43,590 bases of DNA from Achromobacter dolens (GTDB taxonomy: Bacteria > Pseudomonadota > Gammaproteobacteria > Burkholderiales > Burkholderiaceae_B). The notes beneath the pieces are model-generated. The model was not told the origin of the DNA. It worked only from the letters and a program-made list of their open reading frames with translations, and made no database searches. Made by a program: the position numbers and the translations under genes. Where the stretch lies: NCBI RefSeq assembly GCF_902859745.1, contig NZ_CADIJW010000047.1, positions 1 through 43,590 of the forward strand, read 5' to 3'. Shown here piece after piece: positions 1 through 43,590 of this stretch; within the stretch, counting starts at the first letter, position 1; each line of letters begins with the position of its first letter.

Positions 1-95
1 GGGCCGCGGCGTCGGCGCGCGGCTTGCCCGGGGCCCGGGTCGGCCCGTCGGCCTGTGCGGGCGGCCGCGGGCGGGAAGATTCTGGCATGTACGAT

Positions 96-142
96 TTGTC
101 CGGTTAGCTGCCTATTATATAAACGCCGCGCGGCCATATAAT
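96..142 (+). promoter_or_regulatory. Candidate promoter region of argA
   Basis: A sigma70-like pair lies here: TTGTCC at 96-101 and TATAAA at 118-123 with a 16-base spacer. A second -10-like TATAAT follows at 137-142 without a good -35. These AT-rich hexamers stand out in very GC-rich surroundings and lie about 85-130 bases ahead of the argA ATG. Bases 1-95 are GC-rich and hold no gene I can support. The assignment rests on pattern matching only. Confidence 0.4.
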
Positions 143-224
143 TTCGCCACGCCGTCCCGTGACGGCGCGTTGACGCGGCCCCCGGGCCGCGTTGTTGCCA
201 CTCTCAGGAATTGCCCCACCCATC

Positions 225-1583
225 ATGCCCGACCTGGAACCAGACACCGTCTCTGCCCTTGAAGCCCCCGAATTCGCCCCTGCCCAGTTCGTCCGATGGT
301 TCCGAGACGTCGCGCCCTACGTGCATGCGTTCCGAGGCAAGACCTTCGTGGTGGCGTTTGGCGGTGAGTTGGTGCAGGCCGGGGCGCTGAACGCGCTGGT
401 GCAGGACCTGTCGCTGCTGTCGTCGCTGGGCATCCGCCTGGTGCTGGTGCACGGCTCGCGCCCCCAGGTCAATGAACAATTGCGCCTGAAGGGCTTCACC
501 CAGCAGTTCGACCGCGGCCTGGCGCCCACCGACGCCGCCGCGCTGGAATGCGCCAAGGAAGCCGCCGGCGAGATCCGCCTGGACATCGAGGCCGCCTTCA
601 GCCAGGGCCTGCCCAACACGCCGATGTCGCACGCGCACATCCGTGTCATTTCGGGCAATTTCGTCACCGCCCGCCCCACCGGCGTGCTGGACGGGGTGGA
701 CTACAAGCACACCGGCCAGGTGCGCAAGATCGACGTCGACGCGCTCAAGTTCGCCATCGAGAAGGGTTCGTCGGTGGTGCTGCTGTCGCCGCTGGGTTTC
801 TCGCCCACCGGCGACGCCTTCAACCTGGCCATGGAAGACCTGGCCACCAGCGTGGCGGTGGCGCTGCGCGCCGAAAAGCTGATCTTCCTGTCCAGCGAAC
901 AGGGCGTGCTCAATGACGACGGCTCGGTCGACACCGAGCTGGCCCGGGTCGACGCCGACGCGCTGCTGGCGGCCGGCTCGCTGGACGAGGAAACCGGCGC
1001 CTACCTGCAATACGCGTCGCTGGCGGTCAAGCGCGGGGTGGCGCGCGCCCACCTGGTGCCGTTCTCGCTGGACGGCAGCGTGCTGCTGGAAATCTTCACC
1101 CACGATGGCGTCGGCACCATGGTGGTCGAAGACACGCTGGACGACCTGCGCCCGGCCACGCTGGATGACGTCGGCGCCATCCTCAGCCTGATCGAGCCGC
1201 TGGAAGCCGACGGCACGCTGGTGCCGCGCCCGCGCAGCGTGATCGAGCGCGACGTCGAGAACTTCACCGTGCTCGAGCACGACGGCGTGATCTACGGTTG
1301 CGCCACGCTGCACAACTTCCCCGAGGATCACATGGCCGAGATGGCCTGCCTGATCGTGCACCCCGAATGGCAGGGGTCCGGCGAGGGCGAGATCCTGCTG
1401 CGCCACATGGAATCGCGCGCCCGCGCTTCCGGCGCCAAGCGGCTGTTCGTGCTGACCACGCGCACCTCGCACTGGTTCATGAAGCGCGGCTTCGTGCAGG
1501 GCGGCATCACCGACCTGCCGCGCGAAAAGCAGAACAACTACAACCGCTCGCGCAACAGCCTGGTGTTCATCAAGAAGCTGTGA
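225..1583 (+). CDS. argA: Amino-acid N-acetyltransferase (N-acetylglutamate synthase)
   Basis: This enzyme acetylates L-glutamate with acetyl-CoA, the first step of arginine synthesis, in the cytoplasm. The 452-residue protein has the classic two-domain layout. The N-terminal two thirds is an amino-acid-kinase fold (FVVAFGGELV near the start, then LVLVHGSRPQVNEQL), and the C-terminal third is a GNAT acetyltransferase domain (LIVHPEWQGSGEGEILL is the acetyl-CoA loop, and HWFMKRGF is typical of ArgA). Length matches the roughly 440-residue E. coli ArgA. I chose the ATG at 225. A TTG at 192 would add 11 residues that show no family similarity. The kinase-like domain is usually the arginine feedback site. 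argD, argF and argG of the same pathway lie at 34.8-43.4 kb. Identification is firm. Confidence 0.95.
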   Translation: MPDLEPDTVSALEAPEFAPAQFVRWFRDVAPYVHAFRGKTFVVAFGGELVQAGALNALVQDLSLLSSLGIRLVLVHGSRPQVNEQLRLKGFTQQFDRGLAPTDAAALECAKEAAGEIRLDIEAAFSQGLPNTPMSHAHIRVISGNFVTARPTGVLDGVDYKHTGQVRKIDVDALKFAIEKGSSVVLLSPLGFSPTGDAFNLAMEDLATSVAVALRAEKLIFLSSEQGVLNDDGSVDTELARVDADALLAAGSLDEETGAYLQYASLAVKRGVARAHLVPFSLDGSVLLEIFTHDGVGTMVVEDTLDDLRPATLDDVGAILSLIEPLEADGTLVPRPRSVIERDVENFTVLEHDGVIYGCATLHNFPEDHMAEMACLIVHPEWQGSGEGEILLRHMESRARASGAKRLFVLTTRTSHWFMKRGFVQGGITDLPREKQNNYNRSRNSLVFIKKL

Positions 1584-1622
1584 CGCGGGCACCGCGGGTT
1601 GCCCTACCCGCAGTACCCGCAG

Positions 1623-1651
1623 GGGCTTGGCGGCCTTCCGGCGCCAAGCCC
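1623..1651 (+). terminator. Hairpin between argA and yggX
   Basis: GGGCTTGGCG at 1623-1632 pairs with CGCCAAGCCC at 1642-1651 around a nine-base loop. No T-run follows, so it is either a weak terminator of argA or a structure in a read-through message. TAAAAT at 1655-1660, directly after it, could serve as a -10 for yggX. Confidence 0.4.
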
Positions 1652-1691
1652 GCTAAAATGACGCATTACCCATTCTTTCCGGCAGCGAACC

Positions 1692-1964
1692 ATGGCCCGT
1701 ACCGTCAACTGTGTGAAATTGAAGCGTGAAGCCGAAGGGCTCGATTTTCCGCCCTACCCCGGCGAACTCGGCACCCGCATCTGGCAGAGCATTTCCAAGG
1801 AGGCTTGGGAAGAGTGGAAGCAGGTGCAGACCCGCCTGGTCAACGAAAACCGCCTGAACCTGGCCGACGCCCGCGCCCGCAAGTACCTGCAGCAGCAGAT
1901 GGAACGCTTCCTGTTCGAGGACGGCAGCGTCGAAGCCCAGGGCTACGTTCCGCCCTCGGCCTGA
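1692..1964 (+). CDS. yggX: Probable Fe(2+)-trafficking protein YggX
   Basis: A 90-residue protein of the YggX family (PF04362), a small cytoplasmic protein that protects iron-sulphur enzymes from oxidation and is thought to handle labile Fe(II). The sequence begins [20 protein letters not shown], with the conserved N-terminal cysteine at position 7 and the typical [12 protein letters not shown] segment. It continues with [21 protein letters not shown] and ends [13 protein letters not shown]. Length equals that of family members. In many proteobacteria the gene sits beside mutY; that is not the case here. A strong terminator follows, so it is probably a single-gene unit or is co-transcribed with argA. 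Confidence 0.95.
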
Positions 1965-1996
1965 TGCCGCCGCGCCGCCATGCGCGGCACGCCTGC

Positions 1997-2027
1997 GAAG
2001 CCCCTCGTCCGCGAGGGGCTTCTTGCT
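1997..2027 (+). terminator. Rho-independent terminator after yggX
   Basis: GAAGCCCCTCG at 1997-2007 pairs perfectly with CGAGGGGCTTC at 2012-2022, with a four-base loop, and a short T-rich tail (TTGCTT) follows. It separates yggX from the phospholipase gene. Confidence 0.8.
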
Positions 2028-2092
2028 TCTGGCCGGTGCGCCCGGCCGCCCTGCCTTAAGATTGCGCCATTGCTGGCCGTACTAATGCCGTC

Positions 2093-4045
2093 ATGAAAGA
2101 AGAACCGAGTTCCGCCGACGCCTCCGACCTGCCCCCGGCCATCCGGCGCGCGCTTGCAGTCGCCGCCGACCGCAAGACCGGCACGATCAACGATGTGCGG
2201 CACGTCGTCATCCTGATGCAGGAGAACCGTTCCTTCGACCACTATTTCGGCGCCCTGCCAGGCGTGCGCGGCTTTGCCGACCCGTATCCCGCGCCGACAC
2301 TGGCCGGCGACGTGCTGACCCAGGCCGACGGCGCCCAGCGGCTGCGTCCCTATGCGCTGCAGGGCGAGTACGCCAGCGACACGCCGGTGGGCTACATCAC
2401 CCCGCATACCTGGGACGACGCCCAGCGCGCCTGGAACGACGGTCGCATGGATCAATGGCTGGCGGCCAAGAGCCGCCTCGGCCTGGGCGCCTACCGTCCC
2501 GCCGAAGTGCCTTTCCAGACGGCGCTGGCCAATGCCTTCACGCTGTGCGACGCCTACCATTGCTCGATCCAGGCCGGCACCAATCCGAACCGGCTGTTCC
2601 TGTGGACCGGCACCAACGATCCGCTGGGACGCGCGGGCGGTCCGGCATTGGTCAACACCTTCGACCGCCTCGGGCCGGCCGACCTGGGCTACGGCTGGAC
2701 CACCTACCCGGAACGTCTGCAGGCCGCCGGCATCGACTGGCGCATTTACCAGGACATGGCGGACAACTTCCACGACAATCCGCTGGCCGGCTTTCGCCAG
2801 TTCCGCCGCCAGCACGATGCCGGCGACGCCGACGCGCCGCTGCGCGACCGGGGCCTGTCCACCCACACCCTGGACGACCTGGCGCGCGACGTGGAACAGG
2901 GCGCGCTGCCGCAGGTCTCCTGGATCATCGCCCCCGCCGCCGACTCGGAACATCCCGAAGTCTCGTCGCCGCGCCAGGGCGGCGCCTACACCGAACGCGT
3001 GCTCGAGATCCTGACCCGCAACCCCGAGGTCTGGAGCGGCTGTGTGTTCCTAGTCACCTACGACGAGAACGACTGTTTCTTCGATCACATGCCGCCTCCG
3101 GCCCCGCCGGCGCGCGCCCCCGACGGGCGCTCGGGCGGCCTGTCAACCATCGAGCTGGACGGCGAATACCACGACGTGCGCCACGGCCCCAGCGCCGCCA
3201 CCCCGGACGATCCGCCCGCCCTGCACGGCCGCGCTTTCGGCATGGGCCCGCGCGTGCCGATGCTGGTGGTGTCGCCCTGGAGCCGCGGCGGCTGGGTCAA
3301 TTCGCAGGTGTTCGACCACACCTCGGTGATCCGCTTCCTCGAAGCCCGCTTCGGCGTGGCCGAGCCCAATATCAGCGCCTGGCGCCGCGCCGTGGCCGGC
3401 GATCTGACCTCGGCCTTCGATTTCGCCGGGGACCGCGCCCTGCAACACGCCGACAGCGTGCGTCACGCCTGTGCCCTGCCCTACGCGCTGGAGACGGTGG
3501 GCCGCATGACCGCCGACGGCGAGCACTACCGCCTGACCTTCCGCAATGCCGGCACGGTCGGCGCCGTGCTGCACGTCTACGACCGGCGGGCGCTGGCGCA
3601 CGCGCCGCGCCGCTACACGGTGGGCGCGGGCGCGCGGCTGGACGACGGCTGGCGCCTGGATGCCGACGGCATCTACGACCTGTGGCTGCTGGGCCCGGAT
3701 GGCTTCCATCGCCACTTCCGCGGCGACCGCCGCGACGCCGGCCTGCTGGAAACGCAACTGGTGCCGGTGACCTCGGGACTGCGCCTGCGCCTCATCAACC
3801 ATGGCGACGCGCACCAGCCGGTGCATATCGAATCGCGCATGGGCGACGGCTGGCGCGCCATGGCGCACGTGCAGGCCGGCGGCGCGCTCGAGTTGAAATA
3901 CGCCGGCTGCGAAGGCTGGTACGACCTGGAGGTCAGCGCGCAGGGCCTGCCGCGGTTTGGCCGCCGGCTGGCCGGCCGCATCAACGCGGGCAAGTCCGGC
4001 GTGCCGGACCCGCGCCTGTGCCAGGGCGCCGACCTGCCGCTGTAG
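2093..4045 (+). CDS. Phospholipase C-type phosphoesterase without a Tat signal
   Basis: The 650-residue protein belongs to the bacterial phospholipase C / acid phosphatase AcpA superfamily (PF04185 with C-terminal PF05506-like repeats). The signature MQENRSFDHYFG is at residues 42-53, and Glu44 and Asn45 are the expected metal and phosphate contacts. TYDENDCFFDHM lies near residue 325, and ASxxSxHPEVSSP-type ligand regions lie between. Two immunoglobulin-like C-terminal segments (YRLTFRNAG and LRLRLINHG) follow from about residue 480. Family members such as PlcH and PlcN are exported by a twin-arginine signal of about 40 residues. Here the protein starts nearly at the mature domain (LPPAIRRALAVAADRKTGTINDV), and an in-frame TAA at 2057-2059 leaves no room for a signal. 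It is either cytoplasmic, exported another way, or a truncated form. Substrate specificity cannot be read from the sequence. Confidence 0.85.
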   Translation: MKEEPSSADASDLPPAIRRALAVAADRKTGTINDVRHVVILMQENRSFDHYFGALPGVRGFADPYPAPTLAGDVLTQADGAQRLRPYALQGEYASDTPVGYITPHTWDDAQRAWNDGRMDQWLAAKSRLGLGAYRPAEVPFQTALANAFTLCDAYHCSIQAGTNPNRLFLWTGTNDPLGRAGGPALVNTFDRLGPADLGYGWTTYPERLQAAGIDWRIYQDMADNFHDNPLAGFRQFRRQHDAGDADAPLRDRGLSTHTLDDLARDVEQGALPQVSWIIAPAADSEHPEVSSPRQGGAYTERVLEILTRNPEVWSGCVFLVTYDENDCFFDHMPPPAPPARAPDGRSGGLSTIELDGEYHDVRHGPSAATPDDPPALHGRAFGMGPRVPMLVVSPWSRGGWVNSQVFDHTSVIRFLEARFGVAEPNISAWRRAVAGDLTSAFDFAGDRALQHADSVRHACALPYALETVGRMTADGEHYRLTFRNAGTVGAVLHVYDRRALAHAPRRYTVGAGARLDDGWRLDADGIYDLWLLGPDGFHRHFRGDRRDAGLLETQLVPVTSGLRLRLINHGDAHQPVHIESRMGDGWRAMAHVQAGGALELKYAGCEGWYDLEVSAQGLPRFGRRLAGRINAGKSGVPDPRLCQGADLPL

Positions 4046-4060
4046 GCGCGCGCGCAACGA

Positions 4061-4096
4061 AAAACCCCAAGCGCCAAGGCGGCTTGGGGTTTTTTT
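4061..4096. terminator. Bidirectional terminator between the phospholipase and phoU genes
   Basis: AAAACCCCAAGC at 4061-4072 pairs with GCTTGGGGTTTT at 4082-4093 and is followed by more T residues. The A-run on one side and the T-run on the other suit termination of both converging genes. Confidence 0.85.
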
Positions 4097-4129
4097 GCCT
4101 GACGGCGGGCGACCGGGCGGCCGCGGCGA

Positions 4130-4855
4130 TCAGTCGTCCTGTTCGGGGGTATCTTCTTCGCCGCGCGCCAGGCGCTCGGTGTTCTTGACGCCGGTGTGGC
4201 GCACGTCGGCGCCCTTGACCATGTAGATCACGCGTTCGGACATGTTCTTGGCATGGTCGCCGATGCGTTCGAGGGCGCGGGCGATGAAGATCATGTCGAT
4301 GGCGCGCGAGATGGTGCGCGGGTCTTCGATCATGTAGGTGATCAGGTGGCGCAGCGCGCCCTTCCATTCCTTGTCCACTTCCTTGTCGCTGCGCACGACG
4401 GCGGCGGCCAGGATGGGATCGAGGCGGGCGAACGCGTCCAGCGCCTGGTGCAGCATGGTGCGCACGTTCGAGGCCATGTGGCGCAGTTCGATCACCGGGA
4501 TGTGGCGGACTTCCGATTCGTGGATGCGGCGCGCCACGGTGGCCACCTTCTCGGCCTCGTCGCCGGAGCGCTCCATGTCGGTCAGCATCTTCGATACGGC
4601 CATCAGCATGCGCAGGTCGATGGCGGTGGGCTGGTGGCGGGCGAGGATGCGGCTGATGCTTTCGTCGATCTCCACTTCGTGGCGATTGACTTCCTTTTCG
4701 CGCTCGCGCACCTTTTCAACCAGCGTCAGGTCGCCGCTGGCCAGCGCGTCGATGGCCTCCTGGATCATGGCCTCGACCACGCCGCCCATTTGCAAGAATT
4801 GCGAACGGACGCTTTCCAGATCAGCGTCGAACTGCTTGTTTGTATGCTCCGTCAT
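4130..4855 (-). CDS. phoU: Phosphate-specific transport system accessory protein PhoU
   Basis: A 241-residue cytoplasmic protein of tandem three-helix repeats. It links the Pst phosphate importer to the PhoR kinase and represses the Pho regulon when phosphate is plentiful. The two metal-binding repeat motifs are visible: DMERSGDEAEKV at about residue 93 and ALERIGDHAKNM at about 194. I chose the ATG at 4855 because GGGAG stands five bases ahead of it; an upstream in-frame extension to 4927 lacks family similarity. It is not next to pst or phoBR genes in this window. A Pho-box-like sequence lies 84 bases upstream (4939-4956), which suggests it has its own PhoB-controlled promoter. Identification is firm. 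Confidence 0.95.
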   Translation of the reverse strand: MTEHTNKQFDADLESVRSQFLQMGGVVEAMIQEAIDALASGDLTLVEKVREREKEVNRHEVEIDESISRILARHQPTAIDLRMLMAVSKMLTDMERSGDEAEKVATVARRIHESEVRHIPVIELRHMASNVRTMLHQALDAFARLDPILAAAVVRSDKEVDKEWKGALRHLITYMIEDPRTISRAIDMIFIARALERIGDHAKNMSERVIYMVKGADVRHTGVKNTERLARGEEDTPEQDD

Positions 4856-4938
4856 CCGGGCTCCCTGCGTGGTTGGTCTCATTGCATTGCCCCGATATGA
4901 AAGCGTTTCAAGTATGGGCCTGCACAATCCGCAAGGTT

Positions 4939-4956
4939 ATGACCCAAGTGTGACAG
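4939..4956 (-). promoter_or_regulatory. Pho box (PhoB-binding site) ahead of phoU
   Basis: Read on the minus strand, the sequence is CTGTCAC-ACTT-GGGTCAT. These are two seven-base direct repeats with a four-base spacer, the exact spacing of the PhoB consensus CTGTCAT-N4-CTGTCAT. The first repeat matches six of seven bases and the second five of seven. It lies 84 bases ahead of the phoU ATG. No strong -10 is obvious downstream. Confidence 0.6.
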
Positions 4957-5012
4957 GATTATGAATCGCGGCCTGACCGCCCGCAAGGGCGGCCGGGACG
5001 CGCGATTTGCGC

Positions 5013-5693
5013 TCAGGCGCGGCGATCCAGGCGGCGGATGCCGTTCTGGGTGGCCAGCAGCGCCACGTCGGCGCCGGCAATGGCGAACAGGCCGCAGGTG
5101 ACCACGCCCGGCAGGTTGTTGACGCGGGCTTCCAGGCCCGGCGCGTCGGTGATCGACAGCCCGGAGACGTCCAGGATGATGTTGCCATTGTCGGTCACGA
5201 AACCTTCGCGCAGGCGCGGCTGCCCGCCCATAGCCGTCATGGCGCGCGCCACCGATTCACGGGCCATCGGGATGACCTCGATCGGCAGCGGGAACTTGCC
5301 CATGACCTCGACCAGCTTGGATTCGTCCGCAATGCAGACGAATCGGTCGGCAACCGAGGCCACGATCTTTTCGCGCGTCAGCGCGCCGCCACCGCCCTTG
5401 ATCATGTGCAGGTTGGCATCGATCTCGTCGGCGCCGTCCACGTAGATCGGCATCGACGCCACGTCGTTCAGGTCCAGCACTTTCAGGCCATGGCCGGCCA
5501 GGCGCGCGGCGCTGCGCTCGGAGCTGGCGACGGTGCCGCCAATACGGCCCTTGAAGCGCGCCAGGCCGTCGATGAAGAGATCGGCGGTCGAGCCGGTGCC
5601 CACGCCGATGATGACATCGGGGCCCGCGACCTGTTCAACGAGTTCCAGGGCGGCGTCTGCGGCTTGCTGCTTGAGTTCTTGCTGGGAGAGCAT
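5013..5693 (-). CDS. rpiA: Ribose-5-phosphate isomerase A
   Basis: This enzyme interconverts ribose 5-phosphate and ribulose 5-phosphate in the non-oxidative pentose phosphate pathway. At 226 residues it matches the E. coli enzyme (219). Landmarks are GVGTGSTA at residues 30-37 (phosphate-binding loop), DGADEID at 86-92 and [12 protein letters not shown] at 99-110, which carry the substrate and general-base residues. It is transcribed toward phoU, with the Pho-box region between the two. The upstream end abuts the stop of the acyl-CoA dehydrogenase gene by only 36 bases, so rpiA could be read from that transcript. Confidence 0.96.
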
Positions 5694-5729
5694 GGCGAAA
5701 ATGCGGAAAGGTGAGTGAAGCAGGGAAAT

Positions 5730-7394
5730 TTAGCATGCGACCGCCGCCGGCCAGGCCCGCGCCAGGATCGCGGCCACCTCGGTGCCGGCCGGCAGCTCGC
5801 CGAACACGCCGCCCACCGCGCCCAACCGGCTGCCGACGAAACCCCGCGCCACCGGCTCGGGCGCGTGCTGGATCAACAGCGCCGCCTGCCACAGGCGCGC
5901 CAGGTCGCAGGCAATGCGGCGGGCCTGGAACTCGGCCTGGCCCGAATCGGCCAGCAGCGCGCGCCACCGCGCCAGGGCCGCATCGAATTCCGGGTAGCGG
6001 CCGGCGGCGGGCGCGAATTCGCCCTCCAGCGCCGGCAGCGCCTCGGGTTCGCGTTGCAGCGCGCGCAGCACGTCCAGCGCCATGACGTTGCCCGAACCCT
6101 CCCAGATCGAATTGACCGGCGTTTCGCGGTACAGGCGCGGCATCGGGCCTTCCTCGACGTAGCCGTTGCCGCCCCAGGCCTCCATGCATTCGGCCACCGC
6201 CGCGATCGCGCGCTTGCAGATCCACAGCTTGGCGGCCGGCGTGCCGACCCGCGCCAGGGCCCGCGCCCCAGGGTCGCCACGCTCGTCCACCGCGCGCGCC
6301 AGGCGCAGCGCCAGCGCCTGGGCGGCTTCCGACTCCAGCGCGAGGTCGCCCAGCACATTGCGCATCAGCGGCTGCGCCAGCAACGGCTTGCCGAAAGCCT
6401 GGCGGTGCCCGGCGTGGTGCAGCGACTGCACCAGCGCCTGGCGCAGCAGCGCGGCGCTGCCCAGCACGCAGTCGAGTCGGGTGGTGGCGGCCATCTCCAG
6501 CAGCACCGCCAGGCCGCGGCCGGGCTCGCCGACCATGACGCCCCAGGCATCCTCGAACTCGACCTCGGCGCTGGCATTGCTGTGGTTGCCCAGCTTGTCT
6601 TTCAGGCGACGGATGCGGACCGCGTTGCGCGGGCCTTCCGGAATCCAGCGCGGCACCAGAAAGCAGCTAAGGCCCTCGTCGGTCTGCGCCAGCACCAGAT
6701 GGGCGTCGGCCTGCGGCACCGAGAAGAACCATTTGTGGCCCACCAGCGAATAGGGACAACCACGCCCGATGGCGCCCAGCGGCGCGGCGCGTGTCGTGAC
6801 CGCGCGCAGGTCGGAGCCGCCCTGTTTCTCGGTCAGGCCCATGCCGATCAGCGCGCCGCGCTTGCCCGCCAGCGGCGCGTCGGCGCCATCGAATTCGCGC
6901 GAATAGAGCGCGGGCAGCCAGTCGCCGGTGTAGTCGATCACGCCCGCCGGCTCGCGTTGCAGCAGCGGCACGGCGGCAAAGGTCATGGTGGTGGGGCACA
7001 GCGTGCCGGCCTCGACCTGGCCCTGCATCAGGTAGGCCGCGGCCCGCGCCACCTGCGCCCCCGGCACCGGCTGCGCCCAGGCACGGCTGTGCAGGCCGCG
7101 CGCCACGATGCCGCTCATCAACAACTGCCAGGCGGGATGGAAATCAACGTGGTCGACGCGATGGCCGGCCCGGTCATAGGCCTGCAGCCGCGGCGGATAG
7201 CGGTTGGCGTCGACGCCAGCAGCCAGGGTCTGGGCGCGGCCCAGCCAGGCGCCATGCGCGGCCAGGTCGCCGCTCCAGGCGCCGGCGCCCTCGCGCGCGG
7301 CGGCCTCGCGCAGCGCCGGGTCGGTGTCGAACAACGAATAGTCTTCCAGGGGCGGGACCTGGTTGAGGACGGTATGGGTCACGAACGACGGCAT
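5730..7394 (-). CDS. aidB: AidB-type acyl-CoA dehydrogenase
   Basis: A 554-residue flavoprotein of the AidB branch of the acyl-CoA dehydrogenase family; E. coli AidB has 541 residues. AidB is part of the adaptive response to DNA alkylation, binds DNA and has weak isovaleryl-CoA dehydrogenase activity. Visible features are the AidB-like N-terminus (HTVLNQVPPLEDYSLFDTDPAL), the FAD-site motif MGLTEKQGGSDLRAV near residue 208, and RLKDKLGNHSNASAEVEF. The C-terminal dehydrogenase signature CMEAWGGNGYVEEGPMPRLYR is followed by IWEGSGNV. AGGAG lies about eight bases ahead of the ATG. It follows the amidase gene by 67 bases on the same strand. A DNA-alkylation repair glycosylase is encoded 4 kb away (11413-12198), but in a different unit. 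Confidence 0.88.
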   Translation of the reverse strand: MPSFVTHTVLNQVPPLEDYSLFDTDPALREAAAREGAGAWSGDLAAHGAWLGRAQTLAAGVDANRYPPRLQAYDRAGHRVDHVDFHPAWQLLMSGIVARGLHSRAWAQPVPGAQVARAAAYLMQGQVEAGTLCPTTMTFAAVPLLQREPAGVIDYTGDWLPALYSREFDGADAPLAGKRGALIGMGLTEKQGGSDLRAVTTRAAPLGAIGRGCPYSLVGHKWFFSVPQADAHLVLAQTDEGLSCFLVPRWIPEGPRNAVRIRRLKDKLGNHSNASAEVEFEDAWGVMVGEPGRGLAVLLEMAATTRLDCVLGSAALLRQALVQSLHHAGHRQAFGKPLLAQPLMRNVLGDLALESEAAQALALRLARAVDERGDPGARALARVGTPAAKLWICKRAIAAVAECMEAWGGNGYVEEGPMPRLYRETPVNSIWEGSGNVMALDVLRALQREPEALPALEGEFAPAAGRYPEFDAALARWRALLADSGQAEFQARRIACDLARLWQAALLIQHAPEPVARGFVGSRLGAVGGVFGELPAGTEVAAILARAWPAAVAC

Positions 7395-7461
7395 GCTGGT
7401 GCTCCTATTCGCTATTCATTCGTCGGCGCGCCCCCGGCTGACGACGCGCCCCGCCCCGCGC

Positions 7462-8991
7462 CTATCGGGCGATGGGCGCGACCCGCTGCCAGGGCCGCAG
7501 CGCCTCGACCTGGGCGGCCAGTTCCAGCAGCCAGGCCTCGCTGCCCAGCGGGCCCATGACCTGGATACCGATCGGCAGCCCGTCGGCCGACAGGCCGAAC
7601 GGAATCGAAATGGCGGGCATGCCGGTCAGGTTGGCCAGCGGCGCGAACGGCGAATAGCCGATCACGCCCTTCTTGCCCAGACGGTAGGCCAGGTAGTCGG
7701 CGTTGTCCATCGCATAGCGGCCGAGCGGCGCCGGCAACTGCGCCAGCACCGGCGACAGGAACAGGTCATGGCCCTGCGTGCCTTCGCGATGCAGGAAGCG
7801 GCCGATGCGGCGCGTGATCTCGTGGCAGGTGTCGACGCAGGCCACGTACTGGGCGCCGGAAATGGCGCGGGCGTATTCGCGCGCGCCGAGCGTGGTGGGC
7901 TGCAATTCGTCGGCGGCGAGCCGGCGGTTGCGGGCGCCGACGTGGCTGTCGATGGCGTTGGCCGCGGCGCTGGCGATCAGCGGCAGCATCGGCGACAGCA
8001 CTTCCTCCGACCCCACCGGCGGCGCGGCCGGAACCAGTTCGTGGCCGAGGCCGGCGAACAGGCGCGCGGCCTCATCGACCGCCGACGCGACCTCGGGATG
8101 GATCGCCCCGCCCTCGTAGGTGGTGTTGATGTAGGCAATGCGGCGGCGCGGCGACGAGCGCGGATCGGCCGACACCCGCGCCGCGATGTCGCGATACGAT
8201 TCGCCCGGCCTGGCCGGCGCCGCATAGGGCGCGCCGACGTCGGCGCCAGCGCTGATATCCAGCGCCGCCGCGCAGTCGCGCACCGACAGGGTCATCATGT
8301 GTTCGGTGGCCAGCCCGCCCCAGCCCTCGCCCTTGAGCGGTCCCAGCGGCATCATGCCGCGCGAGGGCTTCAGGCCCAGCACGCCGCAGCACGAGGCCGG
8401 GATGCGGATCGAGCCGCCGCCGTCGCTGCCGTGGGCGATGCGCACCATGCCGCTGGCCAGCGCCGCGCCCGCACCGCCGCTGGAGCCGCCGGCGCTGTGG
8501 CCGGCCTTCCACGGATTCTGGGTGGGCGCGCCGTAGACCGGGGATTCGCTGGTGGGGCTCAGGCCCAGTTCGGCGCTGGTGCTGCGGCCGAACGGGATCA
8601 GGCCGGCGCGCCGATAGCGCTTGACGATCTCGGCGTCGACGCTCCAGTCGACCTTGCCGTACAGCACCGAGCCCATGGCGCTGGGCAGGCCCAGCGCGGC
8701 GGTGCCGAGGTCCTTGAGCAGGGTTGGCACGCCCAGGAACGGACGCTCGTCCAGCAGGGCCAGCCGCTGCTGGGCGGTCAGCGCCGCCAGCTCGCCGTCC
8801 AGCGCGCGCGCCAGATCCAGGCCCAGTTCGGCCTGCACGCCGCAGGCCGCGTTGATCGCCGGATTGCGCGCCGCCACCCGCTCGAGCGCCTGCTGCATCG
8901 CGGCATGCGCCGTCGTGGCTCCCTGGGCGATATCGGCGCCCAGCGCCATCGCGTCGAAGGAAGAGGAATCAACTCGGTCAGCCGTGCCCAT
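7462..8991 (-). CDS. Amidase (amidase-signature family)
   Basis: A 509-residue enzyme of the amidase-signature family (PF01425), which hydrolyses carboxylic amides through a Ser-cisSer-Lys triad. The serine-rich core SAGGSSGGAGAALASGMV is present, followed by HGSDGGGSIRIPASCCGVLGLKPSRG, and the lysine is in PTLLKDLG. No signal peptide is visible, so it should be cytoplasmic. I chose the ATG at 8991, which has GGAG ten bases upstream, over a start 13 codons earlier. Substrate is not predictable: the family includes GatA, 6-aminohexanoate-cyclic-dimer hydrolases and indoleacetamide hydrolases. GatA is unlikely without gatB/C beside it. It probably forms a two-gene unit with the aidB-like gene downstream. 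Confidence 0.88.
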   Translation of the reverse strand: MGTADRVDSSSFDAMALGADIAQGATTAHAAMQQALERVAARNPAINAACGVQAELGLDLARALDGELAALTAQQRLALLDERPFLGVPTLLKDLGTAALGLPSAMGSVLYGKVDWSVDAEIVKRYRRAGLIPFGRSTSAELGLSPTSESPVYGAPTQNPWKAGHSAGGSSGGAGAALASGMVRIAHGSDGGGSIRIPASCCGVLGLKPSRGMMPLGPLKGEGWGGLATEHMMTLSVRDCAAALDISAGADVGAPYAAPARPGESYRDIAARVSADPRSSPRRRIAYINTTYEGGAIHPEVASAVDEAARLFAGLGHELVPAAPPVGSEEVLSPMLPLIASAAANAIDSHVGARNRRLAADELQPTTLGAREYARAISGAQYVACVDTCHEITRRIGRFLHREGTQGHDLFLSPVLAQLPAPLGRYAMDNADYLAYRLGKKGVIGYSPFAPLANLTGMPAISIPFGLSADGLPIGIQVMGPLGSEAWLLELAAQVEALRPWQRVAPIAR

Positions 8992-9090
8992 GCTTACGAT
9001 GCTCCAGATATCGACGGCGGAATGCCGCAACGATGAGGATATCGACAGAGCGGCCGGGTCACAAGCCGGGCCGGGCGACCGGCGCGCGAA

Positions 9091-10494
9091 TCAGGCGCCG
9101 GAACCGTGGGCAGCCTTCGTGGCCGGCGCGTCGTCCGTGGCGGCGGCCTCGTCCGCGCCCTCGTCGGCCGTGGCGCCCTCGCCGCCCAGCAGGCGCAGCG
9201 CCTCGGCCTCGGGCAAGGCCTCGACGCTCTTCAGGTTACGCAGCATGGCGCGCGTGCGCACCTCGGTCTGGCCGATCTTGCTGCTGGCGGTGTCCAGCGT
9301 TTTCTTGACGCCGGCCAGCGCGTCGCCGAACTTGCCGAACTCGGTCTTGACCGCGCGCAGCACCTGCCAGACCTCGGACGAGCGCTGCTCGATGGCCAGC
9401 GTGCGAAAGCCCATCTGCAGGCTGTTGAGCAGCGCCGCCAGATTGCTCGGACCGGCCACGTTGATGCGCAGGTCGTGCAGGCGGTCAAGCAACCCCGGGC
9501 GCCGCAGCACTTCGGCATACAGGCTTTCGGTCGGCAGGAACATGATGGCGAAGTCGGTGGTGTGCGGCGGCGCCACGTACTTGCCGGCGATCAGCCGCGC
9601 CTGCACCTCCACCGCCTTGCCTAACGCGGCGCCGGCCGCCTTCACCCCCTCGGCGTCGGCGGCTTCCTGCGCATCCATCAGGCGCTCGTACTCTTCCTTC
9701 GGAAACTTGGCATCGATCGGCAGCCAGACCGGCGCGCCGCCATCGCCTCGCCCCGGCAGGCGGATGGCGAATTCGACTACCGCGTCGCTGCCCGGCACCG
9801 GCTTGATGTTGGCGGCGTACTGCTCGGGAGTCATGTTGTCTTCAATCAGCCGCGCCAGTTGCACCTCGCCCCAGGTGCCGCGCGACTTGACGTTGGTCAG
9901 CACCCGCTTGAGGTCGCCCACGCCGGCGGCCAGCGCCTGCATCTCGCCCAGCCCCTTGTGCACGGCCTCGAGGCGGTCGGATACCTGCTTGAAGGATTCC
10001 CCCAGGCGCTGCTCGAGCGTGGCGTGGAGCTTTTCGTCGACGGTGCGGCGCATATCGTCCAGCTTCGCACTGTTGTCATTTTGCAACGCCTGCAGGCGCT
10101 GATCGACGGTGGTTCGCACCTCCATCAGGCGTCGCTCGTTGATCTGGATCAGCCCTTGCAACTGCTTGCCGAAACCGGCGGCGAAGCGCGCCAGCGACTC
10201 GGCCGATTCGGCCCGCGCCGCCTGCGCGTCCCGCGTCAGGGCGGCGCGCAGGTCGCCGTGGGATTGGGCAAGTTCCTGGCGCAGGCCGCGGGTGGATTCG
10301 GCAAACTCGGCGCGCAGGCCGCGCTGGCTTTCCGCCATATCGGCGCGCAGGGCCCGCTCTGTGCGCTCCAGCCCCTCGAGCAGCGCGTCGAGCCGGTCAT
10401 CGCGCGCCGGCCGCGACAACCATGCCGACAAGGCGATCAGGCAAGCCAGCACCGCGCCGCCGGCGGCAACCCACAGCAGAACTTCATTCGACAA
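9091..10494 (-). CDS. rmuC: DNA recombination protein RmuC
   Basis: A 467-residue RmuC-family protein (PF02646), associated with limiting recombination at inverted repeats. The core is a restriction-endonuclease-like fold. The N-terminus has one membrane segment (LLWVAAGGAVLACLIALSAWL, about residues 6-26), then a long coiled coil rich in repeated heptads (RALRADMAESQRGLRAEF) to about residue 200. The RmuC domain follows, recognised by LKRVLTNVKSRGTWGEVQLARLIED, LPIDAKFPKEEYERL and FLPTESLYAEVLRRPGLL. The start appears to be TTG at 10494, with AGGGG about seven bases ahead; no in-frame ATG lies near. The C-terminus ends in a low-complexity Ala/Asp tail. A -10-like TATAAT sits on this strand at 10544-10539. 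Confidence 0.93.
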   Translation of the reverse strand: MSNEVLLWVAAGGAVLACLIALSAWLSRPARDDRLDALLEGLERTERALRADMAESQRGLRAEFAESTRGLRQELAQSHGDLRAALTRDAQAARAESAESLARFAAGFGKQLQGLIQINERRLMEVRTTVDQRLQALQNDNSAKLDDMRRTVDEKLHATLEQRLGESFKQVSDRLEAVHKGLGEMQALAAGVGDLKRVLTNVKSRGTWGEVQLARLIEDNMTPEQYAANIKPVPGSDAVVEFAIRLPGRGDGGAPVWLPIDAKFPKEEYERLMDAQEAADAEGVKAAGAALGKAVEVQARLIAGKYVAPPHTTDFAIMFLPTESLYAEVLRRPGLLDRLHDLRINVAGPSNLAALLNSLQMGFRTLAIEQRSSEVWQVLRAVKTEFGKFGDALAGVKKTLDTASSKIGQTEVRTRAMLRNLKSVEALPEAEALRLLGGEGATADEGADEAAATDDAPATKAAHGSGA

Positions 10495-10725
10495 AGTGGC
10501 CCCTTTTCAACGCCGCGCACCCACGCCGGGCGCGTGAAATTATAGGACTCTAATCCGCCCCCCCGTAGCCATCGGAAACGACTTCCCAGACCCATTAAAA
10601 GGCGAAAAGCAAGCAACGGCATTAAACTGTTAACAACTTACATATAACCTTAAAAACAGTTGAATACAGCTGATCTTTCCACACTCTGTCCTCCCCCGGT
10701 CGCCTTCGGCTCGGTCTTCGGTCCA

Positions 10726-11403
10726 TTGAATCTCAATGACGAAACGCCGGTCGCGATGGGGGGAGACCGTCATATCTTCCAACATCCCCACGCGCCGTCC
10801 CTGCTGGTCAAGGTCATGGACATGCAGGCGCGTGCCGTCTATCTCGAAACCCGCCCGTTCAAGCGCTGGTACAAGCAGTACCAGCGCGAAAGCGCGTACC
10901 GCGTCTACCTGAACGAAATCACCGAATACGTCACCACCACCACGCGCCCGTCGGGCGTATGGCAAGTGCCGATGGCGCGCATCCTGGGCGTGGCCCAGAC
11001 CTCGCTGGGCCTGGGCCTGCTGGTCGAAAAGATCACGGACGAAGCCGGCAACATCGCGCCCACCGTGGCCGACCTGGCGCGCCAGGGCAAGATGAACGAA
11101 ACCTTGTCGGCGCAGTTGGACGAATTCATCGAGGACCTGGCCGACGCCCACGTGGTGCTGCACGACCTGTCGCCCAGCAACATCGCCTGCGGCTTGAATG
11201 CCGACGGCAAATCGGGCCTGTTCCTGATCGACGGCTTCGGCGTACTGCCGCTGGTGCCGGTATACGCCTGGAGCAAGCGCCTGAACCGCAGGCGCATCCA
11301 GCGCAAGTATGCCGATATGCGGGCCGCCATGGCGCGGCGCGCGCGGGAAGCGGCGCTCAGGGCCGCAGGCCGCGCCGACGGCGGCGGCGCCCCCACGACC
11401 TGA
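10726..11403 (+). CDS. YrbL-like kinase-fold protein
   Basis: This resembles E. coli YrbL (PF10707, PhoP regulatory network protein), a small protein-kinase-like protein of uncertain function. The matches are MGGDRHIFQHP against YrbL LGTGRHRKCYAHP, HDLSPSNIACG in place of the catalytic loop, LFLIDGFG in place of DFG, and VPVYAWSKRLNRRRIQRKY against ATWSKWCCLRKQERLWKRF. The open frame extends to a TTG at 10660, but the TTG at 10726 gives an N-terminus aligning with that of YrbL. Neither has a convincing ribosome-binding site, so the start is uncertain. The 165 bases upstream are clearly more AT-rich than the neighbours and hold a possible -10 (TATAAC, 10643-10648). I could not find a PhoP box. 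The C-terminus is Arg/Ala-rich. Confidence 0.75.
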   Translation: MNLNDETPVAMGGDRHIFQHPHAPSLLVKVMDMQARAVYLETRPFKRWYKQYQRESAYRVYLNEITEYVTTTTRPSGVWQVPMARILGVAQTSLGLGLLVEKITDEAGNIAPTVADLARQGKMNETLSAQLDEFIEDLADAHVVLHDLSPSNIACGLNADGKSGLFLIDGFGVLPLVPVYAWSKRLNRRRIQRKYADMRAAMARRAREAALRAAGRADGGGAPTT

Positions 11404-11412
11404 ATCGCGCGC

Positions 11413-12198
11413 TCAGGGCGCCCGCTCCAGCGGCCTGCCCTGCAGGTCTACCCAGTGATAGTCCCGCCCCGCCTGCTGCCCGCGCCGCAGGGGATTGCGG
11501 GTGCACCACGCCGCGTAGGCCGGATCGACGTAACGGTATTCCAGGTGTTCGTCGCGTCCGGCCGGAATGCCCAGACGGGTGGTGCTGATCAGGACCTGCG
11601 GCGACTCTCCCACGTCCGCGACGTACAGCGCCTCGGGATCGAAGCGCCGCGCGTCCCAGTCCGGCACCTTCAGACCCAGCGCGCGGCACAGCAACGTCTG
11701 GCCGGCGCACAGCCTGCCCGGCGGGCGTGGCCGACCCTGGGCATCGGGATTCAGGGCCTGCATGCGCGCCAGCGCGTCGGGACCGGACAGGGCGTCGACC
11801 CAGGGATAGGCGGACTTGATCAGCACGGCATTGCCGGGACCGCCGGCGCTGAAGTTGAGCGAGTCGCCGCCGCGGGCGTAATACATGTAGACCACGCCGC
11901 CATCCATGAACAGGGCACGGCGCTTGTGGGTGTAGCCGAGCGAAGCGTGGCTGCCCTTTTCTTCCAGATAGTAGGCCTCGGTCTCGATGATGCGCGCCGA
12001 CAGCCACAGGCCGTCGACCCGATGGCGCACCACCTTGCCCAGCAGTTCGCGCGCCACCTGGCGCGCATCGCGATTGAAAAAGGCATCGGGCAACGCCTTG
12101 CCGGCGCCGCGCGATGCCTTGTCGGCCCTGGCCGCCACGGGATCAGGCGAAGCGTTCGCCGTAGCGCTTTTCGCTGAAACCGACGCCGACCTCGCCAT
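11413..12198 (-). CDS. DNA-3-methyladenine glycosylase (Mpg/AAG family)
   Basis: A 261-residue member of PF02245. These monofunctional glycosylases remove alkylated purines such as 3-methyladenine and begin base-excision repair. Recognised elements are FFNRDARQVARELLGKVV, the catalytic glutamate region ARIIETEAY, then HASLGYTHKRRALFM, and GGDSLNFSAGGPGNAVLIKSAYPW near the damaged-base pocket. The first about 35 residues are a low-complexity extension. The ATG at 12198 overlaps the upstream ArsC-like gene by 56 bases. A GTG at 12138, just after that gene's stop, would remove the overlap and most of the extension, and is a real alternative. The gene ends the pot-arsC-mpg minus-strand run. Confidence 0.88.
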   Translation of the reverse strand: MARSASVSAKSATANASPDPVAARADKASRGAGKALPDAFFNRDARQVARELLGKVVRHRVDGLWLSARIIETEAYYLEEKGSHASLGYTHKRRALFMDGGVVYMYYARGGDSLNFSAGGPGNAVLIKSAYPWVDALSGPDALARMQALNPDAQGRPRPPGRLCAGQTLLCRALGLKVPDWDARRFDPEALYVADVGESPQVLISTTRLGIPAGRDEHLEYRYVDPAYAAWCTRNPLRRGQQAGRDYHWVDLQGRPLERAP

Positions 12199-12499
12199 CG
12201 GGCGTCACCGCCACCGGGCGGCGCACCAGCGCCGGGAACTCGGCGATCAGCTTGGTCCACTGCGCGTCGGTGCTGGCGGCCTTGCGCTCGTCGGGCAGGT
12301 TGCGCCAGGTCATCGAGGCGCGGTTGACCAGCTTTTCCCAGCCGCCGAGCTGGCCGGCCCATTCCTTCAGGGTGGCCGCCGGCACCGGATGATCGCGATA
12401 GTCGATGAACTGGTGGTCGACGCCGTGCGCGGTCAGCCACTCGCGCGCCTTGACGCAGGTGCTGCACTTGGTCAGGCCATACAGGGTGGTTTGCTTCAT
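12143..12499 (-). CDS. ArsC/Spx-family thioredoxin-fold protein (YffB-like)
   Basis: A 118-residue protein of the ArsC/Spx/YffB family (PF03960). The N-terminus MKQTTLYGLTKCSTCVKAREWL has a CxxC pair (Cys12 and Cys15), followed by FIDYRDHPVPAATLKEW, LVNRASMTWRNL and FPALVRRPVAV, where the Arg-Arg-Pro turn is typical. The CxxC pair is unlike arsenate reductase ArsC (a single active-site Cys), so I do not call it an arsenate reductase. Its ATG overlaps the potI stop as ATGA (12496-12499) and GGAG precedes it, so it is probably translationally coupled to the putrescine transporter genes. Function unknown. Confidence 0.85.
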   Translation of the reverse strand: MKQTTLYGLTKCSTCVKAREWLTAHGVDHQFIDYRDHPVPAATLKEWAGQLGGWEKLVNRASMTWRNLPDERKAASTDAQWTKLIAEFPALVRRPVAVTPDGEVGVGFSEKRYGERFA

Positions 12500-13305
12500 T
12501 TGGGTTCGGACTCCTTGCGCCATTGCATGCGGTTGGCCAGGATGACGCAGGTGCCCACCGCCAGGATGAACAGCGTCGCCAACGCATTGATCTCGGGTTT
12601 CAGGCCCAGCCGCACGCGCGAGAAGACTTCCATCGGCAGCGTGCTGGAGCTGGGGCCGGACAGGAACGACGCCAGCACCACGTCGTCCAGCGACAGCGTG
12701 AAGGATAGCAGCCAGGCCGAGGCCAGCGCCGGCGCGATCAGCGGCAGCGTGATCTTGAAGAACACCGTGATCGGCGTGGCGCCCAGGTCCAGCGCGGCCT
12801 CTTCGAGCGAACGGTCGAGGTCGCGGATGCGGGTCTGGATCACCACCGCCACGAAGGCCATGCACAGCGTCACGTGGCCGACCCAGATGGTGAAGATGCC
12901 GTTCTCGGCCGGCCAGCCCAGGTGGCCGCGCAACTCCACGAACATCAGCAGCAGCGAGATGCCCAGCACCACTTCGGGGATCACCAGCGGCGCGCTCAGC
13001 ATGCCCACGTACAGCGCGAAGCCGCGGAAACGGCCCATGCGTCCCAGCACGTAGCCGGCCCAGGTGCCGATGATGACGGCCGCGGTGGCGGTCATGGCCG
13101 CGATGCGGAACGACAGCCAGGCCGCGCGCAACAGCGCGTCGTCGTTGAACAGCGAGTGGTACCAGCGGAACGAGAAACCGGTCCAGGAAGTGACGGCGGG
13201 CGACTCATTGAACGAGAACACCATCAGGCTGATGATGGGCACGTACAGGAAGAAGTAGCCCAGCCCCAGCACCACGGCGCGCAGGGTCTTGTTGGGACCG
13301 TTCAT
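12496..13305 (-). CDS. potI: Putrescine-type ABC transporter permease PotI
   Basis: A 269-residue inner-membrane permease of the PotI/PotC type. With PotH it forms the channel of a polyamine importer. Hydrophobic segments include AVVLGLGYFFLYVPIISLMV at the N-terminus. The ABC-permease EAA loop is EEAALDLGATPITVFFKITLPLI near residue 175, the contact with the ATPase. LDDVVLASFLSGP and LPMEVFSRVRLGLKPEINA are typical of PotI. The ATG at 13305 overlaps the potH stop by four bases (ATGA). Longer in-frame upstream readings have no family similarity. It is the last transporter gene in the potFGHI run. Confidence 0.93.
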   Translation of the reverse strand: MNGPNKTLRAVVLGLGYFFLYVPIISLMVFSFNESPAVTSWTGFSFRWYHSLFNDDALLRAAWLSFRIAAMTATAAVIIGTWAGYVLGRMGRFRGFALYVGMLSAPLVIPEVVLGISLLLMFVELRGHLGWPAENGIFTIWVGHVTLCMAFVAVVIQTRIRDLDRSLEEAALDLGATPITVFFKITLPLIAPALASAWLLSFTLSLDDVVLASFLSGPSSSTLPMEVFSRVRLGLKPEINALATLFILAVGTCVILANRMQWRKESEPK

Positions 13306-14237
13306 TTGCGCCCCCCGCTGGCCAGTTCCTGCTGCTTGACCTGGTTGTACTGGAACAGCGCCAGCGGCACCAGCAACAACAGCACCATCACGCAGGTCAC
13401 CGCCGAGGCCATCGGCCAGTCGGTATTGTTGAAGAACTCGTTCCACATGACGCGGCCCATCATCAGCGTGTTGGCGCCGCCCAGCATTTCGGGGATGACG
13501 TATTCGCCGACCGCCGGGATGAACACCAGCATGGCGCCGGCGATGACCCCCTGGCGCGACAGCGGCACGGTGATCTGCCAGAACGCCTGCCATGGCTTGG
13601 CGCCCAGGTCGTAGGCGGCTTCCAGCAGGCGCAGGTCCATCTTCACCAGCGTGGCGTACAGCGGCAGGATGAAGAACGGCAGGTACGCATAGACCATGCC
13701 GATGTACACGGCCAGGTCGGTGCGGTAGATCTCCAGCGGGCTGGAGATGATGCCGAGCCATTGCAGGAAGTTGTTCAAGAGGCCGTCGTTGCGCAGGATG
13801 CCGACCCAGGCGTACACGCGCAAGAGCAGCGAGGTCCAGAACGGCAGGATCACGCCCAGCAGCAGCAGGTTGCGCACGCGCGGCGACGAGCGCGCGATGT
13901 AGTACGCCATGGGATAACCGATCAGCACACAGGCCAGCGTGGTGATGGCGGCGATCTTGACCGAGCTGAGGTAGGTGGCGAAGTACAGGCTGTCGGTGAA
14001 CAGCAGGATGTAGCCGCGCAGGTGCAGGCTGAACTGCACCGCCTCGTCCTTGAATTCGGCCAGCGAGGTGTACGGCGGAATGCCGAACTTGAGCTCGGCG
14101 AAGCTGATCTTGAACACCAGCAGGAACGGCACCAGCAGGAACGGCACCAGCAGGAACAGCACCAGCCAGGCGAACGGCGGCACCACCGCCAGCGCCCGGC
14201 CCGAGGGCAGCCAGTCGCGGGGCGAGAAGCGGCTCAT
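13302..14237 (-). CDS. potH: Putrescine-type ABC transporter permease PotH
   Basis: A 311-residue permease, partner of PotI. The EAA loop is EAAYDLGAKPWQAFWQITVPL, and FIPAVGEYVIPEMLGGANTLMMGRVMWNEFF is characteristic of PotH/PotB. I chose the ATG at 14237, which overlaps the potG stop as ATGA. The first membrane segment reads LFLLVPFLLVPFLLVFKIS; E. coli PotH has only LLFLLPFLIVFKIS. The extra residues come from a 15-base tandem repeat in the DNA (14116-14160), so this helix is about five residues longer than usual. The protein is otherwise normal in length. Confidence 0.93.
   Translation of the reverse strand: MSRFSPRDWLPSGRALAVVPPFAWLVLFLLVPFLLVPFLLVFKISFAELKFGIPPYTSLAEFKDEAVQFSLHLRGYILLFTDSLYFATYLSSVKIAAITTLACVLIGYPMAYYIARSSPRVRNLLLLGVILPFWTSLLLRVYAWVGILRNDGLLNNFLQWLGIISSPLEIYRTDLAVYIGMVYAYLPFFILPLYATLVKMDLRLLEAAYDLGAKPWQAFWQITVPLSRQGVIAGAMLVFIPAVGEYVIPEMLGGANTLMMGRVMWNEFFNNTDWPMASAVTCVMVLLLLVPLALFQYNQVKQQELASGGRK
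14116..14160. repeat. 15-bp tandem repeat inside potH
   Basis: Three consecutive copies of ACCAGCAGGAACGGC occur at 14116-14130, 14131-14145 and 14146-14160. The third differs by one base (AGC for GGC), and a partial fourth copy starts at 14161. The unit is a multiple of three and codes a repeated five-residue hydrophobic unit in the first membrane helix of PotH. Copy-number change would leave the reading frame intact. Confidence 0.9.
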
Positions 14238-15361
14238 GACGCCAGCACCGTCGCGCTGTCGGCGTCCCAACTGACGAAGATGTCTTCGTCGATGCCCGGG
14301 GCGTCCAGTTGGGCCAGTTGCAGGCTGGGTACGCTGGCCTCGACCATGGCGCCGGAGTCCAGGCGGATCTGGTAGAGCGCGTAGCTGCCCATCCAGGCCA
14401 TGTGGCTGACCATGCCGTGGGCCCAGTTGTAGTCGCCCGTCGGCTGTTCGCGCGACACCACCATGCGCTCGGGGCGGATGGAGACGTGCACGTCCATGCC
14501 CAGCGGCTCGCTGACCCCGTGGCTGACGTACAGCGGGCGGCTCAGCTCGGGACTTTCGATGGCGACGTGGTCGGGTTCATCGACCACGATGGTGCCGGTG
14601 AACATGTTGGTCGAGCCAATGAAGCTGGCGACGAAGCGCGAGTTGGGAAAGGCGTAGACATCCTGCGGCGTGCCGCACTGGACGATCTGGCCTTCGGTCA
14701 TGACCGCCAGGCGATGCGCCATGGTCATGGCCTCTTCCTGGTCGTGGGTCACCATGATGCAGGTCACGCCGACCTGCTCCAGGATCTTGACCAGCTCGAT
14801 CTGGGTCTTCTGGCGGATCTGCTTGTCCAGCGCCGACATCGGCTCGTCCAGCAGCAGCAGCTTGGGCCGCTTGACCAGGCTGCGCGCCAGCGCCACGCGC
14901 TGCTGCTGGCCGCCGGACAACTGATTGGGCTTGCGGCGCGAATAGCCGGCCATCTGCACCAGGTCGAGCGCCTCGAACACGCGGTCGTGGATCTCGGCGC
15001 GGTCCACGCCTTCCTGCTTCAGGCCGAAGGCCACGTTGGCCTCGACCGTCATGTGCGGGAACAGCGCGTACGACTGGAACATCATGTTGACCGGCCGCCG
15101 GTACGGCGGCACGTTGGTGATGTCCTCGCCATCGAGCAGGATCTGGCCCGAGGTGGCTTCCTCGAAACCGGCCAGCATGCGCAGCAGCGTCGACTTGCCG
15201 CTGCCGGAACTGCCCAGCAGCGCGAAGATCTCGTTGCGCTTGACCGAGAGATTGACGGAACGGACGGCGACCACGTCGCCGAAGATCTTGACCACGTCGG
15301 CGACGCGGACGAACTCGTCCGGATCGGCCGCATGCTGCGCCGAGTAACGGCTATCGCTCAT
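14234..15361 (-). CDS. potG: Putrescine-type ABC transporter ATP-binding protein PotG
   Basis: A 375-residue ATPase of the PotA/PotG type that powers the importer. It carries Walker A GSSGSGKST (residues 50-58), the Q-loop MMFQSYALFPHMTV, the ABC signature LSGGQQQRVALAR, Walker B LLLLDEPMSALD and the switch histidine in VTHDQEEAM. A C-terminal TOBE-type regulatory domain follows (VSIRPERMVVS, then MGSYALYQIRLDSG). I chose the ATG at 15361, which lies five bases after the potF stop; an upstream in-frame ATG at 15394 would overlap potF. The order potF-potG-potH-potI is that of E. coli. Confidence 0.94.
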   Translation of the reverse strand: MSDSRYSAQHAADPDEFVRVADVVKIFGDVVAVRSVNLSVKRNEIFALLGSSGSGKSTLLRMLAGFEEATSGQILLDGEDITNVPPYRRPVNMMFQSYALFPHMTVEANVAFGLKQEGVDRAEIHDRVFEALDLVQMAGYSRRKPNQLSGGQQQRVALARSLVKRPKLLLLDEPMSALDKQIRQKTQIELVKILEQVGVTCIMVTHDQEEAMTMAHRLAVMTEGQIVQCGTPQDVYAFPNSRFVASFIGSTNMFTGTIVVDEPDHVAIESPELSRPLYVSHGVSEPLGMDVHVSIRPERMVVSREQPTGDYNWAHGMVSHMAWMGSYALYQIRLDSGAMVEASVPSLQLAQLDAPGIDEDIFVSWDADSATVLAS

Positions 15362-15366
15362 GATGC

Positions 15367-16470
15367 TCAGCGCCCCGACTTCAGCTCTGCCCACATGCGC
15401 GTCTGCAGGCGCTGGATGTTCAAGGGCTGGGCCTTGATGACATACAGCGACTTGGAGACCTCGGGCGACGGGTAGATCATGGGGTTGTCGGCCACGTCCT
15501 TGACCACGTACTTGCGCGCCTCTTTGTTGGCGTTGGGGTAGAACATGGTGTTGGTGATGGCGGCGTGCACCTGCGGCGTCTCGATGTAGTTGATGAACGC
15601 CAGGGCCTCTTCCGGATGCGGCGCGTCCTTCGGAATGACCATCAGGTCGAACCAGGCCGGGGCGCCGCCCTTGGGAATGAAGTAGTTCACTTCATACGGC
15701 TTCTTGGCCTCCTGGGCGCGCTTGCGGGCGATCATGACGTCGCCCGAGAAGCCGTAGACCATGCACAGGTCGCCCACGGCCAGCTCGTCGATGTAGCCCG
15801 ACGAGCTGAACTGGCGGATGTACGGACGGATCTGCTTGAGCACGTCCAGCGCGGCCTTGTAGTCGTCCGGGTTGGCGCTGTTGGGGTCCTTGCCCAGGTA
15901 CTTGAGCACGGCCGGGAACACCTGCGCGGCCTCGTCCAGCATCGAGATGCCGCATTCCTTGAGCTTGGCGGCGTTCTCGGGCTTGAAGATCATGTCCCAG
16001 TTGGCCAGGTCGACGTTCTCGCCCATGATCTGCTTGACCTTGGTGACGTTGTAGCCCAGGCCATTGGTGCCGTAGCCCCACGGAATGGCGTATTCGTTGC
16101 CGGGATCGACCGAGGCGACCAGCGCCATGACGTCGGGATCCAGGTACTTCCAGTTGGGGATCTTGGACTTGTCCAGCTTCTGGAACAGGCCGGCCTCGAT
16201 CTGGCGCGAGGCGTAATGCGTGGACGGGACAACGACGTCGTAACCCGATTTGCCGGCCAGCAGCTTGGCCTGCAGCGTGTCGTTGCTGTCGTAGACGTCG
16301 TAACGGACCTTGATGCCGGTTTCCTTCTCGAAACCCGAGATCGTGTCCGGGGCCGTGTACTCGGCCCAGTTGTAGACGTTGACGACCTTGTTCTGCGCCA
16401 TCGCCGCCGACGTGGCTGCCGCGACCAGCATCGTCCCCAGCGCCCAGCGCATTCCCGCCCGTAGTTTCAT
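15367..16470 (-). CDS. potF: Periplasmic putrescine-type binding protein PotF
   Basis: A 367-residue substrate-binding protein with a cleavable signal peptide (MKLRAGMRWALGTMLVAAATSAAMA). It closely follows E. coli PotF: YNWAEYTAPDTISGFEKETGIKV, YDVVVPSTHYASRQ, ECGISMLDEAAQVFPAVLKYLGKDPNS and PWGYGTNGLGYNV. Some ligand-site positions differ. PotF has NWSDY where this has NWAEY (closer to PotD NWTEY), and GWAGDV where this has GFSGDV, replacing a ligand-stacking tryptophan with phenylalanine. The aspartate in WFDL is kept. Polyamine binding is therefore likely, but putrescine specificity is less certain. First gene of the unit. Confidence 0.92.
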   Translation of the reverse strand: MKLRAGMRWALGTMLVAAATSAAMAQNKVVNVYNWAEYTAPDTISGFEKETGIKVRYDVYDSNDTLQAKLLAGKSGYDVVVPSTHYASRQIEAGLFQKLDKSKIPNWKYLDPDVMALVASVDPGNEYAIPWGYGTNGLGYNVTKVKQIMGENVDLANWDMIFKPENAAKLKECGISMLDEAAQVFPAVLKYLGKDPNSANPDDYKAALDVLKQIRPYIRQFSSSGYIDELAVGDLCMVYGFSGDVMIARKRAQEAKKPYEVNYFIPKGGAPAWFDLMVIPKDAPHPEEALAFINYIETPQVHAAITNTMFYPNANKEARKYVVKDVADNPMIYPSPEVSKSLYVIKAQPLNIQRLQTRMWAELKSGR

Positions 16471-16511
16471 TACCAGCCCCCCAGCGATATGCCGTAAGTT
16501 ACAGGAGTACC

Positions 16512-16536
16512 AAAAGGCGGAATCATAAAGCCTTTT
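16512..16536. promoter_or_regulatory. Inverted repeat upstream of potF
   Basis: AAAAGGC at 16512-16518 and GCCTTTT at 16530-16536 form a perfect seven-base dyad with an 11-base spacer, 42 bases ahead of the potF ATG. It could be an operator or a leader hairpin. The rest of 16471-16620 is comparatively AT-rich and holds no gene. Confidence 0.4.
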
Positions 16537-16620
16537 AGCGCTGGCCTGCCCAACTTTACCGGGAGATTTAGCGTAATTTGGCGCAATTGGGCCCGGATCA
16601 GGCCCGTGGCGCCGCCTGCC

Positions 16621-17352
16621 TCAAGGCTGTACGCCGACCCCCCAGGCGGTCCAGTAGCTATCGCGCAGTTTGAGCCAGAAACGCTCGCCGTCCTCCCCGG
16701 CCACCTTGACCAGGGAGCGGCGCAGGCGTTCCAGGTTGCCCTGGCGCTGGCGGTCGGACAGCCCGCCCTGGGTGCCGCGGTCGAAATCGATCAGCCAGAC
16801 CCGGCCGTCCGAGCCGATCAGGATGTTGAAGGCGTTCAGGTCGGCGTGCCAGACGCCAGCCCGGTGCATGCGCACGATGGCCTCGGCCACCGGCTGCCAC
16901 AGGGGTTCGGCCAGCGCCTGGGCCAGCGGCCGCACGCCCGGGATGCGCTCGACCACGATGGCGGCGCGGTAGGTCGGGCCCTGGCGCCAGTAGGCCGCGG
17001 CCAGGGGAGCCGGCACCGGTAGCCCCTGGGCGCGCATCGCGGCCAGCAGGCGGAATTCACGGAAGCTGCGGGTGCGGGCCTCGCCCGCCCACAGATAGGT
17101 GTCGCGGCTGAGCTTGGCGATCAACCCGCCGCGCCGGTAGCGCCGCAGCACGCCCTGCCAGCCCAGCCCCTGCACGAACCAGGCCGCCTGGCGGCCGCCG
17201 GCGTCCACCGGCCGGGCGCGCTCGCCATAGTGGGCCGGGTTGAACAGTTCCGGGCCGGATTCGCCCAGGCGCGGATCGGCCAGCATGGCGCCGGCCAGCG
17301 GCGCCGGCCAGCGGTGGCGCCGGGCGCCGGAGGGATCCCGCTCAGCCTTCAC
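16621..17352 (-). CDS. kdkA: 3-deoxy-D-manno-octulosonic acid (Kdo) kinase
   Basis: A 243-residue protein of the KdkA/WaaP kinase family (PF06293). KdkA phosphorylates Kdo at position 4 on Kdo-lipid A, at the inner face of the cytoplasmic membrane, in organisms with a single phosphorylated Kdo. Kinase motifs are HADLNAFNILIG at 169-180 (catalytic loop) and LIDFDRG at 187-193 (metal-binding DFD). LFNPAHYGERARPVDAGGRQAAWFV and VLRRYRRGGLIAKLSRDTYLW are typical KdkA N-terminal segments. The start is GTG at 17352, overlapping the haemoglobin stop by 11 bases, with GGAT upstream as a weak ribosome-binding site. It is the last gene of a three-gene overlapping unit. Confidence 0.9.
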   Translation of the reverse strand: MKAERDPSGARRHRWPAPLAGAMLADPRLGESGPELFNPAHYGERARPVDAGGRQAAWFVQGLGWQGVLRRYRRGGLIAKLSRDTYLWAGEARTRSFREFRLLAAMRAQGLPVPAPLAAAYWRQGPTYRAAIVVERIPGVRPLAQALAEPLWQPVAEAIVRMHRAGVWHADLNAFNILIGSDGRVWLIDFDRGTQGGLSDRQRQGNLERLRRSLVKVAGEDGERFWLKLRDSYWTAWGVGVQP

Positions 17353-17764
17353 GGTTGCGCATCCAGTCGGCCACGCCGAAGAACGATTGCAGCAGGCGCT
17401 CGACCAGGGCGGGGTCGATGCCCTCGTCCTCCATGGCGCGGCCCATGCAGGCCACCCATTGGTCGCGCTCGATCTCGCCGATCGAGAACGGCAGGTGCCG
17501 CGCCCGCAGGCGCGGATGGCCGAAGCGCTCTATATAGTGGTCCGGGCCGCCGAAATAGCCGCACAGGAACCAGAACAGCTTGTCGCGGGCCTGGTCCAGG
17601 CTGGGGCCATGCGCGGCGCGCAGTTCCTTCAGGTCCGGCTCCATGTCCATCAGGTCATAGAAACGGTCGACCAGGGCACGCACGCCGGGCTCGCCGCCCA
17701 GGAGATCGAAAATGCTGCGGGAGGTTTCCACGGGTTCGGCAGGGGTTTGGACGGAAGTCGTCAT
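17342..17764 (-). CDS. Group II truncated haemoglobin
   Basis: A 140-residue haem protein of the 2/2 haemoglobin family, group II (GlbO/YjbI-like), about the normal length. Tyr36 in RFYDLM is the B10 position. The F-helix reads HPRLRARHLPFSIGE with the proximal His90, and Trp103 in DQWVACM is the G8 tryptophan that defines group II. These proteins bind O2 or NO and are linked to oxidative or nitrosative stress; the exact role here is unknown. The ATG shares one base with the stop of the upstream permease gene (TGATG at 17762-17766), implying coupled translation. An upstream in-frame extension to 17983 lies inside the permease gene and is not credible. Confidence 0.93.
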   Translation of the reverse strand: MTTSVQTPAEPVETSRSIFDLLGGEPGVRALVDRFYDLMDMEPDLKELRAAHGPSLDQARDKLFWFLCGYFGGPDHYIERFGHPRLRARHLPFSIGEIERDQWVACMGRAMEDEGIDPALVERLLQSFFGVADWMRNREG

Positions 17765-20295
17765 CAGGTTTCTCTCAGGGTGACCAGCGGCGGGGTGCGC
17801 AGCACGCCGCGCAGCGCCAGCGCGCCACCGGCCCAGGCGCCGAGCATACCCGCGCCGACCCCCACCAGCCAGGGCCAGAGGCTGAGGGTAATCGTGAAAT
17901 CGAACACCTGGGTTGATAAAACCCAAGCGATCGCGCTGGCGCCGGCCGCCGCCAGCAGGCCGGCCAGGCCGCCCACGGCCCACAGCTCGATGCGCTGCGA
18001 ACGCGCCAACTGGCGCCGGGTGGCGCCCAGCGCGCGCAGCACCGCGGCTTCGCGCATGCGTTCGTCGCGGGTGGCGGTCAGCGCGGCCGACAGCACCAGC
18101 ACGCCGGCCGCCAGCGTGAACAGGAACAGTAGCTGCACCGCGCGGCCGACCTCGTTGAGCACCGATTGCAACTGTTGCAGGATGGCGCCCACGTCGAACA
18201 CCGTCAGGTTCGGGAACTGCCGCACCAGCGCGGGCAGCACCTGGGCCTTTTCCGGCGGCAGGTAGAAGGACGTGATCCAGCTTTGCGGCATGTCGGCCAG
18301 GGTTTCAGGCGTCAGGATGGCGAAAAAATTGACGCGCATCGTATCCCAATCCACCCGCCGGGTGCTGGAGACGGCCACCTCGAACTGCTGGCCGGCCACG
18401 TCGAAGGTCATCTTGTCGCCCAGCTTGATGCCCAGGGTCTTGGCCAGGCCCGACTCCAGCGACACCTCGGCCGAGCCCGGCTTGAGCCAGCGGCCCTGCT
18501 CGATGCGGTTGGACGACGGCATCTGCTCGCCGTAGGACAGGTTGAATTCGCGGTCCACCAGGCGCTTGGCGCGCGGTTCCTCGTAATCGTCCGGTCCCAC
18601 CGGCTTGCCGTTGACGGCGATCAGGCGGCCGCGCACCATCGGCGACAGCACGATCCGGCCCAGCCCCTCGCGGGTCAGCGCGTCGGTCACGGCCTGGCGC
18701 TGGTCGGGCTGCACATTGATGAGGAAGCGGTTGGGCGCGTCCGGCGGCAGCGTGCGCTGCCAGCCCTGGATCAGGTCGGTGCGGGTCATGGCCAGCAGCA
18801 GCAGGGCCATCAGGCCCACCGCCAGCGCGCACACCTGGGTGATGGTGGCGGCGCGCCGGCGCACCACGCCGGCCAGCGCGAACCGCAGCGCCGGCAGGCC
18901 GGCGGCCAGGCCGCGCAAGCGTGCCAGGCCCAGGATGCAAAGCCAGGCCACCAGCGCGAACAGCGCGAACGCCCCCAGGAACCCGCCCGCCACCACGCCG
19001 CCCAGCCTGGCGTCGCCGGCGAACCACCAGATCAGCAGCGCGAAGCCGACCGCGCCGACGCCATAGCCGAGCGCGCTGCGCGCGCTGATGACGTCGGCGT
19101 CGCGCCGCAGCACCCGCGCCGGCGGCACGTGGCGCAACTGCGCCAGGGCCGGCAGGGCGAAGCCCAGCAACAGCAGGAGGCCGGTCAGCAGGCCCTGCAG
19201 GGCCGGAACGGCCGAGGGCGCCGGCAAGGTCGTGTCGATGAGCGAACCCAGCAGCATCACCAGCACCTGGTGCACCGCATAGCCCAGCAGGCAGCCCGCC
19301 GCCGAAGCGAACAGGCCGACCAGCGCGAATTCCAGGGTCAGCATGCGCGAGACCTGCGACTGCACCGCCCCCAGGCAGCGCATCACGGCGATGCCGTCGC
19401 GGTGGCGCGTCATGTAACGGCCCGCCGCCAGCGCCACCGCCACGGCCGAGATCAGCACCGCCAGCAGCGCCACCAGCGACAGGAAGCGCTGCGCCCGGTC
19501 CAGGGTGCGGCGCACCTCGGGCCGGCCCGATTCCAGCGTGGCGACCTTCTGGCCGCGCTTGAGGTTCTGGCCCAGCCAGGCGGAGTAGCCGGCCACCGCG
19601 TCCGGCTGGCCCGCCACCAGCAGGGCGTAGCCGATGCGGCTGCCGGGCGCGATCAGCCCGGTGGCCGGCAGGTCGCTGGCGCGCAGCATCACCCGCGGCG
19701 CGACGTTGACGAACTGCATGCCGCGGTCCGGCTCATAGGTGATGACCCGGTCGATGCGCAGGTGGGCGTCCCCCACGTTGAGGGTGTCGCCGACCTTCAG
19801 GCCCAGCAGCGACAGCAGTTGGCCGTCCACCCAGACCGCGCCCTCGGGGGGGATGTCGCGGGTGGGGCCGTCGGGATTGAACGGCGCGTCGGTCACCCGC
19901 AGGGCGCCGCGCAGCGGATAGCCCGGCTCGACCGCCTTCAGGGCCGCTAACTGGGCGCCGTCGCCCGCGCTGACCATGGACGGGAACTGCCAGGTATTGG
20001 AGACGGACAGGCCGCGTTCGCGGGCCTGGTCGAGGAAGGCGGCCGGTACCGGCTCGTCGGCGTCCAGCACCAGGTCGGCGCCCAGCATCTGCCCGGCGTC
20101 GCGCTCCAGCGCCCGGCTGACGCGGTCGGCCAGGAAGCCGACGCTGGTGACGGCGGCCACCGCCACCACCAGGGCCAGCACCAGCAGCCGCAGCTCGCCG
20201 GCGCGGGCGTCGCGCATCATCATGCGGGCGCCCAGCGCCAGGGTGGTCCAAAAGCCGGGGCGCCTGGCCCGTGAGACATCAGGGAAATCCATCAT
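17764..20295 (-). CDS. FtsX/YbbP-type ABC transporter permease
   Basis: An 843-residue membrane protein resembling E. coli YbbP: two FtsX domains and about ten membrane segments. The N-terminal helix is ELRLLVLALVVAVAAVTSVGFLADRV, followed by a large periplasmic MacB-like region (about residues 60-260). A first FtsX block follows (FLSLVALLAVLISAVAVALAAGRYMTRHRDGIAVMRCLGA), with a second at the C-terminus (VLRALGATRRQLARSQRIELWAVGGLAG). Such permeases work with a LolD-like ATPase (YbbA) in export or envelope functions. No ATPase gene adjoins it here, since the upstream neighbour is divergent. ATG at 20295 or 20292 are equivalent choices. Coupling to a haemoglobin and Kdo kinase hints at an envelope role, but that is inference. 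Confidence 0.88.
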   Translation of the reverse strand: MMDFPDVSRARRPGFWTTLALGARMMMRDARAGELRLLVLALVVAVAAVTSVGFLADRVSRALERDAGQMLGADLVLDADEPVPAAFLDQARERGLSVSNTWQFPSMVSAGDGAQLAALKAVEPGYPLRGALRVTDAPFNPDGPTRDIPPEGAVWVDGQLLSLLGLKVGDTLNVGDAHLRIDRVITYEPDRGMQFVNVAPRVMLRASDLPATGLIAPGSRIGYALLVAGQPDAVAGYSAWLGQNLKRGQKVATLESGRPEVRRTLDRAQRFLSLVALLAVLISAVAVALAAGRYMTRHRDGIAVMRCLGAVQSQVSRMLTLEFALVGLFASAAGCLLGYAVHQVLVMLLGSLIDTTLPAPSAVPALQGLLTGLLLLLGFALPALAQLRHVPPARVLRRDADVISARSALGYGVGAVGFALLIWWFAGDARLGGVVAGGFLGAFALFALVAWLCILGLARLRGLAAGLPALRFALAGVVRRRAATITQVCALAVGLMALLLLAMTRTDLIQGWQRTLPPDAPNRFLINVQPDQRQAVTDALTREGLGRIVLSPMVRGRLIAVNGKPVGPDDYEEPRAKRLVDREFNLSYGEQMPSSNRIEQGRWLKPGSAEVSLESGLAKTLGIKLGDKMTFDVAGQQFEVAVSSTRRVDWDTMRVNFFAILTPETLADMPQSWITSFYLPPEKAQVLPALVRQFPNLTVFDVGAILQQLQSVLNEVGRAVQLLFLFTLAAGVLVLSAALTATRDERMREAAVLRALGATRRQLARSQRIELWAVGGLAGLLAAAGASAIAWVLSTQVFDFTITLSLWPWLVGVGAGMLGAWAGGALALRGVLRTPPLVTLRET

Positions 20296-20408
20296 CTGCC
20301 AATGTTAACCAACGGCCGGAATGGGGGCCGAATCCCGCTATCATGCGCGAAGCGCCTTGCGGCGCCGCATACCCACTGCAAAAAAATACCGAATCCCTGG
20401 AGAAGACA

Positions 20409-21383
20409 ATGCGTAAATCCTGGCTCGCGGCCACGATCCTGGCCGCCTGCGCGGTCGCCGCGCCCCTGGCCGCCTCGGCCCAGACTCCCCTGAAGATGGC
20501 CTATGCCCTGTCGACGTCGTCGCACTATGGCGCCGGCGCCGACGCCCTGGCCAAGTCGATCGAGGCGTCCAGCAACGGCAAGTACAAGGTACAGCAATTC
20601 GCCAACAGCGCGCTGGGCGGCGAACGCGAGGTGATCGAAGGCCTGCAGATCGGCACCATCGACCTGGCCATCGTCTCGACCGGCGCCACCCTGAACTTCG
20701 TGCCCGAGACCGGCGTCTTCGACATCCCCTTCCTGCTGCGCGACCTGCAACATGCACGCAACGTGCTCGACAGCAAGATCGGACAGGATATGCTGGCAAA
20801 GTTCCCCAGCCGCGGCATCATCGCGCTGGCCTGGGGCGAACAGGGCTTTCGCCACCTGACCAACAACGTGCGTCCGGTCAAGACGCCGGCCGACGCCAAG
20901 GGCCTGAAGATCCGCACCACGGAAAACCCGATCCACATCACCGCCTTCCGCCAGATCGGCATCCTGCCGACCCCGATGGCCTGGCCGGAAGTGGCCACCG
21001 CCCTGCAGCAGGGCACGATCGACGGCCAGGAAAACCCGCTGTCGGTCATCACCTCGGCCAAGCTGTCGCAGATGCAGAAGTACCTGGCGCTGACCGGCCA
21101 CGTCTACGGCCCGGCGCTGGTGCTGATGTCGTCCAACGTCTATGACGGACTGTCGGCCGAGGACAAGGCCAAGTTCGACAAAGCCGGCAAAGAATCGGCC
21201 CAGGCCATGCGCGCCTACGTCGACAACATCGAGAAGACCGGCGTCGAGCAGCTCAAGAAGGAAGGCATGCAGGTCACGGAAGTCGACCGCGCCGCCTTCG
21301 CCGCCGCCGTCGAGCCGGCCTACCCCGAGTACTACAAGAAGTTCGACAAGAAGCTGATCGAGTCGATCCGCGACACCAAGTAA
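20409..21383 (+). CDS. dctP: TRAP transporter substrate-binding protein DctP
   Basis: A 324-residue periplasmic receptor of the DctP family (PF03480). The signal peptide is MRKSWLAATILAACAVAAPLAASAQ. Landmarks are LGGEREVIEGLQIGTIDLAIVSTG and LKIRTTENPIHITAFRQIG, where the arginine normally binds the substrate carboxylate. The segment ending GTIDGQENPLSVITSAKL is the family's quantity and fold signature. I chose the ATG at 20409, preceded by GGAG, because it opens with a good signal peptide. Ligand is probably an organic acid, but its identity cannot be read off. It is followed by dctQ after a structured 111-base gap. Confidence 0.92.
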   Translation: MRKSWLAATILAACAVAAPLAASAQTPLKMAYALSTSSHYGAGADALAKSIEASSNGKYKVQQFANSALGGEREVIEGLQIGTIDLAIVSTGATLNFVPETGVFDIPFLLRDLQHARNVLDSKIGQDMLAKFPSRGIIALAWGEQGFRHLTNNVRPVKTPADAKGLKIRTTENPIHITAFRQIGILPTPMAWPEVATALQQGTIDGQENPLSVITSAKLSQMQKYLALTGHVYGPALVLMSSNVYDGLSAEDKAKFDKAGKESAQAMRAYVDNIEKTGVEQLKKEGMQVTEVDRAAFAAAVEPAYPEYYKKFDKKLIESIRDTK

Positions 21384-21404
21384 GCGCAAGGCCGGCACGG
21401 CGCG

Positions 21405-21448
21405 AGGCGCCGGGATGACGAAAGCGAATTTCGTCCCCGGCGGCGCCT
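21405..21448 (+). promoter_or_regulatory. Strong hairpin between dctP and dctQ
   Basis: A long, nearly perfect stem lies here. The inner arms GACGAAA (21417-21423) and TTTCGTC (21429-21435) enclose a five-base loop, and the outer arms AGGCGCCG (21405-21412) and CGGCGCCT (21441-21448) extend it. No T-run follows. Hairpins in this position often protect the upstream receptor message or attenuate downstream reading, giving excess receptor over membrane subunits. Confidence 0.65.
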
Positions 21449-21494
21449 GCCGCTCCGCCCTCCGCGCGCTCCGCCATCCGTCCTGGAAACCCCC

Positions 21495-21995
21495 ATGCGT
21501 CTGCTCTGCGCCTTCGACCGCATCCTGTTCAAGCTGGTGTCGGTCATCGCCCAACTCCTGCTGGTGGCCGCCGCGGCCGCCGCCTTCTACCAGGTCATCG
21601 CCCGCTTCGTGCTGCATTCGCCCGCCGACTGGAGCGAGGTGCTGACCCGCGCCCTGCTGATCTGGACGGTGCTGCTGGGCGTGGCCCTGGCCTTCCGCCA
21701 CGGCGCCATGATCAGCGTCGAACTGCTGCGCAACCTGCTGGGCGGCATGCGCCGCCGCATCCTGGAAGCCGTCATCGGCCTGGTCTGCGCCGGCTTTCTC
21801 GGCTTCATCGCCTGGATCGGCGGCCAGATGACCTACCGCGTGCGTTTCCAGAACGTGCCCAGCCTGGACATCTCGATCTCCTGGATCTACCTGGCGATCC
21901 CGGTGGGCGCGACGCTCGCCGCCGTCGCCGTGCTGGCGCGCTGGTGCGCCGGCGAGGAAGACAACACGCCCGTGCGCAACGACGCGCAGGGTTGA
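21495..21995 (+). CDS. dctQ: TRAP transporter small permease DctQ
   Basis: A 166-residue membrane protein of the DctQ family (PF04290) with four predicted helices: FKLVSVIAQLLLVAAAAAAFYQVIARFV, ALLIWTVLLGVALAFRHGAMI, ILEAVIGLVCAGFLGFIAWIGG and ISWIYLAIPVGATLAAVAVLA. The conserved RHGAMISVELL segment follows helix two. DctQ pairs with DctM in sodium- or proton-driven uptake of the solute delivered by DctP. The ribosome-binding site is weak (TGGA). dctM starts 34 bases downstream. Confidence 0.92.
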   Translation: MRLLCAFDRILFKLVSVIAQLLLVAAAAAAFYQVIARFVLHSPADWSEVLTRALLIWTVLLGVALAFRHGAMISVELLRNLLGGMRRRILEAVIGLVCAGFLGFIAWIGGQMTYRVRFQNVPSLDISISWIYLAIPVGATLAAVAVLARWCAGEEDNTPVRNDAQG

Positions 21996-22029
21996 GCCCC
22001 CGTCCCGAATCCAAGCAGCCGATATCGCC

Positions 22030-23307
22030 ATGTCCCAATTAATGATTGTCTCGATGCTGATTTTCTTCGGGCTGTCCGTGCCGGTCGCCGTGTCGATCGG
22101 GCTGGCCAGCCTGGCGGGGGTCGGCGCCGCCAACCTGCCCTGGCTGGTGGTGGCCCAGCAGCTTTATGCCGCGCTGGACAAGTACCCGCTGGTCGCGATC
22201 CCGTTCTTCATCCTGGCCGGCAACCTGATGGAAGCCGGCGGCATCTCCGAACGCATGGTGGAGTTCGCCAAGAGCGTGGTCGGCGGCATCCAGGGCGGCC
22301 TGGCCTGCACCTGCGTGCTGACCTGCATGATCTTCGCCGCCGTGGCCGGCTCCAGCGTCGCCACCACCTTCGCGGTCGGCGCCATCCTGATCCCGGCCAT
22401 GATCCGCCACGGCTACCCCGCCCCCTTCGCCGCGTCATTGCAGGCCAGCGCGGCCGAGCTGGGCGTGATCATCCCGCCGTCGATCCCGATGATCCTGTTC
22501 GCGGTGTCCACCGACACCTCCACCGGCGAGCTGTTCATCGCCGGCGTCATGCCCGGCATCCTGATCGGCGTGGCGCTGATGTTCTACGTCTGGCTCTACG
22601 CCAAGCGCAACAACCTGGGCAAGCGCGACGGCGAAGGCCGCCTGCCGCTGTGGCCGGCCTTCAAGCGCGCCTGGCTGGCGCTGATGATGCCGGTCATCAT
22701 CCTGGGCGGCATCTACGGCGGCGTCTTCACCCCGACCGAGGCCTCGGTGGTGGCGGTGATGTACGCGGTGGTGGTGGGCAAGTTCATCTACCGCCGCCTG
22801 AGCTTCAGGCAGTTGTCGGACACGCTGCACAAGTCGGTCGTGTCCACCGCCGTGATCATGTTCGTGATCGCCAACGCCGGCGTGTTCAGCTTCCTGCTGA
22901 ACCGCGCCGGCATCCCCGATGCGCTGGGCGTGTGGCTGGCGCAATTGTTCGACACCCAGTTCTCGTTCCTGATGGGCGTGAACCTGGCGCTGTTCGTGAT
23001 CGGCATGTTCATCGAGACCTCGGCCTCGATCGTGGTGCTGGCCCCGCTGCTGCTGCCGGTGGCGCTGAAGTTCGGCGTGGACCCGGTGCACTTCGGCATC
23101 ATCATGGTGGTCAACCTGGCCCTGGGCATGATCACGCCGCCGTTCGGGGTGAATCTGTTCGCGGCCTGCGCGGTGGCGAAGCTGCCGTTGGAGCGGTTGA
23201 TCAAGCCGTTGATTCCGTTCGTGGGGGTGGTGATTGTTTGTCTGATGGTGATTACTTATTGGCCGGGGTTGTCGTTGGGACTACGGGATTTGGTTTATTC
23301 GAAGTAG
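22030..23307 (+). CDS. dctM: TRAP transporter large permease DctM
   Basis: A 425-residue membrane protein of the DctM family (PF06808, about 12 helices), the transport channel of the TRAP system. Typical motifs are PFFILAGNLMEAGGISERMVEFA, VAGSSVATTFAVGAILIPAMI, SAAELGVIIPPSIPMILFAVSTDTS, GVFTPTEASVVAV and FGIIMVVNLALGMITPPFGVNLFAA. Length and order are normal. It ends the plus-strand TRAP operon; an 840-base segment without genes follows. The last stretch of codons (from about 23200) is noticeably richer in G/T at third positions than the rest. Confidence 0.94.
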   Translation: MSQLMIVSMLIFFGLSVPVAVSIGLASLAGVGAANLPWLVVAQQLYAALDKYPLVAIPFFILAGNLMEAGGISERMVEFAKSVVGGIQGGLACTCVLTCMIFAAVAGSSVATTFAVGAILIPAMIRHGYPAPFAASLQASAAELGVIIPPSIPMILFAVSTDTSTGELFIAGVMPGILIGVALMFYVWLYAKRNNLGKRDGEGRLPLWPAFKRAWLALMMPVIILGGIYGGVFTPTEASVVAVMYAVVVGKFIYRRLSFRQLSDTLHKSVVSTAVIMFVIANAGVFSFLLNRAGIPDALGVWLAQLFDTQFSFLMGVNLALFVIGMFIETSASIVVLAPLLLPVALKFGVDPVHFGIIMVVNLALGMITPPFGVNLFAACAVAKLPLERLIKPLIPFVGVVIVCLMVITYWPGLSLGLRDLVYSK

Positions 23308-23327
23308 GTTTTTTGATTGCGGGGGGG

Positions 23328-23508
23328 GCTTCGTAGGCCGCCTGTTGCGGCGGGGTGGGCCGGGTGGGGCGCCAACGATTGCGGTCCGGAGCGTTCGCTC
23401 CGGACTGCCCTATCCTCATCCTCGTAGTCGCCTGCGGCGACTGCCTTCGGATTCCGTCGGGCGCATCGACGGCGCCCCACCCGGCCCACCCCGCCGCAAC
23501 AGGCTACC
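23328..23508 (+). repeat. Structured repeat, copy A
   Basis: From left to right: an end motif GCTTCGTAGGCCG (23328-23340); a 33-base arm (23341-23373); a core of about 97 bases (23374-23470); the perfect reverse complement of the arm (23471-23503); and CTACC. The core holds two hairpins: one at 23384-23405 with ten-base arms GTCCGGAGCG around TT, and a second at 23427-23441 (GTCGCC-TGC-GGCGAC). The whole can fold into a long stem closed over two inner hairpins. It codes for no protein. Confidence 0.88.
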
Positions 23509-23930
23509 GGCATCCAGACATGGGGCGCTGCTACATCGAGGTGTGGGGAGAGAGATTTGCGGGGCCCGCCCCAGGCCGGCCGCGCGGGCGGCCTTTTGGG
23601 GCTTACGCGGGGTCTTGCGTCGGGATGATGACGCTATCGCGTGTGGGAATGGCGAAATCGAGTGCTATTGAGAGATCGTAGGCACCAAGACTGTTTGTGG
23701 TCGGCGCGCGAAGCTCCTCACAAGCAATACGGTGCACATCGCGCCGACCACCACCGCCCCTCCCCCTGACGTGCGGAACCACCAGAAAACCGCTCGCCAC
23801 CCGCGCACAGCGCCCCCGCCCCACATTCAGATGCACAGACGCCCAGCGTGGCCGCCCGCGCGGCCGCGATGGGCAGCCCTGCAGGTTTCGTGCCCTGCAC
23901 ACAGGTCTAGCAACGCAACAAGCCAAGACG

Positions 23931-24112
23931 CTCGTAGCCCCTCGGTCGGGCGGACCCGATGGCGGGCAACCTCGATGCGCCCGACGGAATCCGAAGGAGT
24001 CGCCGAAGGCGAGGACGAGGATGAGGCAGGGGCAGTCCGGAGCGAACGCTCCGGACCGCAATCGTGGGCGCCCGCCATCGGGTCCGCCCGACCGAGGGGC
24101 GACCTACGAAGC
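23931..24112 (-). repeat. Structured repeat, copy B (inverted)
   Basis: On the minus strand this copy has the same plan as the one at 23328: end motif GCTTCGTAGGTCG (24112-24100), a 30-base arm (24099-24070), the shared core at about 90 percent identity by eye, the perfect complement of the arm (23967-23938), and CTACGAG. The inner hairpin is at 24035-24056. The arm sequence is quite different from that of the other copy, yet it is fully self-complementary. Confidence 0.88.
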
Positions 24113-24146
24113 CCGCTCCCGCACCAAAACCCCACCAGGAAAGCCA

Positions 24147-25119
<973 letters not shown>

Positions 25120-25130
<11 letters not shown>

Positions 25131-26127
25131 GGGCAACGCCTCCTTGGTGCAGCCAGCAGGCGCTGAGGGTCGCGCCCGACGGGGTGGACGCCAGCGCCGG
25201 GCGGTCCATGCCGCAGCGCGGACCGGCCTGGCCGCAGCGCGGATGGAAGGCGCAGCCGTCCGGCATCGCGTGCAGGCGCGGCATGGCGCCGTCGATCTGG
25301 TTCAGGCGCGCGGCGCGCTGGCGCAGGCCGGGAATCGCGTTCATCAGGCCCTGCGTATACGGATGGCCGGGGCGCCGCAGCACCTCCAGCACCGGGCCGA
25401 TCTCGACGATGCGGCCGGCGTACATCACCGCCACCCGATCGGCCGTCTCGGCGATCACACCCATGTCGTGCGTCACCAGCAACACCGAGGTGCCCTGCTC
25501 GCGGCACAGCCGGCGCAGCAGCGCGGTGATCTGCGCCTGCACCGACACGTCCAGCGCGGTGGTCGGCTCGTCGGCGATGATCAGCCGCGGCCGCGCCGCC
25601 AGCGCCAGCGCGATCACCACCCGCTGACGCATGCCGCCGGAGAACTGGTGCGGATAGTGGTCGATGCGACGGTCCGCCGCCGGAATGCCGACCGCCAGCA
25701 GCAGTTCGAGCGCGCGCTGGCGGGCCGCGGCGGCCGACACCTTGTCGTGGTGGCGGATGGTCTCGATCAGTTGGTCCCCTACGGTGAACAGCGGGTGCAG
25801 GCTGGTCAGCGGATCCTGGAAGATCGCGCCGATCTCCTTGCCACGCAGTTGCTGACGCGCGCGGGCCGGCAGGTTGTCGATGCGGCGGCCAGCCAGGTGA
25901 ATCTCGCCGCCGCCCAGGCGGCCCGGCGGTTCCAGCAGGCCGATCACGGCCATGCCGGTCAGCGACTTGCCGGCGCCGGACTCGCCCACCATGCCCAGGA
26001 TCTCGCCCGGCTGGATGTCGAAACTGATATCGCGCGTGGCCACCAGGAGGCCGTGGCGGGAAGGAAACTCCACCGACAGGCCGCGCACCGACAGGGTGGG
26101 CGCGGCGGGATTCGGAACGGTCGTCAT
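25120..26127 (-). CDS. Peptide-type ABC transporter ATP-binding protein (DppD/OppD-like)
   Basis: A 335-residue ATPase, first of the pair. It has Walker A GESGAGKS, Q-loop IFQDPLTSLHPLF, signature FSGGMRQRVVIALAL, Walker B LIIADEPTTALDVSVQAQI and switch LVTHDMGVIAETA. The C-terminal GCAFHPRCGQAGPRCGMDRP is the oligopeptide-transporter domain with its cysteines. The ATG overlaps the stop of the upstream amidohydrolase gene by four bases (ATGA). With the two permeases and receptor upstream it completes a five-part importer, interrupted by two enzyme genes. Confidence 0.93.
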
Positions 26128-27611
26128 GACGGGCTCCTCGGAAATCTCGGGTAGCTGGAGGAAAAGATCTCGTCGACCGGCGGATGGCCCCAGGTGCGGT
26201 CGGGGTAGCGTGCCACCAGCCGGTCGAACTGCGCTTGCGCCTGGTCCTGCGCCAGCCGGGCATCGAAGCCGGGAATGCGGCCATTGACCATGACGAAGCG
26301 GCCGTCGATCACCACCTGCGACACGTCGCGGCCGCTGCCGCCGACCATCAGCGTCTGGATCGGATCGATCAACTGGCCGTTGCGGTCGTGGGAAAAATCG
26401 AACACCACGATGTCAGCCTTGGCGCCCGGCGCCAGCCGCCCCAGGTCGGCACGGCCCAGCGCGTCGGCCCCGCCCACCGTGGCGGCGTCGTAATAGTCTT
26501 CCGAGCGCACCGCCTCGGTGGACTGGTCCATCACCCGGCACAGCATCATGCCGACCTGCATGTTCAGCACCATGTCCGGCGGCCAGGTGTCGGTGCCCAT
26601 GCCGATCTTCACGCCCAGCTTGCGGTAGCGGGCGAACGATTCCAGCGTGGCGCCATGGCGCGCCGATACCAGCGGACAATGCACCACCGTGGCGCCGCCG
26701 TCGCGGATGATCTCCAGGTCCTGCCCCGGCCGCTCGATCTGGCGCGAGCCGGACACGTAGGTGCCGTGCGGCAGCAGCGCGCGCTCGGACAGAAAGCCCA
26801 GGCTGCGCAGCCATTCGGGCGGGCTCATGCCGTGCTGCGCCAGCACCAGGTCGTATTCCAGGCGCGACTGGCAGCAATGCAGGCGGATCGGGATGGCGCG
26901 TTCACGCGCCGCGGCGGCCGAGGCGCGCAGCAGCTCGGGCGTGCAGGTCTCGATGCGGTCCGGCGACAGCATGGCGCGCACCCGGCCGTCGTACAGGCCC
27001 TCGACCTCGTCGGCGAACGCCACCGCCTGTTCCAGTCCGGCCATGCCGCGCGCCGCATCGTAATGGCAGCGGATGCGTCCTTCCCCGTCCACATAGGTGT
27101 GGCCGCTGCGATAGGCCGGCCCCAGGTAGACGCGCAGCCCCAGTTCGCCGGCGGTGCGAGCCGCCGACAGGAATTCCTCGCGGGTCTCGCCCCACACGCG
27201 GTAGAACAGCGAGGCGATCGGCAGCGCGGTGGTGATGCCGTTGCGGATCAACTGGGCGAAGGCATAGCGCTTCTGGAACGCCAGCTCGTCCGGCGTATAC
27301 ATCTCGTACGGGCCGCGCTGCATATACGTGTCGGGCCAGATGCGGCCCTTGCGCCAGGCCGGCGAGTTGTCGAAACCCAGGATGGTCGTGTCCAGGTCCG
27401 ACAGCGCATCCAGGTCGACGAAGCCCGGGCCGATCAGGGCGCGGCCATAGTCGTGGCGCCGCGCCACCGGGCCCGGATAGCGCGGACCGACATAGACGAT
27501 GCGGTCGCCCTGGAACACCACCTCGCCATTCTCGTAGAGGCAGTGGCGGCCGTTTTCGTGGCCGACCACCCAGCGCGCGGTCAGCAGCGTGGCGTCGTCG
27601 CGAGCGGCCAT
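26124..27611 (-). CDS. Amidohydrolase-superfamily protein lacking the HxH motif
   Basis: A 495-residue protein resembling chlorohydrolase/deaminase-type amidohydrolases: a small beta-domain at both ends and a TIM-barrel between. Later active-site positions are present: His245 in IPIRLHCCQSRLE, His282 in PHGTYVSGSRQ, HCPLVSARHGATLESF, and Asp341 in GMGTDTWPPDM. The N-terminal metal motif, normally PGFxDxHxH, reads GPGFVDLDALSDLDT (about residues 61-75), so both metal-binding histidines are replaced. The fold is clear but the chemistry is not; it may be a distinct subfamily or non-hydrolytic. The start shares one base with the upstream stop (TGATG at 27609-27613), so it is translationally coupled. 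Confidence 0.8.
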   Translation of the reverse strand: MAARDDATLLTARWVVGHENGRHCLYENGEVVFQGDRIVYVGPRYPGPVARRHDYGRALIGPGFVDLDALSDLDTTILGFDNSPAWRKGRIWPDTYMQRGPYEMYTPDELAFQKRYAFAQLIRNGITTALPIASLFYRVWGETREEFLSAARTAGELGLRVYLGPAYRSGHTYVDGEGRIRCHYDAARGMAGLEQAVAFADEVEGLYDGRVRAMLSPDRIETCTPELLRASAAAARERAIPIRLHCCQSRLEYDLVLAQHGMSPPEWLRSLGFLSERALLPHGTYVSGSRQIERPGQDLEIIRDGGATVVHCPLVSARHGATLESFARYRKLGVKIGMGTDTWPPDMVLNMQVGMMLCRVMDQSTEAVRSEDYYDAATVGGADALGRADLGRLAPGAKADIVVFDFSHDRNGQLIDPIQTLMVGGSGRDVSQVVIDGRFVMVNGRIPGFDARLAQDQAQAQFDRLVARYPDRTWGHPPVDEIFSSSYPRFPRSPS

Positions 27612-28804
27612 CACGGCGCCTCCACCAGCGCGCGGCCATCGCGCGCCACCACCCGGCCGCGCTTGACCACCAGCTTGCGCACCGGGCGCGAGACGATCGC
27701 CTCGGCCACCGTCTCGGCGTCCACCAGCACGAAGTCGGCGTGGCAGCCCGGCGCCAGGCCGTAGTCCGCCAGGTCCATGACGCACGCATTGCCATAGGTC
27801 GCCACGTGTAGCGCCAGCGCCAGTTCGTCGTCGCGGCGGAAGTTGTTGCGCAGGCCCACCAGCATGGTGCGTTCCAGCATGTCCGGCTTGCCGTAGGGGC
27901 CCCAGGTGTCGCGCATGCCGTCGTTGCCGGTACAGACGGTGACCCCGGCCGCGTGCAGCCGCGCCACATTGGGCACCGGACGCGAGGCCGAGCCGGTCGT
28001 CATGATATGCACGCCCGCCTCCACCAGCCCGTCCACCAGCCCCTGCACCGCCTGCGCGTCGGGCATGCCCAGGCAGAACGAATGCGACAGCGTCACCTTG
28101 CCCTGCATGCCCAGCGCCAGCACCCGGTCGATGGTCATCTGCATCGAGAACGCGCCCAGCTCGCCCGCCTCATGCAGATGGATGTCAATCGGCTTGCCAT
28201 ACTTGTCGGCCAGGGCGAAGACCGCGTCCAGGTGGCCCTTGGGGTCGCGGTCCATACCGGCCGGATCCAGCCCGCCGACCACGTCCGCCCCCATCCGCAG
28301 GGCCTGCTCCATCAGTTCCAGCGTGCCCGGGCGGATCAGCAGCCCGCTCTGCGGAAACGCCACGATCTGCACGTCGATCTGGTCGCGGTACTGGTCGCGG
28401 GCGCGCATCACGCCCTCGATCGCCGCCACGCCAATGTCGGTGTCCACGTCGACGTGGCTGCGGATGTGACTGGTGCCGTCGGCCACCGACATCACCAGTT
28501 GCCGCGCCGACTGGCGATAGGGATCGATCCCCAGGCGGCGCTTCTCGGCGCGCTCGTTCTCGATCTTGTCGATCAGGCGCGGCCCCACCTCGTTGCGATA
28601 CCAGGGCATGCCGTACAGGGTCTTGTCCAGGTGCGCGTGGGCGTCGATCAGGCCGGGAAGCAGCAGCGCGCCGCCGCCATCGACGCGCGGCACGCTGTTC
28701 GGCACCGCGCCATCCATGGCCGCGAAGCGGCCGTCGCGCACCAGCACCGAGGTGGATGCGCCACCCGCCGGCCGCACGTGGGTATACAGGGTTGCGTTGT
28801 CCAT
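27611..28804 (-). CDS. Cytosine-deaminase-like amidohydrolase
   Basis: A 397-residue amidohydrolase of the CodA/AtzC type. Metal ligands are His56 and His58 in LIDAHAHLDKT. They are followed by SHVDVDTDIGVAAIEG, then DIHLHEAGELGAF, LSHSFCLG and GNDGMRDTWGPYGKPDML, which correspond to CodA HVDVS, HCDE, SHTTA and GHDDVFDPW. E. coli CodA has 427 residues, so length is comparable. Relatives act on cytosine, isopropylammelide or other cyclic amidines; which one applies here is unknown. No signal peptide. It lies directly after the permease genes and before the second amidohydrolase, implying it acts on the imported compound. Confidence 0.85.
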   Translation of the reverse strand: MDNATLYTHVRPAGGASTSVLVRDGRFAAMDGAVPNSVPRVDGGGALLLPGLIDAHAHLDKTLYGMPWYRNEVGPRLIDKIENERAEKRRLGIDPYRQSARQLVMSVADGTSHIRSHVDVDTDIGVAAIEGVMRARDQYRDQIDVQIVAFPQSGLLIRPGTLELMEQALRMGADVVGGLDPAGMDRDPKGHLDAVFALADKYGKPIDIHLHEAGELGAFSMQMTIDRVLALGMQGKVTLSHSFCLGMPDAQAVQGLVDGLVEAGVHIMTTGSASRPVPNVARLHAAGVTVCTGNDGMRDTWGPYGKPDMLERTMLVGLRNNFRRDDELALALHVATYGNACVMDLADYGLAPGCHADFVLVDAETVAEAIVSRPVRKLVVKRGRVVARDGRALVEAP

Positions 28805-28834
28805 GGTTCTCTTGTCTCCGTGTTCTTGCCGCGC

Positions 28835-29776
28835 TCAGCGCAGGCGGGGATTGAGGGCGTCGCGCAGCCAGTCGCCCAGCAGGTTCACCACCAGCACCAC
28901 CAGGCTCAGGTACAGCGCGGGAAACACCACCACCCACCACTGCCCCGAGAACAGGTACTGGTTGCCCAGCCGGATCAGGGTGCCCAGCGACGGCTCGGTC
29001 GGCGGCATGCCCACGCCCAGGAAGCTCAGGGTGGCCTCGATCAGGATCGCCAGGCCCAGGTTCAGGGTCGCGGTCACCATCACCGGCGTCAGCGTGTTCG
29101 GCAGGATGTGGGTCAGCATGATGCGCAGCGGGCTGACCCGGATCAGCCGCGCCGCCTGCACGTATTCCTTGCCGCGCTCGACCAGCGCCGAGGCGCGCAC
29201 GGTGCGGGCGTACTGCACCCAGTTGGTCATCGAGATCGCCAGGATCAGGATCACCGCCGATAGCGTCTCGCGCAGGCCCGGCGGCAGCAGTTGCCGGAAC
29301 ACCGCCGTCACCAGGATCGCCACCAGGATGGTGGGAATGCTCAGCAGCGTGTCGCCCAGGCGCATCAGCGCATTGTCGATCCAGCCGCCGAAATAGCCGG
29401 CCGCCAGTCCCACCAGCAGACCGATCGCCAGCGACAGCACCACCGTGGCCAGCCCGATCACCAGCGACATGCGCGAGCCATACAGGATCGCCGACCAGAC
29501 ATCGCGCCCCTGGGTGTCGGTGCCCAGCAGGAACTGGGCCTCGCCGCCCGCGATCCAGCGCGGCGGCAGCTCGGCGTTGAGCAGGTCGAGCTGCGCCAGG
29601 TCGTAGGGGTTCTGCGGCGCGATCCAGGGCGCGAACAGCGCCAGCAGCACCACGGCGATCAGCACCACGCCCGCCCCCATCGCCACCGGATCCTGCCGCA
29701 GGCTCCACCACAGGTCGCCCTGGAAGATGCGCGCCAACCGGCCGCGGCCCGCGTTCGACATCGGTTTAGTGAGCAT
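28835..29776 (-). CDS. Peptide-type ABC transporter permease (DppC-like)
   Basis: A 313-residue inner-membrane permease with the DppC/OppC N-terminal domain (FAPWIAPQNPYDLAQLDLLN) and FLLGTDTQGRDVWSAILYGSRMSL, a hallmark of this subfamily. The EAA-like loop is EYVQAARLIRVSPLRIMLTHILPNTLTP. About six helices are visible. The start overlaps the stop of the upstream permease by 11 bases, with AAGGGAGG just ahead of the ATG. Confidence 0.93.
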   Translation of the reverse strand: MLTKPMSNAGRGRLARIFQGDLWWSLRQDPVAMGAGVVLIAVVLLALFAPWIAPQNPYDLAQLDLLNAELPPRWIAGGEAQFLLGTDTQGRDVWSAILYGSRMSLVIGLATVVLSLAIGLLVGLAAGYFGGWIDNALMRLGDTLLSIPTILVAILVTAVFRQLLPPGLRETLSAVILILAISMTNWVQYARTVRASALVERGKEYVQAARLIRVSPLRIMLTHILPNTLTPVMVTATLNLGLAILIEATLSFLGVGMPPTEPSLGTLIRLGNQYLFSGQWWVVVFPALYLSLVVLVVNLLGDWLRDALNPRLR

Positions 29777-30758
29777 TGGCGCCTCCCTTGACGTGCTGGC
29801 TGCGCAGGCGCGGATCGACCACGCCGTACATCATGTCCACCAGCGTGTTCAGCGCCACGAAGATGAAGGACACGATCACCAGATAGGCGGCCATGACGGG
29901 AATGTCCACGAACATGACCGATTGGATGAACAGCAGGCCCATGCCGGGCCACTGGAACACGGTTTCCGTGATGAGCGCGAAGGCGATCAGGTTGCCGATC
30001 TGCATGCCGGTCACGGTGATGACCGGCATCAGGCAATTGCGCAGCGCCAGCCGGAAATGCACCACCCGGTCCGGCAGGCCGCGGGCGCGGGCGAATTTGA
30101 TGAACTCGGTGCGCAGCGTCTCCAGCATCTCGGCCCGCACCAGCCGCATGATCAGCGTGATCTGAAACAGCGCCAGCGTGATCGACGGCAGCACCAGCGC
30201 GGCGCGGCCCGAGGGCGTCAGCAGGCCGGTGGTCCAGCCGCCGATGCGCACCGTGTCGCCGCGCCCGAAACCGGGCAGCCAGCCCAACTGCACCGAGAAC
30301 ACCAGGATCAGCATGATGCCGACCACGAAGCTGGGCAGCGAAATCCCCAGGATCGAGACGAACTGCAGCGCCTGCGCCAGGCGCGACTTGCGGTAGATGG
30401 CGGTCAGCACGCCCAGCGGCACCCCGATCACCAATGACAGCAGCGTCGCCATCATCACCAGCTCGAACGTCGCCGGGAAGCGCTCGGCCACCAGCGCGAA
30501 CACATCCTGCTGGTTGCGGTAGGAAATGCCGAACTCGCCGCGCGCCGCGTTGGCGACGAAGTGCACGAACTGCATGCCGACCGAGGCGTTCAGGCCCAGC
30601 CGCTCGCGCAGCTCGTCGCGCTGCGTCTGCGAGGCCTGCTCGTTGAGCATCATGTCGACCGGGTCGCCGACGAAACGGAAAATCACGAAGGCCAGCAACG
30701 CCACGGCCAGCATCACGCCGACCGCATTGCAGACCCGCCTAACTATGAACGCCAGCAT
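29766..30758 (-). CDS. Peptide-type ABC transporter permease (DppB-like)
   Basis: A 330-residue permease of the DppB/OppB type. It starts MLAFIVRRVCNAVGVMLAVALLAFVIFRFVG, has the family's GDPVDMMLNEQASQTQRDELRERLGLN periplasmic segment, and the loop EFIKFARARGLPDRVVHFRLALRNCLMPVITV. It ends MYGVVDPRLRSQHVKGGAN. AGGAGG lies six bases ahead of the ATG. It follows the receptor gene after an 87-base gap that contains a hairpin. Confidence 0.93.
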   Translation of the reverse strand: MLAFIVRRVCNAVGVMLAVALLAFVIFRFVGDPVDMMLNEQASQTQRDELRERLGLNASVGMQFVHFVANAARGEFGISYRNQQDVFALVAERFPATFELVMMATLLSLVIGVPLGVLTAIYRKSRLAQALQFVSILGISLPSFVVGIMLILVFSVQLGWLPGFGRGDTVRIGGWTTGLLTPSGRAALVLPSITLALFQITLIMRLVRAEMLETLRTEFIKFARARGLPDRVVHFRLALRNCLMPVITVTGMQIGNLIAFALITETVFQWPGMGLLFIQSVMFVDIPVMAAYLVIVSFIFVALNTLVDMMYGVVDPRLRSQHVKGGANAH

Positions 30759-30809
30759 GTGCGCCTCCTGTCAGCCCCTTGGGGGGCATCTCGACATTCC
30801 AAGCCAGGA

Positions 30810-30837
30810 GCGCCGCGGCCGATGCAGGACGCGGCGC
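30810..30837 (-). promoter_or_regulatory. Hairpin between the receptor and permease genes
   Basis: GCGCCGCG at 30810-30817 pairs with CGCGGCGC at 30830-30837 around a 12-base loop, in the 87-base gap after the receptor gene on the minus strand. No T-run follows on that strand. Like the hairpin after dctP, it may help set receptor excess over permease. Confidence 0.45.
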
Positions 30838-30845
30838 CTTGCCCA

Positions 30846-32423
30846 TCACTTCATGCGCACCGTCCACAGCCGCGCCTTGTTGTCGGGCATCTGCAGCACG
30901 TCGCCGACGTTGGCGCCCACCGCCCAGGCCATGGGCTGCTGGTGCAGCGGCAGGAAGCGCACATCGTCGTGCAGGGTCTGCAGGATGTCGCTCATCATCT
31001 GCACGCGCTTGGGGCGGTCCATCTCGGCGGCGGCGGCGTCGATGCGCGCGTCCAGCGCCGGATCGCCCCACTGCCCCCAGTTGAAGACCCCGGCCGGGCC
31101 GGTGCGGCTGTGCATCACCTGCAGCAGGATCGACAGCGCGTCGATCTGCGGCTCGTTGGCCCAACCGTGGATGGTGATGTCGAACTCGCCACGCGAGCGC
31201 TTGGGGTTCTGCAGCGAACGCGGACCGCTGGCCAGCGAAGCCTTCACGCCGATGCGCGCCCACATTGAGGCGGCGGCCTGGCACAGTTCCTCTTCGTTGA
31301 CGAACATGTCGTTCGAGCACAGCAGCGACAACGTGAAGCCGTCGGGGTAGCCGGCCTCGGCCAGCAGCTTCTTGGCGCGGGCGGCATCGAATGGCAGGCG
31401 TTCCTCCTGCCGGGCGTCATAGCCCGGGATCGACGGCGCCACCAGCGCGCCGGTGGTGCGCGACAGCCCGCGCATCACGCGCTTTTGCAGAAGCTCGGGC
31501 GACAGCGCCATGTACAGCGCCTGGCGCACGCGCAGGTCCTTGAGCGGGTTCTTGTCGGTGATGTTGGAGCCGACCAGCTTGTCGCCCAGGTTGAAGCCGA
31601 AATACAGCGTGCGCAGCTCGGTCGCGGCCAGCACCTTGACGTTGGGCGCGGCGCGCAGGCGGTCCAGGTCCTGCAGCGGCGCGTTCTCGGTGAAGTTGAT
31701 GTCGCCCGACAGCAGCGCCGCCACCCGCGTCGGCGCCGAGGCGATCGGCGTGAACTCGATGCGGTCCAGGTTGTGGCGCGGCTTGTCCCACCAGTCCGGA
31801 TTCACCACCAGCACGGTGCGGGTGTCGGGCCGGTACGACTCTACCTTGAAGGGGCCGGTGCCATTGGCGTGGTGGGTGGCGTAGCCCTCGATCTTCTTGG
31901 CCGCGTCGGTGGGCTTCAGGCTGTTGTTGTCCACCAGCCACTGGCGGTTGAAGATGAAGATGTTGGTCAGGTCGTTGAGCATCAGCGGGTACGGATGCGT
32001 CATCTCGATGTCGACGGTGTAGTCATCCACCTTGCGCGCCGCCTTGAAGGCCGGCAGGTTGCCCTTGAGCGGCGAGGCGTCGTCGGACACGCGGGTCATG
32101 GACGCCACCACGTCGTCGGCCGAGAACGGCGCGCCGTTGTGGAACTTGACGCCGCGGCGCAGGTGGAAGCGCAGCACCGTCGGCGACGGCGACTCCCACG
32201 ACTCGGCCAGCGCCGGCGTGATGTTGAACTTGTCGTCGTAGCGGATCAGCGCTTCGTACACGTGGTTCAGGAACGCCAGGTTGAAGGTGCTGCCGTAGGA
32301 ATACGGATCGAGCGAATCCAGATCGCGGGCGGCGCCCCACTTCAGGGTGTTGGCGGCGGATGCCCCGGTGATGGCCGATAGCGCGATCACGGCCCCGGCG
32401 GTCCACTTCAGCAGCGTCTTCAT
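30846..32423 (-). CDS. Peptide-type ABC transporter substrate-binding protein
   Basis: A 525-residue family-5 solute-binding protein (DppA/OppA-like) with a signal peptide (MKTLLKWTAGAVIALSAITGASA). It shows LDPYSYGSTFNLAFLNHVYEALIRYDDKFNITPALAESWE, the family signature region RFHLRRGVKFHNGAPFSADDVVASM, and GTGPFKVESYRPDT. The ATG at 32423 has GGGAG about ten bases upstream; longer in-frame readings have no family similarity. This family binds peptides but also nickel, sugars, opines and heterocycles; the enzyme genes nearby argue against plain peptides. Confidence 0.93.
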   Translation of the reverse strand: MKTLLKWTAGAVIALSAITGASAANTLKWGAARDLDSLDPYSYGSTFNLAFLNHVYEALIRYDDKFNITPALAESWESPSPTVLRFHLRRGVKFHNGAPFSADDVVASMTRVSDDASPLKGNLPAFKAARKVDDYTVDIEMTHPYPLMLNDLTNIFIFNRQWLVDNNSLKPTDAAKKIEGYATHHANGTGPFKVESYRPDTRTVLVVNPDWWDKPRHNLDRIEFTPIASAPTRVAALLSGDINFTENAPLQDLDRLRAAPNVKVLAATELRTLYFGFNLGDKLVGSNITDKNPLKDLRVRQALYMALSPELLQKRVMRGLSRTTGALVAPSIPGYDARQEERLPFDAARAKKLLAEAGYPDGFTLSLLCSNDMFVNEEELCQAAASMWARIGVKASLASGPRSLQNPKRSRGEFDITIHGWANEPQIDALSILLQVMHSRTGPAGVFNWGQWGDPALDARIDAAAAEMDRPKRVQMMSDILQTLHDDVRFLPLHQQPMAWAVGANVGDVLQMPDNKARLWTVRMK

Positions 32424-32494
32424 GATGGCAATGCTCCCTTGGAGGTGGGTATGGAATACGTCTGGAGGCCGGCGCGGACGGCCGGCGGCGGTAA

Positions 32495-33238
32495 TCAGTG
32501 GCCGGCGGTCTGGCGCTGGGCGCGCTCGAGCGTGGCCAGCGCCAGCACCTGCGACAGGGCGGCGCGATAGGAATCGATCACGGGCACGGCGGGCAGGCGC
32601 GGCAGGCTGGGCAGGAAACCCGCCAGCGCGGCGCCGGCCACGATGACCACGTCGGCGCCCTGGGCGACCGCGTCGTCCAGCGCCTGGCCCACGGCGGCGA
32701 TGGTCGCGGGCGAGCGCGTGACGTAGTCGAGCGCATTGCCCGGCAGCGCCAGCAGGCCGGCGCAGCGCGACTCCAGCCCGAGCTGGCGGATCTGCTCGCG
32801 CAGCATGCCCGGCCACAGCCGCCCCACCGTCACGATGGCGTAGCGGTCGCCACGCTGCAGGGCGGTCAGGATGGCGGCCTCGGCCATGCCGGCCACCGGC
32901 ATGCGCAGGCGCTCGCGCACCGCGCCGATGCCGGGTTCGCCGAAACAGGCCAGCAGGCAGGCGTCGAATGGCTCGCCAGCGGCCTCGGCCTGGGTGGCCT
33001 CGCGCTCGGCGGTTTCGCAGACGGCGTGGGCCGACACCGCGGCCTGCGCCCGGCTGGCGATATAGGCGGGCCCGAACGGCACCGTCACGGCATGCACCCG
33101 GGCCGCGTCGCCAAAAAAGGCGCGCGCCTGCTCGGCGAGGCTGGCGGTCAGGTCGGCGGTGGTGTTGCCATTGATCACCAGCAGGCGGCTGGGCGTGACG
33201 GCCAGGCGGTCGGGAAGGACGGCGGGTGCTGCGGACAT
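32495..33238 (-). CDS. Asp/Glu/hydantoin racemase-family protein
   Basis: A 247-residue protein of PF01177. The N-terminal motif LLVINGNTTADLT corresponds to INPNTS in hydantoin racemases. The first catalytic cysteine is Cys98 in LLACFGEPG. The second, usually in a GCAGM-like motif, is replaced: the segment reads VVIVAGAALAG with Ala203 where Cys is expected. Racemases of this family use two cysteines, so this may catalyse something else (an isomerase or hydrolase) or be inactive. It is the first gene of the operon, with operator-like sites 19 bases upstream. I chose the ATG at 33238; an upstream extension would include the operator. Confidence 0.82.
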   Translation of the reverse strand: MSAAPAVLPDRLAVTPSRLLVINGNTTADLTASLAEQARAFFGDAARVHAVTVPFGPAYIASRAQAAVSAHAVCETAEREATQAEAAGEPFDACLLACFGEPGIGAVRERLRMPVAGMAEAAILTALQRGDRYAIVTVGRLWPGMLREQIRQLGLESRCAGLLALPGNALDYVTRSPATIAAVGQALDDAVAQGADVVIVAGAALAGFLPSLPRLPAVPVIDSYRAALSQVLALATLERAQRQTAGH

Positions 33239-33256
33239 GAATCGGACCCCTGATGG

Positions 33257-33268
33257 TTTGTATACAAA
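33257..33268. promoter_or_regulatory. GntR-type operator, perfect palindrome
   Basis: TTTGTATACAAA is a perfect 12-base palindrome in a GC-rich genome, 18 bases ahead of the racemase-like gene and between it and the divergent GntR gene. Its TTGTATACAA core is typical of FCD-type GntR sites. Confidence 0.7.
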
Positions 33269-33300
33269 TCCACCCTTACAAAACCCACGGATCCCTGAAT

Positions 33301-33323
33301 TTTGTATAAATGTTTGTATACGA
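33301..33323. promoter_or_regulatory. Second GntR-type operator with adjacent half-site
   Basis: TTTGTATAAA at 33301-33310 is followed by TTTGTATACGA at 33313-33323. The second shares TTTGTATAC with the perfect palindrome at 33257, 56 bases away. Together with AT-rich surroundings this is probably the shared promoter-operator of both divergent units. Confidence 0.6.
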
Positions 33324-33486
33324 TTTATGCCGACAATGTACGCCATTGGTCTGACGCTTCAAGCTATCGCTAACCCTTAGCGGCTGATGGTGTATGCTGT
33401 TTCACACCTAGAAAAGTGCGCACCGGCGCGGTTCCGCCGGCAGATTCCCCCCACCGGAACGCGTACGCATCGGAGATCCACACCAG

Positions 33487-34206
33487 ATGACGGCCCCCAT
33501 TGCCGACGCGGCGGAGCCCGCACGGAAAGACGTAAACCGCACGGAAATCGTATACAAAAACTTGCGGCAGGCGATCATCGAGCAGGCCTTGCTGCCGGGC
33601 GACAAATTGCCCGAGGACGTCATCGGCGAGCGTTTCGGCGTCAGCCGCACCATCGTGCGCGGCGTGCTGACGCGCCTGTTCAGCGAGGGGCTGGTCGACC
33701 TGCGTCCCAATCGCGGCGCGGCGGTGGCGCGCCCCAGCCTGGAAGAAGCCCACGACATCTTCGAGGCGCGCCGCTGCCTCGAACGCGACGTGGCGCGCCG
33801 GCTGGTGCAGCACGTCACCGAGGCCGGCTTGGCGCGGCTGGAACAGCACGTGGCGCAGGAAGAAGCCGCGCGCGCGCGCAACAGCGTCAACGAGTCGATC
33901 CGCCTGTCCGGCGAATTCCACATCCTGATGGCCGAGTTGTCGGGCAATGCGGTCTACGCCCGCTACGTCAACGAGATCGTGTCGCGCTGCTCGTTGATCC
34001 TGGCGCTTTACGGCCGGCCGCATTCGAGCGAATGCGCGGTCAGCGAGCACCGCGAAATCGTCGCCGGCCTGCGCGCGCGCGACGAAAAGCACGTGCTGCA
34101 CCTGCTGGGACATCACCTGGAGTCGGTCACGGCGCGCGCGCTGCTCAGTCCGGACGGCGCGGGCGTGCGCGACATCCGCAAGATCCTCGACCGCTACGGC
34201 ACCTAG
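33487..34206 (+). CDS. GntR-family regulator, FCD subfamily
   Basis: A 239-residue repressor or activator. The N-terminal winged helix is VYKNLRQAIIEQALLPGDKLPEDVIGERFGVSRTIVRGVLTRLFSEGLVDLRPNRGAAVARPS (about residues 22-85), and the C-terminal all-helical FCD ligand domain includes ARRCLERDVARRL, SGEFHILMAELSGN and SEHREIVAGLRARDEKHVLHLLGHHLESV, with histidines that usually bind a metal beside a carboxylate ligand. It is divergent from the eight-gene catabolic operon and very likely controls it and itself. Start chosen at the ATG with GGAG upstream. An additional operator-like site lies inside the gene. Confidence 0.92.
   Translation: MTAPIADAAEPARKDVNRTEIVYKNLRQAIIEQALLPGDKLPEDVIGERFGVSRTIVRGVLTRLFSEGLVDLRPNRGAAVARPSLEEAHDIFEARRCLERDVARRLVQHVTEAGLARLEQHVAQEEAARARNSVNESIRLSGEFHILMAELSGNAVYARYVNEIVSRCSLILALYGRPHSSECAVSEHREIVAGLRARDEKHVLHLLGHHLESVTARALLSPDGAGVRDIRKILDRYGT
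33548..33558. promoter_or_regulatory. Operator-like site inside the GntR gene
   Basis: TCGTATACAAA is the exact reverse complement of TTTGTATACGA at 33313-33323. It lies 61 bases into the regulator gene, within codons for EIVYKN. The centres are 235 bases apart, which could allow looping; it could also be chance, since it is in coding sequence. Confidence 0.45.
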
Positions 34207-34310
34207 GGGGACCGCGGCGCGGCGGCCCGCGGGCGGGCGCGGCGCGCGGGTAGGAGACGACCCGCCCCCGGCGAATGGGGCGTGGCCTGACGTGGCAAGC
34301 CTGAAATGGA

Positions 34311-34335
34311 AAAGCGCCCGGTTCGGGCGCTTTGT
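34311..34335. terminator. Terminator between the GntR and DUF3579 genes
   Basis: AAAGCGCCCG at 34311-34320 pairs with CGGGCGCTTT at 34324-34333 around a three-base loop. On the minus strand the stem ends in a short T-run (CTTTTCC), so it mainly serves the DUF3579 gene, and may also stop transcription from the GntR side. Confidence 0.7.
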
Positions 34336-34348
34336 GGTTTCGGCAAGC

Positions 34349-34639
34349 CTAGATTTCGCGTTCTTCCGTCTTGAGGTGGTTGTCGCGGGCGAAATCCACC
34401 ACGAACTTGTACGCCAGCGGTTCGAGATCGCGCAAGCGCTGGTCGACCACGATGCCGCGCACGCCGTCGATCACGACGGGAAGCACGTAGGGCGAATAGG
34501 TGAGGTGGTTACCCGCACAGCCGGCGGGCCGGAACTGTGCCATTACGCCGGCGAGCCGTTCCGCCCAATCGCTGGGGCGAAAGCGGCTACCGCTTTCGGT
34601 AACGCCATGAATTACGAATTGTCTGACGCGAGTTGCCAT
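34349..34639 (-). CDS. DUF3579 domain-containing protein
   Basis: A 96-residue protein matching DUF3579, a family of unknown function in betaproteobacteria. Recognised stretches are VIHGVTESGSRFRPSDWAERLAGVMAQF, YSPYVLPVVIDGVRGIVVDQRL and PLAYKFVVDFARDNHL. No signal or membrane segment. It is divergent from argD across a 148-base gap; the same neighbourhood (DUF3579 beside argD/argF) is, as I recall, common in relatives, hinting at a tie to arginine metabolism, but no function is known. Confidence 0.85.
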   Translation of the reverse strand: MATRVRQFVIHGVTESGSRFRPSDWAERLAGVMAQFRPAGCAGNHLTYSPYVLPVVIDGVRGIVVDQRLRDLEPLAYKFVVDFARDNHLKTEEREI

Positions 34640-34787
34640 GGATTCTTCACTACGGGACGCCCTTCACTGGGCCGGATCTTCGGCGTGATCAAACATGCGC
34701 CCCGCGCCGCGAATTGTATATGATTGATCCTTTGCCCTGTCCCGAAAGGCGCTCCGCCCAGGGAAAAAATGCCCAGGAGGACCCGTC

Positions 34788-35969
34788 ATGACCTCGCCTC
34801 TGGCCAATATCTACGCCCGGCTGCCGGTCTCGTTCACGCACGGCCAGGGGGTCTGGCTGTGGGACGCGCAGGGCCGCAAGTACCTGGACGCGCTGGCGGG
34901 CATCGGCGTCTCCTGTCTGGGCCACGCCCATCCCCGGCTGGTCGCGGCCATCAGCGAGCAGGCCGCGCGCGTCATCCACACCTCCAATATCTACGAAGTC
35001 CCGCAGCAGACCGAGCTGGCCGCGCGCCTGGCGGCGCTGTCCGGCATGCGCGACGTGGTCTTCAACAACAGCGGCTCCGAGGCCAACGAGGCCGCCATCA
35101 AGCTGGCGCGCTACTACGCCTACCAGCGCGGCAACAGCCACGCCCACATCATCACCATGGATTCGTCCTGGCACGGGCGTACCCTGGCCACGCTGGCGGC
35201 CACCGGTAGCGACAAGGCGCGCAAGGGCTTCGAGCCCCTGCCCTCCGGCTTCATCCAGGTGCCGTACAACGACGCCGCCGCGATCCGCGCCGCCGGCGAC
35301 GCCGAGCCGCGCGTGGCCGCCGTGCTGCTCGAAGCCCTGCAGGGCGAAGGCGGCATCCGTCCCTCCGATGCCGCCTTCCTGCGAGAGGTACGACAACTGT
35401 GCACCGAGCGCGGCTGGCTGCTGATGATCGACGAGGTCCAGTCGGGCATCGGCCGCACCGGCAAATGGTTCGCCCACCAGTGGGCCGACATCGTGCCGGA
35501 CGTCATGACCCTGGCCAAGGGCCTGGCCGGCGGCGTGCCGATCGGCGCGATGCTGGCGGCCGGCCCCGCGGCGGGCGTGTTCACCCCCGGCAGCCACGGC
35601 ACCACCTTCGGCGGCGGCCCGCTGGTCTGCGCGGCCGGCCTGGCGGTGCTGGACGCGCTGAAATCGGAAAACCTGCTGGACAACGCGCACAGCGTCGGCG
35701 GCCACCTGAAGGCGCGGCTGGCGCAGGAACTGGCCGGCCTGCCCGGCGTGGCGGATGTGCGCGGGCGCGGCCTGATGCTGGGCATCGAGCTGGCCCGTCC
35801 CTGTGGCGTGCTGGCGCTGCGCGCCCTGGAAGCGGGCCTGTTGATCAACGTCACCCGCGACCGCGTCATCCGCCTGCTGCCGCCCCTGGTCCTGTCGCGC
35901 GCCGAAGCCGACCGGATCGTAGACATCCTGGCGCCGCTGATTCGACAGTTCCTGGCCGAACATCCATAA
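34788..35969 (+). CDS. argD: Acetylornithine aminotransferase
   Basis: A 393-residue class-III PLP aminotransferase that turns N-acetylglutamate semialdehyde into N-acetylornithine with glutamate. It may also serve in lysine synthesis. Features are GVSCLGHAHPRLVAAI, FNNSGSEANEAAIKLAR (PLP phosphate site), ALQGEGGIRPS, MIDEVQSGIGRTGKWFA and TLAKGLAGGVPIGAM, where Lys244 should hold the cofactor. GTTFGGGPLVCAAGLAVLD follows. AGGAGG lies seven bases ahead of the ATG. The gap to argF is about 55 bases, so both are probably one operon. Confidence 0.95.
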   Translation: MTSPLANIYARLPVSFTHGQGVWLWDAQGRKYLDALAGIGVSCLGHAHPRLVAAISEQAARVIHTSNIYEVPQQTELAARLAALSGMRDVVFNNSGSEANEAAIKLARYYAYQRGNSHAHIITMDSSWHGRTLATLAATGSDKARKGFEPLPSGFIQVPYNDAAAIRAAGDAEPRVAAVLLEALQGEGGIRPSDAAFLREVRQLCTERGWLLMIDEVQSGIGRTGKWFAHQWADIVPDVMTLAKGLAGGVPIGAMLAAGPAAGVFTPGSHGTTFGGGPLVCAAGLAVLDALKSENLLDNAHSVGGHLKARLAQELAGLPGVADVRGRGLMLGIELARPCGVLALRALEAGLLINVTRDRVIRLLPPLVLSRAEADRIVDILAPLIRQFLAEHP

Positions 35970-36025
35970 TCAACCTCCCGCCCGGGCCACGAGCCCGTCC
36001 GGGCCCAATGACCTGCGACATCACC

Positions 36026-36967
36026 ATGACTCCTCCCACGACTCAAAACGGCCCCTTGCGGCACTTTCTGCAGTTCAAGGACTTCTCGTCCGCCGAGATC
36101 GCCTACGTGCTGGACCGCGCGCGGCTGATCAAGGAAAAATTCAAGCGTTACGAACCCCACATGCCGCTGCACGACCGCACGCTGGCGATGGTGTTCGAAA
36201 AAGCCAGCACCCGTACCCGCGTCTCGTTCGAGGCCGGCATGTACCAGATGGGCGGCTCGGTCATCAACCTGACCTCCAACGATTCCCAACTGGGCCGCTC
36301 CGAGCCCATCGAGGACACCGCGCGCGTCATCTCGCGCATGGTCGACATCGTCATGATCCGCACGTTCGAGCAGACCCGCATCGAGCGCTTCGCCTCGCAC
36401 TCGCGCGTGCCCGTGATCAACGGCCTGACCAACGAATTCCACCCCTGCCAGATCCTGGCGGACATCTTCACCTACATCGAGCACCGCGGCCCCATCGCCG
36501 GCAAGACGGTCGCCTGGGTCGGCGACGCCAACAACATGGCCTACACCTGGCTGCAGGCCGCCGAGATGCTGGGCTTCACGCTGCACGTGTCGACCCCGGC
36601 CGGCTACGAGCTCGAAGCCGCCCGCATCGGTTCGCCGTCCGACAAGGTGCTGCGCCAGTTCAAGGACCCGATGCAGGCCTGCCAGGGCGCGCACCTGGTC
36701 ACCACCGACGTCTGGACCAGCATGGGCTACGAGGCCGAGAACGAAGAGCGCCGCGCCGCCTTCGCCGACTGGTGCGTGGACGCCGAGATGATGGCCGCCG
36801 CCGATCCCCAGGCCGTGTTCATGCACTGCCTGCCCGCCCATCGCGGCGAGGAAGTCACCGGCGAAGTCATCGACGGCCCGCAGAGCGTGGTCTGGGATGA
36901 GGCCGAGAACCGCCTGCACGTGCAGAAGGCGCTGATGGAGTTCCTGCTGCTGGGCCAGCTCAAGTAA
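36026..36967 (+). CDS. argF: Ornithine carbamoyltransferase
   Basis: This enzyme condenses ornithine with carbamoyl phosphate to citrulline. It has 313 residues from the chosen ATG at 36026 (MTPPTTQNGPLRHFLQFKDF). An ATG six codons earlier (36008) is possible; neither has a clear ribosome-binding site. Motifs are STRTRVSFE (carbamoyl phosphate), HPCQILADI, WVGDANNMAYTW, DVWTSMG and HCLPAHRG with the catalytic cysteine. The anabolic form is likely because argD precedes it. argG, the next pathway gene, lies 5 kb downstream beyond an unrelated gene block. Confidence 0.96.
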   Translation: MTPPTTQNGPLRHFLQFKDFSSAEIAYVLDRARLIKEKFKRYEPHMPLHDRTLAMVFEKASTRTRVSFEAGMYQMGGSVINLTSNDSQLGRSEPIEDTARVISRMVDIVMIRTFEQTRIERFASHSRVPVINGLTNEFHPCQILADIFTYIEHRGPIAGKTVAWVGDANNMAYTWLQAAEMLGFTLHVSTPAGYELEAARIGSPSDKVLRQFKDPMQACQGAHLVTTDVWTSMGYEAENEERRAAFADWCVDAEMMAAADPQAVFMHCLPAHRGEEVTGEVIDGPQSVVWDEAENRLHVQKALMEFLLLGQLK

Positions 36968-36981
36968 GCAGCGCGCCCATG

Positions 36982-37013
36982 AAAAAAGCAGCCCCGTGGG
37001 GCTGCTTTTTTTT
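36982..37013 (+). terminator. Terminator after argF
   Basis: AAAAAAGCAGCCCC at 36982-36995 pairs perfectly with GGGGCTGCTTTTTT at 36998-37011 around a two-base loop and ends in a T-run. The symmetric A- and T-runs suit both converging genes (argF and the alpha/beta hydrolase). Confidence 0.92.
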
Positions 37014-37033
37014 ATCCGCGCCAGGCGCGGCAT

Positions 37034-37921
37034 TCAGGGCTTGAGCGACTTTTCCCAGCGCACGATGGCGTCGACCACCGCCTGCGGCGCTTCCGGCACC
37101 AGCGCGTGGCCGGCGCCCGGGATCACCACCACCGACACGCGCTCGCCGAATTCGTCGCGGATCTCGTTGCGGGTCGATTCCGGCTTGAACAGGTCGGCGC
37201 CCGCCTGCAGATCGAGCAGCGGTTTGCTGCCGCCCGACCACCAGTCCGACTGGCGCGTGGCCTTGCCGGCCAGGCGCTGGCTTTCGCTGACCTGGGGGTA
37301 CCAGCCGTTGAGCCAGACGCTGGCGTCATGGCCCGGCGCGAAGAACGCGTACTGGATGGACTTGAGGCGTTCGGCGTCGGGCAGCGACAGGTCGGCGCTG
37401 CGGTCGACGTGCTCGCTCAGGCCGGCGGGATACTTCTTGGCCGCCGCCGCCACGATCACCACGCCGCGCACCAGGTCGGGATGGTCCACGCCCGTGGTGC
37501 GCGCCACCCAGTTGCCGAACGCGTGCCCGATCATCACCACCGGCTGCTTGGCGACATCGCGGATCACCGCCGCCATGTCGTTGCCGAAGTCATGCAGCGT
37601 GATGTCCTTCATCGGTCCGCTGCTGCCGCCGATGCCGCGCGGCTCGGGCCGCAGCACACGGTAACCGGCCTGCGCCAGCCGCGCCGCGAGGTCGTCGAAA
37701 TCCTCCTGGCCACGACCGCGCGACGGCAACAGCACCAGGGCCGGGCCCTGGCCCTGCACCAGCACTTCGATGCGGGCGCCGTTGCCCGGCAGCACCGTGA
37801 CCCGCTCGACCTTGTCGGCCGCCGCTGCCGCGGCAGGCGTCGGCGCGGCCTGCGCGGCCAGCGACAGCCCGGCCGCGCTCAACGCGCCCCACAGCACAAC
37901 CCTCGCCCATCGTTTGCTCAT
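37034..37921 (-). CDS. Exported alpha/beta-hydrolase-fold protein with altered nucleophile site
   Basis: A 295-residue protein with a signal peptide (MSKRWARVVLWGALSAAGLSLAAQA). The fold is clear: VLLPSRGRGQEDFDDLAARLAQAGYRVLRPEPRGIGGSSG, the nucleophile-elbow strand VVMIGHAFGNWVARTTG, and the catalytic-histidine loop VIPGAGHALVPEAP. The elbow normally reads GxSxG with serine as nucleophile; here it is GHAFGN, with Ala134 coded by GCG at 37522-37520. A single base change from TCG would explain it, but the rest of the protein looks intact. Hydrolase activity is doubtful. It ends the minus-strand accessory block and converges on argF. Confidence 0.8.
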   Translation of the reverse strand: MSKRWARVVLWGALSAAGLSLAAQAAPTPAAAAAADKVERVTVLPGNGARIEVLVQGQGPALVLLPSRGRGQEDFDDLAARLAQAGYRVLRPEPRGIGGSSGPMKDITLHDFGNDMAAVIRDVAKQPVVMIGHAFGNWVARTTGVDHPDLVRGVVIVAAAAKKYPAGLSEHVDRSADLSLPDAERLKSIQYAFFAPGHDASVWLNGWYPQVSESQRLAGKATRQSDWWSGGSKPLLDLQAGADLFKPESTRNEIRDEFGERVSVVVIPGAGHALVPEAPQAVVDAIVRWEKSLKP

Positions 37922-37944
37922 CGTTGTCTCCTCGTTCTTCTGTG

Positions 37945-38508
37945 TCAAAGAATCTTCTGGAACATGGTGCGGCGCGTGTTGCGGAACGACGGCCGCACCC
38001 GGCTGCTCCAGTCGGTGGCGCGCACCGCCAGCCACGGCGGGCTGCCGAAGGTCTCGCGCGTCTCCAGGTCATAGCAGGCCAGATAGCGCGGCCCCTGGTC
38101 GCGGCATTCATAGCGCTGCGCGCGCACGGTGCCGGGCACCGAGGCCAGCCCTGGCAGGTGTTCCTGGTCGTACCAGGCATTCAGGTCCGCCTCGGCCTCG
38201 GGCAGCACGTCGGTCTCGACGATGTAGTGCCAGGGCGCATCCGAGCCGGCCGAAGCGCCGGCCAGGTCCAGGGTCAGGTGCAGCACGCGCGCCTGCGCCC
38301 CGGGGAACAGTTCGGCCAGGCGCGCCTGCACTTCCGGCTGGCGACCGGCGTCGCCGTCGACATATACATAGGTCTCGTCCTCCTCGACCGCGGCGAAAGC
38401 GCGCAGCCGCACGCCGTCCAGGCCCTCGGTCAGGCGTTGCGCCATGTCGGCCGCGCGCGCCGCGTCGAAACGCTCGCCCAGCGACACCAGCAATACCGTC
38501 TTGTCCAT
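37945..38508 (-). CDS. EthD-like / dimeric alpha-beta barrel protein
   Basis: A 187-residue protein without signal peptide. The C-terminal half contains HYIVETDVLPEAEADLNAWYDQEHLPGLASVPGTVRAQRYE, a ferredoxin-like barrel pattern seen in EthD/DUF4286-type proteins, where the conserved WYDQEHLP segment forms part of the pocket. The N-terminal half is not recognised. It lies 12 bases from the decarboxylase-like gene upstream and 23 bases from the hydrolase downstream, on the same strand, so it belongs to this catabolic unit. Function unknown. Confidence 0.7.
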   Translation of the reverse strand: MDKTVLLVSLGERFDAARAADMAQRLTEGLDGVRLRAFAAVEEDETYVYVDGDAGRQPEVQARLAELFPGAQARVLHLTLDLAGASAGSDAPWHYIVETDVLPEAEADLNAWYDQEHLPGLASVPGTVRAQRYECRDQGPRYLACYDLETRETFGSPPWLAVRATDWSSRVRPSFRNTRRTMFQKIL

Positions 38509-38520
38509 GCAAAGCTCCTA

Positions 38521-39051
38521 TCAGTGCCCGACGCGCAGCGCCACCAGGAAGCGCGACACCATGTTGTAGGCGGCTACCGTCGCGGCCAGTTCGACCAGCT
38601 CCTGATCGTTGTAGCGCGAACGCAGCGGCGCGAACAGCGCGTCCGGCACCTCGATGTCGCGGGTCATGGCGTCGGTCAGGGCCAGCACGTCGGCCTCGCC
38701 CGCCGCCAGCCCCTGCACCGCGTCCGCTTGCGGGCCGCCGCGCAACTGGTCGACCACCGCCTGCGGCATGCCCGCCGCCAGCGCGTGCGGCACGTGCGCG
38801 TCGAACTCGTACGGCGCGTTGTTCAGGGTCGCCACGCGCAGGATGATCAGTTCGCGCACCCGTGGCGACAGCGAGGTGTTCAGGCGGATCGCGGTCAGCA
38901 TCGCCTCCCAGCCCTGCACCACGGCGGGGCTGTTCAGCAGCACCTGGTACAGCGGCGAGATGCGGCCGCGCGCGGCCGCGATGCGCGCTTCCATTTCGGC
39001 CAGGGCCGGGCGCGTGCCCGGCACGACCGGCGAGACTCGACAATCGCTCAT
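38521..39051 (-). CDS. Carboxymuconolactone decarboxylase-family protein
   Basis: A 176-residue protein of the CMD/AhpD fold (PF02627). The core is LSPRVRELIILRVATLNNAPYEFDAHVPHALAAGMPQAVVDQL, followed by DALFAPLRSRYNDQELVELAATVAAYNMVSRFLVAL. The AhpD CxxC redox pair is absent, so it is closer to the decarboxylase-like branch than to the peroxidase branch. Start ATG at 39051, two bases after the stop of the Bug receptor gene and preceded by GGAG. It probably acts with the neighbouring LigI-like enzyme on a lactone-type intermediate; that is inferred from context. Confidence 0.85.
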   Translation of the reverse strand: MSDCRVSPVVPGTRPALAEMEARIAAARGRISPLYQVLLNSPAVVQGWEAMLTAIRLNTSLSPRVRELIILRVATLNNAPYEFDAHVPHALAAGMPQAVVDQLRGGPQADAVQGLAAGEADVLALTDAMTRDIEVPDALFAPLRSRYNDQELVELAATVAAYNMVSRFLVALRVGH

Positions 39052-39053
39052 GC

Positions 39054-40010
39054 TCACTCCGGACGGATGTTCTTGCGCTGGATCAGCGAACCCCACTTCT
39101 CGCGGTCGGCCGCGATCAGCGCCGCCAGTTCCTGCGGCGAGCTGGGCGCGGCCTGGGCGCCGAACTTCTCCAGCTTGGCGCGCACCGCCTCGTTGCCCAG
39201 CGCGGCGCGCAGGGCCTGGTTCAGTTTCTCGACCGTGGCCGGCGGCGTGGCCGCGGGCGCGACGATGCCATACCAGTTGTTCGATTCGACGCCGGCGATG
39301 CCCTGCTCGGCCAGCGTCTTGACGTCGGGCAGCAGCGGATGACGGGTCGGCGCGGCGATGCCCAGCGCCTTGAGCTTGCCGCTCTGGATGTGGCCGATCA
39401 GGCCCGGCACGTCGCCGAAGAAGCCGTTCACCTGGTTGCCCAGCACGTCGTTGATCACGGGCGCGGCGCCCTTGTAGGGCACGTGCAGCACCTTGGCCTT
39501 GCTGGCGTCGGCGAACATTTCCAGCGTCAGGTGCGGGATGCTGCCGATGCCCGACGAGCCGATCGCCACGGACTGCGAGGCCGCCTGCGAGCGCTTGACG
39601 AAATCGGCCGCGTCGGTGGCCGGGTTGGCCGGGTTCACCACGAACACGGTGGCGTTGTTGACCACGCGCGAGACCGGCGCGAAATCGCGCACCGGGTCAT
39701 ACGGCAGGTCCTTGTACAGGGCCGGGCTGATGGACACCGCGCCGACGCTGGTCAGGAACAGCACCGAGCCATCGGCCGGCGCCTTGGCGACGTAGGCCGC
39801 GGCGATGTTGCCGTTGGCGCCCGCCTTGTTCTCGACGATGACCGACTGCTTGAGCTCCTTGCCCAGTTGTTCGGCCAGCACCCGGCCGACCAGGTCCACC
39901 GGGCCGCTCGGCGGGAAGGCAATGATCAGGCGCACCGGGCCATCGGCATGCGCCGCGGGCGCCAGGCTGGCCAGGCCGAGCAGGCCGGCGAATAGGAATT
40001 TCTTGAACAT
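39054..40010 (-). CDS. Bug-family (TctC-type) substrate-binding protein
   Basis: A 318-residue periplasmic receptor (PF03401) with a signal peptide (MFKKFLFAGLLGLASLAPAAHA). Family signs are VRLIIAFPPSGPVDLVGRVLAEQL, VIVENKAGANGNIAAAYVAKAPADG, YDPVRDFAPVS, HVPYKGAAPVINDVLGNQV and GKLKALGIAAPTRHPLLPDVKTLAEQGI. Such receptors are greatly expanded in Bordetella-like bacteria and bind carboxylated aromatics, amides or acids. No TctA/TctB membrane genes lie near, so it must use a transporter coded elsewhere or act as a sensor. Its gene begins 58 bases after the LigI-like gene. Confidence 0.93.
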   Translation of the reverse strand: MFKKFLFAGLLGLASLAPAAHADGPVRLIIAFPPSGPVDLVGRVLAEQLGKELKQSVIVENKAGANGNIAAAYVAKAPADGSVLFLTSVGAVSISPALYKDLPYDPVRDFAPVSRVVNNATVFVVNPANPATDAADFVKRSQAASQSVAIGSSGIGSIPHLTLEMFADASKAKVLHVPYKGAAPVINDVLGNQVNGFFGDVPGLIGHIQSGKLKALGIAAPTRHPLLPDVKTLAEQGIAGVESNNWYGIVAPAATPPATVEKLNQALRAALGNEAVRAKLEKFGAQAAPSSPQELAALIAADREKWGSLIQRKNIRPE

Positions 40011-40068
40011 GGATTGTCTCCTCGGGATATCGTGTTTTCTTGTTGCCCGAAATCGGGCGATGGCGCGG

Positions 40069-40962
40069 CTACGGGAAGCCGTAGAGACGCGCCGGGTTGT
40101 CCACCAGAACCTGCCGGCGCGTTTCCGCGTCCGGGCAGGCCAGGAAAAAAGCGTCGGCCAGCTCGCCGTCGTCGGGCATGTCGCCCGCCACGTTCGGATG
40201 CGGCCAGTCGGTGCCCCACAGCGTACGCTCGGGCAGCGCGTCCACCAGGGCGCGCACGAAAGGAATGCCTTCGGCAAAGGGACGCTTGCCCGAGGCGATG
40301 CGGTCGATGCCCGACACCTTGACCCAGGCGAGCGGCTCGCGCGCCAGGTCCAGCAGCGCGCGGAACGCCGGCGCGTCCAAGCCGTCGGCGGCCTTGACGC
40401 GGCCCATGTGGTCGATCACGAACGGCACCGGCAGCGCCCGCAGGCGCGGCAGCAGCTCGGGCAGCATGGCGCCATCCAGGTGCAGGCAGACGTGCCAGCC
40501 CAACGGCGCGATCAGCCCGATGACGTGGTCGAACACGGCCGGATCGGGCGCGCCGCCCAGGTGCGGCACAAAATTGAAGCGCGCGCCGCGCACGCCGCCA
40601 TCATGCAGCCGGCGCACGCTGGCCGGCGTGGCGTCCGCCCCCAGCAGCGCCACGCCGCGATAGCGGCCCTGGCTTTGCGCCAGCGCGTCGAGCAAGGCGG
40701 CGTGGTCGCCGCCATGGCAATTGGCCTGCACCACCACCGCGCGCTGCACGCCCAGGTGCGCGTGCAGCGCCGCCATCCTGGCGTAGGGCGCGTCGGGCGG
40801 CGTGTAGGAACGTCCTTCGGCATAGGGAAACCGGTCAGCCGGACCGAACACGTGGCAATGCGTGTCGCAGGCCCCGGCCGGCAGCGCGTGGCGGGGACGG
40901 GAAGGCGTGGCAAGCGGAGGACGGCAGTCAGGCACGGCGGGATCCAGCGGGGAAAACGTCAT
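40069..40962 (-). CDS. LigI-like amidohydrolase (2-pyrone-4,6-dicarboxylate hydrolase family)
   Basis: A 297-residue metal-type hydrolase of the amidohydrolase-2 family (PF04909). CDTHCHVFGPADRFPYAEGRSYTPPDAP gives the HxH motif in the pattern of LigI and galactarolactone isomerase. RAVVVQANCHGGDHAALLDAL, GVRGARFNF, FVIDHMGRV and LWGTDWPHPN complete the active site. LigI opens the PDC lactone in lignin catabolism; relatives act on sugar lactones. Substrate is therefore probably a lactone. First gene of the minus-strand accessory unit, divergent from lysR across a 75-base AT-rich region with dyad sites. The ribosome-binding site is poor. Confidence 0.87.
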   Translation of the reverse strand: MTFSPLDPAVPDCRPPLATPSRPRHALPAGACDTHCHVFGPADRFPYAEGRSYTPPDAPYARMAALHAHLGVQRAVVVQANCHGGDHAALLDALAQSQGRYRGVALLGADATPASVRRLHDGGVRGARFNFVPHLGGAPDPAVFDHVIGLIAPLGWHVCLHLDGAMLPELLPRLRALPVPFVIDHMGRVKAADGLDAPAFRALLDLAREPLAWVKVSGIDRIASGKRPFAEGIPFVRALVDALPERTLWGTDWPHPNVAGDMPDDGELADAFFLACPDAETRRQVLVDNPARLYGFP

Positions 40963-40992
40963 CCTCGCGGATTGCGGCCTGCCGAACAATGC

Positions 40993-41029
40993 TATATCTT
41001 TGATTTCAGATATAGAAAATATAAATATC
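40993..41029. promoter_or_regulatory. LysR-type operator between the LigI-like and lysR genes
   Basis: Two overlapping dyads lie here. TATATCT (40993-40999) and AGATATA (41008-41014) are separated by eight bases; GATAT (41009-41013) and ATATC (41025-41029) are separated by exactly 11, the T-N11-A LysR box. The second ends nine bases before the lysR ATG. The region is far more AT-rich than its surroundings. Confidence 0.65.
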
Positions 41030-41037
41030 AAATCGCC

Positions 41038-42009
41038 ATGGACCTCAAGCAGATCGAATACTTCGTGCGCGTCGCCGAGCGCCGCAGCTTCTCGCGCGCC
41101 GCCGAAATGCTCGACGTGGCCCAACCGACGCTGAGCCGCCAGGTGCGCCTGCTGGAACTGGAGCTGGGCCAGCACCTGCTCTACCGCAACGGCCGCGGCG
41201 CCGAACCGACCGAGGCCGGTCTGCGCTTTCTGGAACATGCCCGCGCCCTGCTGGCCCTGGCCGACCGCGCCAAGCAGGACCTGCAGACCCTGCGCGAAAC
41301 GCCGACGGGCAAAGTGGTGGTGGGCTTGCCGCCACGCATCGCGCGGGTCCTCACGCCGCCCCTGGTGCAGGCTTTCCGCCGCCGTTTTCCCGACGCCTCG
41401 ATCGCCGTGGCCGAAGGCCTGAGCGCGCAGATGCGCGAATGGCTGCTGGCCGGCCGCGTCGATCTGGCGCTGCTGTACGACCCGGCGCCGTCGCCGCAAC
41501 TGGGCTATGAATCGCTGTTCCGGGAGAACCTGGTGCTGGTGGCCGCGGCCAACCATCAGCCGCCGCTGCCCGCGCGCGTCGCGGTGGCCGGGCTGGGCGC
41601 CTATCCGCTGGTGCTGCCCAGCCTGCCCAACGCCATCCGCACCCTGGTCGAGAGCATTTGTCGCGCCCAGGGCGTGCGCCTGCAGGTGGCGGCCGAGGTC
41701 GATGCGGTGCAGACCATCGTCGAACTGGCGGCGCAGGGCGACGCCTACGCCATCCTGCCGCGTTCGGCCGCGCGCGGGCCGGCGGCCGAACACGCGCTAT
41801 CGCTCAGCGAAATCGTCGCGCCCGGCATCACCAACAATCTGGTGCTGGCGAGCGCCCGCCACCGCCCCGCCACCCGGCTGGCCACGGCCACCGGCGAGCT
41901 GATCCGCCAGTTGAACCTGGCGGCCCTGTTCGAGCCCGCCGCCCCCTCCGCCCGGAGCGCCGGCCGCCCCCCTGCCCGGCCCCCGGCCCGGACCGCCCAA
42001 ACGCGTTAA
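41038..42009 (+). CDS. LysR-family transcriptional regulator
   Basis: A 323-residue regulator. The winged helix-turn-helix MDLKQIEYFVRVAERRSFSRAAEMLDVAQPTLSRQVRLLELELGQHLLYRNGRG covers residues 1-55, and a periplasmic-binding-like effector domain follows (GKVVVGLPPRIARVLTPPLVQAFRRRFP, VDLALLYDP). The C-terminus has an Ala/Pro/Arg-rich tail. The ATG follows the operator-like dyad closely, and any longer upstream reading would run through the promoter. It most likely activates the divergent LigI-like unit in response to a pathway intermediate and represses itself. The end lies 69 bases from argG, so transcription may run on into argG. Confidence 0.92.
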   Translation: MDLKQIEYFVRVAERRSFSRAAEMLDVAQPTLSRQVRLLELELGQHLLYRNGRGAEPTEAGLRFLEHARALLALADRAKQDLQTLRETPTGKVVVGLPPRIARVLTPPLVQAFRRRFPDASIAVAEGLSAQMREWLLAGRVDLALLYDPAPSPQLGYESLFRENLVLVAAANHQPPLPARVAVAGLGAYPLVLPSLPNAIRTLVESICRAQGVRLQVAAEVDAVQTIVELAAQGDAYAILPRSAARGPAAEHALSLSEIVAPGITNNLVLASARHRPATRLATATGELIRQLNLAALFEPAAPSARSAGRPPARPPARTAQTR

Positions 42010-43419
<1,410 letters not shown>

Positions 43420-43437
43420 TACTTCTTCCCGCCCAAC

Positions 43438-43473
43438 AAAAAGCCCCTCGGCAACACCGAGGGGCTTTTTTAT
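43438..43473 (+). terminator. Terminator after argG
   Basis: AAAAAGCCCCTCGG (from 43438) pairs with CCGAGGGGCTTTTT around a five-base loop, followed by TTATT. A strong rho-independent terminator that ends just before the insertion sequence. Confidence 0.92.
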
Positions 43474-43479
43474 TACGCA

Positions 43480-43590
43480 TGACCCGTCCTGAATTTGGTT
43501 GACACCTTTTTGAGAGAAAAAAGGAGAGTCAATTGGAATCAAGGATCAAGCGAACCCAGCGGGATTACAGCCTGGCTTTTAAACTGTCGG
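43480..43590 (+). mobile_element. Left end of an IS3-family insertion sequence (partial)
   Basis: The sequence TGACCCGTCCTGAATTTGG at 43480-43498 has the look of an IS3-group terminal inverted repeat (TGACC...CCTGAAT with GTTGACACC following). The element continues past the window end, so its other end, length and target duplication cannot be seen. It is inserted directly after the argG terminator, in the minimally harmful position. Confidence 0.75.
43533..43590 (+). CDS. IS3-family transposase OrfA, N-terminal fragment
   Basis: A reading frame starting with TTG at 43533, nine bases after AGGAG, begins LESRIKRTQRDYSLAFKLS and runs off the window. The K-R-T-Q-R-D-Y-S-L-A-F-K-L pattern is the start of the OrfA helix-turn-helix protein of IS3-family elements. 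Too short to assign a group. Confidence 0.7.
   Translation, partial: MESRIKRTQRDYSLAFKLS

Follow-up and report, generated by a model that had tools for sequence, protein, structure and literature searches.

A two-part hairpin element with conserved shape and variable but paired arms at gene ends in Achromobacter

The window analyzed here is a stretch of 43,590 nucleotides from Achromobacter dolens (contig NZ_CADIJW010000047.1). Within it, a gap at 23308-24146 is flanked by two stop codons, those of a DctM (TRAP permease) gene (22030-23307, plus strand) and an oligopeptide ABC ATPase gene (24147-25136, minus strand). The two genes are convergent, and the space between them is filled by two hairpin halves, A and B, in inverted orientation. 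The original prediction had described an inverted pair with a common core and unlike, perfectly paired arms. This description was confirmed: the arms form 34 pairs in copy A and 31 in copy B with no mismatch in either, and the cores are mutually inverted copies (76 nt at 91% identity plus 34 nt at 91%), whereas the arms of A and B are dissimilar. The folding of the window element is far beyond chance (z of about -12 against dinucleotide shuffles).

Half A lies on the plus strand. Its outer terminus (GCTTCGTAGG.., 23325-23339), recognized from a survey of end motifs in 153 copies, lies 20 nt past the dctM stop codon and is followed by the left arm of 34 nt (23340-23373), all bases of which are paired with the complementary right arm (23471-23504). 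Between the arms, a core of 96 nt (23374-23469) forms a three-way junction with hairpin 1 (23381-23408) and hairpin 2 (approximately 23426-23442), as indicated by its fold and by covariation in 152 distinct cores. An inner module (23505-23641, end approximate) consists of a G/T-rich linker, hairpin 3 (approximately 23569-23601) and a tail, and was delimited by the alignment of 38 flanks from the same genome and by the hairpin 3 pattern. A central hairpin with a perfect stem of 12 bp (23697-23751, without assigned strand) was found as an inverted repeat between the halves, and similar sequence was seen by eye in several other copies. Half B lies on the minus strand and comprises an inner module known from the inner flanks (23795-23936, outer limit by analogy with half A; hairpin 3 at about 23839-23880), the 3' arm of 31 nt (23937-23967) paired with the 5' arm of 31 nt (24070-24100), a core of 95 nt (23972-24066) assigned by profile match and core covariation, and an outer terminus (GCTTCGTAGG.., 24101-24115, from the same end-motif survey) about 32 nt from the ABC ATPase stop codon. 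The predicted motif GCTTCGTAGG(C/T)CG is thus present at both outer ends, and the predicted hairpin positions hold, but the arms measure 34 and 31 nt instead of 30-33. The element is also larger than first described, since each half carries about 140 nt of additional conserved sequence inward with another hairpin. As predicted, no coding gene was called in the segment: our gene caller placed none in 23308-24146, although chance open frames exist there. A promoter and terminator scan of 23250-24200 found nothing.

The element is confirmed to be a real multi-copy family, far beyond two copies. A profile search of fetched stretches detected 40 core copies in the window's genome, all 40 of them with a long paired stem, and many more were present elsewhere; a DNA search of the same genome returned 42 rows, two of which were arm-only self-matches. 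The pattern of core hairpin 1 was found in at least 109 stretches of named genomes, and all of the 80 matches listed were from Achromobacter. Using a covariance model of the core, we detected 3-78 matches in each of 42 of the 43 genomes of the genus, and none in the remaining one. In a family-level sample of 250 genomes, 36 were matched, belonging to 3 of 43 genera. Six genomes outside the genus, with 3 to 37 matches each, carry distant relatives of the element and represent two further genera, one of which is presumably Bordetella. Of 59 model matches, 9 repeated a place already counted, which left 50 places in these distant relatives, with stems of 26 to 45 pairs, most of which have an internal mismatched stretch. 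A literature search found no description of this element in Achromobacter.

Most copies stay at their locus. Reciprocal orthologs in a second genome (G020) were detected for 33 of the 40 own copies, so nothing shows current movement; with a third genome (G010), whose copies were only partly compared (n = 36), 27 of the 40 pair reciprocally. On the other hand, four loci of one Bordetella-like distant genome have identical arms, indicating that the element spread in the past, and past mobility is what we infer for the family.

To describe the arms, we dropped 9 of 179 core hits that scored below 60, which left 170 copies. Among their 5126 arm pairs, 5003 are Watson-Crick, 73 are A.C, 8 G.T, 33 T.C and 9 others. 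Stems of 31-34 pairs are found in 133 of the 170 copies, and 101 stems, including a few short or truncated ones, have no mismatch over the part that was scored. The pairing is maintained in spite of highly variable sequence: arms of the same class at different loci of the window's genome share a median identity of 61% (extremes 39% and 100%, 295 comparisons), so that arms are not identical in most copies. In 29 distinct copies with 33-nt arms, the covariation score of the whole structure was 0.473, compared with 0.086 +/- 0.009 for shuffled and at most 0.062 for slid alignments; 98.4% of the cells in the arms and hairpin 1 were paired, cells changed on both sides numbered 208 versus 55 after shuffling, and none of 500 shuffles reached any of the pairing or covariation measures. 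Two-sided changes were found at 28 of the 33 arm pairs in the same set. The covariation score therefore rules out an ordinary repeat with chance divergence, and it supports the proposal that it is the stem rather than its sequence which is preserved or generated. Shape is conserved in this family while arm sequence is nearly free. Two copies deserve mention here: L213 (G020, contig C3) has no recognizable paired arms, whereas its G010 ortholog L233 keeps good ones, and the left arm of L230 (G010, contig C35) is a long G run opposite a normal-looking arm, which could be a sequencing error or a one-sided change.

The core stems also covary. Among the 152 cores, two pairs vary with no wobble or mismatch (CG 69, TA 66 and GC 17 at one; TA 131 and AT 21 at the other), and covariation extends to hairpin 2 and its short enclosing stem. 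When 17 of the 170 copies with stems below 26 pairs, several of them truncated at contig ends, were dropped, 153 copies remained, and the hairpin 3 pattern was present in 128 of them, in part with paired variable outer arms of its own. Each half is built of a long stem, which measures 31-34 bp in the majority of Achromobacter copies, a three-way-junction core and, inward, a linker and a further hairpin. In four cores (L042, L043, L056 and L133), hairpin 1 is followed by some 14 additional bases (GGCCTCGGCGGCC-like), and a core length of 105-110 nt was noted for 11 of the 179 core hits.

The full unit consists of two inverted halves, and at most of the occupied orthologs of the window locus the gene-to-gene gap is 0.6 to 1.2 kb; solo halves occur as well. 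In two genomes, all 26 close pairs (at most 1.3 kb) are head-to-head and 478-1028 nt apart, a count which omits two weak overlapping matches of G011. Head-to-head pairing is the usual arrangement, but three copies of G006 (contig C7, positions 43936, 45385 and 46857) share one orientation, at distances of about 1.45 kb. The end motif lies at its usual place on the outside in 139 of 153 copies, is inverted in 1 and was not recognized in 13. In one copy of the window's genome (L028:2018-2183, contig C50), arms and core are turned around with respect to the outer end motifs, which is what recombination or switching between the arms would produce.

We then surveyed 30 stretches corresponding to the window locus, including the own copy and one paralogous place; 21 have a copy and 9 do not. 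In 7 of the 9, which are from related genomes, the genes are 43-108 bp apart and the hairpins between them resemble ordinary terminators by eye; in the other 2, the permease gene was not found. These junctions may have arisen by deletion of the element. Comparison by eye of filled and empty junctions at this locus revealed no alignable edge, and neither here nor in one distant-relative unit inspected by eye could a target-site duplication be defined, which counts against a mobile element.

The element lies mostly at gene ends. According to our own gene caller, and leaving out 35 of 170 copies with no gene on one side, the neighboring genes are convergent for 75 of 135 copies, point in the same direction for 34 and 22, and are divergent for 4. 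A sense gene precedes 97 of the 135 copies, ending a median of 50 nt before the arm, and a minus-strand gene faces 109. Such a distribution would be expected if the element were a structured RNA, either a 3' UTR or a read-through RNA, acting as terminator, antisense barrier or RNase III substrate and paired through selection alone. This is the main rival of the explanation preferred below, and we consider it rather unlikely, though a serious candidate. It is also favored by a run of at least four T within the next 8 bases after hairpin 3 in 44 of 128 copies. However, a few copies, judged by eye, sit past an intact-looking intrinsic terminator, and wobble-type pairs are rare among the arm pairs counted above (73 A.C and 8 G.T of 5126). 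Among solo copies between convergent genes (n = 44), an ordinary terminator was seen by eye on the far side in several of those inspected.

To see how the arms change, we compared orthologous copies of three close species (the window's genome, G020 and G010), which were paired through reciprocal best matches of their upstream flanks. This yielded 86 pairings, which share species and are not independent. The substitution counts exclude 9 pairings because of indels, 5 because of a class switch and 1 because of its short stem. In the remaining 71 pairings, 78 arm positions show one Watson-Crick pair replaced by another through changes on both sides, 50 show a one-sided change and 6 changed otherwise; the one-sided changes count against the explanation preferred below. 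The two-sided changes per pair (0.023, 0.037 and 0.049 for the three species comparisons) are one third to half of silent-site divergence, with third-codon-position divergence being 0.063, 0.089 and 0.089. Because two-sided changes are slower than silent ones, selection with quick compensation is a possible cause, and the same fact speaks for an RNA role. Quick compensation predicts both slower-than-neutral changes, which are seen, and mostly wobble routes, which are not: 50 of the 78 two-sided changes are of transversion type and have no route through a wobble pair. They are also clustered, with none in 20 of 27, 14 of 21 and 12 of 23 loci and up to 7 in single loci (variance/mean per locus 2.7, 3.6 and 3.0), and in the nine indel pairings the number of gaps is equal in both arms, i.e., indels are mirrored. 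Such transversions, clusters and mirrored indels are not predicted by stepwise compensation, which argues against a structured RNA kept paired by selection alone. At 20 loci polarized by G010, we found ten two-sided events and six that create a mismatch.

A different way of changing both arms together would be ectopic gene conversion, in which hairpins are swapped as blocks among copies. The forms of core hairpin 2 recur among loci and switch between orthologs, the arms of L035 and L043 are identical, and 9 of 24 arms at changed loci have a same-genome relative of at least 0.82 identity. These observations suggest that exchange among copies takes part. As the whole explanation, conversion seems improbable: 15 of the 24 arms have no relative above 0.73 among the same-genome copies compared (G010 copies in part), arms and cores switch separately (L009 and L198 have nearly the same arms and 14 core mismatches), and the first mirrored divergence of the arms is left unexplained.

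Mismatches in the arms offer a clue to the strand that folds. We collapsed 153 arms to 62 clusters and ignored the two innermost pairs of each arm. On the strand on which the element is read, 54 A.C mismatches were counted versus 7 G.T, and 20 T.C versus 3 G.A. The same mismatches read G.T (G.U in RNA) or G.A on the opposite, minus strand, and these are the better tolerated mismatches. A mutation bias behind the excess of A.C over G.T was considered and found to be unsupported, since G>A does not exceed C>T in neighboring regions (per site, 0.039/0.043 in the inner linker, 0.023/0.052 in the outer 60 nt and 0.005/0.019 in the core). In addition, the minus-strand loops fit G-N-A motifs in most cores, in line with minus-strand folding. 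Hairpin 1 loops read GNAB in 147 of 151 cores, a nearly frozen sequence which is close to one observation, and hairpin 2 loops read GNA in 108 of 149 cores, with an equally long GNA reading in 29 more. In 32 distant relatives, the corresponding numbers are 19 of 27 for GNAB and 7 of 19 for GNA. Loops of the GNA and GNAB type are extra stable in DNA; our literature search found no paper on this loop-stability argument for DNA.

Other parts of the element disagree. In 150 of 152 cores, the reading strand has G.T as the outermost pair of hairpin 1. This pair would be A.C on the minus strand, which argues against minus-strand folding; as a G.U-type pair kept on the reading strand, it agrees with an RNA. 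Hairpin 3, with 9 A.C-type and 7 G.T-type mismatches and no clear asymmetry, also counts against minus-strand folding, and so does a conserved T.G inside the stem of distant relatives (TG 38 and GT 3 vs CA 18 and AC 11). The linkers, in contrast, speak for minus-strand folding: on the reading strand they contain little C and A (C, 15% and 22% vs 36% after 318 other stop codons), so that their minus strand is low in G and T and difficult to pair. Read on the minus strand they are C/A-rich and G-poor, as is typical of Rho-utilization sites, a feature in favor of an RNA role. Taken together, the arms probably fold on the minus strand, and the whole element may do so as well. That DNA rather than RNA is the folded form is the weaker step.

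The element is non-coding and multi-copy with inverted ends, as is known for MITEs: the window's genome contains 40 copies, the window unit contains no gene, and pairs are head-to-head. As to a related autonomous transposon, close pairs in two genomes are only 478-1028 bp apart, and no autonomous copy was found there or in G087, which counts against a mobile element. A candidate autonomous version in G087, where pairs are 2.5-3.6 kb apart, was rejected, because an IS256-family (Transposase_mut) gene, which looks like a later insertion, accounts for part of the extra length. A whole or partial IS256/Mutator-family gene adjoins the element in 5 of 6 stretches (L285:1084-2376 in G087, and L286-L289), as if it were targeting it. 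Reverse transcriptase was also rejected as a common partner, since RVT_1 occurs without pattern in 4 of 9 genomes (G000, G010, G087 and G141) and not in G006 with its 78 copies. A reverse-transcriptase ORF of 415 amino acids (L308:1156-2403, contig C48 of the window's genome) lies on the same contig as copy L016.

REP/BIME sequences are GTAG-tagged palindromes of 20-40 bp with stems of 5-13 bp, located at gene ends and in inverted pairs (PMC3733652). The element resembles them in its gene-end location, its palindromic inverted pairs and the presence of GTAG at some outer ends; by eye, GTAG is present at TTCGTAGG-type (C-type) ends and absent at TTCTT-type and distant-relative ends, so that many ends lack it. 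It might thus be a REP/BIME member mobilized by a RAYT (TnpA_REP) transposase. However, its stems are much longer (31-34 pairs in 133 of 170 copies, around a core of about 96 nt), and a RAYT-type gene was not found in most genomes tested: a search for the Y1 transposase domain (Y1_Tnp, PF01797), whose control gave a signal in 5 of 14, had no match in the window's genome and, among 8 other genomes, was positive in one; the element is present in 7 of these 8. Stem length and enzyme absence led us to reject REP/RAYT membership, which we regard as very improbable. G006, the genome with the most copies, contains two equal-scoring Y1 domains 1.46 kb apart (contig C48, 5969-6310 and 7433-7774; L303 and L304).

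Considering the observed family, pairing, mirrored changes, arm mismatch asymmetry, bipartite layout and junctions lacking the element together, we tentatively prefer, at a little short of an even chance, a bipartite non-autonomous MITE/BIME-like element that is recognized by its shape and whose arms owe their lasting complementarity to both selection and fold-back (template-switch) copying. The folding strand, which is probably the complement of the reading strand, would fold while single-stranded, as DNA rather than RNA, and a putative enzyme would recognize the fold, by analogy with attC sites or the ends of IS200/IS605 elements. New letters in one arm would be copied to the other by fold-back synthesis, selection would remove copies whose arms remain unpaired, and some exchange among copies would accompany both. 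Fold-back copying and selection with some exchange is the likeliest combination. Among the structured RNA, structured DNA and mobile element offered by the original prediction, we lean to a DNA-level templated process. A more specific proposal, which we hold to be doubtful, is a self-templating hairpin in which DNA fold-back rewrites the arms at a third to half of the silent rate and a putative shape-reading enzyme moves or maintains the family.

The element may be useful for an old question in stem evolution, namely how paired positions change together with no long unpaired phase. A single genus provides up to dozens of orthologous arms of 31-34 bp in each genome, and substitutions and indels that mirror each other can be seen when close species are compared; in these Achromobacter arms, one-step copying could therefore be tested directly against stepwise selection. 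If shape alone is recognized, the element points to an undescribed structure-reading enzyme or an RNA process at gene ends.

Structure-based recognition has a precedent in integron attC sites, single-strand hairpins of variable sequence that are recognized by their structure. The likeness is by analogy only, and no cassette genes were seen with the Achromobacter element. The prediction that no named family fits has stood, as no known family passed its membership tests; Rfam gave no match over the gathering score in the window, and the best hits below threshold were long-hairpin microRNA models. Correia elements (NEMIS/CREE) of Neisseria are small non-autonomous intergenic repeats with a core between inverted repeats and a possible RNase III hairpin, and their inverted repeats form a 26-bp sequence family (PMC2649163). 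The Achromobacter element differs in its nearly free arm sequence (median identity 61%, rather than a conserved terminal inverted repeat), its three-way-junction core and its bipartite units at gene ends. Bordetella repeats include Bor-1, BRE of about 90 bp, whose copies can be tandem with little or no spacing, and Bor-2, a structured intergenic repeat of 167 bp in 17 copies (PMC3110155, PMC2267715, PMC1590033). Compared by description only, both BRE and Bor-2 may overlap with the element; possible tandem copies set BRE apart from it, and Bor-2 may belong to the same family. In RNA stems, template switching has been proposed to change both sides of a stem in one event, and multiple compensatory changes and loop inversions have been discussed in this context (Monttinen and Loytynoja, PMC8794818). 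The stems studied in that work are those of rRNA and microRNA, whereas the arms described here are 31-34 bp long and occur in dozens of copies per genome.
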